Shown: piece after piece, positions 1 to 64,000 of the stretch | Numbering within the stretch: the first letter of the stretch is position 1 | How the letters are laid out: each line of letters begins with the position of its first letter | Source of the DNA: a virus | Length of the DNA stretch: 64,000 bases | IMG/VR virus record: IMGVR_UViG_3300042468_000945 | Span: 54,099 to 118,098 of that record | Direction: 5' to 3' (one strand) | Program-made: the position numbers and the translations under genes | Notes under the pieces: generated by a model | Database searches by the model: none | Told to the model about the DNA's origin: nothing | The model's input: the letters and a program-made list of their open reading frames with translations, nothing else

Positions 1-926
1 AATTCAGCACCAGTTATAACTGCCAAGTCTTCATACCAATCCTGAACCCTAGCACCATAGCCAGGAGCCTTAACACAAGCAAACATGTAACCTCTTTCTG
101 CCCTATTCTTTGCCAATGTCATAAAAGCATCTTGACTGGTAGGTACGTTTCCAATAATCAAAAGATTACCTTCATGTTTTCTTGGGTTTTCTTTTAAGTA
201 TACAGTAAGGAAGTCTGCCATTTCAGGTGCTGTCTTAATATCATCTTCAAAAAGCAAGATATCAACATCTTCCATAACGCACTCTAACTTGTCACGATCT
301 GTAATAAAGTAAGGACTGAGGAGACCACTATCAAAATTCATGCCCTTACTATGCTTTAAAACCGTTTCTAGACCTCCTGGATGGAAAGTAACAAAACCAT
401 TACCCCCTACCGAAGTAAACGCATCAGCGACTGTTTTACCAACATGTTCATCGTTACCAGAAATAGTAGCAAGATTCTCAATTACAGCATAATCCTCAGC
501 TGTAATTGGTTTAGCCATTGAGTCAATTACTTCAACAACATCCCTAGCAGCTTCTTCAATACCTTCTTTAATTCTAATACCGTTTCTATTTAGGCCAACT
601 TGCTTGTTACCTTCGTGAACCACTGCTTGGGCTAACACAATACTAGAGGTTGTCCCATCACCTACAGTATCATTAGTTCTAATTGCAGCTTGTTTTAGTA
701 ATTGTGCTCCAATAGATTCAGCTGGGTCTGCTACCTTAATTGATCTTGCAACAGTTACACCGTCTTTTGTGACAATTGGCGGAACCCAAACATTGTCAGA
801 TTCAATAACAACATTAGAACCACCAGGACCTAACGTAACTGATACTGCTTTAGCAACCTTATCTACGCCTCTAATAATAGCCTTTCTAGCGTCATCTGAG
901 TACATTGTCTCGTTCTTATTATTCAT
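1..926 (-). CDS. groEL: GroEL-type chaperonin (60 kDa), C-terminal part outside window
   Basis: About 308 N-terminal residues of a group I chaperonin are present; the gene runs off the left edge. The translation follows bacterial GroEL closely: an LGPGG nucleotide-binding loop, a KDGVTVA segment, the GDGTT ATP-site motif, then an apical-domain part with LSPYFI and VKAPGYG. In bacteria GroEL forms the folding chamber with GroES; phage copies are thought to fold virion proteins such as the capsid protein. The ATG at 924-926 gives MNNKNETMYSDDARK, which matches the usual GroEL start. It sits 1 bp downstream of the RuvC-like gene stop, at the end of the tail operon, so late expression is likely. 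A GroES partner is not in view. Whether the gene is intact cannot be judged. Confidence 0.95.
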   Translation of the reverse strand, partial: MNNKNETMYSDDARKAIIRGVDKVAKAVSVTLGPGGSNVVIESDNVWVPPIVTKDGVTVARSIKVADPAESIGAQLLKQAAIRTNDTVGDGTTSSIVLAQAVVHEGNKQVGLNRNGIRIKEGIEEAARDVVEVIDSMAKPITAEDYAVIENLATISGNDEHVGKTVADAFTSVGGNGFVTFHPGGLETVLKHSKGMNFDSGLLSPYFITDRDKLECVMEDVDILLFEDDIKTAPEMADFLTVYLKENPRKHEGNLLIIGNVPTSQDAFMTLAKNRAERGYMFACVKAPGYGARVQDWYEDLAVITGAE

Positions 927-927
927 A

Positions 928-1434
928 TTAATTTTTCTTAATTTCCTTTTCTAGTGCAATAAAAACTGCAACTGAATCTGATATGTTATACAAGTCTTTA
1001 AGTTTAGTTTTTTGTAGTCTGTCTCCAAACCCGTCAAATCTTAATTTAACAGCTTCTAAAATCTCTGTTTTTTCTGCTGTTCTATTATTACAAACTCTTT
1101 TTTTAACTTCTGATGCTGTGATATATTTAAATTCTATTTTTCTTGATATACACATAGATATAATACTACCCTCAACTAAAGCTAAAGCTTTAGCTGCTAG
1201 GCTGCTTTTAGATCCTAAAGGTATTTCAAAAAGAATGAGGTTAATAGAATAATCATCAATTAGTTTATTTAAGGTTGTAATTATATTTGATATTCTTTCA
1301 ATATAATCGTCTTTTTGTTTTTTAGTTGAATCTTTTTTGGATGATATACACCCAAAGTCTTTGATTAAATCTCCAATAATAACTGACCATCCAAAGCCAG
1401 TTAGACTAGGATCTAAACATAAACAATTTCTCAT
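928..1434 (-). CDS. RuvC-like Holliday junction resolvase/nuclease
   Basis: A 168-residue protein with the RNase H-fold layout of RuvC. It has a first acidic residue in strand 1 (D8 in CLDPSLTGFGW), a second in LILFEIP (E70), a Lys/Ser stretch (PLGSKSS), and a C-terminal helix with N150/D153 (YNISDSVAV) where RuvC carries its last acidic pair. Length matches RuvC (about 170). Enzymes of this family cut branched DNA; in phages they resolve replication or recombination junctions before packaging. It lies between the last baseplate gene and groEL, an unusual place for a nuclease. Motif spacing supports the fold; substrate is inferred. Confidence 0.75.
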   Translation of the reverse strand: MRNCLCLDPSLTGFGWSVIIGDLIKDFGCISSKKDSTKKQKDDYIERISNIITTLNKLIDDYSINLILFEIPLGSKSSLAAKALALVEGSIISMCISRKIEFKYITASEVKKRVCNNRTAEKTEILEAVKLRFDGFGDRLQKTKLKDLYNISDSVAVFIALEKEIKKN

Positions 1435-1446
1435 TCAGTATTAGTG

Positions 1447-2874
1447 TCATTCAAATATGCTTAAACCTTTACTATATTTTATATAATTATCTGAAAAAGT
1501 CCATTTTGGTGCTTTTTCTTTTCTTATATTAGTAATGTGGTCTGTTAAATTGTTATTAATAATATTAATGTTTCTTGTTTTTAAAACTTCTATAGGTTTT
1601 TGAATAGTTTTTATGTGATTATTAAAAACTACTCCACTCCCATTAGATGTCCAGTTATTAAGTCTCCATTCTACAATAATATCATCGGAAGCTTTTGGAA
1701 TCACATTATTAAATGATAGGCTACCACTTGTATTTGTAACTTGACAACTTAAACCATTTATAATTGCAATACCATTATCTACATTTGTGTATCTACTAAC
1801 TACACCAGTTCCTACAAAAGTAAGATTAGTTTCTAGTATTGTTGAGTATTCAGGAACATCCCTTACAGAAAAATTAGAATACGTTGCATCGTATGTACCA
1901 GAACTAGTAGCTGATAATGCTTGGTACTCATAACTATCTAAACAAATACCTAATGATGCTTTAACATCTTTAGTATTTTGAGTTTTTGAAAACCAACTAG
2001 AAAATAAAATCTTATTTCCCAGGTCTAAGTTATCATCGTTGTTCTTTCTTTTAAGTAAGAAGTAAAGTCCTTTTTCATCAGCACTTGACCATATAGGAAC
2101 CCTAGTTGCTTGGTAGTTACTACCATTAAGAACAACATCAACTTTTTTTAATTGTTTAGCGGCAGTTCTATTTACAGACCTTACCTTTAAATCTTTACTA
2201 GACCTAAAACCTAAAAACCCATCTTCTCTTACTTTTGAAGGGGGAAGAGGAATCCATGACTTACTGTTTGGATGAAGCCAGAAAGATAAGGTAGAGTTAT
2301 TGAACTTAGAAAAATCAGAGATATAGTGCCAGTCATCACTATTCTTTATTGTATCTTGTTCTTGTAAAGAAAGATTACAAATTAAAATATCATCATTTAT
2401 CTTTTTGTATGTCCAAGTGTCTGAAAAGAATAGATTTAAATACGAATCAACTTGTTTGGGGGTTGTTGTAGTGTCGTCACTTAATCTAACACCAATAGTA
2501 TCTAACTTTTCATTGAAGTTAACATACCAAGCAAAGTCAGGTTCACTTACATCAAAACCCCATGACTTAGCTGAATAAACTGAGTTAATACTTGGTAACA
2601 AGTATTGGAACTCACAAAACAAAGAATTAACTATTCTTTGTATATTATAATCTGTAAAATCTGTTGTGGGGTAATTAGTAAGATTCCACGATAAAGGAAT
2701 TACTGTACCACTAGCTGAAATTAAATTGTTTGAAAGCCCTATTGTTAATACTGATGGTATTTCTTGTACTTCATTAATTTGAGGGTATGAATTAGCAGAC
2801 ATCCACCTCGGGAGATTTATTAGAGGTGGTGTCCAGGTATCTTGAATATTAGAGCTATAATAGTTCCAAACCAA
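1447..2874 (-). CDS. Hypothetical structural protein at the end of the baseplate cluster
   Basis: A 475-residue protein I do not recognise. It starts 11 bp after the J/gp47-like baseplate gene and is the last gene of the tail run, a position that in other myoviruses holds baseplate-wedge or fibre-attachment proteins. Composition is rich in Asn, Ser, Thr and aromatic residues, with beta-type stretches typical of virion proteins (for example around residues 350-420). There is no signal peptide or membrane segment. A baseplate-to-fibre role is inference from position only. Confidence 0.6.
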   Translation of the reverse strand: MVWNYYSSNIQDTWTPPLINLPRWMSANSYPQINEVQEIPSVLTIGLSNNLISASGTVIPLSWNLTNYPTTDFTDYNIQRIVNSLFCEFQYLLPSINSVYSAKSWGFDVSEPDFAWYVNFNEKLDTIGVRLSDDTTTTPKQVDSYLNLFFSDTWTYKKINDDILICNLSLQEQDTIKNSDDWHYISDFSKFNNSTLSFWLHPNSKSWIPLPPSKVREDGFLGFRSSKDLKVRSVNRTAAKQLKKVDVVLNGSNYQATRVPIWSSADEKGLYFLLKRKNNDDNLDLGNKILFSSWFSKTQNTKDVKASLGICLDSYEYQALSATSSGTYDATYSNFSVRDVPEYSTILETNLTFVGTGVVSRYTNVDNGIAIINGLSCQVTNTSGSLSFNNVIPKASDDIIVEWRLNNWTSNGSGVVFNNHIKTIQKPIEVLKTRNINIINNNLTDHITNIRKEKAPKWTFSDNYIKYSKGLSIFE

Positions 2875-2885
2875 TAATTAATCCC

Positions 2886-3998
2886 TTATTGTACTAACAA
2901 TGTTCTTAGAATAATTTGTTCTCCAACACCCACATTAACTTCCCTATCAGGAGAAAGTTGAATACCATCAAGACTTGCTGTAATTGATGCATCAATTACA
3001 GCACTATCAGAAGAAGCTGCAATAGTTCTAAGTTGAGATATAAATAAGGAACTACTGCCTCCACCTGTTTCTATTGGTAGGGCATTAATTAATGAAGATA
3101 TTTGAGTTCTAACAGATGCTCTAATATTTTCTTGGTTAGTTGCAGTAGGTTTAAACCTTAAAGAAATTTTAACATCAAGGTTTCTTGCTGTTGGGACTCT
3201 AACTACTGCGTTAATTCCTACATTAACTGCATCATCTAGTACAGCCTGGCATTTTTCAACAATATCGTTTGCCTGGTTCTGGTGGTAAGGTGTTACAATA
3301 ATGTCAAAAGTACCACCACCACGATTTAGATTTAAAAGAACAGCATCCTTAACACCAACAACACCCCTTACAAGTGCAATAACATTATCAGTATTTAATA
3401 CGTTTCTTCTTCTAAACCCTTGTAGAATTCTTTCACGATAACTATCGTCAGACTCTTGTAAACTACCATTTGTAATTGGTAGAATATTACTTACTCGTAC
3501 ATTGGGGTTAGGCACATTATGGGAGTCAATTTCTCCTGCACCTACATTATATGCTGGACCTGTTTGTGCCGCTGATACGTGAACATCAACTGATTGACCA
3601 GCACCAACAGAAGCACCTTCAACAGTGAAGAAAGCATTATTTATATTACTAGAAACCCAAACCCGAGTACTAAAAGGTATTGAAACAGAAGAACCACTTA
3701 AGTTAGTAAATCTGATTGACTTTGTTTGACCTAGTGTAGTGGCTTTACTTTCTTCTTTCCTAGCCACCCCTACAATTAAACCTATTTGATCTAGGGATGG
3801 ACCTGTCGCAGTTGTTAAGTTAGATTGATTATTTAAATCTTCTAGGTATTCCCAAATACCATCTAACTCCTCAGCGACTAACCTTAAAAGAGTTCCAATT
3901 ACTGTGCCATTTAAGCTGGCAGTGATACTTGTTTCAGAGACAATTCTGCTGTATAAACTATTTAAAATTTCCTCTTTAGACGGTCTTGCTATGTTCAT
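2886..3998 (-). CDS. Baseplate J-like protein (T4 gp6 / Mu gp47 family)
   Basis: A 370-residue baseplate wedge protein. The N-terminus shows the family pattern: a helical start, then GTVIGTLLRLVAEELDGIWEYL, then a GPSLDQIGLIVGVAR segment, then a beta domain that includes GQSVDVHVSAAQTGPAYNVG. The central ESDDSYRERILQGFRRR helix is typical of J/gp47 proteins. In contractile-tail machines two copies of this protein form each wedge, linking the hub to the periphery, and the ring opens on contraction. Length fits the family (350-400). Upstream are gp25-like and hub genes, consistent with a baseplate block. Confidence 0.9.
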   Translation of the reverse strand: MNIARPSKEEILNSLYSRIVSETSITASLNGTVIGTLLRLVAEELDGIWEYLEDLNNQSNLTTATGPSLDQIGLIVGVARKEESKATTLGQTKSIRFTNLSGSSVSIPFSTRVWVSSNINNAFFTVEGASVGAGQSVDVHVSAAQTGPAYNVGAGEIDSHNVPNPNVRVSNILPITNGSLQESDDSYRERILQGFRRRNVLNTDNVIALVRGVVGVKDAVLLNLNRGGGTFDIIVTPYHQNQANDIVEKCQAVLDDAVNVGINAVVRVPTARNLDVKISLRFKPTATNQENIRASVRTQISSLINALPIETGGGSSSLFISQLRTIAASSDSAVIDASITASLDGIQLSPDREVNVGVGEQIILRTLLVQ

Positions 3999-4000
3999 AA

Positions 4001-4339
4001 TTAAGTTCCAAAAATAATGCTGTCTCTAAACTTAAATAGAGGATTAATTTTTAGGTTAATAATTGCTTTAGTTAATTCTTCGTTATAATCAATTTCATAA
4101 CTAATTAAACCAAAGTAAGCATACTTCTTGTCTTTAGATGTTTCAGATTCCAAAATTAAAGTTTCATTTAATTTTAAATGCGTTAAGTCTACTTTATCAA
4201 TGTCTAATGTTAAAATTAATGTGTTTTTCTTTGTTAGTTCCACATTATTAACACTAAAACAAAGTTTCCTATCAAGATAACCTTCCTCACCAGGGTTTCC
4301 TTTCTTTAACAAATATAAATAATACTTTAAATTATCCAT
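4001..4339 (-). CDS. Small hypothetical baseplate-cluster protein
   Basis: A 112-residue, Lys/Leu-rich protein starting inside the end of the glycosyltransferase gene (8 bp overlap) and ending 2 bp before the baseplate J-like gene. The alternation of hydrophobic and polar residues (such as NTLILTLDIDKVDLTHLKL) suggests a beta-rich fold. There is no membrane segment or recognised motif. Translational coupling with its neighbours suggests a tail-related role; function unknown. Confidence 0.6.
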   Translation of the reverse strand: MDNLKYYLYLLKKGNPGEEGYLDRKLCFSVNNVELTKKNTLILTLDIDKVDLTHLKLNETLILESETSKDKKYAYFGLISYEIDYNEELTKAIINLKINPLFKFRDSIIFGT

Positions 4340-5624
4340 GACTTTCTCTACAACACTTCTTATATTTTAATCCAGAACCACAAGGGCAAAGTGCATTTCT
4401 ATCTACTTGACCCCAAACTCTACCACTTATTTTTTTATTAGGTCCTAGTTTTCCTTTTTGTGCTCTATCAATAATATCTTTCCAAGCATAAGGCCACTTA
4501 TGAAAATTATTTTCTAGTGAGTATTCATTAATTGCAAGTTCTCGATTTTCCTTTTGCATCTTCTCTCTTCTTACAGTATTGGTTACAAGTTCTTCTAAAG
4601 CAGAAAACCATGTACTATAGTTACCCTCACCACTACCCACAATTAAAACACTTTCAGGGTGCTTTCTTTGGAGCTTAGAATATGGAGCAACATTACTTGC
4701 AATCATGGCTTGACCAGCTGCAAAACCTTCAAGAAGTTTTAAAGGGGATTTTGAAATATTAAATTCACAAGGGTGAACAGGAGCTAAACCAATATCTGCA
4801 CCAAACAATCCTGTTGGGTGATCCATAAAGTGTCTTGGTTCCACCAATTCATATCTACCTTCTGGAATGATATTATCTTTATTAAGGTGATTAAAGATGT
4901 CTGGCGCACCATAGTAAGCAAAAATAGTTTCTGGATATTTCTGTAAGATTCTAGAAATAGGAACCATTATCTGCTCTAAATCAGTAAGGTGCGAACTACC
5001 TCCACTCCATTGGATCACAACTTTATCTTTCCATCTATCTGGTTTTTTAATTTTTATAGGTTCAAAGAATGGTTCTCCGTCTTGCCAAGAAACATTAACC
5101 TTCCAATCTCTAAAACTAAAATCAATATAGTTAGGCAGGATTGCGTAGTTTGTGTTAAACTCAGAATAAGCACCAGCTAACTCCTCAGTGGTTACAGTCA
5201 AACCGTGACAGTTTTCCATAAACTTCTCTAGCCACTTTAAAGTATCTGAACCAGGATAATATGCAGTATAGGCTGGACTTGTTTTTAAAACTTTATGCAG
5301 GTCGTCATCAACCTCAAAAACAATTATCTTTCCATCCCATTGAAGTGTTCTAAACATTTCATAGGCTTCTGGGCTATTTTGTCTTGGTGCAATAATAACA
5401 TCTGCATGTATGAATTGATTCAAATTTTGAGATGTTCCATATACAACATCTGCTCCATGCATTTTTAACATGTGGAGCGGATTAATTACCCTATAATGCC
5501 CACAAGCACCATTATCAGCAACTAAACCAACAACTTTAAGTCCAGCATACTTGTCGCTTACTTTGTAGTCTGGAAGTTTCCTAGATGTTGTGGATACTTT
5601 CTCAATTAAACTGTTTGTTTCCAT
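4332..5624 (-). CDS. GT-B glycosyltransferase with C-terminal SEC-C zinc motif
   Basis: A 430-residue protein. The N-terminal half shows a Rossmann-type GT-B pattern: a GLVADNGACGHYRVINPL start, HADVIIAPRQ, then FEVDDDLHKV. The second half has KVVIQWSGGSSHL, the LAPVHPCEF region and KLLEGFAAGQAMIAS, the usual donor-nucleotide-sugar part. The final 20 residues form a separate SEC-C zinc finger, CPCGSGLKYKKCC, known from SecA C-termini where it binds zinc and partners. The enzyme presumably moves a sugar onto a protein or wall target; the substrate is unknown. It sits between gp25-like and J-like baseplate genes, so a virion-linked target is plausible. The fusion itself is the odd feature. Confidence 0.85.
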   Translation of the reverse strand: METNSLIEKVSTTSRKLPDYKVSDKYAGLKVVGLVADNGACGHYRVINPLHMLKMHGADVVYGTSQNLNQFIHADVIIAPRQNSPEAYEMFRTLQWDGKIIVFEVDDDLHKVLKTSPAYTAYYPGSDTLKWLEKFMENCHGLTVTTEELAGAYSEFNTNYAILPNYIDFSFRDWKVNVSWQDGEPFFEPIKIKKPDRWKDKVVIQWSGGSSHLTDLEQIMVPISRILQKYPETIFAYYGAPDIFNHLNKDNIIPEGRYELVEPRHFMDHPTGLFGADIGLAPVHPCEFNISKSPLKLLEGFAAGQAMIASNVAPYSKLQRKHPESVLIVGSGEGNYSTWFSALEELVTNTVRREKMQKENRELAINEYSLENNFHKWPYAWKDIIDRAQKGKLGPNKKISGRVWGQVDRNALCPCGSGLKYKKCCRESHG

Positions 5625-5644
5625 AAACTACAGATAGTGTAACG

Positions 5645-6055
5645 TTATATAGTATAATTTACCCTATCAAAAACTAAACCTTTCTGTAAGTCTAATTGAC
5701 TGCTAACTTGAATTACTTTATCTGGATCATCTTTTGATGGTAATTCAATAAGTATAAATACCTCATCTTTATCTAAAGGGATACACGTAACTTCAACACT
5801 AGATAATGATAAGTCAAACAAGAGAGCACTTCTTACCCTGTTTTCAATTCTTAGCCTTGTTGCTGTAGAGTTCTCTTCACCTATAAAATCTTCTAAGCTT
5901 ACACCAATTTCAGGTTCAAGTAAGTTATCACCTGCTGTTGTTTTTAGTAAAAATACAATTTGTTGTGCTAACTGCTCATCACCTGAAACAACAGCTAAGT
6001 CTCCGTTTGCTCCAATAATAAGATCTCCGTTATCTGTTATTTTTAAATCTGTCAT
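5645..6055 (-). CDS. gp25-like baseplate wedge protein
   Basis: A 136-residue protein of the gp25/XkdS type. It opens with a short beta repeat (DNGDLIIGANGDLAVVSGDE), continues with QLAQQIVFLLKTTAGDNLLEPEIG (the family helix and loop) and RLRIENRVRSALLFD, and ends in a beta sheet. Such proteins join sheath-like handshake strands to the baseplate wedge and help start sheath assembly. It overlaps the upstream gene by 4 bp. Length and order are typical; the assignment rests on pattern, not a search. Confidence 0.8.
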   Translation of the reverse strand: MTDLKITDNGDLIIGANGDLAVVSGDEQLAQQIVFLLKTTAGDNLLEPEIGVSLEDFIGEENSTATRLRIENRVRSALLFDLSLSSVEVTCIPLDKDEVFILIELPSKDDPDKVIQVSSQLDLQKGLVFDRVNYTI

Positions 6056-6594
6056 TTTAAGTTCTCCATGTAATAAGTTAAGTGATCCATTTCTGGTGAG
6101 TCTACTAAATCATAATCAACAAATAAAGTATCATTATTGCAGTAATTAGATAGGGGCTTTTTATTTATAATTTCCCCTGTTTCTGGAATAACTCTTGTTG
6201 TATCATCCATAACATATATTTTACTAATATCAACATCTTTTTTAATTAGTAAAACATTATAGTCTTCATTTATTTTGGGATTAAAAACTTTATTACCTAC
6301 AGGTAATGAAAACCAATCAGTATTTGGAAATGAAATAAACTTAGAGGTTACAATAGTTGAATTAGAAAGAAGGTATAATCCACCACTCATGTCCCCAAGC
6401 ATTCTTACCTGTCCAGCATAGATATCAAACTGACCTTGATCTCTAAATATAGCACCTACAGGAAGATCAGGGTGTCTTAATCCAATATCACTATCTGAAT
6501 AAGTTAATTGATTTGATCGTATAGTATCATTCGTAACTTCTTCACTATACCTATCAATAGCTATCCTTGTTTGATCAAACATACTTAAACTCAT
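6052..6594 (-). CDS. Hypothetical baseplate-cluster protein
   Basis: A 180-residue acidic protein coupled by 4-bp overlaps to both neighbours. It contains HPDLPVGAIFRDQGQFDIYAG, a stretch that looks like a beta-hairpin, and Asp/Tyr-rich C-terminal strands. No catalytic motif, membrane segment or signal peptide is visible. The position between a Pro/Gly-rich protein and the gp25-like gene suggests a baseplate component. Confidence 0.6.
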   Translation of the reverse strand: MSLSMFDQTRIAIDRYSEEVTNDTIRSNQLTYSDSDIGLRHPDLPVGAIFRDQGQFDIYAGQVRMLGDMSGGLYLLSNSTIVTSKFISFPNTDWFSLPVGNKVFNPKINEDYNVLLIKKDVDISKIYVMDDTTRVIPETGEIINKKPLSNYCNNDTLFVDYDLVDSPEMDHLTYYMENLK

Positions 6595-7292
6595 TTTATT
6601 GTTGTCCCTGGCCCAAACGGATTCATTGGCTTAACAATGTTTCCTGTATTTGGTTTATTTATTTTATCTAATACTGATGGTAAGAATAAAGAAGTACCAG
6701 TTGCATTATTAGTCCCCTGAGAGGTTTTTGTTAAACCAGGTGTTTGTGGTTTTTCTTTATTACTTTTCCAGTTTTCAGGTACTTGTTGTGCTCCAAGTTT
6801 ACTGCCTTCAGGTGTTGGTCCTATGTCCCCAACCATAGGTGCAGGTGTACCAACATCGTTTGTTAAAGTACCACCTCTAGGTTGCTTCTTGGTCCTACCA
6901 GCAATAATAGTAGGCATTTGTATTCTACCAGCTGCAAAGTTAATTTCTGCCTCAATAAAATTATCACGAAGAAGCTCAGAATTAAAGTCACCGGTTTTTC
7001 CAGTATTGCCAGCTAGACCAGCCCAAGAAACTTTAGGGTTGAATATGGTACGATAATCCACCCCTTCAGAACTTCTACAAACAACTGCAAAACCTATTTT
7101 AGATGCTTTAGCTTTCTGTGCCCAACTCTCCTCACTATAAAGATTAATACTAGTCGTAGACCTCATCCAAGGACTCTTGGCAAACTCTGCAACGACATCA
7201 CCAGCATTTACCAAAATACCGCTAGTATATGTTAAGTTCTCTCTAATATTCTTTATATTATTCTTATCTAATTGATCTTTATAGTCGCTCAT
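6591..7292 (-). CDS. Hypothetical tail protein with Pro/Gly/Thr-rich C-terminus
   Basis: A 233-residue protein taken from the ATG at 7290-7292 (MSDYKDQLDKNN). Longer in-frame versions would run into the preceding peptidase gene, whose stop is at 7298-7300. Residues 1-120 look folded, with the beta-like stretch KIGFAVVCRSSEGVDYRTIF. From about 125 the sequence becomes low-complexity, rich in Gly, Pro, Thr and Lys, as in flexible virion linkers. It follows two peptidoglycan hydrolases and precedes baseplate genes. Function unknown. Confidence 0.6.
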   Translation of the reverse strand: MSDYKDQLDKNNIKNIRENLTYTSGILVNAGDVVAEFAKSPWMRSTTSINLYSEESWAQKAKASKIGFAVVCRSSEGVDYRTIFNPKVSWAGLAGNTGKTGDFNSELLRDNFIEAEINFAAGRIQMPTIIAGRTKKQPRGGTLTNDVGTPAPMVGDIGPTPEGSKLGAQQVPENWKSNKEKPQTPGLTKTSQGTNNATGTSLFLPSVLDKINKPNTGNIVKPMNPFGPGTTIK

Positions 7293-7297
7293 AATAA

Positions 7298-8002
7298 TTA
7301 ACCAACAAATTCCCAGTGCCAGCTCTCGTCTAGCGAACGCCCATCTCTCAAAAGAGGTGGGTTTTCCCAACCATACTGTCTACCAACTCTATCCATCCAC
7401 TTGTATGTAGGTGTTTGGCGCATTCTTGCTGAACCTGCTACTGATTGTGCTCTTGAACCACTAAAATATAGTTCAGCAATATCTACTGCCAATGCCCAAC
7501 CATGCGGTGACCTTCCTGGTTTAGCTGCTCTTCCACCACCTATTGATGCTTGGTGATTATAGGTTCTATATGCTGATGTAACAGTTAAACGAACACCATC
7601 TTTTCTTGCATGCTCCATTAGTTTTAACCATGCGTCAGCGGCATCAGGTCTTAACCAATGAAAACCTTTATATTCTGCTGTTCTCGTACTTCTTTTACCT
7701 ATGGCTTTTAGTGCAGATAATGGCAACCTACCATTACTATAACCACCCCAAGCAGAGGGTCTTTTACCTGTAGGGTAGTTTGTACTTGATTGAATTGTAT
7801 TTTCTTGTGGTACTTCAGCAAACTCTTCTGGGTCATCAAAAGACAATCCAAGCATATCAGATATGCCCTGGGAATCTCTCAATGATTGGTAGCTTAATTC
7901 CTTACCAAAACCCATATTTGATCGCTGCTCATACAAATACCTTGTAAAAGTAGCTTCTAATTCATCCATGTCTGGAGGGATATTTGATGAAAATTGTTCC
8001 AT
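7298..8002 (-). CDS. M15-family peptidase (D-Ala-D-Ala carboxypeptidase/endolysin type), virion lysin
   Basis: A 234-residue zinc peptidase. The catalytic half carries the M15/VanY signatures SAYRTYNHQ (143-151), SPHGWALAVD with zinc ligands H167 and D174, and ESWHWEF with E226 as likely base and H229 as third ligand. Such enzymes cleave peptide stems of peptidoglycan. Residues 1-40 form a separate segment almost repeated in the next gene's product (FSS-IP-D, RYLxEQRxNMGF), probably a docking region. A Ser/Pro-rich stretch (60-95) links the two. There is no signal peptide, so delivery as a tail-borne lysin is inferred. The gene is 1 bp from the glucosaminidase gene. Confidence 0.9.
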   Translation of the reverse strand: MEQFSSNIPPDMDELEATFTRYLYEQRSNMGFGKELSYQSLRDSQGISDMLGLSFDDPEEFAEVPQENTIQSSTNYPTGKRPSAWGGYSNGRLPLSALKAIGKRSTRTAEYKGFHWLRPDAADAWLKLMEHARKDGVRLTVTSAYRTYNHQASIGGGRAAKPGRSPHGWALAVDIAELYFSGSRAQSVAGSARMRQTPTYKWMDRVGRQYGWENPPLLRDGRSLDESWHWEFVG

Positions 8003-8003
8003 A

Positions 8004-8681
8004 TTAATATTGATACAGATTATTAGTTCTCATTAAATTAATTAATTTAGATGCGTATTCTGTATTTGTACCAGCATATCCAGCTGCCTGTAAAGCTCTA
8101 GCTACGTCATCTGCATTTTGTAATTTACCAATGCCTTGTTTCTTATACCTTGGTCCTGTAAGAAATCTTCCATGATCCATAATACTTTCTTCCCAGTTAT
8201 GGTAAACCCTAAAGTTTGCTGTAGTAACAAACTGATTACTACCCGATCCTTCTCTTGTTCTTAAAGCAATTGTACCAGCAGGTCCAGAACCTTTAATACC
8301 AAACAAGTTATTATATTTAGAAGCTAAATCACTTTTACCCCAACCGCTTTCTTCACACGCTTGTGCAAGTATAACAGCTACAGGAATATTGTATAGTTCA
8401 AAAGTTTTTTTAGCTCCTGGAAGTATTTTATCAATAAAGTCTTTCTTTGTTTTAGGTATGGGATTAGTATTTACAGGAGTGTTGTTATTTGTTGGCCCAT
8501 TTGCAGCATTGATTATTTGTTGAAAAGCATTACCTACAGCCTGGAAGTAATTATTTGTTGGACCATATGGGAGTTTACTTTCAAACCCCATATTTGCACG
8601 TTGTTCAAATAAATACCTTTCAAGGAGCTTTTCAAGGTGTGAAGGGTCTTCTGGAATTATACTACTAAAATTTTCATTCAT
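8004..8681 (-). CDS. Glucosaminidase (FlgJ/GH73-type) peptidoglycan hydrolase, virion lysin
   Basis: A 225-residue protein. Residues 80-225 match the FlgJ/LytG glucosaminidase domain: VAVILAQACEESGWGKS with the likely catalytic E111, NNLFGIKG, and FRVYHNWEESIMDH. It cuts the glycan backbone of peptidoglycan. Residues 5-39 repeat the docking segment of the M15 peptidase encoded next to it, followed by an Asn/Pro/Thr linker (40-78). It overlaps the giant hub gene by 8 bp. No signal peptide is present. The pair gives one glycan-cutting and one peptide-cutting enzyme for wall penetration at infection (inference). Confidence 0.9.
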   Translation of the reverse strand: MNENFSSIIPEDPSHLEKLLERYLFEQRANMGFESKLPYGPTNNYFQAVGNAFQQIINAANGPTNNNTPVNTNPIPKTKKDFIDKILPGAKKTFELYNIPVAVILAQACEESGWGKSDLASKYNNLFGIKGSGPAGTIALRTREGSGSNQFVTTANFRVYHNWEESIMDHGRFLTGPRYKKQGIGKLQNADDVARALQAAGYAGTNTEYASKLINLMRTNNLYQY

Positions 8682-11600
8682 TTTTAGCTCCTATATTTTT
8701 AATCCTCTTTAAGTATTCAGTGTCAGATTGTGTGTGGCCATAATCTGGAACTTCTATACCAACTAGAGCCGCTAAGATAGTTGTACCTTTAGCCGCTAGA
8801 CCATCATGTTGTCCACCTAACCAACCACCCAAGAAATTATCAAAAATAGATAGATCATCTCCTACAACACAACCTTGGTGTCCTCTAATACCAGCAACAT
8901 AAGGAAGGGATGTACCATTACTATCTCTTGTTCTCAGAGGAATAATTGTTACAGCTTGTCTAGCTCTTAGTGTAGAGTTAGCATAGTCTATAATAGAAGC
9001 ACCAACTGTAAACCTAATAACCTCAACAGCAGCCCTTAAAACAATAGCAGGAGATAGCCATGATACTGCTTTAATAGACGGAGCAATTACTTTCTTCATT
9101 CTACTTGCAGCTATGGCGACTTTTTCATTTTTGAAAACAACTCCCAACTCCTTAGCAGCTAGAAAATCATCAACTTTTTGTCCTGTTGCTTTAAGCGCAT
9201 TCTCAGCAATTTTAATTCTTTCAACTAATCTAACAGGATTAGAGGCTTCCCTTACAACAGCTTTCAGTTCATCATCGGCAGTTGCAATACCAGCTGCCTG
9301 AGCAGCAGTAAATTGTTGTGCTGTTAAACCTTTTCGATCAGTAAGTAACTCAACAGTATCTAGTTCCTTAATAAAGTCATTCAACCTACCCGCATCATTA
9401 GGTAAGTCTGTTTCAATCATATAGTTTAAACTTTCAACGTCTTTTAAAAGATCATTCAGTCTCTTTTCAAGAACTATTTTTCCTTCAACTGTAGTAGCTG
9501 CATTATAAGCAGTTTCAGCTTCTTTAATTTGTTCTGCCCTCTTAGCAATTAATTCATAGGCATTTTTTATCTCTTCTTTAATTTCTGGTTCTATTAATTT
9601 AAGCTGGTCCTTGAGTCTTTTTGCCACAATACTATCAGCAATCTCAATAACTTTATCTCTATCTAATGTGTCTTCAAACTTAGCTCCTAACTCTTTTAGA
9701 AGATCAACATAATAAAGTTGACTTTCTACAGCGATGTTTAAAACCTTTTTCTGTAGGCCAGATGCTAGTCTTAAAGCTGGTAACTCAAGGTCTAAGTCTC
9801 TTGATCGTCTTAAAATATCAAATAAGTTATTACTTGATTTGTCATTAAGAATTCTTTTTAGTTCGTTTAATTGTTTTCTTCTTTTTGCCCCATAAAATGG
9901 TCTGAGTAAAATAGGCTTCTTCAATTCCAAATCAATCTCAGAAAGAAGTTTTTCTCTGATTTCTGACAGAGAATTAGCATAGAACTTAGTATTTAATTCA
10001 CTAGAACCTAAAACTTCTAGGGCTTGGTTAAGTTCCGCAACCCTCATGTTGAAAGGCATATATAGTTTCTTAGTTAAGTATGCTGCTACAACTGTTGTTA
10101 CTGCCCTTCCAACCATGTATTGACCTACTTTATTTACAGGTCCAACTGATAAAGCAGTAACTAGTTTTGTTCCTTGTACGCTAGTAAATGGAAGTGCAAC
10201 ACAATCTGGAGTTATCATAGTGACAAACCCCCTTTCTGAGTTTAAAATGTGTGTAACGTTTCTTACAAACAAAGGACCTTCAAGACTATTAATAGTATCA
10301 TTCAATAAGACAATATCATTTGGTTTAATACATGCTTGTCCTTGAATAGAGAACACCCCAGAATACATAGTTTTAACTGTATCACACAAACCAGTTAGAA
10401 CAGAGTTTTCCACTGCTGGAGTATCTGGTACTCCTTGTAATGAGTCACCCACAACAGGTACAAACTTACCAACAGCATCTTTAAAAGATTCGTAATAACC
10501 TTTTTGAGCGGCTGTTACATATAATCCAGTATCAACAAGTAAAGTTTTTCTTTCTGCTGGTTGGATATCACTATCAACACTATAGGTTAATGTTCTAGAC
10601 ATGTGATCTGTTGAAGCCACACCATTAAAAGTATTAACACCTGTTGCGTCAGTAAAGACTGTTGAAGCATCACTAGATATTGAATTTGACAGCAAGTTTA
10701 AACCAGTAATTGCTGGCCATACTTGGGTGTAACATTTCCATTTAAGGTGTTTTGTGTAGTTATTAACATCTTTTAATAGTTCAGCTTGTTTATCAGAAGT
10801 GTTTTCAATGTTTTTAAAATCGGTTACATAAGATACTGTTACCAATCTCGGATTCTGATTTATTTGATCAGGACCAAACTTTGGTGATACGGAGAATCTG
10901 GCTCTCACAATATCTCCGTCTGCTCGTTTTAATGTAACATACTGTACAAGATCTCCAAGAACTGACCCCTGAACAAATCCTGGTTCAACTTCATTCCTCT
11001 CTAATACTTTCAGGACAATATCTTTTGAATTAGTAGCCTTTAAATATGCAGCAACCTGGGGCAAAAGTGGTTTAGTATTTGTAGTTTCTTCGTTTTCCAA
11101 CAAAGGGGGTCTTTGGTATTTTAGAATAGATGGGTCATAAGCATAATTAAATGGATACCACCAACCACCAAAGAAGAGGGTTGATCTTGTATGGAATGGT
11201 TCTACTGCTGTAACAAAATCCATTACTGCCATTCTACATACGTTAGCAGTCTTCCAAACAGAAGGTTCTTTAACACTAACAGAAATTAGAGTAGTACCAG
11301 CCCAATTATAAATTGCATTCTTGCTGGCAATTTCACTCAACCAATTAAATTGTTGGTACATCAATCCTTTTCCTGCACCATACATATTCATAAATAATTC
11401 AGGAGTGTGGTATGTAAGTCCAGAATAATACACGTCACCAAAGTGTGGCGTTACACACCTCTTACCATACCTACCACCAGTGACTACACCAGCTATATTA
11501 CCAGCTATGTCATTAGGAACCATAGTTTGGGCAATAATGTAAGCAGGTTCAGTTCCTGTTCCTGCAAAACCTGTAGGACTTTGATAACCTAAACCACCAT

Positions 11601-14600
11601 CGTGAGTTTTTTGTAATCCATCAACAATAGGTTGTTGGAGTTCCCAACCATCACCATCACACTCAACATTAACAAACCCATTACCTACAGGTACATTCAA
11701 AATCCTACCATTAAATACAACTGGTAATTCAGCTGCATTTGAGTTATAGCCCATCCTTATTTGAATTCTTGCCCCTGGATTTAGAGCAAGCATTTCAAGA
11801 TGGTTTTTCTGCCACAATCTAAGAAGATCTTTGTTAGGTGTCTTGGTAATGATATTATCCCAAACCCTTCCAGCAACCACACCTGCACCAACTATTGGGT
11901 TAATACTTCTCTGGTTTGCGTTAACACTATCAACAGCAATTTTCTGTCTCAAAGCCTCTACCTGAGAGTACCTTGTTAAAGCTGTAAACATATTAGAGAA
12001 AGTTACAAAAGCTTTATGAGACGGGTCTGTTTTAGTTTTAAAGACTTCAATTGAAGATATACCACCTCTTGTGTAGAACTGATCCCATAACTTTAAGTTA
12101 CCTTCTGCAAAGTAAAACCCTTCATTAATAATTAGAACTTTAAATGTAGGGTATGCTTGAGCTAATCTTCCCCACAACCCAAATCTACGAACATCAACCA
12201 TAGATGAGTATATAGCATTTTCACTGTGGGGGATTATACCAAAATCAACTTTAAGTCTAATAAGTGTAGCTTCTTCGGCAGTTAGATTTACCTGTTCAGC
12301 TAGTCTTGCACCAACAGTTAACCTAGTTACTACTTGTCTTTGATCAGAAATTCTGACTCTTTCTCCGCTTGGGGTTTGATTTGTAGCTATGTTTACTGTG
12401 TTATTAGCATTATCAACTAAGATGTATGCGTTAAACGGATTAAACATAAGGTCATATTGATCTGTAAATGATGGGTGGATTGCAGAACCAAGAACTCTTG
12501 AAACTTCAATATACCCAATCCAATAATCATCAATAATAGCTGAGTTGGGTTGTCCAACAGCTTGCATTAATTTCTTAATAGTATTTCTTGCTTGAGTACC
12601 ATATCTTTCTACTGAAAGATTAGCTGCTGCCCTATTAAGTTCAGCTTCAAACTCTTTATTGAATCCAGTACCTACCCAAAACTTAGATCTACCAATAGAG
12701 GTTAATCTTAGGTGAGTTGCTATTAATGCAATGGTTGCATTATTCTGGTACTTCTTTAAGTAACCAGAATATACAGAACATATAAGTTCAACCTGTGCAT
12801 TAAAATCTGGGTTTGCTTTGATTTCTTCTAAGGATAGATTAAAATACCCACCATCACCAACTGCGGCAATTCTATTTAAACCAAACCCTGATCTTCTTAG
12901 TACAAAACCTCTAATAACGTTTGGATCAATCTTATATTTACTTGCATAATAATCAAATACATATGCTGATTCTAACATTGCTATTGTTGGATCAACACCT
13001 GATGGACTATAAACATCTGGTTTTTTGTTTTGATTAGCTAAGTAGTAAGCATAATTAGAAGATTGAATTGCTGTTTTCTGATATGTTGATCTCCAATTAA
13101 ACTTGTCATCAAAAGTTGTTTTCTTTATCAGGTCAATTAATGGTTCCCATGTAGGTTCTTTACCTTCTCTTTCTCTTTTCCTAAAGTAACTTAATAAGAT
13201 TGGGAATTCTTCTGGAAGAGATTTAAGAGTATCAGAGTTAAGATCATTATAAACAGGTTCGCCAAACAAAATATTGCTTGCCATATCTCTTACTACTTCA
13301 CCTGCTTTTTTATACTCTTCACCAAATAGTCCACTTATTCCAGATAATACTGCATTAAAAGCATCAAACACACCATCTAAATAGTCAACACCAGCCGTGG
13401 CTCTAGGCGGAATTGGGACCAGGAAGTGAGACACAAGTGATTCACCTTTTAACTTATAAAGAGATCTTCTCTGTAGACCAAAATCTGCGGCTTCTTTTAA
13501 TTTTCTAATTCTCCATGCAAAACTAAAGTAGTCTTTAGCCAGCATTGTATTTTCTAATCTAGCACCAGTAAGCTCATCTTTATTTGTATTTTGGTTAATT
13601 ACATTCGTAATAAAAGCATTATTACCTGGACCATTTAGGTACTCTTCATTTTCTAATGTGTAGCCTTGTCTGTCATCAGTACCAACAGTTGTAACATTCC
13701 ACCAAGCACCCTCAGTAGAGTTGTACCCTTCATTAGTTTTTTTAAGTAATTGAGTAGCATATTGAACGTTTTCTTTTGGTTCAGAATTATCTATAGCCTT
13801 GTTAATCTGTTTTTCATAATCTTCAACACCACTAGATAAATAATCTTTACTATAGTTTGTATAGATATTAAAGATAGGGTCATACTCTCTATAAGCAATA
13901 CCTCTCTTAAAATCGTTGTCGGCAATCGCTTTTGGTCTTAAATCTTTATCAATACCACCAAACTGGGCATCTGCCGCCCTGTCTAATAATGCACCCCACA
14001 GAGAATCAGGGTTGTAACAAATATAAAAATCTGAGTCAGCCCACAGCCCATTATTATATTCACTATAAGAAATCTCTGCTTCTGTACTAGAAATAAATTT
14101 TGCTATTTGCTCTCTTCTTTGTCTAATAGAAAGGAAATCTTCACAGATATCAATAATAGATAGTTCGTACTCAGTAAGGTCTTGAGCAGGTCTACCACTA
14201 TTTCTTCTAATAGCTTCTTCTCTAAGAATATCAATCCATGAGTTTAGTTCTCCCTTTGTAGGAAGCCGCATATCTGGAAGTAATTCTTCTCTTGCCAATG
14301 AGTATTGTAGAGAGAAGTATTCGACTGCTTTCTCTACTAAAGGATCAGGTTCGTTTGGTCCAGGTCTTTGGAAGTTAAGTACTCTTCCTTGTTCCTGTAA
14401 AGTTGTTGGTAAGAATTTAATCTTTTCAGCTGCTTGAGCTTTTGGATCAAACTCAGTAAACAATATTTCAAATTCCCAAACATCTGGGAAGCCTTGCATA
14501 TTGTTGAAACTAAGGGTTACAGGCATAACAAAATCAACTCCCATTAGTTGGAAGATGTTGTTATTTACCTGTAGGAATGGGATGCTGTCATAGCTTTCTG

Positions 14601-16578
14601 TGACTCCACCACCATAAGGGGAGTTAGTAACATTAACGCATCTTTGGTCAAAATCTGATTTTATCTTTTCAAGTTGTTTCTTAGCAGAAATACCAATAAC
14701 TTTTCCTCTAACAACAAATTCTGAACTACCCGAACCTAGGACTTGGTGAACAGGTAAAGAAGAACCTTCCACATGCGTAGGAACACCACCAAAAGTTCTA
14801 CTACCAGCAATTGATTCAACAATGATATTCTCATCATCAGAGAATCCTGATCTTAGTACCGTCTTACTTGCTTTTTGTGCTTTTTCTATAACATCTAAGT
14901 ATTCAGTTCTTTCAATATTTATAACTTGTTTTCTTTTAACACTCTCAATCTTGAAAATATTATTAACAACAGCCAAAAAACTTGCGTCTACATTATTAAC
15001 TACTTCAATAGCAACAGCAAAGTATTCTTGTGGTGACCTTACGGCATTTCTTTTATCGGTAGCCGTAACAGGGTTATTTGTCTTTTTTGTCGTTTCAATA
15101 AGATTATCGTAATACTTACCAATAGCAACATCAGGTAGTCCAGCAGATTTAGCAATTGTTAAGAATGGGTATGTTTTTTGGTCTGGGAGTTTATCTGTGT
15201 AACCTAATACAGTATTAGCCCTGGATGCAATCTTTGAAGCATCTATATTTCCACTATCTGGAAGGTACTTACCTGTATCGTCAACAAAGTTATGTGTCTT
15301 ATATAAATTCCAATCAGCTAAACCAGCATAACTACTTAACTGTAAAAGTTTACTAAAGTAGTTTCTGTTACTGGTTTTAACCAAGAAGATAGTCTTATTA
15401 CCAAGTTCTTTTGATGATATTCGTTTAATATTTGGAGTTGTAATATCATCTCCAAGATTTCCTTCGCCAATACTATTAGATAAGATTCTTCGTAGTGCGT
15501 TAAATGTATTGTACTCACTTAAAAATTCTTCTGGTTTTGAGTTTTTAATATTGTTTTCTATTTGATTTATAGTTAAAGTATCAGGAGTACTAAGAATAAA
15601 CTTACCGTTTAAAGCTCTTGAAGACAGTGAATCATAGACTGATCTTCCTCTTGTTTTACCCCACAACTTAACTAATGGCCAACAAGCACCATCATCTAAA
15701 GTTATTTGAAACCCTGTTGATGTGTCTTTATTTTCTGAACTTGGACAGTACCAACTGAACATAAACGGAGACATGTTTATATCAACTGCAATAGAAGAAG
15801 GAAGTTCTGGTACAGTAGAAATTGTTATGTTATTGATAATATGTTCGTGATAAGGAATATCTCCATCACCTGGACGTTCTCCAAATGGACCACCTTGACA
15901 AGAAACAATAGGGTTTAACAGTACTTGTTCAAGAACTTCTTGAACAGAACTACGTATCTCCTCTGTGCCTGTGGAGATATACGAAATATTATATGTTTGG
16001 TGGGAGTAACCAGAACCTCTTTTAATGGTACCTGATTCTCTAAGTGTTTGCTGTTGTTCTAGGTATGTGGTTCTTTGTTCAGACGTATTCTGAATTGGAA
16101 CATCAAAAACAGCATAACCTATTCTTGTTGATGAAGACCCTTGTTTCCTTACACTACCTACAGGTTTAAATCTAACATCTAATGTTGTATCAGGCCAGTC
16201 ACCACCAGAAGATGCTTCAACCTTTTCCTCAACATCAATTGGTTTAGGTTCTTCATGTATAAAAATGTTTGTGTTGGGTTCTCCAACATCAATTTGGTGT
16301 AATTGTCTACCACTAGGTCTAACCCTTAAGATTACTTTTTGTTTATTAGTCTTAAGCTGTTTACCTATCTCATCAAAAGAAAGTTTAGCAATTCTAGGAT
16401 TATTAACATAAAGAATTCCTATTAAATATCGAAACTCATTATGTTTAAAAGATACGGTCTGATTTCCCTTCTTTGTTGCTAAAACAACTTGAATGTTCTC
16501 ATCACTAATCTTTTTAATTTCAAAGGGAATACCCTCTAAAGATTCCTTATTACTAAGCATTATAGTTTGTTGAAACAT
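8674..16578 (-). CDS. Giant baseplate hub / tail-tip protein (2634 aa)
   Basis: Very large virion protein. Around residues 1200-1300 a region reads like a lytic transglycosylase fold (ASKYKIDPNVIRGFVLRRSG, then a Gly/Tyr segment). The usual ESG catalytic motif is RSG, so activity is doubtful. Around 1595-1650 there is a tail-hub pattern like gpD/gp27 (NPGARIQIRMGYN, VVFNGRI, VNVECDGDGWELQQP). Residues about 2150-2450 are Lys/Glu/Leu-rich and probably coiled coil. A short hydrophobic segment near 2510 and a compact Gly-rich end follow. It lies directly before the two lysin genes, so it probably carries them in the tail tip. Start chosen at MFQQTIML, preceded by AGAAAG; a second ATG six codons on is possible. 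Confidence 0.75.
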   Translation of the reverse strand: MFQQTIMLSNKESLEGIPFEIKKISDENIQVVLATKKGNQTVSFKHNEFRYLIGILYVNNPRIAKLSFDEIGKQLKTNKQKVILRVRPSGRQLHQIDVGEPNTNIFIHEEPKPIDVEEKVEASSGGDWPDTTLDVRFKPVGSVRKQGSSSTRIGYAVFDVPIQNTSEQRTTYLEQQQTLRESGTIKRGSGYSHQTYNISYISTGTEEIRSSVQEVLEQVLLNPIVSCQGGPFGERPGDGDIPYHEHIINNITISTVPELPSSIAVDINMSPFMFSWYCPSSENKDTSTGFQITLDDGACWPLVKLWGKTRGRSVYDSLSSRALNGKFILSTPDTLTINQIENNIKNSKPEEFLSEYNTFNALRRILSNSIGEGNLGDDITTPNIKRISSKELGNKTIFLVKTSNRNYFSKLLQLSSYAGLADWNLYKTHNFVDDTGKYLPDSGNIDASKIASRANTVLGYTDKLPDQKTYPFLTIAKSAGLPDVAIGKYYDNLIETTKKTNNPVTATDKRNAVRSPQEYFAVAIEVVNNVDASFLAVVNNIFKIESVKRKQVINIERTEYLDVIEKAQKASKTVLRSGFSDDENIIVESIAGSRTFGGVPTHVEGSSLPVHQVLGSGSSEFVVRGKVIGISAKKQLEKIKSDFDQRCVNVTNSPYGGGVTESYDSIPFLQVNNNIFQLMGVDFVMPVTLSFNNMQGFPDVWEFEILFTEFDPKAQAAEKIKFLPTTLQEQGRVLNFQRPGPNEPDPLVEKAVEYFSLQYSLAREELLPDMRLPTKGELNSWIDILREEAIRRNSGRPAQDLTEYELSIIDICEDFLSIRQRREQIAKFISSTEAEISYSEYNNGLWADSDFYICYNPDSLWGALLDRAADAQFGGIDKDLRPKAIADNDFKRGIAYREYDPIFNIYTNYSKDYLSSGVEDYEKQINKAIDNSEPKENVQYATQLLKKTNEGYNSTEGAWWNVTTVGTDDRQGYTLENEEYLNGPGNNAFITNVINQNTNKDELTGARLENTMLAKDYFSFAWRIRKLKEAADFGLQRRSLYKLKGESLVSHFLVPIPPRATAGVDYLDGVFDAFNAVLSGISGLFGEEYKKAGEVVRDMASNILFGEPVYNDLNSDTLKSLPEEFPILLSYFRKREREGKEPTWEPLIDLIKKTTFDDKFNWRSTYQKTAIQSSNYAYYLANQNKKPDVYSPSGVDPTIAMLESAYVFDYYASKYKIDPNVIRGFVLRRSGFGLNRIAAVGDGGYFNLSLEEIKANPDFNAQVELICSVYSGYLKKYQNNATIALIATHLRLTSIGRSKFWVGTGFNKEFEAELNRAAANLSVERYGTQARNTIKKLMQAVGQPNSAIIDDYWIGYIEVSRVLGSAIHPSFTDQYDLMFNPFNAYILVDNANNTVNIATNQTPSGERVRISDQRQVVTRLTVGARLAEQVNLTAEEATLIRLKVDFGIIPHSENAIYSSMVDVRRFGLWGRLAQAYPTFKVLIINEGFYFAEGNLKLWDQFYTRGGISSIEVFKTKTDPSHKAFVTFSNMFTALTRYSQVEALRQKIAVDSVNANQRSINPIVGAGVVAGRVWDNIITKTPNKDLLRLWQKNHLEMLALNPGARIQIRMGYNSNAAELPVVFNGRILNVPVGNGFVNVECDGDGWELQQPIVDGLQKTHDGGLGYQSPTGFAGTGTEPAYIIAQTMVPNDIAGNIAGVVTGGRYGKRCVTPHFGDVYYSGLTYHTPELFMNMYGAGKGLMYQQFNWLSEIASKNAIYNWAGTTLISVSVKEPSVWKTANVCRMAVMDFVTAVEPFHTRSTLFFGGWWYPFNYAYDPSILKYQRPPLLENEETTNTKPLLPQVAAYLKATNSKDIVLKVLERNEVEPGFVQGSVLGDLVQYVTLKRADGDIVRARFSVSPKFGPDQINQNPRLVTVSYVTDFKNIENTSDKQAELLKDVNNYTKHLKWKCYTQVWPAITGLNLLSNSISSDASTVFTDATGVNTFNGVASTDHMSRTLTYSVDSDIQPAERKTLLVDTGLYVTAAQKGYYESFKDAVGKFVPVVGDSLQGVPDTPAVENSVLTGLCDTVKTMYSGVFSIQGQACIKPNDIVLLNDTINSLEGPLFVRNVTHILNSERGFVTMITPDCVALPFTSVQGTKLVTALSVGPVNKVGQYMVGRAVTTVVAAYLTKKLYMPFNMRVAELNQALEVLGSSELNTKFYANSLSEIREKLLSEIDLELKKPILLRPFYGAKRRKQLNELKRILNDKSSNNLFDILRRSRDLDLELPALRLASGLQKKVLNIAVESQLYYVDLLKELGAKFEDTLDRDKVIEIADSIVAKRLKDQLKLIEPEIKEEIKNAYELIAKRAEQIKEAETAYNAATTVEGKIVLEKRLNDLLKDVESLNYMIETDLPNDAGRLNDFIKELDTVELLTDRKGLTAQQFTAAQAAGIATADDELKAVVREASNPVRLVERIKIAENALKATGQKVDDFLAAKELGVVFKNEKVAIAASRMKKVIAPSIKAVSWLSPAIVLRAAVEVIRFTVGASIIDYANSTLRARQAVTIIPLRTRDSNGTSLPYVAGIRGHQGCVVGDDLSIFDNFLGGWLGGQHDGLAAKGTTILAALVGIEVPDYGHTQSDTEYLKRIKNIGAKNE

Positions 16579-16580
16579 GG

Positions 16581-17315
16581 CTATCTTTCTATTGTGTGCG
16601 TTCTAAGTCTTACACCAGTATGTACTTGTCTTGGATCGTTTTCTGGATATGATCCTGGGCTATCTTTTCTTTCCGTCTTCTCTCCAGCTGAGTTATCAAC
16701 AACATTTTGTATGAGTGTCCTAGTTGAAGCATCTGCTTTTCTTAAACCAACTGTTGCTCTAAGTGTTGCACTATGAGCAAAAGGGACTACACCTACTTCT
16801 AACAACCTAGGAATGGTTTCTTCAGAAAGGAAGTTTTTCAAGTATGGTGCTTTCTTGAGAACGGTTTCATAGGTAGAGTCAATTGAGTTTACAAATTCAC
16901 TTTTACCCTTACTAACTAATAGAGTACGAAGTTTGTTAAATAAATCTTTCTGAGTGCTTTTAGCATACTTATATGATGCAAATCCAGCTAAAACAGTTAA
17001 ACCTTGAATACCAACTGCTGTGATTGGATCATAACCTTTCTTCCTATCAGCAACAACACCAGCACTCATCTGGGCACCCATAAAAAACATGGACCTAAAC
17101 CCTTCTGAGTTTATTTTTCTGTTAGTAGCTGAAAAAGCATATGCCGCAACACCAGAGAATATTCCAATTTTCCTGGTTCGATCTACGTCTTCTTGGTCAG
17201 ACTCGGGCAACCCAAAACTTCTTGCTATAGACTTATCGTTAGATAACGATACGGCTGAAAGCAAAGCCATACCTACAATACCAGTAGCTGTAGATATTTT
17301 ATTGTTAATTGACAT
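16581..17315 (-). CDS. Hypothetical membrane-associated virion protein
   Basis: A 244-residue protein with several Ala/Gly-rich hydrophobic stretches in its first 130 residues (GIVGMALLSAVSLS, IGIFSGVAAYAFSA, AVGIQGLTVLAGFASYKYA), suggesting up to three membrane-inserting helices. A basic, soluble C-terminus follows. Its start overlaps the stop of the 1572-residue gene (TAATG). Phages of this size often eject hydrophobic tail proteins that form a channel; that role is only inferred. No family recognised. Confidence 0.6.
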   Translation of the reverse strand: MSINNKISTATGIVGMALLSAVSLSNDKSIARSFGLPESDQEDVDRTRKIGIFSGVAAYAFSATNRKINSEGFRSMFFMGAQMSAGVVADRKKGYDPITAVGIQGLTVLAGFASYKYAKSTQKDLFNKLRTLLVSKGKSEFVNSIDSTYETVLKKAPYLKNFLSEETIPRLLEVGVVPFAHSATLRATVGLRKADASTRTLIQNVVDNSAGEKTERKDSPGSYPENDPRQVHTGVRLRTHTIER

Positions 17316-20300
17316 TATCTTATGTCTGCCATCATTTGCTCATAAGCAGCTAGACGTACAGGTAGTCCTTGAGTCGTATTTTCATCTTTAGTCATGTTTC
17401 CATTAGAATACTTATTAACAATATGACTAACCTTTTCTTCTAATGCTCTTTGTTGGTATTTATTATTAACAAAAGTTTTCATATCAAGATTTAATTGGAA
17501 AGGTTGTGTCCCACCTGTAAATACTCTTGCTGGTGTAGGGTCACCTGGAATTTCTGATTGAGCACCAATAACTCCAGGAGAATTTTTAGACGCATTACCA
17601 CCAGAATACTTTTCTTCTGGATTCTTATTTGCCATAAGTAGTGTGGTCAATCCACCAACTAACAGTAACGCACCTACAATCTTTTTATTCTTACCAACAT
17701 CAAACATGTCAGTACCAAGAATACCTTCGTGTTGTGCCTTAATTGCCTCTCTAAAAACAGTATCTGAATGTTCATTTGCAGTTGCAGCTGTTGTTGCAAC
17801 TTTTTGTGCGGCTTCATTCATGGTTACAGTAGTTTTTTCAGCGGCAGATTGTCTAACTGTAAACCTTGCAGCAACTTCATTCAAGTTTCGCATAAGATTA
17901 CCAGGTTCGGAGCTTCTTATTGTTTCTGCCTGTTGCTTAATATACTCAGTAGCTATTCGTTGTTGGGTATGTTTGTTAGCCCCCTCTTTATGTAGTTGAT
18001 GCATTAGTTGCTCTGCTTCAGAAAATACATTATCTAATAAAGGGGTTCTTTCGCCTAATCCAGAAATAGTTTCACCAGCTTCCCTTTCCATATCAGCAAC
18101 AGCTTGTTGACTTATTTTAGGTATAAGATCTCCAAGACCTTCGTTGTACTTCCTTTGGAACATCCTTACAGTCATGTTCTTATCTACAGCATAAGCTCCT
18201 GTTATAAAATCTTTTAATGCTAGGTCAGCCCTCTCCGCCCCCATAAAAGATTTTTCTAGTGCTTCAGTAAGATTTTTTTGAATTTGTTTAACTGTATCTA
18301 ATTCATGCTCATCAGCTAACGTATGTAGTTCATTTATTCTCGTTGCAATAACCCCTTGTACACGTTTTTTGTAAGATGAGCTTTTTAGTTTATTAACTAC
18401 TGATGGGGTGGTAATTTCATCTATAGGAGTATCAAGAGCCATGTCACGAGCTTGTAGATTATTTCTTGCACCTACGTCGTTAAATAATTTAGTGATTTCA
18501 TTTTTATTTCCAGTTCTTCCTGAATCCATAAAAGTATCATGTACTGCTGATCTTCTTACATATGCTTCAAAATCTTCTGGAGTTGTGTTATCAGTAATTG
18601 ATAGTTTAGGTCCACTAAAACCTCCACTAGTGTCACGACTATGTATATTTAAATATGGTTGACTTAAAATTTCTCCTGGCCTTTCCAAAGACATGACATC
18701 CTTTACCATTAGCATTGCTTGTCTTAGCTTATCAGTATCCCCATCCATACCATCCCTTATTAGCCTACCTATTGTTTGTCCAAAGTCTGACTCCATAGCA
18801 GGTGTTAATTCTTGTGTGTACATTTCTCTGTAGGACTGGTCTGTGAGTGCTTCACGTAATCGTAATCTTAAAGAACTTGTAAATGAAGCAGCATTATCTG
18901 GGTTTCCAGGTATGTAAGCCCTATCAACAAGAGTATCAATAGCTTTTGTTAAACTTAAACCTTTTCCAATTCTTGCATCAAAATCGTCAAGAACTTCAGG
19001 AGTTAACAGTTTATTAACTTCTTGTGAGACCACAAATTCATGGAAACCAAACAACTGATCTGTCATTTGGGATGTTACATTACTTTTTTGGTATTTTGTT
19101 TTATTGAAGAAGTTTAAATCATTTATAATTCTATGTGCATCACTATGTGCTACAGTCTTTGTGGACACATTGATATCCTTAACAGCCTCAGCAGATAATC
19201 TATCATCTTCTACGGTGTAAGATTTAAACTTCCTAAACCTCAACCCTAAAGAGTTTGCACCAGTACCAGTTAGATTTGAATACTCTCCTGTTTCAACAAA
19301 TGTACCATCAGGTTGGATGATAAGGTTTTCCATAACAGCCACCATACCTTTACCACCAACTTCATCAGTTTCAAATGCTTTTAGTTTATAGGCTCCTCTT
19401 AATGATGTCCCACCATCACTAGGGTTATAATAAATGGTAGAATTATTTGTATCAGCCATACCTTTAAAGCTAATATTTTCTAACCCTAATTCATCTCTAA
19501 TTCTAAACTTCTGGTCAACTGCATCCATGCCACCTCTTATTTCTTTTTCATTTAAAAGTCTTCTGGATGCTTCCCTAACGCTTGCATTACCTATATCAAA
19601 TTTTCCACTTGCTTGAGTTAATACAAGTAGATCATAGTTCTTCTTTGCCCTGGTTGCTTCAAAAATTCTCTCAATTTTTTGTATTGCCAGATCACCACTT
19701 ATACTTTCGCCTTGAAACTCCACAATTTCTTTTGCTAGGTTAGGTCTTTTAGCTATAACTCTAATTCTGTCTAAAATCTCTTCAAAGTGGTAACTCCATT
19801 GCGTACCCACAAATTGAGCTTTTTCAAAACTTTCAGCAACTCTAAGAAGTGCATTAAGCTCATCGCCACCATTAAAATCAACTATGCTCTTTACTCCATC
19901 AATATCTTTATAACCAAGCCCCATTCTTTCAATAACTGTTCTAGTACCAGCTTTCCCATTTTTTGGATCATGAGCAACTTGTTTCATAGATACATCAAAT
20001 ATAAGACTACCTTCTCCAAGCATCTGACTAGCTTCTAATCCTCTTCGTAGGTGCTCTTGCACAGGTCCCAAAGAGTCTGTACCAAGTAACCTAATTGGTT
20101 TATTACCAGTTGATTCTTCTAACATAGCAAAACCAAGCCTACTCTGATTTCTAACTCTCATGTAGTCAGCATTTGTTTCTACTGGTTTAGCATCAATATA
20201 TTGAGGTGTTGCTTGCTTTGCTTGTAGTTGTAAAGGTTTAAACTTTATGGTTTCAATGTCAAAGTCACTAATAGATGCTCCTTCTGGTAATTCACCAAAA

Positions 20301-22033
20301 GTAAGCTTATTTAGCTTTCCTCTTTTTTGAAGTTCTTTTACCTCATCTAATTGTGTATAATCATAAAACTTTCTAGTTCTATTTTCTTCGTCATATCCCA
20401 TAATAACGCTTTTTTCTGTAAGATATGATTCGGGGCTCATTTCTGGGTGCATATTTAAAGAGAATTCTACTACTGGATTATCAACATATTGTCCAGCTTG
20501 AGTAAGAGTTTCTTTGTTGTTTTTTCTTAGTATGTTGTGTTTAAGTTTTAAAGTTGATACCTCATCTAAAGTTAATTTAGCTTCAATTTCTTTGTGTTCT
20601 TTAAGTAAATCCTCTAACTCAACTTCAGTTGAATCAGATAGTTTTCTTAGTGTTAATGCTGATATGTTTATAGAACTACTATTAGGTAGTTGAGAATTTA
20701 AAATTTTTCCTAAAGCCTTGTCTTGTAAAGTTATTGTACTTTTGTTATATTTTAAAGTCTTGCCTTCTAAGATATCTGTAAACAATGTCTTCTTATCAAT
20801 GGAGAACATTCTTTGCTCTCCATTAGGAAACACTTCAGCTGGGTTTGCAAGTACATAGTTTGCTTTAAGTTGATCTAAGGAATATCTTTTAGTGCTCTTA
20901 TTTCTGTGTCTTGCTTGTGCCGCAGTTCTTCTGTTACGAAGTTTTTTAAATCTTAGTTTATCAACGTTCTTAGCTCTGTAATCTAAATAAGCACTTTCAA
21001 ACAACTCATTTGCGCCTGATGATGTCATTCTACCCTTTTCTGCATCTTTAAGTGCATCATCAAAATTATATTTACCTGTTGAGCTTGCTCTGTCTAACAT
21101 TGAACCTAATAATGGTTTGTACCCATTCTTAGAATTATTAAATAACCCAGCTGTTACTTTTTGACCAGGAATCCCACCCCACGCTATTGTAGCTAAATAT
21201 TGAGCCCTTTTTGATATAGCAGTACCCTTGCCAGGTTCCTGTCCAATCTTTTTTAAAAATTCTGGAATATATTTGTCGTTATCACCTAACCATTTGAACC
21301 TTATTTCATTTAGAAAATCATTATCTCTTGACATTGCAAATTTAGGTGTTTCTAGTCCCTTCTTTCTACCAAAAGAGGATGGACCCCTATTTTTTACCCT
21401 GCTTTTAAATTCATCTTGACTAAGTATACCTTCAAATTTTGGAGGAATAAACTTCTTTGGCCTAAGATAATTCATTTTAGAAGATGATTTCATCTTCTCA
21501 GTTAAATCTCTTGCAACATCTTCCAAGTACTCCTCAGAATAAAATTCTTGATTTTCGCCTAAAGAACTGCGAATAATTTCAAGAACTTCTTGTTCTGACA
21601 TATTGTGCTTAGAACTCTCTACAAGATTAGTAGCTATGCCTAAGAGCTTTTCTTGTAGGGTCTTATCATCAGTATCGTTGATGATAGAAAGCATAGCCCG
21701 AAAGACTGCTCCTTCTTCTGTTTCAATTTTAGATAAAATCTCTTGGTTGCCTTTTAAGACTCTTGAATGTAGATCAGCCCTATCTTTTAACACCTCCTCT
21801 GGTGTAAGCTCCTCTATGTTCTTTCTAACGGCTTGCATACCAATATCTTCAAGGTCTTTGCCTTTGTATTGGTCTAGGTAACCATCACTAGCTCTTAAAA
21901 GGTAATATAACAATCCTCCACCAGCTGATAAGGTAACAATATTTTGTACCACATAATCAGTTTTTGTCTTTTTATCCCTAACCGTATCACCTGGACTAGT
22001 TGGGGAATTCTGGAGTTTGTCTGTTCTACTCAC
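17315..22033 (-). CDS. Giant virion protein (1572 aa), function unknown
   Basis: I do not recognise the family. The protein is mostly hydrophilic, with long charged helical stretches at 60-180 and 1130-1400, a basic segment near 360-400 (LRFKKLRNRRTAAQARHRNK), and one C-terminal hydrophobic helix (KKIVGALLLVGGLTTLLMAN, about 1450) followed by a soluble tail. A short hydrophobic stretch near residue 40 is also present. The start is a GTG at 22031-22033, only 8 bp from a strong hairpin, with no obvious ribosome-binding site; the true start may lie downstream. It sits between other giant genes in the tape-measure/hub region, so it is probably a virion or ejected protein. Confidence 0.65.
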   Translation of the reverse strand: MSRTDKLQNSPTSPGDTVRDKKTKTDYVVQNIVTLSAGGGLLYYLLRASDGYLDQYKGKDLEDIGMQAVRKNIEELTPEEVLKDRADLHSRVLKGNQEILSKIETEEGAVFRAMLSIINDTDDKTLQEKLLGIATNLVESSKHNMSEQEVLEIIRSSLGENQEFYSEEYLEDVARDLTEKMKSSSKMNYLRPKKFIPPKFEGILSQDEFKSRVKNRGPSSFGRKKGLETPKFAMSRDNDFLNEIRFKWLGDNDKYIPEFLKKIGQEPGKGTAISKRAQYLATIAWGGIPGQKVTAGLFNNSKNGYKPLLGSMLDRASSTGKYNFDDALKDAEKGRMTSSGANELFESAYLDYRAKNVDKLRFKKLRNRRTAAQARHRNKSTKRYSLDQLKANYVLANPAEVFPNGEQRMFSIDKKTLFTDILEGKTLKYNKSTITLQDKALGKILNSQLPNSSSINISALTLRKLSDSTEVELEDLLKEHKEIEAKLTLDEVSTLKLKHNILRKNNKETLTQAGQYVDNPVVEFSLNMHPEMSPESYLTEKSVIMGYDEENRTRKFYDYTQLDEVKELQKRGKLNKLTFGELPEGASISDFDIETIKFKPLQLQAKQATPQYIDAKPVETNADYMRVRNQSRLGFAMLEESTGNKPIRLLGTDSLGPVQEHLRRGLEASQMLGEGSLIFDVSMKQVAHDPKNGKAGTRTVIERMGLGYKDIDGVKSIVDFNGGDELNALLRVAESFEKAQFVGTQWSYHFEEILDRIRVIAKRPNLAKEIVEFQGESISGDLAIQKIERIFEATRAKKNYDLLVLTQASGKFDIGNASVREASRRLLNEKEIRGGMDAVDQKFRIRDELGLENISFKGMADTNNSTIYYNPSDGGTSLRGAYKLKAFETDEVGGKGMVAVMENLIIQPDGTFVETGEYSNLTGTGANSLGLRFRKFKSYTVEDDRLSAEAVKDINVSTKTVAHSDAHRIINDLNFFNKTKYQKSNVTSQMTDQLFGFHEFVVSQEVNKLLTPEVLDDFDARIGKGLSLTKAIDTLVDRAYIPGNPDNAASFTSSLRLRLREALTDQSYREMYTQELTPAMESDFGQTIGRLIRDGMDGDTDKLRQAMLMVKDVMSLERPGEILSQPYLNIHSRDTSGGFSGPKLSITDNTTPEDFEAYVRRSAVHDTFMDSGRTGNKNEITKLFNDVGARNNLQARDMALDTPIDEITTPSVVNKLKSSSYKKRVQGVIATRINELHTLADEHELDTVKQIQKNLTEALEKSFMGAERADLALKDFITGAYAVDKNMTVRMFQRKYNEGLGDLIPKISQQAVADMEREAGETISGLGERTPLLDNVFSEAEQLMHQLHKEGANKHTQQRIATEYIKQQAETIRSSEPGNLMRNLNEVAARFTVRQSAAEKTTVTMNEAAQKVATTAATANEHSDTVFREAIKAQHEGILGTDMFDVGKNKKIVGALLLVGGLTTLLMANKNPEEKYSGGNASKNSPGVIGAQSEIPGDPTPARVFTGGTQPFQLNLDMKTFVNNKYQQRALEEKVSHIVNKYSNGNMTKDENTTQGLPVRLAAYEQMMADIR

Positions 22034-22041
22034 TAGTAAAC

Positions 22042-22073
22042 AAAATAGAGCACCATTGCTGGCACTCTATTTT
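22042..22073 (-). terminator. GNRA-capped intergenic hairpin
   Basis: A 14-bp stem with two G-U wobbles and a GCAA loop on the minus strand. It starts AAAATAGAG and ends CTCTATTTT, followed by GTTT. It lies between the 81-residue gene and the 1572-residue gene and could stop or stabilise the upstream transcript. Its distal arm contains the recurrent CTCTATT element. Confidence 0.7.
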
Positions 22074-22093
22074 TAGATTTGACTACAATAATT

Positions 22094-22339
22094 TTAGTTA
22101 AGTATTTTGAATGATTTTAGAATTGCATCGCTATTTCTTGCATAGCTCTTGATCTTTTTCGCTGTTGACTCTACCATCTTGTTTGTGTAAATAATGTACA
22201 TCATCTTAGAGAACTTAAGTTCATCTAATTGTGCTTTAAATTGTTTGTCATCTAAGTTTCCTTTTTCTTTGTTTTGAAGCAATGCTTCATACTCAGTATC
22301 AAACTTAGGCATCTTGTAATAAGCTTTTCCGTATTTCAT
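22094..22339 (-). CDS. Small hypothetical charged protein
   Basis: An 81-residue Lys-rich helical protein (MKYGKAYYKMPKFD, then KEKGNLDDKQFKAQLDELKFSKMMY). No membrane segment or known motif. It follows the metallophosphoesterase gene by 6 bp and is followed by a hairpin, so it ends a transcription unit. Function unknown. Confidence 0.55.
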   Translation of the reverse strand: MKYGKAYYKMPKFDTEYEALLQNKEKGNLDDKQFKAQLDELKFSKMMYIIYTNKMVESTAKKIKSYARNSDAILKSFKILN

Positions 22340-22345
22340 ATCCTA

Positions 22346-23500
22346 TCAATTACCAGTGTAAATCAATTGTGTCTTTTCAAAGTCATATCCTGTCTTTTCT
22401 TTATTAAGAAATAGCTTAACATAACCTAGAACTGGAGGCGAATATTTTCCGTGACCATCAATTTGATAAGCTTGAGGCATACACATACAACCAGTAGTAA
22501 ACAAATATCTTCCTGTAGGGAGAATTTCCATATTTAATCTGTGAGTGTGTGCTTGGAAAACTGCTTTTGGTTGTTTGATTTTTAAAACGTGTATCCATTG
22601 GCTAATCCAGACATCTAATCTCTTAACAGCTTCACTACCACAGAAACCTTCAAAGTGTCCATAAAGACAATCTGCATCAAGACCCATATAGTTAATATCA
22701 ACATCCTCAGAGAAGTTAAGAGTAGACTTTGTATTTGGAACCTTAAAGTTCATTAACTTAACATTATTCAAACCTACAGACAACCACACGAGAGGGTGAA
22801 TAACTAAAGGCATAAGACCTGATACCTGTTCTTGGAATCTCTTAGTTGGACGATTATCATGGTTACCAGCCAAGATTTGAACTTCTTCATACTTAGATGC
22901 AAGCTTTTCTAAGATTGACCTAGTAATGGCAAGCTCTTCTTGAAGAGTTACAGCGTCACCTCTCTTTCTGTGAGAAGTTGCTGAGAGACAATCCATCAAG
23001 TCACCTACAATAATAAGCTTCTTAGATTTTGAAGTCATCAACTTCTTAAGACTGTTTTCATCGTGGAAAGGGATGTGTAGGTCACTAACAACATCTACCG
23101 TGTCTTCCAACCCTGTTCTACTTAGAGGAGCCTCTATGTCCTTCACAGGCCCAATAAGCTTCTCTAATCCTTCCCTAGCATCGTCTAGGAATGAACTTGT
23201 TTTAACAAACTGTCTTCTTGTGTTAGTAATGTGTGCTGGTTCAGTTGCAACAACAGCTTTCTTATTTTGTAATGTTGTGTTGTTATAAGTAAAGCTCTTC
23301 CAATTATTCCACAATCGCATCAACGCCCTAGAAGCGGTGAGCTTGTTATTATCAAAATCAGCTTGAAGAATTAACGACAAGTCATAAAAAGATTGACCCT
23401 CAATTCTTCTAAAATAATAGTCAGTAGCTATCTCAGCTCGGATGCCTTCTAATTGTGCCAACTCTAAGAACTTGGTTGGGATGTTATTTCTATTCTGCAT
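22346..23500 (-). CDS. Calcineurin-like metallophosphoesterase
   Basis: A 384-residue protein with the complete two-metal site of the calcineurin-like family: DLH at 140-142, GDLMD at 166-170, GNHD at 212-215, GH at 281-282 and HTH at 318-320. The first 80 residues are a separate, probably helical, basic domain resembling a small helix-turn-helix (FYDLSLILQADFDNNKLTASR). Family members cleave phosphodiesters, including nucleic-acid ends and cyclic nucleotides; the substrate is not predictable. The gene lies between two giant tail genes, spaced 9 and 6 bp, which is unusual and suggests co-expression with virion proteins. Confidence 0.9.
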   Translation of the reverse strand: MQNRNNIPTKFLELAQLEGIRAEIATDYYFRRIEGQSFYDLSLILQADFDNNKLTASRALMRLWNNWKSFTYNNTTLQNKKAVVATEPAHITNTRRQFVKTSSFLDDAREGLEKLIGPVKDIEAPLSRTGLEDTVDVVSDLHIPFHDENSLKKLMTSKSKKLIIVGDLMDCLSATSHRKRGDAVTLQEELAITRSILEKLASKYEEVQILAGNHDNRPTKRFQEQVSGLMPLVIHPLVWLSVGLNNVKLMNFKVPNTKSTLNFSEDVDINYMGLDADCLYGHFEGFCGSEAVKRLDVWISQWIHVLKIKQPKAVFQAHTHRLNMEILPTGRYLFTTGCMCMPQAYQIDGHGKYSPPVLGYVKLFLNKEKTGYDFEKTQLIYTGN

Positions 23501-23509
23501 GTTTAACCT

Positions 23510-26500
23510 TTATTGTTGTAGTCGAGACCTAGTACGCTCTTTTTCTGCTTCTATCTCTGAAGATATATCAGAAAAAACGTTTAGGTTAATATTTATTACG
23601 TTTTTTTCGGTGGGAAATTGACTATAATTTACAATTATTTTACCAAATTCGCCAGATGAGGCTAATTTTCCGATTTCTCTCTCTATATTATTCCTTGATC
23701 TTCGGTTCATTCTTGGTACTTCTATATCTCTAGTGTACGCCTTTGCCTTTTCAAGCTTCTTTCTGCTCGGCCTTGCAATCTTAATTCCTTCCAATTCGCT
23801 TGCCCTTGTCTTAATATCCTCAAGGTCAACGTCTCTCTTCCAGCCTTGCCAATCTGCCCCAGGCAAAGCATGGTCTCTAAAGTATTCTTTTAGTGTTGGC
23901 TTATCAGGAACATCATCAACATCTTTACCTAAGAACTTACCTAGAACCCTTTTTTGCGCTCTTGGAAGCAACCTATAAAATTCTTCTTTCTCCCTATCAG
24001 TTCCAGTAGTGACAATTGATTCAGCTATCTGTCTCTGTCTTTTAGGAATGGCATCTAAAGCTTCTTGTAAGGTACCTGACACAACATCAAACCCATACAT
24101 AGTTCTCCGAGCTTTAAACTCAGCATCAGTAGCCAAAGAATTAAACTGAGACTCTTGCATGGTAGCAGATAGTTCGTCTACACCCTCTTTCTTCCTTGCC
24201 GCATTAGATATGGATGCTTCTTTTATAAAGGTCAGAGTATCATAATACTCATCAAACTCAGCACGATCTTTATATCGTTTAGGTGTCCAAGTATCTCCAC
24301 TTACAGCCTCACCTATGTTCCTAATAATGGAAAGACTAGCCCCAACAACAGCAGCAACCTTTGCTACTTTCAACCTAGATTGTCTTGTTCGTGCAAAAAT
24401 AGACGCAGCAAGTGCTGACTGAATACCTGCTGTAATAGGGTCTTTACTTATGATTGAGTTAATTGTTGGTGTGACATAGTTATCTTTAATGTCTCTCAAA
24501 GAGTAGTCATCAGTACCATAAACTTCTCCTCTCTTAAACTGTTCAAGTCCTGTCCTCACGCGCAGATATTTATTTGACACCATATTATCGCTGTGTGTTA
24601 TGTATTCTGTAATGGATGACATAAAACCAGTTCTACCTATGACCCGATTTGCTAGTGGGTTTCTAGATTTGTAATCACTATCAGCATAATCGGACTTAAT
24701 TAATTCTCTATTAACATCCTCAATGATTGCGTCTAATACAGTATGCTTCATTAATTCAGGATTGAATTGACCTTGAATTAATGTGAGGTTTGCCTTTTTA
24801 CCAACACTCAGACCATACTTCTTATAAACATCTTCAGGATTTTGGTAAGTAAACGCTTGAGGGTCAAAATCAACTCCAGCCAGTTTGACAATACCTCGGT
24901 CTGTAATAATATTACCAGTATCTGTAAACCCTTCAATAGTTACTGCTTGAGTCTCTAATCTAACATTTCTCTTAGGGTACAAGTTATACATTTCTGATTT
25001 TCTTCTTGCAATTTCTTTTGCAATTTCAAATCTTCTTGCTTCCATACCACCAAACGCACCAGAATCTTCTGCTCTTTGTAAATATCTTCGATACTCACTT
25101 GATTCTGGAGCCACTTTTGCTAAGACTTCAATTCTTTCAAGCAACCCATAAGTTTCATAGGGACTTACAACACCCTCTTCAATAAGATTTTTAACTCTGT
25201 TTCTTGCTCTTTCAACCTTCTCAAAAATCTCTTGCATACGATGTGGGTCGTATTCATAGCTTTTAATTCTGACTTCAGATGGGTTATCCCTATTAACGTG
25301 AGCAATATGTCCTACCTTTGTTTTTGTAAGGTACATGTAGTACATAAGTTGGTCTTCATATTTTGAGACATCCTCATTAATATTTTCAGTACCCCTAGTC
25401 TTAATTTCAACTACTTCTAACCCACTTTTACCTCTAACCAATGTTTCAATTGTTGCACTACCATTCACAGACTCATCATATGCGGCAATTTCTGCACCAA
25501 CAAGAATACCTTGTTGATTCATTTGTTGCATGATAATTTTATGGGCGGCACTTCCGAACTCCATAATATTCTGGAGTTGTTCTGCTTGTTCTACACCAAC
25601 AGGGTCAAGGAAAGACTTAACCATCTCATCCTCAGACAAACCAATAGAAGAACCTCTTATTTTTAATGGTCGTACAAATGGGTTTGCTCTTTCATAAGCA
25701 TCACCAGGCATTACAAGTTCTCCGTCTGAGACTCTGGCATATGGGTCCCCAGTCCGGAACTTGGAAGGCATCCATCCTGGCATTGAGTTAGGTAAGGGGT
25801 TAAATGCGTCTGGGTCTTGTCTTGGCTCGTCAATAAATCGTCTAAAGAATTCACCAAACATCCCAGTCCCTTTTTCACCAAACTTAGCTGAGTAAAGAAG
25901 TCTATTAGTAGAAAAAGCTTTATCAGGGTCTTGAATCTGGAAGGCATGCTCTTCTGGATAGAAAGGAAGTTGTCTTGCCACCCCACTATAAATACCCATA
26001 GGTGTAATAGTGTGGTGAACCATCTTTTCATACACTTCACTTAAAGCATTGTGGTGGTAATTTTCCTCTTCATAGTGTTTATTGTAACCATACTTGTAGA
26101 CCCTATTATCACCATAAGACCCACCTTCTCCACCGCCGCCCCCGCCTGAACCGTGTCCACCACCTGAACCACCTCCGCCAGAGCCTTTACCTATTCCGAA
26201 ACCTCTAAAAATTCCACCTTCATCAGTAGAACCACCCACTCCTGCATTATCTAAAAAGTCTTCCACAGGTTCCTGACCTTTATAACTAGATAAAACTGCT
26301 TGTAGATAGTTACCCGAATTTTTTGATGCGTAACCTTCTTGACTCTTTTCTAAGTAGTCAAACATTTCTTCTTTGGAAGCGTATGGTCTGTCTTTAGCTG
26401 TTAAGTCTTGTTGCCAGTCTCTGTTAAACAACCTGAAAAGAGGTGCAAAAGGATTAGTAAGAGTTGGTAGGTAACTATAGTTCGGATTTGATAGTTGAAC

Positions 26501-29500
26501 GTTATCTGCTTCAGTCCAGTGAGATTTCCATCTTCGATAAGCATTTGGTCTTGCAGATTCAACAGCACCACCGTATAATGGGTTTCTGTTACCAACACTA
26601 AATAACCTACCTGTTCTTACAAACTCGTTACCATAAAGAATATCTTCTCTTGTCTCTTCTTCAGATAATGGATTTAGATAATTATCTAATCCAGGAACAC
26701 CATATACTAAATTTTTAAGTGGATCTGTTAGACCAAAATTATCTCTAAGTCTTGCACTATTTATTCTTGTATTCGCATATATGTTTGCACTGTAATCATC
26801 AATACCTTCAAGATCTTTTTCGTGCATATCTGCATTAAAGTTTCTATAAAGCTCACCTGCAACTATAACAGGTAAAATCCTTTTTGCGTATAAAGCAGCG
26901 TGTGTTTTTGCAAAGGTAGTCGTGTCTCTTGAGGCAAGTCCTAAACCAGCATCTTCTAAAACCTTAACCGCACCATGAGATAAAGCAGTAAAAGCTGTAC
27001 CAAAATAGCCCTGAGCTTCACTATTATATACCAAGCCTTTTCCAGCACTCAACATACCAAAACCTCTTTTAGCTTGTTCTGCCATCATCTGAAGCATGCT
27101 TTCTTTACTTCCAGTTAACATGGAACCAAGAGAAGGAAAATTAGATGGTAATACAGTATACCTGGAGAATACCTCTTCAGGGACTGTTGGTGGTTCTACT
27201 CCACGTTGAAAAATATTTTTATCGTAATAATCAAAAACCCCTAGGTTATTTGCTAGTTGTTGAGTTGCATTAACAGCCCTATCCTCAGTTTGGGTATAAG
27301 CTGAGAGTAGTAGTGAATCACTCCTATGTTTTTCTAAGCTAATTAACCTAGCTATGGGGTCTTCAATTAAACTATCTATACCTTGTTTTGATGCTAAACC
27401 ACTTGCAATTGACCTTCCAACAGATGGAATATATTCCTCTGCCGCAGTATTAGAAAAAGCTGTGTCAGCAAGATTAGCAAGATTTTGTACTCCAGCACCC
27501 AAATAACTTTCAAAAAACTTAACAGACTCTGGATTTGCTGAGAGGGGGTCTCTAATGTCTCTTAAAAGTCCTTCTAATGTAGTAAAACCAGTCTTGGAAC
27601 CTGCAAGTGCATCTTCAATTTCTTTTACACCTATGTTAACGCTTGCTTCTTCAACTAGTCCTCTTTGTATGTTCTTTTGTAGATATGATAAACTATTTTC
27701 ACCTAATAAAGTATCCTCAACCTTTTCTTTGAAACCACCTTTTGTGGCTTTTGAAACGTCTCCAAGTCTCTCACTATCAGAAACATAGTCTGCCAGAGCT
27801 TTAGATAGTGTGGCACCATACTGGGAGTTAGTCCTTGATTCTAAATCTGACCCCCTTAAAAAAGCACCAAGCTTATCAGTATCACCTGCAACTTCAGCTA
27901 ATTGAACTAAGAAGTCGTCACCATCAAATACTTTTGCTTTGCTTATTGCAGCAATTGCAGTATTAAGATCATTGTAAGAATCTGGCGTAACAGTAGCACC
28001 TAATCTTCTTTGCAAGTCTTGAGCAATAGCCGTAGGGATTTTACCCTCATTTTCTTTTAAGAAACCTGCAACAAGTTTTGGGTGAAGTTGATCAGAAGTG
28101 ACATTACTAGGATCACCACCAAAAAACCTAGTTATTATGTCTGACCCTACACCACCTAAGTTTCTAGGTTTGGCTTTTAGTTTTCCATCTTCTACAAGTA
28201 AAGTAAAGAGTTCAGGTTGAGCATTATAAGCTGCTCTCTCTACTTTAGTCATATTCTTAGACTCTCTTTGGAAGAAGAAATTAGCTGCACCTTTTATGTT
28301 GCCTTTTTCATCCATGTCTGAAAGAAGGTCTTTAAATAAATTATCATCAACAATGTCTGATCTTGCCCTAGACATGTTTTGCAGAATCTCGCTTCTTTCA
28401 TTGTCTAAGTAAGTGAATCTTCTTGCATCGCCTAGATTAAGTTTTTCTAAAACAAATGAATCAGTTTCTTTTAAGTGGTTAACTTTAATAATATCGCTAC
28501 CAATGCCAATACCAAAATCATTTTCACCAAAAGAACCACCCATTCTTTTTAGTTCACCAAGTTTGTTTAAGAATCCAAGATTCTTAATAGGTGTATTATC
28601 TGGCTCTAAAAACTTACCAATGGTTGTAGGAATATTAAAAGTAAAAGGCAGTAATGGAATTTGTCCACCTTTTCTAACAGAACTTGCAACCTTTCTTCTC
28701 ATATTTCTTGCATGAGATAGTGAGACTACTTGACCATCTCCACTCATTGCAAGACCAGTAAAAGTATTATCTACTAATGTGTTTACATCATTTATAATAT
28801 TAGCTGGGACGTTAGGTATTAACGTATCATCTTTACCTTTAGAGTATAAAAGCTCCTCTAAACCTTTTCTTGCTCTGGCTGATACAATATCAACGGTATC
28901 GTCGCTACCTACATTTTTAAGGTACGTTTCAACTGCTGCTTTGTGAGTACCTTCTACATCTTTTAAGGTTAGAAGTTTGTGTGATTTCGTTAAACCTAAA
29001 AGGTCTAGGGTTTTAGTCTCAACAGATTGAGTTTCGTTTAGGTGTCGTTTAATTGAATCAAATAACACATCAGCATTTTTTGCTCCATTAACTCCCTGAA
29101 ATATTGTACTGGTTCTAATGTCTGGAGTCTCTTTGATAGCCTTCTTCATAGACTCTTGAACCATTTTTCTTTGTTTTTCTAGTATTTCTTCCTGTCCAGT
29201 AACGCCCCTAACTGTCTTAAATTGAATTCCAGGAGTGGCTTCTTGGAATCTTTTCATGTGGGTATCTTGTAAAAGACCGTCAGCAATCTTAGAATAATTA
29301 CCATCCATAAAGGAATCAAAAACTTCAGCTACTGCATGTTTCTGAGTATCAAAAGCTTCACGACTTGAATCCTCTACGTTTTCCCTCATAGCATTAAGGA
29401 AGGTAGTTCTCCTCTCAGCTTTTAAAGCACTACTTAAAAAAGACCTTCTAATTCTTGGTACACTATCAGCCATGAAGTTAAAAGAGTCTGAGAAGAGTAT

Positions 29501-29698
29501 TTTACTGTCTTGAACACCAGCTATTGCCCCAATATATTTTCTTAGAGTGGTTCCTTGACCAGCTAATTGAGACGCAACACTTTTACTAATATAAGGAACA
29601 GAACCAAGAGCGACAGCAGCCACACCTGCAAACTTTGCAAATGCTGAAACTTTATCAATAAAAGTTTCTTTCTCTTTGTGAAAATCTGATCCTATCAT
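23510..29698 (-). CDS. Giant virion protein (2062 aa) with PD-(D/E)XK nuclease-like domain
   Basis: It stands where the tape-measure gene is expected, after tube and chaperone-like genes. Residues 10-35 are hydrophobic (FAGVAAVALGSVPYI). A Gly/Ser-rich linker at about 1170-1195 divides the protein. Residues about 1375-1465 resemble a RecB/Cas4-type nuclease: GSAAHKIIM (His motif), SATIETLV (an acid, Glu in place of the common Asp), EVVEIKT (E-x-K) and KYEDQLMYYMYL (the usual Q-containing helix). The N-terminal 1100 residues are mainly helical and repeat-free. If the nuclease is active it may be ejected with the genome and act on host DNA, or it may process packaged DNA; both are inference. 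Confidence 0.75.
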   Translation of the reverse strand: MIGSDFHKEKETFIDKVSAFAKFAGVAAVALGSVPYISKSVASQLAGQGTTLRKYIGAIAGVQDSKILFSDSFNFMADSVPRIRRSFLSSALKAERRTTFLNAMRENVEDSSREAFDTQKHAVAEVFDSFMDGNYSKIADGLLQDTHMKRFQEATPGIQFKTVRGVTGQEEILEKQRKMVQESMKKAIKETPDIRTSTIFQGVNGAKNADVLFDSIKRHLNETQSVETKTLDLLGLTKSHKLLTLKDVEGTHKAAVETYLKNVGSDDTVDIVSARARKGLEELLYSKGKDDTLIPNVPANIINDVNTLVDNTFTGLAMSGDGQVVSLSHARNMRRKVASSVRKGGQIPLLPFTFNIPTTIGKFLEPDNTPIKNLGFLNKLGELKRMGGSFGENDFGIGIGSDIIKVNHLKETDSFVLEKLNLGDARRFTYLDNERSEILQNMSRARSDIVDDNLFKDLLSDMDEKGNIKGAANFFFQRESKNMTKVERAAYNAQPELFTLLVEDGKLKAKPRNLGGVGSDIITRFFGGDPSNVTSDQLHPKLVAGFLKENEGKIPTAIAQDLQRRLGATVTPDSYNDLNTAIAAISKAKVFDGDDFLVQLAEVAGDTDKLGAFLRGSDLESRTNSQYGATLSKALADYVSDSERLGDVSKATKGGFKEKVEDTLLGENSLSYLQKNIQRGLVEEASVNIGVKEIEDALAGSKTGFTTLEGLLRDIRDPLSANPESVKFFESYLGAGVQNLANLADTAFSNTAAEEYIPSVGRSIASGLASKQGIDSLIEDPIARLISLEKHRSDSLLLSAYTQTEDRAVNATQQLANNLGVFDYYDKNIFQRGVEPPTVPEEVFSRYTVLPSNFPSLGSMLTGSKESMLQMMAEQAKRGFGMLSAGKGLVYNSEAQGYFGTAFTALSHGAVKVLEDAGLGLASRDTTTFAKTHAALYAKRILPVIVAGELYRNFNADMHEKDLEGIDDYSANIYANTRINSARLRDNFGLTDPLKNLVYGVPGLDNYLNPLSEEETREDILYGNEFVRTGRLFSVGNRNPLYGGAVESARPNAYRRWKSHWTEADNVQLSNPNYSYLPTLTNPFAPLFRLFNRDWQQDLTAKDRPYASKEEMFDYLEKSQEGYASKNSGNYLQAVLSSYKGQEPVEDFLDNAGVGGSTDEGGIFRGFGIGKGSGGGGSGGGHGSGGGGGGEGGSYGDNRVYKYGYNKHYEEENYHHNALSEVYEKMVHHTITPMGIYSGVARQLPFYPEEHAFQIQDPDKAFSTNRLLYSAKFGEKGTGMFGEFFRRFIDEPRQDPDAFNPLPNSMPGWMPSKFRTGDPYARVSDGELVMPGDAYERANPFVRPLKIRGSSIGLSEDEMVKSFLDPVGVEQAEQLQNIMEFGSAAHKIIMQQMNQQGILVGAEIAAYDESVNGSATIETLVRGKSGLEVVEIKTRGTENINEDVSKYEDQLMYYMYLTKTKVGHIAHVNRDNPSEVRIKSYEYDPHRMQEIFEKVERARNRVKNLIEEGVVSPYETYGLLERIEVLAKVAPESSEYRRYLQRAEDSGAFGGMEARRFEIAKEIARRKSEMYNLYPKRNVRLETQAVTIEGFTDTGNIITDRGIVKLAGVDFDPQAFTYQNPEDVYKKYGLSVGKKANLTLIQGQFNPELMKHTVLDAIIEDVNRELIKSDYADSDYKSRNPLANRVIGRTGFMSSITEYITHSDNMVSNKYLRVRTGLEQFKRGEVYGTDDYSLRDIKDNYVTPTINSIISKDPITAGIQSALAASIFARTRQSRLKVAKVAAVVGASLSIIRNIGEAVSGDTWTPKRYKDRAEFDEYYDTLTFIKEASISNAARKKEGVDELSATMQESQFNSLATDAEFKARRTMYGFDVVSGTLQEALDAIPKRQRQIAESIVTTGTDREKEEFYRLLPRAQKRVLGKFLGKDVDDVPDKPTLKEYFRDHALPGADWQGWKRDVDLEDIKTRASELEGIKIARPSRKKLEKAKAYTRDIEVPRMNRRSRNNIEREIGKLASSGEFGKIIVNYSQFPTEKNVININLNVFSDISSEIEAEKERTRSRLQQ

Positions 29699-30210
29699 TA
29701 TTTCTTATACTGGAAACTCCCACCATGCTTCATAAATGCTTCTGGGTGGGCTTCATTTTTTATTTTATTTTCTGTGTTTTGAACAGCCGCACTTAATTCA
29801 GTATTCTCTTCTACCCTAATAAAACTTTCTTCCACAGTCTTACCAGTCATGTTTTCAAACACAATCTTACCTAATAGAAGGCACTTCATTCTATCAGTTG
29901 GGTCACAATTTCTTAAATATGTTGGTGTTATACCTGACAAAACTGAAATTGCAGCTGCTTCGTATAATCCGTCTTCATGTGTTAACCAGTTAGATGTCTC
30001 TGTTATTATGTATCTTTCTGGGTCGCTACCTGATCTTAAATGAATTAATTCTAGTAATCTAAGACACGTACCTTGTAATTCATTTGAACTGTAATCTGCA
30101 ACACAACTTGAAAGAATATATTCTTCTGCTTCGTATTGTGTTGCTTTACTGGCTACAGCTAATTGCTCCCCCTGTGTTAATCCCCTAAAAACGTATTTTT
30201 TAGGTTGCAT
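29698..30210 (-). CDS. Putative tail assembly chaperone-like protein
   Basis: A 170-residue protein from the ATG at 30208-30210, which has AGGA six bases upstream. The open frame extends to a TTG at 30384, but that codon lies inside a terminator hairpin and residues before about 40 look non-coding. The stretch just before the ATG (RWFDVTLKGPD) still looks protein-like, so a non-ATG start a little upstream is possible. The sequence has KKYVFRGLTQGEQLAVASK and an acidic helical core with several Cys, similar in style to tail chaperones encoded before tape-measure genes. It directly precedes the 2062-residue gene. The role comes from position. Confidence 0.55.
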   Translation of the reverse strand: MQPKKYVFRGLTQGEQLAVASKATQYEAEEYILSSCVADYSSNELQGTCLRLLELIHLRSGSDPERYIITETSNWLTHEDGLYEAAAISVLSGITPTYLRNCDPTDRMKCLLLGKIVFENMTGKTVEESFIRVEENTELSAAVQNTENKIKNEAHPEAFMKHGGSFQYKK

Positions 30211-30356
30211 GTCTGGTCCTTTCAAGGTAACATCAAACCACCTAAAATTCCTATCTAGTTCGGATGTTTGCTTATTTAAACATAATTGTAGTAATGTCTT
30301 AATACTTTCTAACAGTTTCAATAGTGCTTTCAATTTAATATCCAAATATGGTTTTA

Positions 30357-30387
30357 TAATAAAAAGGGTTGCAGTAATTTGCAACCC
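30357..30387 (-). terminator. Rho-independent terminator
   Basis: On the minus strand GGGTTGC, an 8-base loop and GCAACCC form a perfect 7-bp stem, followed by TTTTTATTATA. It lies 26 bp after the stop of the 228-residue chaperone-like gene, so it ends that transcript or limits read-through into the giant gene. Confidence 0.85.
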
Positions 30388-30413
30388 ACATTACTTACTG
30401 TAAGTTGTAAGAA

Positions 30414-31100
30414 TTAAAGTTCTGTGCAGATACCTTCAGCATCCCAACCTGAAATATCAGATACACAAGAGTGGAGAGTTTGAATCCATCCAGCAGGAAG
30501 GTCAGCCCAAGGTACTTCATCAGGCCACATAGTCACCGCTTTTGTAATTGCCAATTGGTCGTCAATAGCTTGTGCAGATACTTGAACGTCTGTTCTTGTC
30601 ATTGGTCTAACAACAAATACACATGTTTCTACAATAATCTTGAAGAGTGGGAATGACGTTGTTTTTCTTAACTCAGTTATCTGTTCATCAGTGATATCAC
30701 CCCAATAATGGTATGGTTGAATCATTTGGGTTCTGGTTGATGGAGCTAGGATTCTATCATTAATATCAACGTCAAGGAAACCTGATTTTTCTTGAATGAC
30801 TTTAGTACAAGAAGGAATAACCCCAATAGGTAAACCAAACTTTTCTTCAATGGTTAATTTTGGCCACAATACACACCTATCAAAGAGTGCTTGGTTAATC
30901 TCATCTACAAATGTAGTAATACGATTCTTCTTACAATTCTCCAACAATTCAAGAATAAAGTGATAGGTTTCCCTGTCAACAACCTTGAAAATCATCTCGT
31001 CACCAGTACCTGCCCACGCCCATTTAAGTAGTGGAACACCAGGATTTGAAAGTTTCAATTCTTTTATTGTTTGTTCGTCTGCTTTACCTTTACCTAACAT
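30414..31100 (-). CDS. Putative tail/baseplate assembly protein
   Basis: A 228-residue protein. FDRCVLWPKLTIEEKFGLPIG followed by a CTKVIQEKSGF helix, and later AVTMWPDEVPWADLPAGW, resemble the short domain of myovirus tail or baseplate-hub assembly chaperones. It sits between the third tube-like gene and the giant tape-measure-position gene, exactly where chaperones are found. It has a ribosome-binding site (ATAGGATAAAAT before ATG) and is followed by a terminator. The family is suggested by pattern and order, not proven. Confidence 0.6.
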   Translation of the reverse strand: MLGKGKADEQTIKELKLSNPGVPLLKWAWAGTGDEMIFKVVDRETYHFILELLENCKKNRITTFVDEINQALFDRCVLWPKLTIEEKFGLPIGVIPSCTKVIQEKSGFLDVDINDRILAPSTRTQMIQPYHYWGDITDEQITELRKTTSFPLFKIIVETCVFVVRPMTRTDVQVSAQAIDDQLAITKAVTMWPDEVPWADLPAGWIQTLHSCVSDISGWDAEGICTEL

Positions 31101-31103
31101 ATT

Positions 31104-31937
31104 TTATCCTATAAATAAATCTTCTAATTTAATAATCTGAATGTTTTTAGCTTGGAAAGTATAAGTTTCCATCAATGCTCTACCATCATCTGAAATTACT
31201 TTACTAATTCCACCAAGACTAACACCTACAAGTTTTAATCCGCTTGCAATTTTAGTGTCTGCTTTTGGGTCGTTAGTTGTAGTTGCATCACTTACTAGTG
31301 TATCACTACCTGTAAATCTTAATACTTGTTCACTTTTTATTTGTGAACCATAAATAATATTTAAATCAAAACCACCTAAAGTTGTCTCTAACATACCTGA
31401 ATTGTTGGATATGTTTGCTTGACTGTTAGGGGTAGATGTTTGTAATTCCCTATCATTAACTGTTTTAATAATGTCTGAGAGGAGTTTGCCTTTATATTTA
31501 CCTGCTTTAATGTCTGCTTTAATTGTATCATCATAATTAAAAGCACCATATTCAGTCAATACAGCAGGAATGGGGGAATTAACCTCACTATCTCTTGATG
31601 CAGGTAACCAATTATCCTCTTTCTTTAAGGCATCAAGTAAAGAAAAAAGATAACCATCTCTCTTAAAGTTAAGGGTTAACTCACCAGCAACTATTCTTTG
31701 TCCGTGAATAATTCTATTTGCTACATGACTTGCATAATTATACAGTGGTCTTATTGGTTCTAGAATTTGATATGAGACTTGTACAGCTTCTTCTAGCCTA
31801 ATATTATTAGCATAAACGTTTACATCTAAACCAGACCAGTAAGTAGAATTATAACTATCAACGACTCTCCACCTTTCTTCACTGTTGTAAGATAATCCAC
31901 CCCTCACATTCAATGAGTCTCTATTGGTTTCTTCCAT
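31104..31937 (-). CDS. Tail-tube-like protein, third paralogue
   Basis: A 277-residue protein resembling the main tube protein encoded at 33653-34456. It shares a DVNVYANNIRLEEAVQVSY-type strand pair and the GQRIVAGELTLNF motif that corresponds to GKRVVVGSMVLQQF there. The C-terminal half (KIASGLKLVGVSLGGISKVIS, then AKNIQI) mirrors the closing strands of tube proteins. Tube proteins polymerise as rings inside the sheath; extra copies often form tail-tip or initiator rings, which is a likely job here. It ends 3 bp before the chaperone-like gene. Confidence 0.65.
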   Translation of the reverse strand: MEETNRDSLNVRGGLSYNSEERWRVVDSYNSTYWSGLDVNVYANNIRLEEAVQVSYQILEPIRPLYNYASHVANRIIHGQRIVAGELTLNFKRDGYLFSLLDALKKEDNWLPASRDSEVNSPIPAVLTEYGAFNYDDTIKADIKAGKYKGKLLSDIIKTVNDRELQTSTPNSQANISNNSGMLETTLGGFDLNIIYGSQIKSEQVLRFTGSDTLVSDATTTNDPKADTKIASGLKLVGVSLGGISKVISDDGRALMETYTFQAKNIQIIKLEDLFIG

Positions 31938-31939
31938 GT

Positions 31940-33598
31940 TTACGCCTCTCCTGTATTAGTATTTGATATGGTACTTATAATATCCTCATTGTACAAGAAA
32001 ATGCTCTCAGCATCTTGAGCTAAGAAATCAAACCCAGCAGAACTTGTGTTTACGGAGTTTTTATTCTGTTTCTTTATATAAGTACCAGACCTTGCACCAT
32101 TGTCTTCATATTTAAGTCCGCTATTGCTTATTAAAAGGTAAGGATTAGGAATAAATTCAGTTGAACCGTCAAGGTCACCTCTTGTTGACTGGGTAGTGCC
32201 AGATCCTCCGCTACTCCTTGCACCTAGTCTGTCGTCTGGTACTACTATAATACCCCCACCGCCGCCACCGCCTCCTCCACCTCCACCACCGCTTGGTGGT
32301 GGTGTGTTTGGTTGTGGTGTTACTGGTGCGTTAGGTACAAGAGCATCACAATCAGTCACAACTCCATCTATAATAGCAAACTTATTGTGGTTCCATATAT
32401 CACCACTAAGATAAGCATGGCTTGGACCTTTTAATGTTATATTTACAACACTACCATACCCATCATCAACAATATCAAGAATTTGAATTGGATTAAAGTC
32501 TTTATCCAACAGAAAGTCCCCAATATGTAGTTCACTTAATAGCTTGTATTTGTCACAATCATCTTTACTAACACAAAATCTGTGGGTTTTGGTGCATTTA
32601 ATTATGCCATTGTTTGTGTAAACTCTGTATACTTTTTGGTTTGCAGCATGTTTAATGTGGGTGATTTCTTCTTCACCAAACCATGAATCAACAAACTCAC
32701 CAACAACTAAATCTTCTACTTTCTTACGTCCATTTTTTGTAGGTACTTCAGATCCATATCTTAAACAATTAATACAAGTTAGACCTAAATCTCCTGAGTC
32801 TGGAACCTCTTCTGGAGGTATGATAGGTGGGGTGTTTGGACTAGTTCCACCTCCACTTAAACCAGAATCAACCCCAGTTAAGTCACCACTAACAGCACCA
32901 ACTAAAGCCGCAATAATGGTGTTGGTTAAAATAATAGAAGGAAGTGTACCCACCACTTTATCAGCAGTAGCTTGTACTTTGCTTGTCGTTGTTTTACTAT
33001 AAACATCAAACCCAGACAAGTCTTGTATTTCAGATATGGCTTCTGCCATAAAGCTAAAAGTTTCATTAAGCACAATATTATCTGTACTTACACTCTTAGC
33101 AGAGTCCAGGATGTGTATCCCTCTAATATGGAAATAAGCGTTATCTCCTTTTATTTGGCTACTTTCAAATAAAACCAATAGATCAAAAGGAGGCAATTCA
33201 TCAGGCAGAATTGTGTAGGATTGGAAAGCATTCCCCATCCATGCAGCGTATTCTCTTATGAGTGGTGCAAATGGGTTTTCATTAATAAACGAAAATGCAA
33301 TGGAACCAGCAACCATTCTATGCCCTTTAGTTGTGGCTCTAATACCTCTTCTACCAAGACTAACTACAGGGTATTTATCTCTGTGAGTAGATATAGAAAG
33401 AAGAGATACGTTATGTAAATCTATTTGGGCTAATTTTGAATTTTGTGCTTGCTTTGAATAAGGAATCAAAGCAGTAATCTTCATATTGGCAAAAGAGTAA
33501 TTCTTTGCTCGTTGCCAGGATACGGGTGGGTTAGAACCTTTAGTCCATACAAATCCACCACCGGTGTTGTCACCAACATTTAGAAGATTACCTGTCAT
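31940..33598 (-). CDS. Tail-tube-like protein with an internal Hint (intein-like) domain
   Basis: A 552-residue protein. Residues 35-200 match the tube fold of its neighbours, including KGHRMVAGSIAFSF and IRGIHILDSAKS. A Pro/Gly linker follows, then a Hint domain (278-405) with C278, the TKTH block at 336-339 and the C-terminal HN (404-405). The residue after it is Lys, not Cys/Ser/Thr, so normal splicing is not expected. Next come a Pro-rich stretch, a run of 13 Gly and a short C-terminal domain (about 480-552). Self-cleavage may detach the C-terminal part after assembly (inference). It lies in tandem between two other tube-like genes. Confidence 0.8.
   Translation of the reverse strand: MTGNLLNVGDNTGGGFVWTKGSNPPVSWQRAKNYSFANMKITALIPYSKQAQNSKLAQIDLHNVSLLSISTHRDKYPVVSLGRRGIRATTKGHRMVAGSIAFSFINENPFAPLIREYAAWMGNAFQSYTILPDELPPFDLLVLFESSQIKGDNAYFHIRGIHILDSAKSVSTDNIVLNETFSFMAEAISEIQDLSGFDVYSKTTTSKVQATADKVVGTLPSIILTNTIIAALVGAVSGDLTGVDSGLSGGGTSPNTPPIIPPEEVPDSGDLGLTCINCLRYGSEVPTKNGRKKVEDLVVGEFVDSWFGEEEITHIKHAANQKVYRVYTNNGIIKCTKTHRFCVSKDDCDKYKLLSELHIGDFLLDKDFNPIQILDIVDDGYGSVVNITLKGPSHAYLSGDIWNHNKFAIIDGVVTDCDALVPNAPVTPQPNTPPPSGGGGGGGGGGGGGIIVVPDDRLGARSSGGSGTTQSTRGDLDGSTEFIPNPYLLISNSGLKYEDNGARSGTYIKKQNKNSVNTSSAGFDFLAQDAESIFLYNEDIISTISNTNTGEA
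32384..32767 (-). other. Hint/intein-like domain inside the tube-like protein
   Basis: Encodes residues 278-405: C278-LRYGSEVPTKNG (block A), CTKTHRF (block B), VVNITLKGPSHAYLSGD (block F) and IWNHN (block G). No homing endonuclease is present (128 residues). The +1 residue is Lys, as in bacterial intein-like domains that cleave rather than splice. Confidence 0.85.
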
Positions 33599-33614
33599 AC
33601 AAATTCAAATAGTA

Positions 33615-33638
33615 CCTGGGTGGAGATTTCCACCCAGG
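33615..33638 (-). terminator. Strong hairpin after the tail tube gene
   Basis: A perfect 10-bp stem CCTGGGTGGA/TCCACCCAGG with a 4-base loop, 15 bp past the tube gene stop. On the minus strand it is followed by TACTATTTG, a weak U-tract. It probably acts as a partial terminator or 3'-end stabiliser that keeps tube mRNA above its downstream paralogues. Confidence 0.7.
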
Positions 33639-33652
33639 ATTTTGTTTAACTA

Positions 33653-34456
33653 TTATCTATTAATAGTTTCAATAGCTGTCCAAGGAGTGACAGCAAGAGC
33701 TACAAAAGCCATACCGACAGAGTTACCCATGTCGTTTTGGCTGTAACCGCCAGTTTCTTGAGTAATTTGAATACCGTGAAGCAGACAACGAGCAGCAGCA
33801 CCAGACTTGTTCACACCAACTAACGCAATGTCAAATGGAGGAATTTGGTCAGAATACATAACCTTCGTATCTCGTACAAACCTAGCAGCATCAATAATTT
33901 GATCTCTAAGTTGGTCTTGTTGATCTTGAGCACTTAGACCTCTGAAGTTAGACAAGTTACCAAGGTTGTTTGCATCAGTATTGCTGAAGCTTGATGTAAC
34001 ACCCAAAGGATTTGATCCCCTTGTATTTGCTGTGTTTACATTTCCATTAGCAAGATTGACTCCATTAGTAGGTGCTCCCGATGAGAGGTTCCACAAGTCG
34101 CCAATTGTACCGATGTCTAAACCATTCACTTTATTGTGAAGTTTAAATACTTGTTGAAGCAATGCGTGTCTTGCAAATTGTTGCAAAACCATAGAACCAA
34201 CTACAACACGCTTACCTTGAGTAAAGGCAACTGGGTCTCTTCGACCCATGACGTGGTTACTAACTGTTTCTGTTTGAATTGTCCAAGATACTGCTTCAAC
34301 GTTACCAACCTTGATTTCGTTGAAGTATACTTGTAGGTCATGACCTGAGAAAGTTGAATCAGCAAAATCCGCAACGCTGAATGCATCTCTAACAGGCTTA
34401 TAGTTCGCACTCTGCGGACTGTATGCGGTTCTTTGAAAAGGGTTTGTTCTAGCCAT
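33653..34456 (-). CDS. Major tail tube protein
   Basis: A 267-residue protein directly after the sheath gene, the standard place for the tube gene in contractile phages. The pattern of paired strands (HDLQVYFNEIKVGNVEAVSW, GKRVVVGSMVLQQF, PPFDIALVGVNKSG, LLHGIQITQETGGYSQNDM) fits the tube fold that stacks as hexameric rings. A loop of Asn/Gly/Ser (residues about 100-170) lies in the middle. A good Shine-Dalgarno (AATAGGAAAATA) precedes the ATG and a strong hairpin follows the stop, both consistent with high expression. Confidence 0.85.
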   Translation of the reverse strand: MARTNPFQRTAYSPQSANYKPVRDAFSVADFADSTFSGHDLQVYFNEIKVGNVEAVSWTIQTETVSNHVMGRRDPVAFTQGKRVVVGSMVLQQFARHALLQQVFKLHNKVNGLDIGTIGDLWNLSSGAPTNGVNLANGNVNTANTRGSNPLGVTSSFSNTDANNLGNLSNFRGLSAQDQQDQLRDQIIDAARFVRDTKVMYSDQIPPFDIALVGVNKSGAAARCLLHGIQITQETGGYSQNDMGNSVGMAFVALAVTPWTAIETINR

Positions 34457-34478
34457 TTTTATATTTTCCTATTATAGA

Positions 34479-36233
34479 TTAGTCAACTTGTCTCACTGAA
34501 ACATTCAACTTAATTTGTCTAATCGCACTAGAAAGAGCAAGTTCTAACAACACAGTTACGATACCTAATGCTGCTTCGGTTCCAGCCATTTCAATGCTGA
34601 AGTCGTATCCTTCTCCTCTACTACCTCTAAGACCACCAGACAATGCGTATCCAGCCAAGACGTTTTCCACCTTAGCTTCCATAGCTGCCTGAGTTCCATA
34701 ACCCAAAGTCTGTCCAATGAACGGTCTAAGAGCAACTTGAATGTCCTTTTGAATAGATGCACACATATTCATTTGCTGATAATTTCTGAAGAAATCATCT
34801 CTAGCAGATGCAGTAACATCATCATTGATAACCAAAGGTCCAAGAGGACTGATTTGGTCTCTGACGAGTACAACGTATGCTCCACCACCGCTGACATTGT
34901 TATTAAGGTCAGCACCTACTCCATTACCTAACAACACAGCAGTGCTTTGTGGGAATGGTCTAGTATAACCTTTAATACCTGGCAGGGTTCTTTGAGTTGT
35001 TGATTGCTCAGGTGGAATAGTAGTCAAGAATGCAGCGTAAGATACGTGTGGTTGGTAGTTGTAATCTCCGCCCATGTCTGGGTGATTGTAGATTACGTCT
35101 GGACCAGCAACAACAGATACGTTACTGAAGACATCTTTAAGAGTGCCATTAGTACCAGATCGAGTTCTTCCAGTAGCAAGAATAGGACCAGCTTTAATCC
35201 ACTTAGATGCTTGTCGGTAATATCCGTATGATGTTGCTAACAACGAATCATTAGCGTAAGTAATGATATCAGCATTATCTCTAAGAGGATTGCTTCTAGT
35301 AGCCATAACTCCATGACATTGTGTTTGCTCTGAGCTTACAGCATCAATGAAGTCAGCAAAGTCATTAAGCAGGGATGTTGAAGTTGCGTTTCCACCAGCA
35401 GTTACCTGGTCATCAACGTGAACACCTGTCAATACAGCTACATCAAATGGGTATCTACTATCTCTAATTGATTGGAATGTTCCAGTCGTTGCGTTAACAA
35501 GTCCGAGAGCATAATCAAACAGACCACTTCCAGATGTTGTAAAGTGTTCAGGACCATAAGTTTCGCCTCTTGCAAAGCAACCATTAGTACCACCTGTAAA
35601 GTTAGCTGTACCAGAAGTTGCAGCATAGATTGAGGACAATGTAGAAGCAAGATATGGATTTACAGTAGCAGAAGTATCATTAAAATCAATACTCTTATTT
35701 GCAAAGTTTGTATTGACTCGAATAATAAATTCGCCTAATGTAGTACCACTTGCGCTACCTGTAAGGACTAGGTTACCACCCTTTGTTAAAGGTTGGGTCA
35801 AGGTAAAGGTATAAAGGTCACCTACAATACCTAGAGATACAGATTGGGTATTGTAGATTCGTCCTGGGTTTCTAGCAACACCTGTTAAGTATCCACCACC
35901 ACCCAAAGTTACAGTTGCTTTGGTTCCTGATGCTCTAACAGCAACAATGTCCCGCGCACCAGCAGCAATTGCTTGTGCAATAGCTAATGGCAGAGTACTT
36001 CCAGCATACTTGTTAGATTCAGTGCCTGTAGTCGGGTCTAGGTAGCCCTTACTATAATTTGCAGGTCCGAATACTCGTTCTGCTTGTGTTCCGTCAGTGA
36101 TACGAACAGGACTATTTAAAGGACCATCCTGTGCTGTACCGATAATAAGTAAAGTGTTTGTTGAAGGACCTTCAACAATTTGCTTTATCTTCCCTCCAAA
36201 AAGTGAAGAGGTAAATCCAGTTCTTATTGCCAT
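34479..36233 (-). CDS. Tail sheath protein (main)
   Basis: A 584-residue contractile sheath subunit. The N-terminus has the family signature LLIIGTAQDGPLN followed by a VFGPANY turn and SGSTLPLAIAQAIAAGARDIVAVRASG. The C-terminus has the conserved RLIRDG-like part, an SLRGSRGEGYDFS segment and a final VTVLLELALSSAIRQIKLNVS strand-helix that donates the intersubunit handshake strand. It follows a clear AGGAG ribosome-binding site 6 bases before the ATG and a CTCTATT element. It polymerises around the tube and contracts during infection. Confidence 0.93.
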   Translation of the reverse strand: MAIRTGFTSSLFGGKIKQIVEGPSTNTLLIIGTAQDGPLNSPVRITDGTQAERVFGPANYSKGYLDPTTGTESNKYAGSTLPLAIAQAIAAGARDIVAVRASGTKATVTLGGGGYLTGVARNPGRIYNTQSVSLGIVGDLYTFTLTQPLTKGGNLVLTGSASGTTLGEFIIRVNTNFANKSIDFNDTSATVNPYLASTLSSIYAATSGTANFTGGTNGCFARGETYGPEHFTTSGSGLFDYALGLVNATTGTFQSIRDSRYPFDVAVLTGVHVDDQVTAGGNATSTSLLNDFADFIDAVSSEQTQCHGVMATRSNPLRDNADIITYANDSLLATSYGYYRQASKWIKAGPILATGRTRSGTNGTLKDVFSNVSVVAGPDVIYNHPDMGGDYNYQPHVSYAAFLTTIPPEQSTTQRTLPGIKGYTRPFPQSTAVLLGNGVGADLNNNVSGGGAYVVLVRDQISPLGPLVINDDVTASARDDFFRNYQQMNMCASIQKDIQVALRPFIGQTLGYGTQAAMEAKVENVLAGYALSGGLRGSRGEGYDFSIEMAGTEAALGIVTVLLELALSSAIRQIKLNVSVRQVD

Positions 36234-36272
36234 TTGTTATCTCCTAATTATTAATAGAGTGCTTTTTATTCC

Positions 36273-37190
36273 TTAAGTTTCTTCTTTTTTTATGGTTGTA
36301 GGATAATTTAAGTAACCATCCCTAATTGTTTGTGTTGTAGTTCCTGAGTAATAAGCATACTCAACAATGAAGCTTTCGTTTTCTTTGGGTGGTGCCCCAT
36401 ATTCTCTAAGCCATTTAAGACTTTTGATTGTGTTATCAGTTTCTAATACTTTTTGATAGTCTGCACCTTCGTATAGCTCAATAAGTACGGTAGAATTGGG
36501 TTTTCTCTTCCTTACGGAAAGTACTTCTGAGATTCTTTGGTTTGAGTTTCTTGTTGGTATTGTAAATAATGTGCTATTGCTATCTGGTTGAACTATAATG
36601 TCAGTAATGTCTTTCATTAATCCTAACCTTTTTTCTACTCTAATTTCTCGTAGTTCTGGAAGGATTACTTTGCGTCTAACAGGGAAGAGTAACTGAAATC
36701 TGCAAGTTCTAACTAGTAAATCATCAACTCTCTGCCAAGCATAGTGTGTGTCTTCGTATTGTTGTTCAAATGATAGTGATAAACCTTCAACTAGTCTTTG
36801 TAACTCACCTTCACAATCAATTACTGCATTTTCAAGGTCCCAGGCAATGTCATCAGCTTCATCACTAGAACTAGAGAAAACAGAAAACTCTAAGTGTATG
36901 GTGTGTTGTTGTTTGTGTTGTTCTACAACTTGTCCAAACTCATCAGAATGTAATTGTCTCTCAAAATTAGCTCCTCTTGCTTGGGCGGTCTTATTCTTAC
37001 CACCACCAGGAACTCTTTTAATTGTCTTATAAACTATGGTTGATTTATTTACGCTTTCTTTGGGATACGCATTAGAAAACCCAACATCGTATGTGTTTTT
37101 AAAATAATCCCCTATAAGCTCATAAATGTAACTACCAACTTTATAAGGATTAAAGTCGCTCCTATTGTCTGAATTACTATTTAAAAGCAT
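36273..37190 (-). CDS. Hypothetical neck/tail-completion protein
   Basis: A 305-residue protein between the two sheath genes. It is rich in beta and charged segments, with a KTIKRVPGGGKNK loop and DDLLVRTCRFQLLFPVRRKVILPELREI. The length and the place before the sheath suggest a tail terminator or connector, like T4 gp15/gp3-type proteins, but no motif proves this. A CTCTATTTG element precedes its start by 17 bp. Confidence 0.6.
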   Translation of the reverse strand: MLLNSNSDNRSDFNPYKVGSYIYELIGDYFKNTYDVGFSNAYPKESVNKSTIVYKTIKRVPGGGKNKTAQARGANFERQLHSDEFGQVVEQHKQQHTIHLEFSVFSSSSDEADDIAWDLENAVIDCEGELQRLVEGLSLSFEQQYEDTHYAWQRVDDLLVRTCRFQLLFPVRRKVILPELREIRVEKRLGLMKDITDIIVQPDSNSTLFTIPTRNSNQRISEVLSVRKRKPNSTVLIELYEGADYQKVLETDNTIKSLKWLREYGAPPKENESFIVEYAYYSGTTTQTIRDGYLNYPTTIKKEET

Positions 37191-37216
37191 ATTTAAACAT
37201 CTTTAACAAATAGAGA

Positions 37217-39145
37217 CTAAGAAACCATAACATTAAATGATATTTTTAGTATCTGAGAAAAAATAAGTCCCTGAATAAATACAGTTAACACACCGTCATT
37301 CAAATAAATAGTGACATCTTCAATAGTTATATTCTTAATTTGGTCTAAGATTCCTTTTAAGGTGTTTGATAAGTTTGATTGGTAGCCTTGTTGTAAATTG
37401 TTTCCAAGGAATTTTCTAAGATATTGTACTGCGTGTTTTTGTATTTCACAAACTTTTGAATTATAATTATAACTGAAAGTAGAATCAGAGCAGACTGAAC
37501 TATCCACAGCCACACTATTATTACCTATCCATCGTCTGAATACATTTATACCATTAAGGTATGCAAATTCAATTTCTGGTTCAGCATAGTTAGGTGTTGT
37601 TCTTAATATTTTACTAGGTTTATTAGTTAACAGACCATCATTTTCTAGTAAAATTAAACTCACAGCATTTACTGAATTCTGTACCCATGTCTGTCCGTTA
37701 ATACTTAAATCACAAGTTCCAGCAAATAATGTTACAAATGGGTGTCGTATTTGTAGTTGTCTTAGGTAAGACATGATATCGTCAACATTGTTTTCATTAC
37801 CAGCAGAAGCCACCACACCCACCGTTACATCGTCAATTGTAGTATTTAAGTGGTCGTCGGTATCTATTAACAATAATTCTATTCGTGTTGCGGGTTTATT
37901 AAATTGACAACCAAAAAAGTATTTTGCTTCGGCTACGACACCAGTTAGTGATGTTGTTTCGTAAATAATATTGTTCTGATCAAAAGCTGTCAATCTGTAG
38001 CTTTCTGATCCTTTACAACTCCAAAAACCAAAAGAACTTATTTTTTTGTTTGCTGGAGGAGTGAATGTCAATGCTCCTGAACTTACTGGGAAAAGCCTAA
38101 GTGACTTTGTTCCAGAGTACGCAACATACCCTGAAGTAGTAGGGTTTAAATTGTCAACTACAATAGCTCCTGTTGGCGAGATTGAACAACCTTCTATTGT
38201 GCTCAAAACAGTTCCACTTAATGTAGCCTCAAAAGTGTTTATTGGTGCAAACGGGTTTTGCAAGCCAAAAGTAGTTGATGCAACCAATCCCCCACTATAG
38301 TTAACACCACCAACAAGTCTTGGAACTTGGAAGCAAAATTGTCTTAATTGATTAAAATTATCGTTGTAGAAGTCTGATATTCTTCCCATTATATTGTTAT
38401 CAATGTGTCCAAGAACAACAACATGAGTAACATTATATGGAATCTCATTAATATCTAAAAACTCATTAATACTATTAAAATCAACAGCACCATCTGAACC
38501 ATTAGATAATGTATAAGTGTCGTCAGGTGGGAAAGCTTCTATATTATATTTACTAATATAAAAAGGCAATAACCCACTATCACAGTCTCTGTTTATCTTA
38601 CTAACAACAGTGTCAACATCACCAAAATAAGTTTTTTCAGGGTAGTTTTCAAATGCTTCAAAGATAATTCCTGATGTGCTTATATCTAAGCTAATATTAT
38701 TGTATTTTATTCCACGATATTTGGATGTAAAAACCCAATCATCTAGATCACAATTTGCAGATACTCCACCTAACCTACCACAATAGAAATTAGTTTGACC
38801 GTTTTCAAGTAAGTAAGTGGCATTACTAATAATGTCAGATGATTCTGTATAGGGACAATAATGTAAATTAAGTAACTTACCTGTACCTCCAATTGACCCA
38901 AAATAAAGTGTTTTATCTTGTACTGTTGGAGAATATAGAATACCAGTCAACAAGGTATCTGAATTCTTTACAGTTGTTTGTGGTGTATAATCCAGTATTG
39001 CTGATGTAGCTGTCGCTGTAAGGGATACGTTTTGTATGTACTCTCCACCAAATGTCTGTTTAAGTGTTGTTAAGTTATTAACTTGAACACAAGTATTTGA
39101 TGGTCCATCAGTAGCTGTACCTAATATTAAAACGTTTGTCGCCAT
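37217..39145 (-). CDS. Second sheath-like protein with inserted beta-sandwich
   Basis: A 642-residue protein whose start (VLILGTATDGPSNTCVQVNN, then TFGGEY) and end (VTIYLNDGVLTVFIQGLIF, then ILKISFNVMV) repeat the sheath pattern. Between about residues 285 and 445 an extra domain is inserted, with the style of a jelly-roll carbohydrate-binding module (GTKSLRLFPVSSGALTFTPP, then ISSFGFWSCKGS, then TTIDDVTVG). It may form a special ring, such as a collar or terminal sheath layer, that displays a surface domain. It lies 26 bp from the connector-like gene. Confidence 0.75.
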   Translation of the reverse strand: MATNVLILGTATDGPSNTCVQVNNLTTLKQTFGGEYIQNVSLTATATSAILDYTPQTTVKNSDTLLTGILYSPTVQDKTLYFGSIGGTGKLLNLHYCPYTESSDIISNATYLLENGQTNFYCGRLGGVSANCDLDDWVFTSKYRGIKYNNISLDISTSGIIFEAFENYPEKTYFGDVDTVVSKINRDCDSGLLPFYISKYNIEAFPPDDTYTLSNGSDGAVDFNSINEFLDINEIPYNVTHVVVLGHIDNNIMGRISDFYNDNFNQLRQFCFQVPRLVGGVNYSGGLVASTTFGLQNPFAPINTFEATLSGTVLSTIEGCSISPTGAIVVDNLNPTTSGYVAYSGTKSLRLFPVSSGALTFTPPANKKISSFGFWSCKGSESYRLTAFDQNNIIYETTSLTGVVAEAKYFFGCQFNKPATRIELLLIDTDDHLNTTIDDVTVGVVASAGNENNVDDIMSYLRQLQIRHPFVTLFAGTCDLSINGQTWVQNSVNAVSLILLENDGLLTNKPSKILRTTPNYAEPEIEFAYLNGINVFRRWIGNNSVAVDSSVCSDSTFSYNYNSKVCEIQKHAVQYLRKFLGNNLQQGYQSNLSNTLKGILDQIKNITIEDVTIYLNDGVLTVFIQGLIFSQILKISFNVMVS

Positions 39146-39150
39146 ATAAA

Positions 39151-39762
39151 TTACCAGTAAGTTGTTCTAGACCACTCTTCTTCTTTGAAAATCGGAGTGT
39201 CTATTGTTAGTGGAATATTTTTATCAAGCAGATTTTTATCAATATTTGTATTTTTTAGGTTTATGCCAATGTATGCAACTTCTCTTTCAAACCTATCAAC
39301 AACTGATTTAATAGTTAGTGCATCAGTAAAACGAAGAACTTTTCTTTTAGGGTTAACAGGAACTTGTTCAATAGGAATGTTCCACTCACAAATTAAAATA
39401 ATATCTTCAAGTTCTGGTTTAATAACTCTTGGAATATATCCAGTATAACTCCAAACTTCAAGATAACCAGCTTCGCTTCTTACTTCACCTTGTGTGCTTG
39501 CTAGTCCTTGTGCAAGCCTTATAGGGATGATCTTAGGGGTAACCAGTCTCCCAGTACCCCAACACTTACTGCAAGCCTCTTCGGTCACCCTAGCTATGGT
39601 AGTGGACGCATCTGAATCGCTCCAATGCTTTGCACACTTATCCTCATCGCGCAACCTTAAATAAATTGCGTAATCTGGGTTTTCAAAGATGAACTTTTCC
39701 GCACTGTTGCCAATAGGATAAGCTTTCTTCCAGTTAGATCTAGATTGACCCCACTCTGACAT
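39151..39762 (-). CDS. Neck-type protein with Cys/His knuckle
   Basis: A 203-residue protein. A small Cys/His pattern at residues 42-69 (CAKHW, then CSKCWGTG) could bind zinc. The rest has alternating strands, including YIPRVIKPELEDIILICEW. It overlaps the next upstream gene by 1 bp and lies between Ig-like and sheath-like genes, the region where head-tail joining proteins are found. Function not recognised. Confidence 0.55.
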   Translation of the reverse strand: MSEWGQSRSNWKKAYPIGNSAEKFIFENPDYAIYLRLRDEDKCAKHWSDSDASTTIARVTEEACSKCWGTGRLVTPKIIPIRLAQGLASTQGEVRSEAGYLEVWSYTGYIPRVIKPELEDIILICEWNIPIEQVPVNPKRKVLRFTDALTIKSVVDRFEREVAYIGINLKNTNIDKNLLDKNIPLTIDTPIFKEEEWSRTTYW

Positions 39763-41384
39763 TAGAATATATCTCCCCTATCATATTCTGGTCTATCTAA
39801 TGATAAGTCCATATAGTGGTCATAAGGTAGATATGTGTCTGTCATTCTTCCACCAACACCTATATCCATAGCTGGAATCAAGAAGGACTCCCAATGATCA
39901 AGAGCAGCTTTAACATCTTTCTTTGCAGCATCAATTGCATCTATGAAATGATCTGATAGTGATTCTTCGTAATCAGCTAATCTTCTTCTTCTACCAACAT
40001 TTCTAATTTCATCTACAAGAATAGAAGAATAGATGTTATAAAGAGTGTAATTTTCAACCCACTTTAATACACCAAAACCAGTTAAGTTATTACTTGGACT
40101 CCTAACATAACTTTCTCTTAAAGGGTCAGAGAAGCTAGATATGCTTGGTAAGTTTAGTAACCATGCCTGATACTTAGCATTTGCCTCTAGTGATGCCATA
40201 TAAATATAGAAATTAATTAAATCGTCTGGCATTGTTGCAGCCTCTGATCTTAACCTTGATTTAATTAATCTAATATCAACGTAGTATGGGTTGTATCTAC
40301 TTGAAAACCAGAAAACTTCTTCTTGAGTTGTGGTTCTTAAACCATTCAAACTTGGTAAACCTTTTTTAACTGTTATAGTATATTTAAGGTTACTAAGTAT
40401 AGTCTCTGAAGGTGTAAAGGTTGCTGTTAGTCCAGACACTACCCACGACCCACTAACTGGAAGATCTAAATAACTAGCTTCAATATCGTTTCTTGGTAGT
40501 TGATCTTTTCTAGTAAATGATATATAATCATTAATAGCTCCAGTAGCTACGGGTTGGGAAAATGTAACGCTTATAGTTCCAAAACTGTTTACCATTGAGG
40601 TCATATGTTTTGGACTTACTTCTTCTACGTATAAGGGCTTAGTTACAGTATAGTCTGCATAATCATAAGTCCTATTTGATGTAGGGTCAGTAGCTTCTAG
40701 TTGTGTTCTCTGAAATAAAACAGTTCGTCTTTCAGAAGGTACGGTGTAGAAAGGTGTTCCTGTAACACCCACATGAGTTCTAGGTGTTACGTCCCAATTT
40801 AATGACCTCCCAACAACAGAACCAATGACAGACTCAAAACTACCTGTACTTAAAGATAGGGAGGTGCTTGCTGTTGTGAAGGTGCCAATATTAATACCAT
40901 TTTCATAGAAATTAACATCATAACCAAGATTAACAACACCCGTAGTTGCAGTACTAGCTGTCCAGCTAAATACATAAGGTAAATCAATTAGTACTGAACT
41001 GTCTGGAGGGGTTACTAGCGTTGTAGTAGATATGCCAATACTATTTGTGGTAAAGTAAATAGTATAGTCTTGTCTAGTCTTTCTTCCAACAGAATCCGCA
41101 AACCCACTTCTAACAACCAACCTATAAGATGTTGATGCTGTTAAAGTTGTACTAGGTCTTAGGGTAACTCTCTTATTACTTGCGTTATAGCTAATATATG
41201 TAAGAGGAGTAGTTGTGTTAGTTGACTCATTTATTAAGATGAATCTTTTTGATAATTCACCTGAGTCTGTTAACTGAGAGAGGTCAATATCTTTAGACCA
41301 ATCCAAGTAGATGTCAGAATCCACTAAAAAGTCTTTTTGACCGTTTTCTGGATAATTATTAACTAATTCTGGGAATCCAACCAT
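39762..41384 (-). CDS. Ig-like domain protein, probable head/neck component
   Basis: A 540-residue protein with at least two bacterial Ig-like (Big_5/SbsA-type) domains: one at about 1-110 (NNYPENGQKDFLVDSDIYLDW and TLTASTSYRLVV ending SVGRKTRQDYTIYFTT) and one at about 255-360 (VEEVSPKHM, ISVTFSQPV, TPSETILSNLKYTITVKKG). A third beta region lies at 115-215. Residues 365-540 are different, helical with an RRRRLADYEESLSDH segment, and may bind the head or neck. Ig-like decorations in phages often help adhesion. It follows the major capsid gene after two hairpins. Confidence 0.7.
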   Translation of the reverse strand: MVGFPELVNNYPENGQKDFLVDSDIYLDWSKDIDLSQLTDSGELSKRFILINESTNTTTPLTYISYNASNKRVTLRPSTTLTASTSYRLVVRSGFADSVGRKTRQDYTIYFTTNSIGISTTTLVTPPDSSVLIDLPYVFSWTASTATTGVVNLGYDVNFYENGINIGTFTTASTSLSLSTGSFESVIGSVVGRSLNWDVTPRTHVGVTGTPFYTVPSERRTVLFQRTQLEATDPTSNRTYDYADYTVTKPLYVEEVSPKHMTSMVNSFGTISVTFSQPVATGAINDYISFTRKDQLPRNDIEASYLDLPVSGSWVVSGLTATFTPSETILSNLKYTITVKKGLPSLNGLRTTTQEEVFWFSSRYNPYYVDIRLIKSRLRSEAATMPDDLINFYIYMASLEANAKYQAWLLNLPSISSFSDPLRESYVRSPSNNLTGFGVLKWVENYTLYNIYSSILVDEIRNVGRRRRLADYEESLSDHFIDAIDAAKKDVKAALDHWESFLIPAMDIGVGGRMTDTYLPYDHYMDLSLDRPEYDRGDIF

Positions 41385-41398
41385 CTTATTATAAATAG

Positions 41399-41424
41399 AG
41401 GCTTATCTATCACTAGATAAGCCT
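41399..41424 (-). terminator. Perfect 11-bp hairpin with GUGA tetraloop
   Basis: On the minus strand AGGCTTATCTA, loop GTGA, TAGATAAGCCT, followed by CTATTTATAA. It is the second of two hairpins after the major capsid gene, and its distal arm overlaps a CTCTATT element 8 bp before the next start. Confidence 0.75.
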
Positions 41425-41440
41425 TAAAAGGAGAAAATGA

Positions 41441-41460
41441 GTGGGGGTTTTCACCCCCAC
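41441..41460 (-). terminator. GAAA-loop hairpin after major capsid gene
   Basis: On the minus strand an 8-bp GC-rich stem GTGGGGGT/ACCCCCAC closes a GAAA tetraloop, followed by TCATTTTC. It begins 3 bp from the major capsid stop codon. It fits a terminator or mRNA stabiliser for an abundant transcript. Confidence 0.75.
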
Positions 41461-41463
41461 AAC

Positions 41464-42693
41464 TTAGACCGTATTTCTTACCGTCATAATCGGGGTAAAG
41501 TTTTCAACCACTCGAACGTTTCGAGCAACTGTCATACCCTTACCACCATCCATACCAGCAACAGCCATGTACTTACGTGCCTTAAGAGTTGTAGCATCCT
41601 TGAACCAGTCATCCATGCTGTCAATTTCAATATCGCCTCTGCTCAACATTGTCATTGAGTTTGCACTGTCAATAACATAGATGTCGGTCAAGAGGGCAGA
41701 TGCGAAACCTGAACCTGGGTGACTTGCCATAACTCCAGACTCCTGATAAGGAAGAGCGTAGTAAGGAACATAACTCAAACCAAATGGCATATTTGCACCT
41801 TGGTCAAACTTAGGCAGTTGTCGGTGAATACCGCTACCAATTTGTCCTTGGTGGAAGAATGTTGATCGGATAAGTGGATCTTGGAAGATAACGTGGTATG
41901 CCAGAGGGTGAATCAACATGTGGCTTGGTTCGTATCTGTTACCAACAACAACACCAGCCATTGTCAAGATATCCTTCAAAGCAACTGAACCGTTCCAGAC
42001 TTGTCCAACATCAACACCTGAAGTTCTTTCAGCAGATACACCAGTATCGTTGTTGAAAACTTCTTGTGCCTTCTGAGTCAAAGCCTTGTAGCAAAGTTCT
42101 TCACCGTATCGGTTAATACCATTTGCCATCAATTCAAGGTTAAGGTTGATGAGAGGATAGATTGAGTGCTCAACAACTTCTTCTGTAAGAGAAGCCATAA
42201 CACCAACCTTACCAAGTCGCAGACTAGCAATGTGTTCTTGCATAGTCATAACTTGTTGTCTGTACTCTTGTCCTTCACCAACTGGGAACGCTTGGTAAGC
42301 ACCCACAACTGGGAATGTAACTGTCAAAGGTGCTTTAGCATCTAAAGTAACCTGTTTAGCTACGTTATTTGACAGGAAGAGGGCTGGTTCCTTTGGCTTA
42401 ACCAGAATCTCACTGATAACACGCTTGAACACACCAGAAGAGTCAGAAGAGGTCAACATTTCAGCAAGGTCAACGTTTGGAACTTCCATACGGTTACCTT
42501 CTGAGTCAGTTCTAGTAAAGAGAGCGTGGACATATTCCTTAACTGAGTCCATAGCACCCAAAGCTTCTGCTTTAGAGACGTTTCCTTCCTCAGTGCCGAT
42601 AGTCATTCCAGATGCTTCAACAAATTTGTTAAATTCATATTCTGCGTTGCTGGTTGCTTCCTTGATTAAATTTAAGATACTCTTATTTTTCAT
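41464..42693 (-). CDS. Major capsid protein (HK97 fold)
   Basis: A 409-residue protein. The pattern matches HK97-type major capsid proteins of large myoviruses. It has a helical N-terminal arm (about 1-110) that the prohead protease may trim, then SEILVKPKEPALFLSN, an E-loop region (VGEGQEYRQQVMTMQEH), a long spine helix (YPLINLNLELMANGINRYGEELCYKAL), and the P/A-domain strands with YEPSHMLIHPLAYHVIFQDP. It has AGGAAA upstream and two strong hairpins just downstream, the marks of very high expression. It lies after protease and possible scaffold genes, the usual order. Confidence 0.88.
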   Translation of the reverse strand: MKNKSILNLIKEATSNAEYEFNKFVEASGMTIGTEEGNVSKAEALGAMDSVKEYVHALFTRTDSEGNRMEVPNVDLAEMLTSSDSSGVFKRVISEILVKPKEPALFLSNNVAKQVTLDAKAPLTVTFPVVGAYQAFPVGEGQEYRQQVMTMQEHIASLRLGKVGVMASLTEEVVEHSIYPLINLNLELMANGINRYGEELCYKALTQKAQEVFNNDTGVSAERTSGVDVGQVWNGSVALKDILTMAGVVVGNRYEPSHMLIHPLAYHVIFQDPLIRSTFFHQGQIGSGIHRQLPKFDQGANMPFGLSYVPYYALPYQESGVMASHPGSGFASALLTDIYVIDSANSMTMLSRGDIEIDSMDDWFKDATTLKARKYMAVAGMDGGKGMTVARNVRVVENFTPIMTVRNTV

Positions 42694-42720
42694 TTTTTTA
42701 ATTTCCTAATTATTTTTTTA

Positions 42721-42740
42721 TGGGTGGGTTGCCCCACCCA
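42721..42740 (-). terminator. GCAA-loop hairpin upstream of major capsid gene
   Basis: On the minus strand TGGGTGGG, loop GCAA, CCCACCCA: a perfect 8-bp stem with a GNRA loop, 9 bp beyond the stop of the preceding head gene. The following bases are A-rich, so RNA stability or processing at the 5' side of the capsid message is as likely as termination. Confidence 0.7.
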
Positions 42741-42749
42741 AAGTACATC

Positions 42750-44216
42750 TTAGTTCTTAACCAGGAACCTCATTTCACCGACAACATCGGCAAAGTTAAG
42801 GTGAGCCGGAATACCAGTTCTACTTGATGGTACCAACTGTCCAGCGGAACCTGCTCCAGCTGTAAGGTATCGTCCATCAGTAAGACCTTCAATACCAGCA
42901 CCCCACAATACTGCACCTGTTCTATCATTTGCAATTGAAGAGTAGGTTACTCGTACTGCTGTAATTGTTGCAACGTTTGCAGCAAATTCAATAGTACCTG
43001 TTCTCCAGTTAATGTTGTGGTATGGTCCGTTAAGAGCAACCACCAGACTAAGTTGAGGACCTGAAGGGAGTGTAAACCAGTTGTCTGAAGAGTATGTTGC
43101 AAGAATTCCAGTGCTTGGATCAAGAACAGTTCCTTGCATTTCTACAACTACAGCGTGGTTGATGGAAAGAGGAGCATTAAGGATTCGATAAACTCTGTTA
43201 GCAGTAACAACCGAAGCAGCTTCCTGATTTCGAGTAACAACAGCAACCTTTTGACTCATTGGAGGATAGTTGAGGTAGTCGCCTCTAGCAACTTCAACAA
43301 ACTTGAACAGTTCTTCTCTTGACTTAACATCAGCGAGAGATTGAATTCTTACAACTTCTCCACCATGTTGTTCTTCAGCTTGACCGTACTCATAGAAGAT
43401 TTCAGTTGAAGTAGCTGGCAATGTTGCAACCCAGTTTGTACCGTTGAAGGCAAAAGTGGTTGAGCCAGTTACAACAGTTGTTGTATTTCTAAGAGCAATG
43501 GCGCGTGGTTCAATACCAGGATAGATTGCTTCTGTCAAAGTAACAGTAGTACCAGCAGAGAACAATTGGAATCTAACTGTCTTTTCTTGTCGCTTAACTG
43601 GCTTACCTCTGTGAATCCAACCAATAGCTGAAGTGCTAGTTGTTGATCCCCAGAAACCTGTCAAACTGTCACCAGAAACCAAAGCACCTTGTGCGTTGTT
43701 AACTGACAATACGAATGGGGCAGCAGCCAAGAATCCGCGTCTGAACTTTACATCAGATGCACTTTGTGCTGAGTCTGTACCAAACGTATTTCCTGTTTGC
43801 CAGAATTCACCACCAGCAGTTGGGTTGCCAGTAGAATACTGTGCAGTGCTCTTGAAGATGTTATTAGTTGACAATCCAACAGGAGTCAAGTTTCTTCCAT
43901 CGTGAAGAGTAAGCATAGTCAAACCTCTAGCAGCTTGTCCCATTCTAGATGTGTTAACCGAAGCAACACCACCAGTGCTAGTATAGGAAGCATCAGCAGA
44001 AGCAGCTGATTGGCCAATAGACACAAAACGACCTGCTGGGATTACAATAGTTCCGGCTGGATCGTAAGGGTCAGCAAATTGACCAGGAAGGAATGGGTCA
44101 ACACGCAGAGCTTCTGGCGGTGTTTGACCAACTTGTGGTCCTGAGACTTCTGTAAAGCCTCCGGTCCATCTTTTTGTAGGCTGCATTGACGAGCCATAGA
44201 AATCTGAAATACTCAT
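42750..44216 (-). CDS. Head structural protein (possible capsid decoration or vertex protein)
   Basis: A 488-residue beta-rich, Thr/Ser/Gly/Ala-rich protein directly upstream of the major capsid gene. It contains GTIVIPAGRFVSIGQSA, VKRQEKTVRFQLFSAG, several repeated strand-turn units and a C-terminal SRTGIPAHLNFADVVGEMRFL. There is no enzymatic motif. Genes in this place in large myoviruses often encode a capsid component made in similar amount; the trailing hairpin fits high expression. The exact role is inferred. Confidence 0.65.
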   Translation of the reverse strand: MSISDFYGSSMQPTKRWTGGFTEVSGPQVGQTPPEALRVDPFLPGQFADPYDPAGTIVIPAGRFVSIGQSAASADASYTSTGGVASVNTSRMGQAARGLTMLTLHDGRNLTPVGLSTNNIFKSTAQYSTGNPTAGGEFWQTGNTFGTDSAQSASDVKFRRGFLAAAPFVLSVNNAQGALVSGDSLTGFWGSTTSTSAIGWIHRGKPVKRQEKTVRFQLFSAGTTVTLTEAIYPGIEPRAIALRNTTTVVTGSTTFAFNGTNWVATLPATSTEIFYEYGQAEEQHGGEVVRIQSLADVKSREELFKFVEVARGDYLNYPPMSQKVAVVTRNQEAASVVTANRVYRILNAPLSINHAVVVEMQGTVLDPSTGILATYSSDNWFTLPSGPQLSLVVALNGPYHNINWRTGTIEFAANVATITAVRVTYSSIANDRTGAVLWGAGIEGLTDGRYLTAGAGSAGQLVPSSRTGIPAHLNFADVVGEMRFLVKN

Positions 44217-45439
44217 TACTTAGTTTCTCCTAATTTTTTCTTTTTACTGTTTTTGAATGATGAAAAGTGCGTTTTCTCAAATACTTCTAGTATTGTTTCT
44301 GGTTTATTTGTTTCTTTTGCTTTACTAGATTCTTCTGAATTGGGTTGTGCAACTACGTCTACTTTAGGTGTTTCCTCTGCCTTACCTTCAACTGGTTTTA
44401 ACATCAGCTTCTTTAAGACCGAAGTACCGAAAACAGAATACGGCTTTGCGTTTTCTTCTAAACTTTCATTACTAATCCCAAGTTTTCTTACTGCCCCGAC
44501 AAGTTTCATCAAACTTTCTTTTTCAGTGTTTTGGGCTTCGTGCTTTGTGAAGTATGACAACAGAAATTCGTTTGTTAAAACAACTGGGCTGTCAAATTCA
44601 CTTTCTTTAACTAATAGAGGGGAATACTCTTTATTTTCAATAATCTTTTCTTTAATATTATTTGAAAAACTAAGTATTTTTTCTTTTATGTCATTACTAA
44701 TAGAGTAAGTTTCTGCTAGTAAATCAATATTATCTGAAAACTCCTTAAATTCTGCTTCTGTATTTAAAACAAAAGGAACGTATTTTGTAACTTTACTGTC
44801 AGAGCCGACTGATTCAATTTGGATTGGAGTAAAGCCAACACCATTTTCTGTCTTAACAATACCATACTTAGCAGAAGCTTCAAATACCTTATTTGTTGTA
44901 TCTTCTTTTTCTTCTAAGCTTTCTAATGTTTTAACTGCTAGTAATGCGGACTCCAAGTTGTAAACTGGAAATGTTTTGTTTTCTCCAGCAAATACAGTTT
45001 CAGGAAGACTCTCAAATTCTTTTTGAGTATACTCAGAATCACCCATACTTTCTGTAAGACCGTAAAACGACTCCAAAGGAACCATCTTTACAGACTCTTC
45101 TTCAGACAGAGTAAATTCGCCGCCTTGAAGTACGTATGACATAACTGCAACCTGTACAGCTTCTTCTGTCCAATCACCGTAAATTTCTAGTGACTCTTCT
45201 TGGCACTTTGTAAGTAATGCCTCATCACCAACTCCTTCATTTGGTGCTTCTGCTGCTGCTAAAGCCTTTACTACCAAACCTGCAACCTTATTCTGAGCGT
45301 AGAAGCTCTCAATAAGAGACAAGCAAATGGAATTAAAGTCGTTTAAAGACTTTTCATCTTCCTTCAACTCCTCTTTTGCTTTTTTAAGTTCAGTTAAGGA
45401 CTTTAGGCACATATTTACTTTTTCTTTTAATTCTTTCAT
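44216..45439 (-). CDS. Putative scaffold-like protein
   Basis: A 407-residue, strongly acidic, helical protein. The first 60 residues are a likely coiled coil (MKELKEKVNMCLKSLTELKK), and the last 40 are Lys/Glu/Pro-rich. It is coupled by 1-bp overlaps to the protease gene and the head structural gene. Acidic, helical proteins between protease and capsid genes are commonly scaffolds that are digested during maturation. No family match is claimed. Confidence 0.55.
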   Translation of the reverse strand: MKELKEKVNMCLKSLTELKKAKEELKEDEKSLNDFNSICLSLIESFYAQNKVAGLVVKALAAAEAPNEGVGDEALLTKCQEESLEIYGDWTEEAVQVAVMSYVLQGGEFTLSEEESVKMVPLESFYGLTESMGDSEYTQKEFESLPETVFAGENKTFPVYNLESALLAVKTLESLEEKEDTTNKVFEASAKYGIVKTENGVGFTPIQIESVGSDSKVTKYVPFVLNTEAEFKEFSDNIDLLAETYSISNDIKEKILSFSNNIKEKIIENKEYSPLLVKESEFDSPVVLTNEFLLSYFTKHEAQNTEKESLMKLVGAVRKLGISNESLEENAKPYSVFGTSVLKKLMLKPVEGKAEETPKVDVVAQPNSEESSKAKETNKPETILEVFEKTHFSSFKNSKKKKLGETK

Positions 45440-46863
45440 TATTTTTGTACCTTATCAATAGTTGCATTAATTTTTTCTAAAGACTCTTTGCTTATTCCTA
45501 AACCAATGCCCCATAATTGAAGAGTGTTAGAATCTAAACAATTTTCCATTACTTGTTTAAAACTCCAAGCCCAGTTCAAATCAACATTATCCCAAGACTC
45601 TTTGTTGTGTAAAGCTAATAGAGGAATAGAAAAAGGTGAATTCTTTAATATTTCGCTGTTAGGATCTGATTTTTTCTTAAAATATTCCTTTAATTCTGTT
45701 TTTTCTTTTTCTGTAAGGTTATCAGTTATGCTTAATTGAATTGCCTCACCAGTTTTAGTAATATTTTTTTGTTCAAGCTTCTTAATATTAAGAGACTCTT
45801 TATTTCCTATTAACTGTCTACCAAGAATGTATTCAGAGTTTAATACCTTAACAACCTTAAAACTATTATTATCTTTGTCTACAACAATAGTATTTTCTGT
45901 GATAGGTTCTTTAGTAGATTCCGTTACATCTGCTTTTTCAGCTTCCTTCTCACCAGAGAAAGCAATATTCCATTGCTTTGGTCTCTTTTGTGATTCAATA
46001 AACTCAGCATCTGGAGCAATAGCATAATACTCACTTGAAGACATTTCAAGAACATTTTCAAGAGTTAAAGCATCACAGAACTCAAATGTATTTTCACCAA
46101 TCTTCTTTTGCCCTAAAAGCATTCTTACATTATCAATACCAATGTCAGAATCTTGTGTATACGCATCAGTATCGCTAGGAGAGTTTACATAACTAACTTC
46201 TGCGCCTCTGATCCCTTTATAAGTCCAGTAAGATAGTTGTTCTTTATTGCCAACATTATATCTCTGTCCCCTAGAATATGGCGGCAACTCTTTTCCTTGT
46301 CGTCTAAGTTGAATTAAATCTTGCCCAGAAATAGACTCAATAAGTCCCTCAGCATTTGCACCAATAGAAACAGTGTGGAAAGCTCCACCTAATACTTTAG
46401 GTACAGCAGTTTGGTCACTAATGCAACATACAAATTGCATAGCACCATCACCTTTTTCATATCCTGGCATACCACCTTTTGCAGGAATAATTTTGCTTGC
46501 TTCATGTGGTTTGTAGGAAGACATTAATACTCTTCCTAAAGGTGAAGAAGCAGGATTCCAACCATCACTTAATCTGTGTTCTTCAATAACAGGTTTAGCA
46601 TATGGTAAAACCCAACTAGAATATCCAGTTGGATTAGACTTATTCTTCTTACCAATTAATTCTTGTCTAGGATAATAAGTACTATTCCTAGTAATCTTCT
46701 CAGAATTCAAAGCATTAATTAAGGGGTAAACTGCCTGAACATCCTTAACCTTAAAATCAGCAATAGCTGCTTCTTGAATAGGTCCACCTAATCCATCATA
46801 GATAGGATTCTCTACCCTTAAAACTGCTGATTCATTTATAATATGTAAATTATTTATATCCAT
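45439..46863 (-). CDS. Putative prohead protease
   Basis: A 474-residue protein. Residues about 50-260 resemble phage prohead serine proteases: SSPLGRVLMSSYKPHEASK, a FVCCISDQTAVPKVLGGAFH strand-helix, and TVSIGANAEGL, where the Ser and His residues could form the active site. The remaining 200 residues are Glu/Lys-rich and scaffold-like (ENTIVVDKDNNSFKVVKVLN). Such proteases cut the scaffold and the capsid arm during maturation. It lies upstream of the scaffold-like and capsid genes as expected. Catalytic residues are inferred from context. Confidence 0.65.
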   Translation of the reverse strand: MDINNLHIINESAVLRVENPIYDGLGGPIQEAAIADFKVKDVQAVYPLINALNSEKITRNSTYYPRQELIGKKNKSNPTGYSSWVLPYAKPVIEEHRLSDGWNPASSPLGRVLMSSYKPHEASKIIPAKGGMPGYEKGDGAMQFVCCISDQTAVPKVLGGAFHTVSIGANAEGLIESISGQDLIQLRRQGKELPPYSRGQRYNVGNKEQLSYWTYKGIRGAEVSYVNSPSDTDAYTQDSDIGIDNVRMLLGQKKIGENTFEFCDALTLENVLEMSSSEYYAIAPDAEFIESQKRPKQWNIAFSGEKEAEKADVTESTKEPITENTIVVDKDNNSFKVVKVLNSEYILGRQLIGNKESLNIKKLEQKNITKTGEAIQLSITDNLTEKEKTELKEYFKKKSDPNSEILKNSPFSIPLLALHNKESWDNVDLNWAWSFKQVMENCLDSNTLQLWGIGLGISKESLEKINATIDKVQK

Positions 46864-46872
46864 TATACACCC

Positions 46873-47649
46873 TTAACTAAAGAATTTAGCAATTGCTCCA
46901 CCCCATTTGGTTCCCTTAATATTTGAGAAACCAGCAGAACCCTTCTTTCCTACAAATTTGGCGGCGGTATCAAAGTGATTGCTCATAGCTTGTTTATTCA
47001 TTGCAGAGTAATAAGCACCATAACCATATGCTGCACCCATACCTGCTGACAAAGCTGCTCCACCATATTCACCATGCCTAAGTCGGTCATAAGTTTTACC
47101 AACAGCACCAAGTGCCATTAAACCACCAATCCCAGCACCAATATTTCCAGCATGTTTGGCAAACTTTCCAACAGAATTGTAGGGTACAATATCTCTAGTC
47201 ATAGAAGATGCACTAGTTTTACCACCAAAACCACCCATTCTTGGTCCTCTTCGCTTGTAAGAAGCTCTACCACCTGCTCCACTTGCTCCAGTTGCACCAC
47301 CATCAAATGGTACAATTGCTCTGCTTCCACCATATGGACTATAAGCATCACCAACAGGGACACCAGCATAATTTGGTCCAGCTGGTGGTGTGTAAGGTGC
47401 AATTGCTGTGCTTCCATTATAAGCTGGAACAACCGACCTACTTCCAGTATAGGACGGTACAATCGCCCTACTTCCACTGTAAGGTACGGGCACACCCGCG
47501 TAATTACCAGCAGAAGAAGGCACTATTCCCGCACCACCATGTGGTACAATTGATCTATTTACTATTGGGGGAGCACCAGGAGAAATTAAAGGTCCTCTCC
47601 TGTTAGCTGCACCCATTCCATAAGGGTTGCCCCTATATCCACCTAACAT
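46873..47649 (-). CDS. Gly/Tyr/Pro-repeat protein with hydrophobic C-terminal half
   Basis: A 258-residue basic protein. Residues about 30-120 contain imperfect repeats of the type YSGSRAIVPSY, occurring at least six times with spacing near 11-20 residues. The rest is Gly/Ala-rich with a possible membrane-inserting stretch (IGAGIGGLMALGAVGK, then GAALSAGMGAAYGYGAYY). No known family. It lies between the holin-like genes and the protease. A minor virion protein is the best guess. Confidence 0.6.
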   Translation of the reverse strand: MLGGYRGNPYGMGAANRRGPLISPGAPPIVNRSIVPHGGAGIVPSSAGNYAGVPVPYSGSRAIVPSYTGSRSVVPAYNGSTAIAPYTPPAGPNYAGVPVGDAYSPYGGSRAIVPFDGGATGASGAGGRASYKRRGPRMGGFGGKTSASSMTRDIVPYNSVGKFAKHAGNIGAGIGGLMALGAVGKTYDRLRHGEYGGAALSAGMGAAYGYGAYYSAMNKQAMSNHFDTAAKFVGKKGSAGFSNIKGTKWGGAIAKFFS

Positions 47650-47652
47650 AAT

Positions 47653-47862
47653 TTATACTTCCTCCGAATTATCGTCTACTTTTTGTTTTGGTGGTTGTAG
47701 TAACCACAAAAATGCCCCATCAAAAGCAATCCATAGGACATTAGATACTGTTTTAATTAATTCTCCTGCTGGTATTGGCAAAGGTTCGTTTACAGATAAC
47801 CCTTTTGCTATTAAACCAAAAAAGAGTAGTACGGCTTTAGGCCAACCCCAATCTATTTTCAT
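47653..47862 (-). CDS. Small two-helix membrane protein, holin-like
   Basis: A 69-residue protein with two hydrophobic segments (AVLLFFGLIAKGLS and VSNVLWIAFDGAFLWLLQP) and a charged C-terminal tail, the layout of small holins. It overlaps the neighbouring 92-residue membrane gene by 4 bp. Holins set lysis timing by opening the inner membrane. The pair is placed inside the head module, which is unusual but known. The call rests on topology only. Confidence 0.5.
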   Translation of the reverse strand: MKIDWGWPKAVLLFFGLIAKGLSVNEPLPIPAGELIKTVSNVLWIAFDGAFLWLLQPPKQKVDDNSEEV

Positions 47863-48137
47863 TTATTTTGATCCCTCAACAATCCTTCTAACCTCTCCAT
47901 TCTTTCAGCCATTGCGTCATGTTTTTCAGTAACCTTTTCTAGGCTTTCTAACCTATCCCCAAGTTTTTCAACTGAATATGATAATCCATCAATAGCAGAT
48001 TTAAATTGAAACATTAAATTAACAAGCATCTCTCTGTCTTTAGCAGCCATTCTAAGAACCCAGCCAATAGAGATCAGGGCTAATACAGCCCATGCTCCTT
48101 CTTTCTCAAATGCTTTATATACTTCTGGAGGGATCAT
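47859..48137 (-). CDS. Membrane-anchored coiled-coil protein (BhlA/UviB- or XhlA-like)
   Basis: A 92-residue protein with one N-terminal membrane helix (GAWAVLALISIGWVLRMAA) followed by a long charged coiled coil (LESLEKVTEKHDAMAERMER). This arrangement is typical of BhlA/UviB or XhlA-type lysis-associated proteins. Paired with the neighbouring two-helix protein it may form a holin system; a neck or portal-linked virion role is an alternative. Confidence 0.55.
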   Translation of the reverse strand: MIPPEVYKAFEKEGAWAVLALISIGWVLRMAAKDREMLVNLMFQFKSAIDGLSYSVEKLGDRLESLEKVTEKHDAMAERMERLEGLLRDQNK

Positions 48138-48146
48138 TTATTTTGC

Positions 48147-49781
48147 CTATTCTTCTACAAGTTGTTTCAGATATTCTAGTAATGCGGGTGGATCATCCGC
48201 TAAATTAGTGATAGTCTCTTCAAGCCCTTCAAAGTAAATTTCAAATTCAAGAACAAACCCTTCAATAAAGGAATTTATTTGATTTCTATTGAAATTTTCA
48301 TCAAAAAATGATTCAACTTTTTTCTTTTTAACTAGAGGTTTTGTTTTTGGTGTTGTAGGAGCAACTGGTTCTGGTGCATAATCTGCCTTAGCTTTCGCCT
48401 CAGCTTTTGCGATAGGTATAGTTACCCTATTCATATAGAGGTCACTTAACTTAACTTTTTCAGGTATTTGTGATAATTTTCTGAATTCGTCTAGCCCAAT
48501 ACCATTCTTAGTGAAGACATCAACAAAGTGTGATCGAAGCTTAATCATTCTTGCTTCATCAACTTCCTTGAAGATAAGAGTTACTTGATCTTGTTCGTTA
48601 GTATACGGATCAAAACCACCTTCCCAAAGCATTTCATTAAATAAGAACATTTGTATATTCAAAGAAATTTCTGATTGACAGAACCTAATACGATTCATTA
48701 AAAGTTCAACAGCAGCTTCACCAGTACCGATAGTACCAGTTTCAAATCCCATTAAGAAGGAAGAAACACCTAAACCAGAAAAAGCACGAGTTGCAAAGTA
48801 CTTTAAATAACCTTCAGTTCTAAGTGATTGAGATTCAGAACCTAATACTTTAAGTTCGTGTGTTCCAGGAGTTACAATTAAACCATCCTGAGTCATCCTT
48901 CTGTGACTTGCTAGAACTTTACTAACTTCTTCTTGTGGGTTTTCGTATGGGTTATTTGATCTAAGAATTCTGTGCCATAAAATAGGAATAGTATTCTTTT
49001 TAAGTCCAATAGCTGTTGTTTGTTCAATATTTCTAAGTAAAGAAATATCATCAAGGGCTGGGAAAGTAATTCCTATACCATAATGAGAGTTTGATGGTTT
49101 CTTATATGGTGTGTGAAGAATGTCTACACCATTTTTAAGTACAAGCTTATCCTTATTCTTACTAGGTGACTGAGTTCTATTAATTAAACCTAAATTAGAG
49201 TTTAATGGATCTGATGCTGGAAGGACTAATTTTGTATTGTCTTTTTGATTACCTGTAACAGTCCAACCAAAGAATTGTCCTTCTTCTAAGTATGGTTCGT
49301 ACTTAGTTGGACTTACAATGAATAAACCGTTAATAGCATAAGGCTTTTCAACGTATAGTGGTCTCTTAACTAGTTTATTTTCTTGTGTTCCACCCCTTAT
49401 TTTTAAGAGCATAGGGTTACCATGTTTAAAATATTCATGGCAATATCTAGCAATAAGAGTCTTCCAATGCTCCCCTGTTGATAAACTAATAAGGGTTAAT
49501 CTTTTTTCAAGATACTTTACAGCTTCAGTGTTTTGTGATTGAAGCTCAAAGTCTTTAAACATTTCAGCATGTCTATCAACCGCAACTCTAACAAATCCAT
49601 CAACTGTGTATGCTTTACAAGCTTTGTCAATGACTTTCTTTATATCTTTATCATCAACATTGTGTTTACTAAAACTATAATCTACTGAAGTACTAGGAGC
49701 ACTTACAGAGGTGATACCTTCACTAACTACAACATTATTTTTTTGAACAAAACCAAGATCGTTTGTAAAATTACGCTTCAT
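48147..49781 (-). CDS. Portal protein
   Basis: A 544-residue portal subunit. Family-like features are YTVDGFVRVAVDRHAEMFKD near the N-terminus, the HPVLY-like KHGNPMLLKIRGG strand, YATRAFSGLGVSSFLMGFE (the stem region with EAAVELLMNRIRFCQSEIS, a long channel helix), and FTKNGIGLDEFRKLSQIPE near the end. A Lys/Pro-rich linker and an acidic C-terminal helix follow. Portals form the dodecameric vertex through which DNA is pumped. Terminase is two genes upstream, consistent with the assignment. Confidence 0.88.
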   Translation of the reverse strand: MKRNFTNDLGFVQKNNVVVSEGITSVSAPSTSVDYSFSKHNVDDKDIKKVIDKACKAYTVDGFVRVAVDRHAEMFKDFELQSQNTEAVKYLEKRLTLISLSTGEHWKTLIARYCHEYFKHGNPMLLKIRGGTQENKLVKRPLYVEKPYAINGLFIVSPTKYEPYLEEGQFFGWTVTGNQKDNTKLVLPASDPLNSNLGLINRTQSPSKNKDKLVLKNGVDILHTPYKKPSNSHYGIGITFPALDDISLLRNIEQTTAIGLKKNTIPILWHRILRSNNPYENPQEEVSKVLASHRRMTQDGLIVTPGTHELKVLGSESQSLRTEGYLKYFATRAFSGLGVSSFLMGFETGTIGTGEAAVELLMNRIRFCQSEISLNIQMFLFNEMLWEGGFDPYTNEQDQVTLIFKEVDEARMIKLRSHFVDVFTKNGIGLDEFRKLSQIPEKVKLSDLYMNRVTIPIAKAEAKAKADYAPEPVAPTTPKTKPLVKKKKVESFFDENFNRNQINSFIEGFVLEFEIYFEGLEETITNLADDPPALLEYLKQLVEE

Positions 49782-50304
49782 TTAATGCCTCTTCTAATTT
49801 ACTAACTACACTTGCTTTATTTACTGGGTCATCCCAATTAAAAATAACTAGTTTAGGTTTTGTTGCAATGCCAAGTGTTCCACAAAGGGGCAGGCATTTC
49901 TTAATTGTTTCTATATCCAAACTTGCCCTTTCCCAGTGTTCATTACTAATACCCAGATTCAAAGCAGTTTGTTTAGAAGCTGTTTCTGGGCCACCTACTA
50001 CCACATAGAGTGGAATTTCGGGGCAAACAAAGTCAAATTTAGGTATATTATTATTACTTATCTCAAAATAATTAAATTTTCCACCCTCAATTACATTTAA
50101 ATTCTCAACAGTGTTTTCAATTTGATTGAATACTGCAACCTTATTTTGTTTAGTATTTAAAACAAGTAATGGTAAGTCATTGTAAATACAATCACCTACA
50201 ACATCTATTCTTCTTTGTTTTTCTGTGAGGACATTTTTACTTTCACAGAAATAAACTAACTTTATTAAAAATTGTTTTAATTTAATTACAAGACTACTTA
50301 TCAT
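49771..50304 (-). CDS. Hypothetical protein between portal and terminase
   Basis: A 177-residue protein overlapping both neighbours. A hydrophobic/basic N-terminal stretch (SLVIKLKQFLIKLVYFC) could be a membrane-associated helix. The middle has PLYVVVGGPETASKQTALNLG, which resembles a short nucleotide-binding or Rossmann-like loop, and the end is helical. No family is recognised. Confidence 0.55.
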   Translation of the reverse strand: MISSLVIKLKQFLIKLVYFCESKNVLTEKQRRIDVVGDCIYNDLPLLVLNTKQNKVAVFNQIENTVENLNVIEGGKFNYFEISNNNIPKFDFVCPEIPLYVVVGGPETASKQTALNLGISNEHWERASLDIETIKKCLPLCGTLGIATKPKLVIFNWDDPVNKASVVSKLEEALNEA

Positions 50305-51542
50305 ACTTTACCTTTTAGCCATTTTTTCATAATACTAGCTGCTTGTTGTGCTTTACCAGTAGCATTAATGGGTGGAGTTTGTGGGTAATTTTTAGCTTTG
50401 GTTGTTTCCTCTAAAAATTCTTTAGCAGATATACCCTCTTTTTTAATTTGTTTTTCGTAGTTTTTTATTGATTTGTTTAGTCCAAGGAATATTTTATTTA
50501 GTGTTGAATCAACTAAATTTCCGTATAGCTTTTGTCTTACCTCATAAGCTTGGAAAAATTGTTGGTCTTGAACTAGAAATTCACTTTCAACATTCTTTAA
50601 AGCATCAAACAAAGATTTTTCTATTGTTTGTCTGTACTTTAAAAGTATAGGGTCTGCTGTAAACGTAGAATTATCTCTCTCCACATCCTCAGTCAAGTTT
50701 AATAGAATATCTTTAGTTCTGTATAGGTAATCAAACCCCCAACTACGAGATAACTTACCATAATTATTACCTGAAACTGTCCCTAGAGAGGTGTCTAAAG
50801 CAGTATCTAGCATTTTAAATTCATCATACAATCTGTCAACTTCTGTAACAAAAGAGAAGTTAGAGAACGATAAATACTTATTAATCTCGTTAGGGTATGT
50901 ACTTGCTAGGTTAAGAATTCCTTTAACAGCATCTTCACTAATAATATCTTCAACTAAACCTTTAATTTTAGATATGTTTTCTCTTATGTTATTAGCTAGT
51001 TGTTGATCCTTTAAGATTACACCAATTAACAATCTTTTTACTGTATCAGAGTTTAAATTATCTCTTTCTAAAAGGGGCATATAAACATTTTCGTAAGCAT
51101 TTTGAATTACAGCTAACTGTCCCCTGCTTCTATAATAGTCTTTAACTAATATAATTTCTGGGTTAGTTTGTCTTCTATAAATGTCCCTTTCAATTATTGT
51201 TTGAATGTTTTCTGGGGGAACTTGTGTTGTTTTATAGTTAGAATCATAAGGGGTGGCAAATTGTACTTTTGCAGCAGCAAAAAATGCGCTAAATACTTCG
51301 TCGTCAGAGTATTTAGCTTCTATTCTATTAATTTCTTCCTGTACTAGACTTGTAGTTGTCTTTACAATATCATATGTATCTTTAAGATAAGAATATGGAG
51401 AAGTTAACTCTACTTTAGTCTGGTTATTGTTCTCAGAGTTGGTTATTTTAATGGAAGTGGTGTCTTCTAGGGTTGTTAAAAGTTGGTCAACCTTCTTTTC
51501 TATTTCTCTTTTATCAATAAAACCAGAAAAACTATTGTTCAT
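50301..51542 (-). CDS. Hypothetical helical protein between terminase and portal
   Basis: A 413-residue largely helical protein (KREIEKKVDQLLTTLED; later repeated Lys/Glu/Leu helices). It shares its stop/start overlap with the terminase gene and is coupled to the next gene by 4 bp. It has no catalytic motif. The position before the portal suggests a packaging or portal-accessory protein; this is not proven. Confidence 0.55.
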   Translation of the reverse strand: MNNSFSGFIDKREIEKKVDQLLTTLEDTTSIKITNSENNNQTKVELTSPYSYLKDTYDIVKTTTSLVQEEINRIEAKYSDDEVFSAFFAAAKVQFATPYDSNYKTTQVPPENIQTIIERDIYRRQTNPEIILVKDYYRSRGQLAVIQNAYENVYMPLLERDNLNSDTVKRLLIGVILKDQQLANNIRENISKIKGLVEDIISEDAVKGILNLASTYPNEINKYLSFSNFSFVTEVDRLYDEFKMLDTALDTSLGTVSGNNYGKLSRSWGFDYLYRTKDILLNLTEDVERDNSTFTADPILLKYRQTIEKSLFDALKNVESEFLVQDQQFFQAYEVRQKLYGNLVDSTLNKIFLGLNKSIKNYEKQIKKEGISAKEFLEETTKAKNYPQTPPINATGKAQQAASIMKKWLKGKV

Positions 51543-54500
51543 TAAAAATTATCCCTCTCATAACCATAAATTGAATCATCCAAAGATGATCTACTATAGA
51601 GAAAATCTACTGCTTCAAACTCATCTAAATCCATATTTAACATATTATTTTTAATTTGTCTTACAGCATCTTCTTCTGATGGTACAGCTATAACCCCAAA
51701 ATTATCTAAACTTTCGTTAGTCATAGTGTAAGGGTTCTCAAATAATGTAAATATCCCAAACATAGCAAACAAGAAACAGTCAATAATGTGCTCGTTCTTG
51801 CTTGTAAACTTAACAGTATTAGCTGTGGTTTTAATTACTTTATAATCTAAGAATTGTTTTTGAATGTCTTCTCTATTCTTGGGAATCATAAGAAGACTTT
51901 GTTGTGTTTTAGCTCGGAGGAGTTCTACAAGATATGGTTTTACTTTTATCTTCCTATCTTCTCCAGTAAGTTGATCAGGAACTACGACATTGGATTGGAA
52001 AGCTAACCTTGTAAGTTTTTGAGCTAAACCAAGCTCTGGTCGCAGTAAAGCAATACTATTTAAGTCTTCCCATTGCTTCTCAGAGGCCCCTTGGTCAATA
52101 ATCACAAGTGTAGGATTGAACACCTCAAAAAGTTCAACTATTCTGTTAACTGCTAAGGTATAAGTCCACTCACCCTTTGATATCTCTTCGTGCCATATAA
52201 ATTTAAGATTTTTTAGGTAGGGATCATATTGAGAAATAAGGATATTGGTTCCGCACTGTACTTTATCCCAGTCAACCGTTAAGAATATTGGATTATGTGG
52301 GTGAACCTGTTCCATTGACGGTTCCCAATCATATTTGAAAACATTATCAATATCTTCTTTTTTAAAGACTGCACTATCTTCTTCTGCAACTTCTAATAGG
52401 TACTCAGTTGTCCAGGTTGCTTCGCTATTGACAGCAATCCTTTCTTCTTCAATCATATCAAAATCCCATTCTTCATTTTCAGTAATGGGAATTTTAATTA
52501 TTGTTTCATTTTTTGATTTTTTTAAGTTCTTTTCAATTTTCTCGTAGTATTCACCTTCTGCTTTATTAAGAGTACCAGCAACATACGTCCTAATAGATTT
52601 ACGTCTTGTTAAGTCACCACGCATGATTGGCTTAATAACCCTCCAGTCTTCATCGGAGAGTCCTTGACCTTCATCAACAAACACCACGTCAGCAGTAATA
52701 CCACGAAGTTTGTCAGGAGCAGTACCGTTTACACCAAGAATATGTCCATGAATAGTAGAACCAGTAATAAATGTTCTCTTCATTGGGGCACTTGAGTTAC
52801 CTACTGGGTGTACAAACTCTTTTAGTAATGGATTAGCACCAATCCAATCATCAATTGCTTTAAAGAATTCAAGAATTTGAGTGCTTGATGGTGCAAACAC
52901 ATGAATAGCTTTACCCTCTCTTGTTACAGCATGCCATAAAGCAAGTACTGAAAAACAGAAACTATTATGAACAACTACATTGTTTGCTGAGAAGGAGAAG
53001 TTACAATTATCTTTGAGAATGATGTCATATACTTCCCGAATCCCTGCATTTGTTATATTAACAACAAGTTCCCACCTTCTAGGATTTTTAGCTTCGTGTA
53101 TAGCAACGTCTAGGTCTAAAATATCTCTTAAAAACAGATCAGCATCTAAACTATCATCTATTCTTATAAGACCATCCTTTGTCACCCTACAGAAAATATT
53201 AAATCTAAGTAATAGGTGTTGTAAATCAAAAGCAAATGGCTTATTAAATATGGATAAGGTAATATTTTTTTGTTTGTGGTCTAAACGACCATAATTAACA
53301 AATAAAATTTTAAAATAATTCTTTAATGTTAGATAATCAAAATTAAATACAACATCAGGAATGTGGTTCTTGGATATTGTAAAGTTAGCAATATCTTCAA
53401 GTTCTTCGTCAGTTACAGTATTAACTCCATGTTCATATGAACTAAAAGCAAGTATTTGATCACCTATTTTAATTTCACTTGCAGGAATCCAACCACTTTT
53501 CTTTTCATAAACAAGGTGGTCTAAAGAGGGGGTAAGTGACACGCCTGACTCTAATCTAAATTTTACGCAATTTTTATAAATGGGTATTGATAAACTTGCA
53601 CCTGAGTTTTCTGGTTTATTTGAATTTAAGTTGTAGGTAACAGTATTAAAATTATCTTTTACATCTTTAAGTCTTATTGGTCTTAATGTATCTGCATCAA
53701 CAATGAATGAATTCTTATCTAGGCAATTGTGCGTAGGAGTATAGTTATCAGTTATGTATAAATGATCTTCGTCACCAACTGTTATACATTGCATCTCCAC
53801 TCTGGAATCTAATTTTTCAACCTTAACTATAGTTCGTCTTAGATACCTTTCAGGAAGCCCAACACAATTTTTTCTTTCTAAATTGAAGATATTTAGTTCT
53901 GCTGGTACTGTAATGTGTGCTCTGTATCTAGTACCTGTAACCTTTCTTACACCATCCAAAGTGTAACACGCATCAGACTCCTTCACAGACACCTTACAAC
54001 CCAAAGATCGTGCAAGATCAGCAACATCATGGGTGAGTTGTTTAGATACAGTACAAAACTCTGCTGAACCATTCTTATTTCTTTCAGCATGACCATCTGT
54101 GTCCATTAAACCACGTAACAACCAAAGACGTTGTTCAACACTACTATACTTGTAAATATCAGGTATAAACTTAGTATGAGATTTTTTATTTGTCAGCCCT
54201 AAAGATTCTAGGTCTGGGAGGTATTCTTTTCCAAAATCTAAGAAATATCTTTTTGCCTTACTCTTAGTCTCAGAGACTCTTTTTAATTCAAAGCCAGTTC
54301 TTTTTTGAATGGTAGTAATGATTTCTTCATCAGCACTTGTAATCTCACCTGTTGATAGTGAACCATCACCCAATAATACACCCATTAAGTATGGGTCAAT
54401 AGGAAGTGTATTGGCACTATGCTCAACAGGTTTAACAGGGTTTAATTTATATCTGAACTCAGCTTTGTCACTGTACTTATAAATGTATGTGTTGAGAATC

Positions 54501-54988
54501 TCTTCTGTAGTTTTAACTACATTGCCACGTTGAAGTTTTCTTGTTAATCTAGATCCTTTACTTCCAAGTGCAGTATAAATCTCCCATTCGTGGTCTTTAC
54601 CCGAATCCACATAAGTACCATCTGATAAGTGGATTCTGTAAACATCTTGTATTCCATGAGGTATAATATTAGTTACAGGTGCTGTTTTACCATTCGGGGT
54701 AGACACTGTTGTACCTATTTTGACATCCCCCATTCTTATAGGACCTTTTGGAGTATACACTAAGGAGTCCAAAGGTTGCATTTTCCCGGCACGTCGATGG
54801 ACACATACCCAAGTATCTCGGGCAGTAGAGCTCATTATGATTCTTTGGGGGTACTGAGCCTTGAATGGCTTGTATGGGGGTCCTGGGTTTGGACTGAATA
54901 GAAACGTCTCAGCAAACGTTAAAGGACTGCTTTTTGCTTTCTGAAAAGCCTCCACCATTTCTGGTGTTAATTCATTCTGATCGAACAT
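51542..54988 (-). CDS. terL: Terminase large subunit interrupted by two abutting inteins
   Basis: A 1148-residue precursor. Exteins are residues 1-69 and 676-1148, giving a 542-residue terminase after splicing, the normal size. The junction recreates the Walker A motif HRRAGK|SFCFSV. Walker B is VVFVDEGQGL (D772, E773). The C-terminal nuclease has the RNase H-like acids in FLTVDWD (about 900), LVIIDQGAS (about 963) and HIIDCF (about 1070). It pumps DNA through the portal and cuts concatemers. Two inteins occupy residues 70-421 and 422-675 and must both leave for ATPase activity. It follows the small-subunit gene after two small hydrophobic-protein genes. Confidence 0.93.
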   Translation of the reverse strand: MFDQNELTPEMVEAFQKAKSSPLTFAETFLFSPNPGPPYKPFKAQYPQRIIMSSTARDTWVCVHRRAGKMQPLDSLVYTPKGPIRMGDVKIGTTVSTPNGKTAPVTNIIPHGIQDVYRIHLSDGTYVDSGKDHEWEIYTALGSKGSRLTRKLQRGNVVKTTEEILNTYIYKYSDKAEFRYKLNPVKPVEHSANTLPIDPYLMGVLLGDGSLSTGEITSADEEIITTIQKRTGFELKRVSETKSKAKRYFLDFGKEYLPDLESLGLTNKKSHTKFIPDIYKYSSVEQRLWLLRGLMDTDGHAERNKNGSAEFCTVSKQLTHDVADLARSLGCKVSVKESDACYTLDGVRKVTGTRYRAHITVPAELNIFNLERKNCVGLPERYLRRTIVKVEKLDSRVEMQCITVGDEDHLYITDNYTPTHNCLDKNSFIVDADTLRPIRLKDVKDNFNTVTYNLNSNKPENSGASLSIPIYKNCVKFRLESGVSLTPSLDHLVYEKKSGWIPASEIKIGDQILAFSSYEHGVNTVTDEELEDIANFTISKNHIPDVVFNFDYLTLKNYFKILFVNYGRLDHKQKNITLSIFNKPFAFDLQHLLLRFNIFCRVTKDGLIRIDDSLDADLFLRDILDLDVAIHEAKNPRRWELVVNITNAGIREVYDIILKDNCNFSFSANNVVVHNSFCFSVLALWHAVTREGKAIHVFAPSSTQILEFFKAIDDWIGANPLLKEFVHPVGNSSAPMKRTFITGSTIHGHILGVNGTAPDKLRGITADVVFVDEGQGLSDEDWRVIKPIMRGDLTRRKSIRTYVAGTLNKAEGEYYEKIEKNLKKSKNETIIKIPITENEEWDFDMIEEERIAVNSEATWTTEYLLEVAEEDSAVFKKEDIDNVFKYDWEPSMEQVHPHNPIFLTVDWDKVQCGTNILISQYDPYLKNLKFIWHEEISKGEWTYTLAVNRIVELFEVFNPTLVIIDQGASEKQWEDLNSIALLRPELGLAQKLTRLAFQSNVVVPDQLTGEDRKIKVKPYLVELLRAKTQQSLLMIPKNREDIQKQFLDYKVIKTTANTVKFTSKNEHIIDCFLFAMFGIFTLFENPYTMTNESLDNFGVIAVPSEEDAVRQIKNNMLNMDLDEFEAVDFLYSRSSLDDSIYGYERDNF
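52964..53725 (-). mobile_element. Class 1 intein, endonuclease degenerate (intein 2 in terL)
   Basis: A 254-residue intein from C1 (CLDKNSFIVDADT) through block B (SLTPSLDHLVYE), block F (VYDIILKDNCNFSFSANN) and terminal VVHN, followed by Ser of the terminase. The central 100 residues carry no intact dodecapeptide motif and look like a decayed endonuclease. Its first Cys is also the nucleophile position for the preceding intein. Confidence 0.85.
53726..54781 (-). mobile_element. Class 3 intein with LAGLIDADG homing endonuclease (intein 1 in terL)
   Basis: A 352-residue intein. It begins with Met (MQPLDSLVYTPKG), so it lacks the normal N-terminal Cys/Ser. It has the class 3 WCT set: W66 two residues after the block B His (GKDHEW), C332 in block F (MQCITV), and T350 just before the terminal HN. 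Two dodecapeptide motifs (LMGVLLGDG at about 132-140 and LRGLMDTDG at about 222-230) indicate a LAGLIDADG endonuclease. The +1 residue is the Cys that starts the next intein. Confidence 0.88.
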
Positions 54989-54998
54989 TGTCTATCTT

Positions 54999-55472
54999 TT
55001 ACCTTGATAAGTATCTTGATGCCATAATAGTTGCTTCGCTTCCTACTAGACCGTAATTTTTATTCATTTCTTGTTGGGTATTTTGAAAACTAGCATATGC
55101 TAAGTCCATACCCTGTGGAGAAGCAGAAAAGGGAACAGAAGCCATCATTCTAGCCTGTCCAGACCCTCTAATAAGCCCTCCAACATGTTTTGTGTATTCT
55201 CCAGCACCTAAAGCCATTGAGAAGGCTGTACCGCCAATAAATTGACCCCACCAACCAAAACCAGAAAACAGGTAACCACCAGCAATAGCTGTAGCAGTAT
55301 CTCGTACCTTGGATTCTTGTGGTGCGGTTATGAAAGTTAAACCACCTACAAGAGCAGTATTAGTAAGAAGGTTATGGTATGGGTTACCAGCAAGTTTACT
55401 GTTTCTCTTTAGTGCTCCAAAAGTTTTCCCAGCAAATTTTGCTCCGATAGGTGAAAATAATCTACCCAGCAT
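54999..55472 (-). CDS. Small Gly/Ala-rich hydrophobic protein between terminase subunits
   Basis: A 157-residue protein with an ALVGGLTFITAPQES segment and two Gly-rich hydrophobic stretches (TAIAGGYLFSGFGWWGQFIGG, split by Trp/Gly turns, and AFSMALGAG). It could insert in membranes or act as a minor virion protein. It overlaps the next upstream gene at the TAATG-like junction. It resembles in style the Gly-rich C-terminus of the protein encoded at 46873-47649. Function unknown. Confidence 0.55.
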   Translation of the reverse strand: MLGRLFSPIGAKFAGKTFGALKRNSKLAGNPYHNLLTNTALVGGLTFITAPQESKVRDTATAIAGGYLFSGFGWWGQFIGGTAFSMALGAGEYTKHVGGLIRGSGQARMMASVPFSASPQGMDLAYASFQNTQQEMNKNYGLVGSEATIMASRYLSR

Positions 55473-56143
55473 TATAACCTACTATTCCTCCCCATTATCG
55501 CTCGTCCGTAAGACGCATTGGCACCCATGTCGTTAATATTTCTAATATTTGTACCATCATAGTACACGGTAGGGTCGGGTGTTTGATAAGGTAAACCTTG
55601 AATTAAACCAACAGCTGCGGAACCAACACCAAGAGCAGCAACACCCTTTTTAACCATGCTTTTATTAGGTGAAAATCTTCTTTCATCTGCTACTGTTCTT
55701 GTAAATGCGTGGCTACCACCTTGTACTTGTTGAACTTTAATACCTTTAAGACTTGCAGCAGCTTTAGCATCAACAGCATTGTCTATCAGATCTTGTTGTG
55801 TTATTGCTGTATCAGTATAGTCCACAGTCTGCCCAAACAATTTACCAACTTTACCACCTCTAGGGTTATGAGATTTCATACCCATTTTTTTGTAAAAATC
55901 AGGTGTAACTAGTTTTTCAATCTCACCCCCACTTACAAGCCTATCAGCGGTGTCGTTTGCGTAGGGGAATAGTTTTTTAACTGCTTGAGAAGCATTCTTT
56001 GCTTTAGCTCGAAAAATTCCAAAAAAGTTTGTATCTAAGGCATTTGTAGCACCTACAAATGCACCTTCTGCACCTTTAATAATATTAGATACTATTCTAG
56101 GGGCTTTTGCAAGGTTTCCAGCTAATGCACTAAATAAACTCAT
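55472..56143 (-). CDS. Hypothetical protein between terminase subunits
   Basis: A 223-residue basic protein. The start is set at the ATG 56141-56143 (MSLFSALAG), which has AAGG eight bases upstream; an in-frame GTG three codons earlier is less likely. It has an amphipathic N-terminus, a central helical part, and a hydrophobic stretch (KKGVAALGVGSAAVGLIQG) near residue 175. Overlap with its upstream neighbour indicates translational coupling. No family recognised; a virion or ejected membrane-active role is possible. Confidence 0.55.
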   Translation of the reverse strand: MSLFSALAGNLAKAPRIVSNIIKGAEGAFVGATNALDTNFFGIFRAKAKNASQAVKKLFPYANDTADRLVSGGEIEKLVTPDFYKKMGMKSHNPRGGKVGKLFGQTVDYTDTAITQQDLIDNAVDAKAAASLKGIKVQQVQGGSHAFTRTVADERRFSPNKSMVKKGVAALGVGSAAVGLIQGLPYQTPDPTVYYDGTNIRNINDMGANASYGRAIMGRNSRL

Positions 56144-56912
56144 TATTATCACCTTCTTTTGGTGGTTCTAGGGATTGTGGTTCTTCTCCAAACAACTGTG
56201 AAGTAAATAGTTTTTTGAGTTGTTCTTTATCCCCACCAAACTGTGCCGCCATAGTTAACCTATCCTTTCTAGAAGCAATTAAACTTTTCTTAGTAGAATC
56301 AATCTGCTTATCAATAGCATTAGCTACTTTTAATAGGGGGTGCTCTTTCATTTCACCAAAAGCTTTTTTAGTTTTATGGTCAATAGCGTTAACAGCTTCA
56401 ATAGTCATACCCTCTACAGCAATGTCCCAATCAATCCTTCTCCTATATATATAGAGTCTGACAAGGTTAGCAACGTCTAGAATATCAACAGCTTGACCAG
56501 GTTCAATATTAAGGTCTTTAACTAATGTTGTAAAGTGTTGGATTCCAAGATACTTTTCTTCTCTGCATCTTGTCCCTTCTAAGATATGGTAATTTGAAGG
56601 GTCCATTGCTTTTAAGGTAGGACACACAGAAGCATAGTGACACTTCTTTGTATTACAAATCATAGGCATGTCACTAATAACAGGAAGTTTTTTAGGGATT
56701 TTTACCTTATTTGATGGGTCCCATTTAGTATTGAACAACATAAAAGTTGCAAGATTCCACAAAGAATCATCAAATTCATCTTCAGTTATTGGAGCTACAA
56801 TACTAAACTTAGTAGCCTCACTCTTTATGCTGTCTTTTGAAGGTAAGTGAAACTCGCCTTCATGTTGTACTATATTATTATCTTCCATATTTTTTAGGAT
56901 TTTTATACCCAT
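56130..56912 (-). CDS. Putative terminase small subunit-like protein with Cys cluster
   Basis: A 260-residue protein. It is placed upstream of the terminase large subunit, the normal slot for the small subunit. A Cys-rich module (CNTKKCHYASVCPTLKAM, then RCREEK; four Cys) could bind zinc or an iron-sulphur cluster. Basic helices with LASRKDRL- and RRIDWDIA-type segments follow, then an acidic C-terminus. Two starts are possible (56912 or 56888) and neither has a strong ribosome-binding site. Role by order; no helix-turn-helix match is claimed. Confidence 0.6.
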   Translation of the reverse strand: MGIKILKNMEDNNIVQHEGEFHLPSKDSIKSEATKFSIVAPITEDEFDDSLWNLATFMLFNTKWDPSNKVKIPKKLPVISDMPMICNTKKCHYASVCPTLKAMDPSNYHILEGTRCREEKYLGIQHFTTLVKDLNIEPGQAVDILDVANLVRLYIYRRRIDWDIAVEGMTIEAVNAIDHKTKKAFGEMKEHPLLKVANAIDKQIDSTKKSLIASRKDRLTMAAQFGGDKEQLKKLFTSQLFGEEPQSLEPPKEGDNNEFI

Positions 56913-57312
56913 GATTTAAATCGTTTAAATCATAGCTAATCTTTTTTAGACAAATTACTTTAACAATTTCATCATCCAAAATTCTTTTCTTATTTTTTAA
57001 GTGGTGTAAGTTCTTATATTGACTTACATTCTTGGCACCATAATTAGTATCCCACTCTTTTTTAGTAATATTTCTTAATCTTGTATCTCTTAAATATATT
57101 ACATCATAATACTCAGACGTTAATATATTCTTTTCCTCAGTACAATCATTAAGGAAATCATCATCACTAAAAACATTAAGTTTAAAGCTAGATGTTAGAT
57201 TTGTTGATTTAGCAAATCCTGCTTCTGGGTTAAGTACCAAGCAAAAGACAGGTAAAACATCAATATAATCATACTCGGTTTTTGGTACTGTAAAATCTGT
57301 GTGCATTTTCAT
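56878..57312 (-). CDS. Hypothetical protein, first gene of the head operon
   Basis: A 144-residue protein with no recognised domain. It is rich in Asp, Tyr, Lys and Leu, with an acidic middle and basic end (YGKNPKKYGR-like tail). It has a strong ribosome-binding site (TGAGGAAG before ATG) and begins the long minus-strand operon, directly after the divergent intergenic region. Its end overlaps the putative small terminase start. A regulatory or early-packaging role is only a guess. Confidence 0.6.
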   Translation of the reverse strand: MKMHTDFTVPKTEYDYIDVLPVFCLVLNPEAGFAKSTNLTSSFKLNVFSDDDFLNDCTEEKNILTSEYYDVIYLRDTRLRNITKKEWDTNYGAKNVSQYKNLHHLKNKKRILDDEIVKVICLKKISYDLNDLNHGYKNPKKYGR

Positions 57313-57412
57313 AACTTCCTCAATAACAGTAATTAGTGTAATATTACAATTATTTTATTAATTTATTACTTTTGTACTTAAATAGAGACTTCTATTTGGT
57401 TAGTAGTAATAA
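57313..57412. promoter_or_regulatory. Divergent promoter region
   Basis: A 100-bp AT-rich gap between the leftward head operon and the single rightward gene. It contains a palindrome, AAATAGA at 57380-57386 and TCTATTT at 57391-57397, that places a CTCTATTT element facing each gene. Poly-A/T stretches flank it. Probably promoters for both directions; no sigma-70 pair is evident. Confidence 0.6.
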
Positions 57413-60400
57413 ATGAGTATATTTGACGAAGGTTTAAAGAATAAACAGGAAGATAATGGTTATGAGTTAGGTGATTATAACTATAACAAAGGTGGGTTAC
57501 GATCTCTTGAACTGCCAGCAATGGGTGGTCTAACTCAACCAACTACTATTATTTTCAGAAACGGAAATGACGGCAAACCTCCAGAAGCTATAGCTGAACT
57601 TAAAAGATTACTTGACCTTCAAAATTCAAGGAAAAGTGCAAGTGATGAGGAAAGAAAGTTTTTAGCTAAACAAATAGCAAACCACTTAACCTCTCCTAGA
57701 ACACAGAGTTACTTTGAAAAGACTGCTTTCTTAAACATGGAAGCAGCCGCAAATATTGATATTGGAAGAGGTTTATCTTCCTTTGTTGAAAAAACGTATG
57801 CAAAACAAGGGTATGAAATAGAGATTATTAAAGCAAAACTTGTTGGAAGCACTACTGGTATTCCCCTACACGAATCAACCCTTGAAGCACATAAAAAGTA
57901 TCTTGCTGGACAAGGTAAAAACCCATTTGGAAAGTTTGGAGAGTATAATGTTGATACTAGCCAAACAGCGTATTACCACCTAGAAACAACAAAATCTGGA
58001 CATAACTTACTGCATATGAATGATATTCTTGCAGGATCAATGGTTATGGACTTTGACGGAGACATGGTTACATCTATGGTAGCCAGAAAACGAGACCCTG
58101 TAACTGGTAAAATAACTTCGGAATTTATGATTCCGTATAAAGAACCTCTTACCCAAAAAACCCCCAGATTTAGAAATATTGATTATGAAAGTGATATAAA
58201 GTTTAATAAAGGCAAACCTTTTGGAACGTTTGCTGGATTAAACTACTCTGATTTAGGTGTTCAAACAAACAAAGGAGAAATAAAAGCAGCGTTTTCTGGA
58301 GAAATGAGAAACAGAAAATATTCTGTTTTAGGTGATTTTTTACGTGCCTATGAAAAACCAGAAGCTAGAGAAGGGTTTTCACGAATCAGAGACATTGATT
58401 CTCTACGAGAAACATTAGCAGAAAAATCCTTTAAAGCCAATACTGTTGGGCTTGATACAAACCTGTACCAGGCACAAGCAAATATTGAAAACATTAGGGC
58501 TTTACATTACGTAAGAAGAGCAAATCCAAGTTTATACAAGCAAATGCTTCTTGAACAACAAGAACAGATTGCTGAATATCTTAGAACTTCAAGAACAGGA
58601 GATCAAACTATTCTAGGAACAAAAATAATTGGTAAAAAACAAAAATCAGAATTATATGGAGATAATTTTGAAGGTTTCCTAAACCGCTTAACAACTATTA
58701 ACTTAGATGACGCTGATAATTTAACCCCAGAAACAAACCAATTACTGCATGATCAATTAGTTAGTAGTACTCTTACTAGAGGTGTTTCAGATAGGTTCTT
58801 GGGTGAGTACCACCAAACACTAAGAACTAATGATCCAGCAAATCCTTTTATGAGTAATGGTCAACTAGATAATATTGACTGGATAGGTAAAGGACCATTA
58901 GCTAATCCTAACTATATATTTGAGATTGAAGGTGGTATGAAGACTACCAGAACTACAAATAAAGTTCAAGAAGTACAGGATGGAGTTAAGGATACTTATA
59001 GAAGATATGTAGATGGTAATCCATTTATCAATAAACTAAAAAACCTCCATAAATTAAAACCACAAGAACATGATGATCTCATATCCGAATTACTTGGACA
59101 AGAAGATGGTGAGTTTGTTGATAAATTTGTAGACGCTATGTTTTTAAATGATGTCCCTTATTCTGAAAGGGAGAAAACTATTGCCCAACTCATGGCAAAT
59201 AAGAAGGCAAAACCAGTTGGTGCGTTCTTTAAATATGAAGACGGACAGTATAAAAAAACTACATTAGCTAGATTACAAAAGGAGCATATTGTTGAAACTC
59301 AGGAGCTTTTTGGGTTTGCTGGTATTAGAAAAAACAGGGGTGTTGACTATACAGCTTCACCGCTTGCAATTCTAATCAGGGATATTAATGGTAACTTAGT
59401 AGGACCTTCAAAGGATGATATTATTGGTGTATCAGTTATGGGCAATGTTGCAGCTATGCAAGGCAGCAAAATGACAATGCTTAACAGAGAACAATACCTT
59501 GCATTAGAACTAGAAAGAAGGCTTCAAGATAGTAGATTTGCTGGTTCTAGAGGGTTTCTAGAAGCTCCAGAGCAAGGTAGTTTTAGTGCTAGTGATATAA
59601 AAAACAAATTAATGTATGATAATGATGGCTTCAGAAAAAAGATTTTTGAAGCGTATCAGGGAGTTCATCAAGCACCAACTCAAGATGATACACCAATTAT
59701 CCAAGACCTTATTAATAGATTAAGTAGCACTAATAAGGAAGAAGTATCAAGAACCCATAAAGAAATTATTAGAAGATATGACCTTACACATAGAAGAGAC
59801 CTAATGACGGCAGTACAAGGACACCTAAGAGACATTGTTGCTGCTGTTGGTGGTCGTAATAATATTGATGCTAGGATTGAAAACTATGGGTGGGGTGAGA
59901 ATGGGATTCAATTAAAAGGTGTAGCAGATGATGGTATTGATTCTCTTACAATAAGTGCTATGTCAAGTACGTTGGGTATTGATACTGAACATCTTGGCAT
60001 GAAATCCGAGCATAAGGCAAACATAATGATGGAAGCCTTTAAAAAGTTTGGTGGTTTTAATAGAAAAAATACTGGTTCAGAAAGCGATAGGTATTTATTA
60101 ATGACTATGGGGGAGAGGGCAGGTGAAATTACCCCAGTAGGTACAAATAAGAACTACTTTATGCCAAGAGACTTAGCTAAAAGAATGTCTGATATTCAAA
60201 GACAAACAATTGGTGGAACCGCATTAGGTAAGGTCAGGGTTGCATTAGCTGAAACTGAAATATCAGAAGAATATTTTAATATGATTAATCCTAGTGCGTC
60301 TTTAGGTCTAAAAAGGGCAGATGAAGGTTTAATCTTAATTTCAAAACAATTTAGTAATAGGGCGGCGGCAAAGATTAAGGCTCAGTTACGAGTTGGTCCA

Positions 60401-61342
60401 ACTATTGGTGCAGATGATTTTGAATCGGCATTAGCTTCATTTGTAGAGTTTGGAGTTGGAGAAGCTAGAGTAAATAGTACGGATAGACGACTAACACCAA
60501 CAGAGCTTAAGGAAATGAGGAGAAAGCTCACAGAAGAATTTAAAAATCTTTATAGATACGATGATAGCAACGGTAAAAGACAGTATGTTACTACTGATGA
60601 AGGTCTTGACAGGGTAATCTCTAAAAACTTTAAACTAGTTTCACTATTGGGTGATAAGGGAGTTGTGAGTGTTGTTGATAGTATTCAAGATGAAGATGGA
60701 AAAGAGATTGACATCTTAATGCACATAAACCAAGCAAGATCAAGGTCAAATGAAATTGCAAGATACCAAGAAGTTATTCAAACTGCTGTTAATGAGGGTA
60801 GGTTATCTGTGGAAGACCTTGGACCAGAATTCCAAGCATCAGCTAAAAATGGATTTATTAATTTTGATGAGATATACGCAAAACATGGTGGTAACCAAGA
60901 AGAATTCCTGGCAAAAATTAAAACAGGTTTTATAGATCCGTTAGAGAGAGCACAACAAGCAGTTGCTTTTAGACATGAGGGTGTAAGCCAACATTTTAAA
61001 ACTAGCATATTTGAAACTGATAACTTTGTTGCTGCTGGTAACTGGGGAGACATATATAGAGACCAGAAAGCGGCAGAACTTATCATTGAATCACAAAGCA
61101 AGAACAAACTTATTGGTAGGATAGCTAATGCCCTTGATAATGAGACAGGTTCAGGGCTTGTAGGATTGGGTGTTCAGCTTGGTATGCATATGGCAGTTTC
61201 GTATGCAAGCCAGAAAATAGCTGTTAATGCCCTAGAAACAGGGGTTGTACAACATATGACAGCAGAAGAGTTACTTATCAATTCAAAGAAGATGCTTGGT
61301 ATAGGAAAAGCTTTACAAGATTCACTGGAAGATTATTTATAA
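57413..61342 (+). CDS. DFDGD-motif protein, putative RNA polymerase-like (1309 aa)
   Basis: The only plus-strand gene. Residues 201-221 (HMNDILAGSMVMDFDGDMV) align with the beta-prime catalytic loop (LHPLVxxxxNADFDGDxM), where three Asp (here D213, D215, D217) hold the active-site magnesium. Residues about 1080-1125 (GDKGVVSVV, EDGKEIDI, then SRSNE) resemble the beta-subunit stretch GNKGVVS, EDGTPVDI and SRMN. The beta-like part therefore lies after the beta-prime-like part, the reverse of known single-chain polymerases. The middle 800 residues are helical and unknown; the end has a hydrophobic helix. It could be a phage RNA polymerase, perhaps virion-packaged. Other double-psi barrel enzymes remain possible. 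Confidence 0.55.
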   Translation: MSIFDEGLKNKQEDNGYELGDYNYNKGGLRSLELPAMGGLTQPTTIIFRNGNDGKPPEAIAELKRLLDLQNSRKSASDEERKFLAKQIANHLTSPRTQSYFEKTAFLNMEAAANIDIGRGLSSFVEKTYAKQGYEIEIIKAKLVGSTTGIPLHESTLEAHKKYLAGQGKNPFGKFGEYNVDTSQTAYYHLETTKSGHNLLHMNDILAGSMVMDFDGDMVTSMVARKRDPVTGKITSEFMIPYKEPLTQKTPRFRNIDYESDIKFNKGKPFGTFAGLNYSDLGVQTNKGEIKAAFSGEMRNRKYSVLGDFLRAYEKPEAREGFSRIRDIDSLRETLAEKSFKANTVGLDTNLYQAQANIENIRALHYVRRANPSLYKQMLLEQQEQIAEYLRTSRTGDQTILGTKIIGKKQKSELYGDNFEGFLNRLTTINLDDADNLTPETNQLLHDQLVSSTLTRGVSDRFLGEYHQTLRTNDPANPFMSNGQLDNIDWIGKGPLANPNYIFEIEGGMKTTRTTNKVQEVQDGVKDTYRRYVDGNPFINKLKNLHKLKPQEHDDLISELLGQEDGEFVDKFVDAMFLNDVPYSEREKTIAQLMANKKAKPVGAFFKYEDGQYKKTTLARLQKEHIVETQELFGFAGIRKNRGVDYTASPLAILIRDINGNLVGPSKDDIIGVSVMGNVAAMQGSKMTMLNREQYLALELERRLQDSRFAGSRGFLEAPEQGSFSASDIKNKLMYDNDGFRKKIFEAYQGVHQAPTQDDTPIIQDLINRLSSTNKEEVSRTHKEIIRRYDLTHRRDLMTAVQGHLRDIVAAVGGRNNIDARIENYGWGENGIQLKGVADDGIDSLTISAMSSTLGIDTEHLGMKSEHKANIMMEAFKKFGGFNRKNTGSESDRYLLMTMGERAGEITPVGTNKNYFMPRDLAKRMSDIQRQTIGGTALGKVRVALAETEISEEYFNMINPSASLGLKRADEGLILISKQFSNRAAAKIKAQLRVGPTIGADDFESALASFVEFGVGEARVNSTDRRLTPTELKEMRRKLTEEFKNLYRYDDSNGKRQYVTTDEGLDRVISKNFKLVSLLGDKGVVSVVDSIQDEDGKEIDILMHINQARSRSNEIARYQEVIQTAVNEGRLSVEDLGPEFQASAKNGFINFDEIYAKHGGNQEEFLAKIKTGFIDPLERAQQAVAFRHEGVSQHFKTSIFETDNFVAAGNWGDIYRDQKAAELIIESQSKNKLIGRIANALDNETGSGLVGLGVQLGMHMAVSYASQKIAVNALETGVVQHMTAEELLINSKKMLGIGKALQDSLEDYL

Positions 61343-61343
61343 A

Positions 61344-61370
61344 AATAGGTTACCCATTGGGTAACCTATT
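61344..61370. terminator. Bidirectional terminator
   Basis: A perfect 12-bp stem AATAGGTTACCC/GGGTAACCTATT with a 3-base loop between convergent genes. On the plus strand it is followed by CTAGTTTATTTTATT; on the minus strand by TTTTTATAA. It ends both the DFDGD gene and the dockerin-like gene. Confidence 0.85.
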
Positions 61371-61390
61371 CTAGTTTATTTTATTGAAAA

Positions 61391-62050
61391 TTATGGTGTA
61401 TCGTGAACTCGTCCTGTGTTATCCATGTCGCCAGGACCAATTTCTCCATCCCCATCAACATCAAATTGTGATGGTTTGTACCCTTTAAATGCTCCAGTTG
61501 TTATAACAGTATTCCAATCACCATCACCACTGGTTTTTCCATTGAATTCAAGATTTCCAGCTAGCTCAAATTCACCTACAATACCGTCGCCATTTACATC
61601 ACCTGTAAATAATAACCCAGTCACACCTGTTGCGGAAGTTGCACTAATACTAACATTAGACACAGCTTTGTTTAAGAATGGAGCACCTGATTTTAGGATT
61701 AGTTTGTAAGACCCATGAGGCACAGTTGTAGAGGTAGAAAATACTCCAGCACTACCTAAAGTAACGTTAATCTTCCCAAAATAATTAAGACCCCTCCAGA
61801 ACTCAATAGTAAGAGGTAGACCTTCACTATTAGCAACACCTTCGTGAGTTACTGTTCCGCTAATATACTTGGTAACATTAAGAGCACCAGTTGAACTAGC
61901 TACAAACCCAGTAACAGGTAGGTTAGCACCTGGAAAAGCTTCGTGTATCTTACTATCACCTAGAAATTTTAGGTTTAAAACATCATAAGCAATACCATCA
62001 GCACTTGTTGTTCTTTTATTCTTTATTGGTTGGTTTCCATCTAAATTCAT
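61391..62050 (-). CDS. Dockerin-like protein
   Basis: A 219-residue protein. Residues about 55-140 form an Ig/carboxypeptidase-regulatory-like beta domain (ISGTVTHEGVANSEG, then GSAGVFSTSTTVPHGSYKLI). The C-terminal 75 residues hold two calcium-loop repeats of dockerin type I: GDVNGDGIVGEFE and FDVDGDGEIGPGD. In bacteria dockerins attach secreted proteins to cohesin scaffolds; a virion or surface-decoration use is likely here. No signal peptide is evident. The gene is isolated from the structural operons, with a terminator on its left side. Confidence 0.8.
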   Translation of the reverse strand: MNLDGNQPIKNKRTTSADGIAYDVLNLKFLGDSKIHEAFPGANLPVTGFVASSTGALNVTKYISGTVTHEGVANSEGLPLTIEFWRGLNYFGKINVTLGSAGVFSTSTTVPHGSYKLILKSGAPFLNKAVSNVSISATSATGVTGLLFTGDVNGDGIVGEFELAGNLEFNGKTSGDGDWNTVITTGAFKGYKPSQFDVDGDGEIGPGDMDNTGRVHDTP

Positions 62051-62054
62051 TTAT

Positions 62055-62264
62055 TTAATACCCCGCCGCAGGGTCTGTTTGATACCCCAATCTAATAAAA
62101 CCAGAAGCACTTGCTGTTACAGCTAAGAAACTGGTAACTCCTAAAGAGGGGAAAGAAAATGACTGTTCCCCAAATACGCTATCCATAGGTAACTTATGTA
62201 TACCTAAATCATATCTAACACCATTGTTGGCATTCAGTATTGTTTTCTTCCCATCAAAAATCAT
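62055..62264 (-). CDS. Small hypothetical protein upstream of the dockerin-like gene
   Basis: A 69-residue protein from the ATG at 62262-62264, which has AGGGG seven bases upstream. The longer frame would start within the terminator after the tRNA genes. Its short beta-type sequence (SFPSLGVTSFLAVTASASGFIRLGYQ) suggests a compact surface protein. The pair of genes is spaced 4 bp apart and probably acts with the dockerin-like protein. Function unknown. Confidence 0.6.
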   Translation of the reverse strand: MIFDGKKTILNANNGVRYDLGIHKLPMDSVFGEQSFSFPSLGVTSFLAVTASASGFIRLGYQTDPAAGY

Positions 62265-62290
62265 ATTAACCCCTACATCTAATAGAGAAC

Positions 62291-62320
62291 AAAAAACCCC
62301 ATAGTTGTACAACTATGGGG
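62291..62320 (-). terminator. Rho-independent terminator after tRNA cluster
   Basis: On the minus strand CCCCATAGTT, loop GTAC, AACTATGGGG then TTTTTT. A perfect 10-bp stem, 8 bp from the last tRNA gene. It closes the tRNA transcript. Confidence 0.9.
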
Positions 62321-62327
62321 CATAAAT

Positions 62328-62403
62328 TGGTACGCGATCTGAGAATTGAACTCAGCTAAACTAGCTTGTAAAGATAGCGTGTTCACCAGAACACTAATCG
62401 CGC
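62328..62403 (-). tRNA. tRNA-Val (anticodon UAC)
   Basis: A 76-base cloverleaf. The acceptor stem GCGCGAT pairs with ATCGCGT, the D-arm has GTGTT/AACAC, the anticodon loop is TTTACAA (UAC), the T-arm is CTGAG/CTCAG with TTCAATT, and A73 and CCA are encoded. The anticodon stem has one mismatch. Confidence 0.88.
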
Positions 62404-62409
62404 ATAAAT

Positions 62410-62483
62410 TGGAGCGAAATAAGAGATTCGAACTCTTACGAACAGTTTGGAAAACTGGGATGCTACCATTACATCAATTTCGC
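62410..62483 (-). tRNA. tRNA-Gly (anticodon UCC)
   Basis: A 74-base cloverleaf. The acceptor GCGAAAT pairs with ATTTCGC, the anticodon loop is TTTCCAA, the T-loop TTCGAAT sits on AAGAG/CTCTT, T73 is as usual for Gly, and CCA is encoded. Confidence 0.88.
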
Positions 62484-62486
62484 ATT

Positions 62487-62564
62487 TGGAGGGTGGTAAA
62501 AGAATCGAACTTTTCTAATATAGATTAACAGTCTATTGCAATAACCCAGATATGCTAACCACCC
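62487..62564 (-). tRNA. tRNA-Asn (anticodon GUU)
   Basis: A 78-base cloverleaf. The acceptor GGGTGGT pairs with ACCACCC, the anticodon arm is ATAGA/TCTAT around CTGTTAA, T-stem AAAAG/CTTTT, and CCA is encoded. T73 differs from the G73 usual for Asn. Confidence 0.85.
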
Positions 62565-62571
62565 TTAAATA

Positions 62572-62659
62572 TGGAGGAAAAGAAGGGATTCGAACCCTTG
62601 AGACCTTTCAGCCCTCTTGCTTTCAAGGCAAGCCTAATTAACCGCTCTAGCACTTTTCC
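62572..62659 (-). tRNA. tRNA-Ser (anticodon UGA)
   Basis: An 88-base class II tRNA with a long variable arm. The acceptor GGAAAAG pairs with CTTTTCC, the anticodon arm CTTGC/GCAAG holds CTTGAAA, and CCA is encoded. T73 replaces the usual G73. Confidence 0.9.
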
Positions 62660-62665
62660 TTAAAA

Positions 62666-62753
62666 TGGAGGAGAGTACAGGATTTGAACCTGTGGGGGCT
62701 TTCACCCCGATTCCTTAGCAGGGAACCGCTATAAACCACTCTGCCAACTCTCC
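62666..62753 (-). tRNA. tRNA-Ser (anticodon GCU)
   Basis: An 88-base class II tRNA. The acceptor GGAGAGT pairs with ACTCTCC, the anticodon loop is CTGCTAA, a long variable arm (GGGGTGAAAGCCCC) is present, and CCA is encoded. T73 again replaces the usual G73. Confidence 0.9.
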
Positions 62754-62756
62754 AAA

Positions 62757-63206
62757 TTACTCTGTTGTCTCTTCTTTATAAAAATCATTATCTAAATGAT
62801 CCTCATACCTATCATAGAGCTCTTTTTCTGTTAAATTTAAATCACTTAAAAAGTCTTTAAAAGTTATCAAACCATCTTTTAAATTTACTTGAAAATTCTC
62901 ATATTCTTTTAGTGTTTCTTCTAGAAATGTTTCTTCGTTTTCTGAAAGGAAGTCTTTTATGTTTCCTTTAAATCCTGCTTTTTGTTTTTTGAAGTATGTG
63001 GATAAAAGTTTTTCATATTCTAAGAATGATAGAGTATTCTCTTTAACAATAAAATTAGCATGTGTAACAGGAATATTCCTTTCAGTTATCGCTTTCTTAT
63101 CTAAACAATAAAGTATCTTTGCTGTTGTTTCAGGGTATAAATCAGGTATCTTCTTAGAAATATAGTCAAATATAGCAATGGTTTTGTTTGTTTTTATTCT
63201 TGTCAT
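62757..63206 (-). CDS. Hypothetical acidic protein within the tRNA cluster
   Basis: A 149-residue Glu/Lys/Leu-rich, probably all-helical protein (MTRIKTNKTIAIFDYISKK start; ending LYDRYEDHLDNDFYKEE). No known motif. It lies 3 bp from tRNA-Ser and 7 bp from tRNA-Tyr, so it is probably part of one transcript with the tRNAs. Function unknown. Confidence 0.6.
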   Translation of the reverse strand: MTRIKTNKTIAIFDYISKKIPDLYPETTAKILYCLDKKAITERNIPVTHANFIVKENTLSFLEYEKLLSTYFKKQKAGFKGNIKDFLSENEETFLEETLKEYENFQVNLKDGLITFKDFLSDLNLTEKELYDRYEDHLDNDFYKEETTE

Positions 63207-63213
63207 ATAAAAA

Positions 63214-63299
63214 TGGTGCCACTATGAGGATTCGAACCCCTTATCCGTAAGGCAAGCGGGCTACAACCGCTCCGACATCCCACTGTCGTCAGTAGTGAC
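63214..63299 (-). tRNA. tRNA-Tyr (anticodon GUA)
   Basis: An 86-base class II tRNA. The acceptor GTCACTA pairs with TAGTGGC, the anticodon arm AGCGG/CCGCT holds TTGTAGC, a long variable arm is present, and A73 with CCA is encoded. Confidence 0.88.
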
Positions 63300-63315
63300 A
63301 AATTGTTTCTTAAAA

Positions 63316-63392
63316 TGGAGCTCGGGGTGGGATTCAAACCCACGATGTCTTACTTACAAGGTAAGTGCATTAGATCGCTATGCTACCCAAGC
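63316..63392 (-). tRNA. tRNA-Thr (anticodon UGU)
   Basis: A 77-base cloverleaf. The acceptor GCTTGGG pairs with CCCGAGC, T8 and A9 are in place, D-stem GCAT/ATGC, anticodon arm CTTAC/GTAAG around CTTGTAA, T-stem GTGGG/CCCAC, T73 and encoded CCA. Confidence 0.9.
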
Positions 63393-63400
63393 TCAAATTG

Positions 63401-64000
63401 TTAAATATCCTCTCTGAAAGCTAACCCAATTGGAAATCTAGGTAGTCCATCATCAGTCCTGTCAAAGAATTTTACAGTGTATTTCTTACCAATATAAGAA
63501 TCACCATTTTCAAACATCTTTGCTCTGTTTTCCATAGTTGTTTTAGGTAGTACATCAAATGTTTGGTCAGGGTTAGTATTATTCTTACAAGTAAAGATAA
63601 TTGCACCCTTCATCCTACCAATGCCTTCTTTATACCCAATAACTTCAAACTCTTCGTCAACAAATTGCTTTACTTTTAGCAGGTCTTTAGACCTATGTTT
63701 CCAAACATATGCTGATTCTGGGTTTCTAAGTATGCTTCCCTCATATCCTGCCTCTAAATTCTCTCCAAAACAAGTTTCCTGTTCCTGACCTGTTTTTGTT
63801 ATTTTTGAAAGTACTCCAATAACCTTTGGATTGGTTTTATAAGTCTCTGTGTGGACAACAATAAGTGCAACATAGGTTAAATAACGTTCTTTAAACGGTA
63901 AATTCTCGGCACCCATAACTAATGGTGCATCATATACATGGTATTCTAAGTTAATTGATTCTGGCTTGTATTTCTTAACTAGAGAAATAGTGGATTCTAA
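63401..64000 (-). CDS. ATP-dependent DNA ligase, N-terminal part outside window
   Basis: The last 199 codons of an ATP-dependent DNA ligase; the adenylation site lies beyond the right edge. Visible motifs include YHVYDAPLV (motif III region), YEGSILRNP (motif IV), LLKVKQF (motif V) and a C-terminal OB-fold with KYTVKFFDRTDDGLPRFP (motif VI-like). Ligases seal nicks in replication and recombination. The gene is 8 bp upstream of the tRNA-Thr gene on the same strand. Whether the N-terminus is intact cannot be seen. Confidence 0.88.
   Translation of the reverse strand, partial: LESTISLVKKYKPESINLEYHVYDAPLVMGAENLPFKERYLTYVALIVVHTETYKTNPKVIGVLSKITKTGQEQETCFGENLEAGYEGSILRNPESAYVWKHRSKDLLKVKQFVDEEFEVIGYKEGIGRMKGAIIFTCKNNTNPDQTFDVLPKTTMENRAKMFENGDSYIGKKYTVKFFDRTDDGLPRFPIGLAFREDI

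Follow-up and report, generated by a model that had tools for sequence, protein, structure and literature searches.

The terminase gene and its two abutting inteins

The DNA analysed here, in the following called the window, comprises 64,000 nucleotides of the IMG/VR virus record IMGVR_UViG_3300042468_000945 (positions 54,099 to 118,098). On its minus strand it carries terL, the gene for the large subunit of the phage terminase, whose open reading frame (51542..54988) codes for a precursor of 1148 residues without internal stops or frameshifts. Two inteins interrupt the Walker A motif of this precursor:

51545..54988, minus strand: terL precursor gene, 1148 codons (stop codon at 51542-51544); the mature extein has 542 residues
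54782..54988, minus strand: N-extein, residues 1-69, ending in HRRAGK, the first part of Walker A
53726..54781, minus strand: intein 1, residues 70-421, assigned by its residues to class 3 (WCT), with a LAGLIDADG homing endonuclease
52964..53725, minus strand: intein 2, residues 422-675, assigned to class 1, with a decayed endonuclease remnant and a match to Intein_splicing
53723..53725, minus strand: Cys422, at +1 of intein 1 and at position 1 of intein 2
51545..52963, minus strand: C-extein, residues 676-1148, beginning with Ser676, the +1 residue of intein 2 and the Walker A serine
52961-52963, minus strand: codon of Ser676, where the extein restarts

The borders of these elements in the product are Lys69/Met70, Asn421/Cys422 and Asn675/Ser676 (a slash marks the bond at a border or insertion point throughout). 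The insertion bond is the K/S bond of Walker A, no extein residue separates the two inteins, and the Asn421-Cys422 bond is a scissile bond of both, C-terminal for intein 1 and N-terminal for intein 2. A preliminary description of this DNA had proposed two adjacent inteins at one Walker A site, with Cys422 acting as the +1 nucleophile of the first and as Cys1 of the second; coordinates and junctions agree with this anatomy to the base, and the double position of Cys422 follows from the junctions themselves.

When both inteins are removed, the remaining 542 residues read ...VCVHRRAGK/SFCFSVLALWHA..., which is the uninterrupted Walker A (HRRAGK/SFCFSV) that had been expected. In an alignment with the intein-free TerL of Moorella phage MTATph1 (MGRRTGK/TTTVMVLALYK), the joined extein is gapless at the insertion site, and it likewise agrees with the intein-free loci L094, L095, L096, L097 and L100 (GRR.GKT). 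None of these intein-free proteins has extra residues where the two elements meet, and the proposed absence of a spacer is upheld by them. For the full product, Pfam predicts LAGLIDADG_3, Hom_end, Intein_splicing (residues 439-675, above cut-off) and Terminase_6N (1e-8), with the homing endonuclease domains located in intein 1, the splicing domain in intein 2 and the terminase domain in the flanks. The joined extein is matched by the PHROG terminase large subunit family (1e-27), and once the inteins are taken out it displays Walker A, Walker B and homology to the nuclease domain.

Both inteins belong to one site, and strains can mix in metagenomes; the pair could therefore, in principle, be an assembly chimera of two single-intein alleles, an objection that the preliminary description had itself raised. 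However, the junction is in frame and exact at both splice borders. Moreover, a second IMG/VR contig (sample 3300042288), whose ends differ and which extends 13 kb beyond the end of the window's own record, has the same junctions and shows 0 differences from the window across 41,005 bases. This second contig is a separate assembly but may stem from the same population, so that its agreement is not entirely independent. The pair shows no obvious sign of an assembly error, and we consider the probability of a chimera negligible. The stacked pair was found in one viral population only.

Intein 1, a predicted class 3 intein of a P-loop family

The residues on which the class assignment of intein 1 is based, and the motifs of its endonuclease, are the following:

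54779..54781, minus strand: Met70, position 1 of intein 1, not a nucleophile; this position is variable among 62 relatives
54584..54586, minus strand: Trp135 (B:12), the tryptophan of the class 3 signature; His133 (B:10) lies two residues earlier
54356..54376, minus strand: LAGLIDADG motif 1, residues 205-211, LLGDGSL, aspartate kept
54089..54109, minus strand: LAGLIDADG motif 2, residues 294-300, LMDTDGH, aspartate kept; Hom_end match of 1.7e-9
53786..53788, minus strand: Cys401 (F:4), the predicted class 3 initiating nucleophile, aligned to the class 3 DnaB intein 6bs8
53726..53734, minus strand: Thr419-His420-Asn421 (G:5, G:6, G:7), the block G end of intein 1

Because the first residue of intein 1 is a methionine, the class 1 route would be closed to it. 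The class 3 triad is complete (Trp135, Cys401 and Thr419) and aligns over these positions with the Mycobacterium smegmatis DnaB intein (6bs8); the supporting features Met70 (in place of a nucleophile), His133, His420 and Asn421 are present as well. By these residues intein 1 is a class 3 intein. The preliminary description, which was right about the anatomy of the pair, had missed this point, namely that intein 1 has no nucleophile at residue 1 and that its mechanism would differ.

A scan of viral sequences yielded 79 relatives of intein 1 besides the window's own copy, corresponding to 62 further distinct full-length inteins, of which 52 were aligned. All 52 have His at B:10, Cys at F:4, Thr at G:5, His at G:6 and Asn at G:7, and position B:12 is occupied by Trp in 47 and by Phe in 5. 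The relatives reside mostly at P-loop GK/T or GK/S sites in proteins other than this TerL: Gly-Lys precedes the intein in 50 out of 62, and they are followed by Thr (51 inteins), Ser (9) or Cys (2) at +1, while intein 1 itself has Cys422 there. Phage records with relatives of intein 1 number about 780. The donor of intein 1 was not found; the best identity is about 40%, and the quick tree gives no starred placement.

In an AlphaFold model of the pair, built with class 3 alignment rows only, the pLDDT of intein 1 is mostly above 90. A Foldseek search of the PDB with the model of intein 1 retrieves PI-SceI (5.8e-17) and class 3 DnaB inteins (1.3e-4), so that intein 1 is predicted to have the HINT fold. 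With both LAGLIDADG aspartates present, its homing endonuclease appears intact.

Intein 2, the relatives of the terminase and the order of arrival

Two features of intein 2 are of importance for its comparison with related inteins:

53003..53005, minus strand: Cys662, block F region; the F:13 histidine is lost
52964..52969, minus strand: His674-Asn675, the block G end of intein 2

The residues of a class 1 intein are kept in intein 2, i.e. Cys422, His491 (B:10), Asp655 (F:4), His674-Asn675 and Ser676 at +1. Its endonuclease is a remnant in which the acidic residues of the leftover motif are replaced (e.g. FVNYGRL). AlphaFold, with three alignment rows for intein 2 alone, gives a weak model; in the full protein the Intein_splicing domain scores above the Pfam cut-off. 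Its conserved residues place intein 2 in class 1, with an endonuclease that has decayed.

The three closest TerL proteins (loci L087, L088 and L089) are about 38-43% identical to the TerL of the window, and each possesses a homolog of intein 2. In L087 and L088 this homolog is the only intein of the gene and is located at the same K/S bond, with Lys at -1; in L089 it lies 7 residues upstream of the K/S bond, and a different intein occupies Walker B. Intein 1 is absent from these three records, all of which are classed as linear and may be fragments. The final scans, which covered the genome collection, revealed no further close relatives, and no relatives of intein 2 were found among phage records. 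Between the three relatives the inteins are 44-46% identical and the terminases 41-47%. The intein is thus about as diverged as its host protein, which makes intein 2 old and a long-standing companion of the gene. More distant TerL proteins of the KLEB27-3 type contain longer class 1 inteins at the same bond, which makes this bond a hotspot.

Since intein 2 is found in all four TerL proteins and intein 1 in only one of them, the distribution supports intein 2 as the old resident and intein 1 as the newcomer. That the endonuclease aspartates are kept in intein 1 and lost in intein 2 is what would be expected of a newcomer and a resident. The preliminary description had claimed that intein 2 was already in place when intein 1 entered the allele; the presence of intein 2 homologs in three of three relatives, with intein 1 in none of them, speaks for such an invasion, but the arrangement alone does not imply it, as had been argued. 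The search for alleles with one or no intein that it had suggested yielded intein-2-only alleles (L087, L088) and intein-free ones (MTATph1 and others).

Intein 2 differs from its homologs in several respects. Its identity to the inteins of L087, L088 and L089 is 32-36%, and its branch takes up a fraction of 0.41 in the intein tree, or 0.49 if the splicing part alone is considered, as opposed to 0.31 for the terminase in its tree. The intein share exceeds the terminase share in 59 of 60 bootstraps of these four-sequence trees, and intein 2 thus evolves faster than its terminase. Block F reads DNCNFSF, as opposed to DHNF in the three relatives; the F:13 histidine is absent here only, whereas Ser488, found at B:7 in place of Thr, is invariant in the inteins of the relatives also. 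The GC content of intein 2 is 30.1%, compared to 36.3% in the extein and 36% in intein 1, and the gap between intein and terminase in the relatives amounts to 1-2 points. These changes fit a constraint that was loosened or altered once intein 1 had arrived. With four sequences at hand, a different origin of the intein 2 allele may be an alternative source of them.

The low GC content would also agree with the reverse history, in which intein 1 was resident and intein 2 was inserted behind it. This scenario is difficult to reconcile with the distribution among the three relatives and with an intein 2 that lacks a working-looking endonuclease, and we regard it as highly improbable.

For intein 1 as the newcomer, the route of entry deserves attention, because the occupied site has lost the right half of the usual target and keeps the left one only (GGGAAA/TGCCTAGAT versus GGGAAA/AGTTTCTGT). 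Either the endonuclease recognizes its target mainly through this left half, or a rare repair event between two single-intein alleles would have produced the pair. The side of insertion could be dictated by chemistry: behind the resident, a class 3 newcomer would present its Met as the resident's +1 residue and thereby inactivate the resident, so that the newcomer could be accommodated only upstream, where it would meet a ready nucleophile in the resident's Cys1.

Splicing of the pair and its place among known systems

The model that we consider probable as a whole comprises a stacked insertion by intein 1, a Cys422 that serves both inteins, and sequential splicing; its chemistry and order are deduced from the active-site residues and from published work on class 3 inteins. 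According to this model, an old class 1 intein (intein 2) already resided at the Walker A K/S bond of the phage terL gene when a mobile class 3 intein (intein 1), of the kind that targets P-loop GK/T or GK/S sites, inserted between Lys69 and the resident Cys1. In the precursor, Cys401 would attack the Lys69-Met70 bond, and the N-extein would pass to Cys422. Cyclisation of Asn421 would then release intein 1 and leave Lys69 joined to Cys422, i.e. the ancestral GK/C junction of intein 2. Finally, intein 2 would splice by the class 1 route (Cys422, Ser676, Asn675), resulting in an uninterrupted Walker A. Calculated for the full native protein, the masses are 131.2 kDa for the precursor, 91.5 kDa after loss of intein 1, 102.1 kDa after loss of intein 2 and 62.4 kDa for mature TerL; the free inteins would weigh 39.7 and 29.2 kDa, and a joint piece of both 68.9 kDa.

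Cysteine at +1 is known to be tolerated by class 3 inteins: the Msm and Mle DnaB inteins still spliced when their Ser+1 was changed to Cys, and the Bvi IcmO intein splices with a natural Cys+1 (PMC5222942). Hence Cys422 could serve intein 1. In the same inteins C-terminal cleavage is coupled to the earlier steps (PMC5222942), and such a coupling would guard against premature cutting.

The preliminary description had further stated that splicing should be ordered or coupled. This is not sustained by our analysis, because the chemistry permits both orders, and each of them is favored by one of the flanking contexts. With intein 1 leaving first, the ancestral GK/C context of intein 2 is re-established; if intein 2 leaves first, intein 1 receives Ser676 as its +1 residue, the normal class 3 context (T/S in 60 out of 62 relatives). 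Each order would therefore restore the ancestral context of one partner only. We moderately favor the excision of intein 1 first, since intein 2 looks impaired; what argues against this order is that the T/S context typical of intein 1 relatives is restored by the opposite one only. That opposite order, or the lack of any fixed order, is possible and we entertain it tentatively: intein 2 would splice with Asn421 as its -1 residue, joining Asn421 to Ser676, after which intein 1 would splice with Ser676. It gains from the family-typical +1 residue and from the retention of Cys422, His491, Asp655, His674, Asn675 and Ser676 in intein 2, whose fast divergence could reflect an adaptation to the new N-extein. 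On the other hand, intein 2 was ancestrally preceded by Lys (L087, L088) rather than Asn, and the loss of the F:13 His suggests a slow intein 2. This histidine assists Asn cyclisation in many inteins, though it is dispensable in some (PMC4031507).

A more drastic reading of the lost histidine, the accelerated divergence and the low GC content would be that one of the two inteins, most likely intein 2, is dead for splicing, in which case no terminase would be made or the phage would be defective. We judge this very unlikely, for TerL is essential for tailed phages, the allele occurs in two assemblies, no stop interrupts the 1148 codons, and neither intein has lost any other catalytic residue.

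The fact that Cys422 is common to both nucleophile chains invites two further models. In the first, the acyl group would be relayed from Cys401 to Cys422 and on to Ser676 without cyclisation of Asn421, and cyclisation of Asn675 would free both inteins as one piece of 606 residues. Class 3 chemistry does place a thioester on a +1 Cys, which is the product of the first step of intein 2 (mechanism as in PMC5222942). But the bond would have to occupy both active sites in turn without release, for which there is no structural support, and a precedent was not found; this joint excision is likewise very unlikely. The second model assumes a composite machine, in which the thioester on Cys422 is made by intein 1 on behalf of intein 2 (N-extein relay Cys401, Cys422, Ser676) and intein 2 now depends on its neighbor. 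If true, it would explain both the lost block F histidine and the fast divergence of intein 2, and yet we consider it very unlikely.

Each element alone belongs to a known kind; what appears to be new is the zero-spacer arrangement. With the class 3 inteins of phage and mycobacterial P-loop proteins (DnaB, TerL; PMC5222942, PMC5050341, PDB 6bs8) intein 1 has in common the WCT triad, the lack of a nucleophile at residue 1 and the insertion after GK, and with the phage members also the LAGLIDADG domain. It differs from them in that its +1 residue is the Cys of another intein instead of a Thr or Ser of the host protein. Intein 2 resembles the single class 1 inteins at the same TerL bond (those of L087 and L088, which are homologous to it, and those of the KLEB27-3 type) with respect to Cys1, the HN end and Ser or Thr at +1; these, however, have no abutting intein, keep the block F His and follow directly upon Lys.

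Crowded Walker A sites in a terminase have been described in mycobacteriophages, where the insertion sites TerL1-a and TerL1-b lie one residue apart (PMC5050341), although that description concerns insertion sites and no abutting inteins within a single protein. In haloarchaeal MCM and in M. smegmatis DnaB two inteins are present as well, one of those in DnaB being class 3 (PMC10643990, PMC6195587); they occupy separate sites with extein between them and, unlike the present pair, have no residue in common. A further parallel is the group II twintron of Trichodesmium, an intron within an intron that is spliced sequentially (PMC4649490). There too, one mobile element is inserted at another and both must be excised; the twintron, however, is RNA and nested, while the intein pair is protein and side by side, with no order forced.

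Searches for other stacked pairs relied on narrow patterns and cannot establish that the pair is unique. A second intein follows none of the 62 other class 3 relatives, and a narrow pattern for two class 1 inteins with zero spacer had 0 matches in the viral and genome collections. Candidates from two other patterns were rejected: 24 other viral loci with DHL, then Y or F, seven residues and THN/C continue into an ordinary-looking host protein without a second intein, and VTHN/C...DT gave one false match, an intein inside an apparent DNA methyltransferase. In the open-access literature, no description of a zero-spacer arrangement was found under tandem, stacked, adjacent or consecutive inteins. 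The pair thus appears to be undescribed, although it is not proven to be the first.

The terminase precursor provides a natural substrate in which one peptide bond is scissile for two inteins, so that competition and hand-over between class 3 and class 1 chemistry would become measurable; a possible use in protein engineering is ordered, traceless splicing in two steps. As to the biology of homing elements, the sequence of this locus reveals that such an element can be stacked on a site that is already occupied, which is not predicted by the usual model, where insertion destroys the target. It also suggests a rule for such events, namely that a class 3 newcomer, having no nucleophile at residue 1, may be stacked on a class 1 resident from the upstream side only.

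Other genes of the phage

Four proteins encoded near the terminase gene (50301-51542, 54999-56152, 57413-61342), one of them 1309 aa long, matched no PHROG family; the phage therefore lies far from described groups. The window also carries a tRNA cluster, six of whose seven genes are also recovered by Rfam:

62328-63392, minus strand: seven tRNA genes (Val, Gly, Asn, Ser, Ser, Tyr, Thr)

Intein sites at and near Walker A

Inteins of class 1 occupy the same Walker A bond in the KLEB27-3-type terminases, a more distant group (loci L004, L091-L093, L098, L099, L101, L102 and L107), and span 394-414 residues among those measured; intein-free alleles (L094, L100) occur alongside them. Closer to the window phage is the related phage L089 (IMGVR_UViG_3300022816_000023), in which a homologue of intein 2 does not sit at the Walker A K|S bond but 7 residues upstream of it:

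L089:3236-3994: intein-2 homologue in the terminase (YIA|C...HN|CSRRSGKS)

A single intein family, that of intein 2, is thus found at two closely spaced positions within the same family of proteins. In the window's intein 2 (52964-53725) the block F His has been lost, and this intein evolves faster than its own terminase and than its counterparts in the relatives.

Two class 3 inteins, both of the same family, were found in a single ORF of another viral locus (L014:443-2599), at two sites close to each other, GSGK|T and FLPG|T.

An endonuclease gene within an intein

The L089 terminase bears a further intein at Walker B (SDV|C...ISN|CFVDEAQ), which contains a second ORF:

L089:4569-5372, within L089:3017-6562: endonuclease ORF inside the Walker B intein

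This ORF encodes a complete LAGLIDADG_2 endonuclease of 267 aa (Pfam, 6e-36), and the intein linker is the same stretch read out of frame, both frames being open. L089 thus harbors an endonuclease gene that lies within an intein but in a different reading frame.
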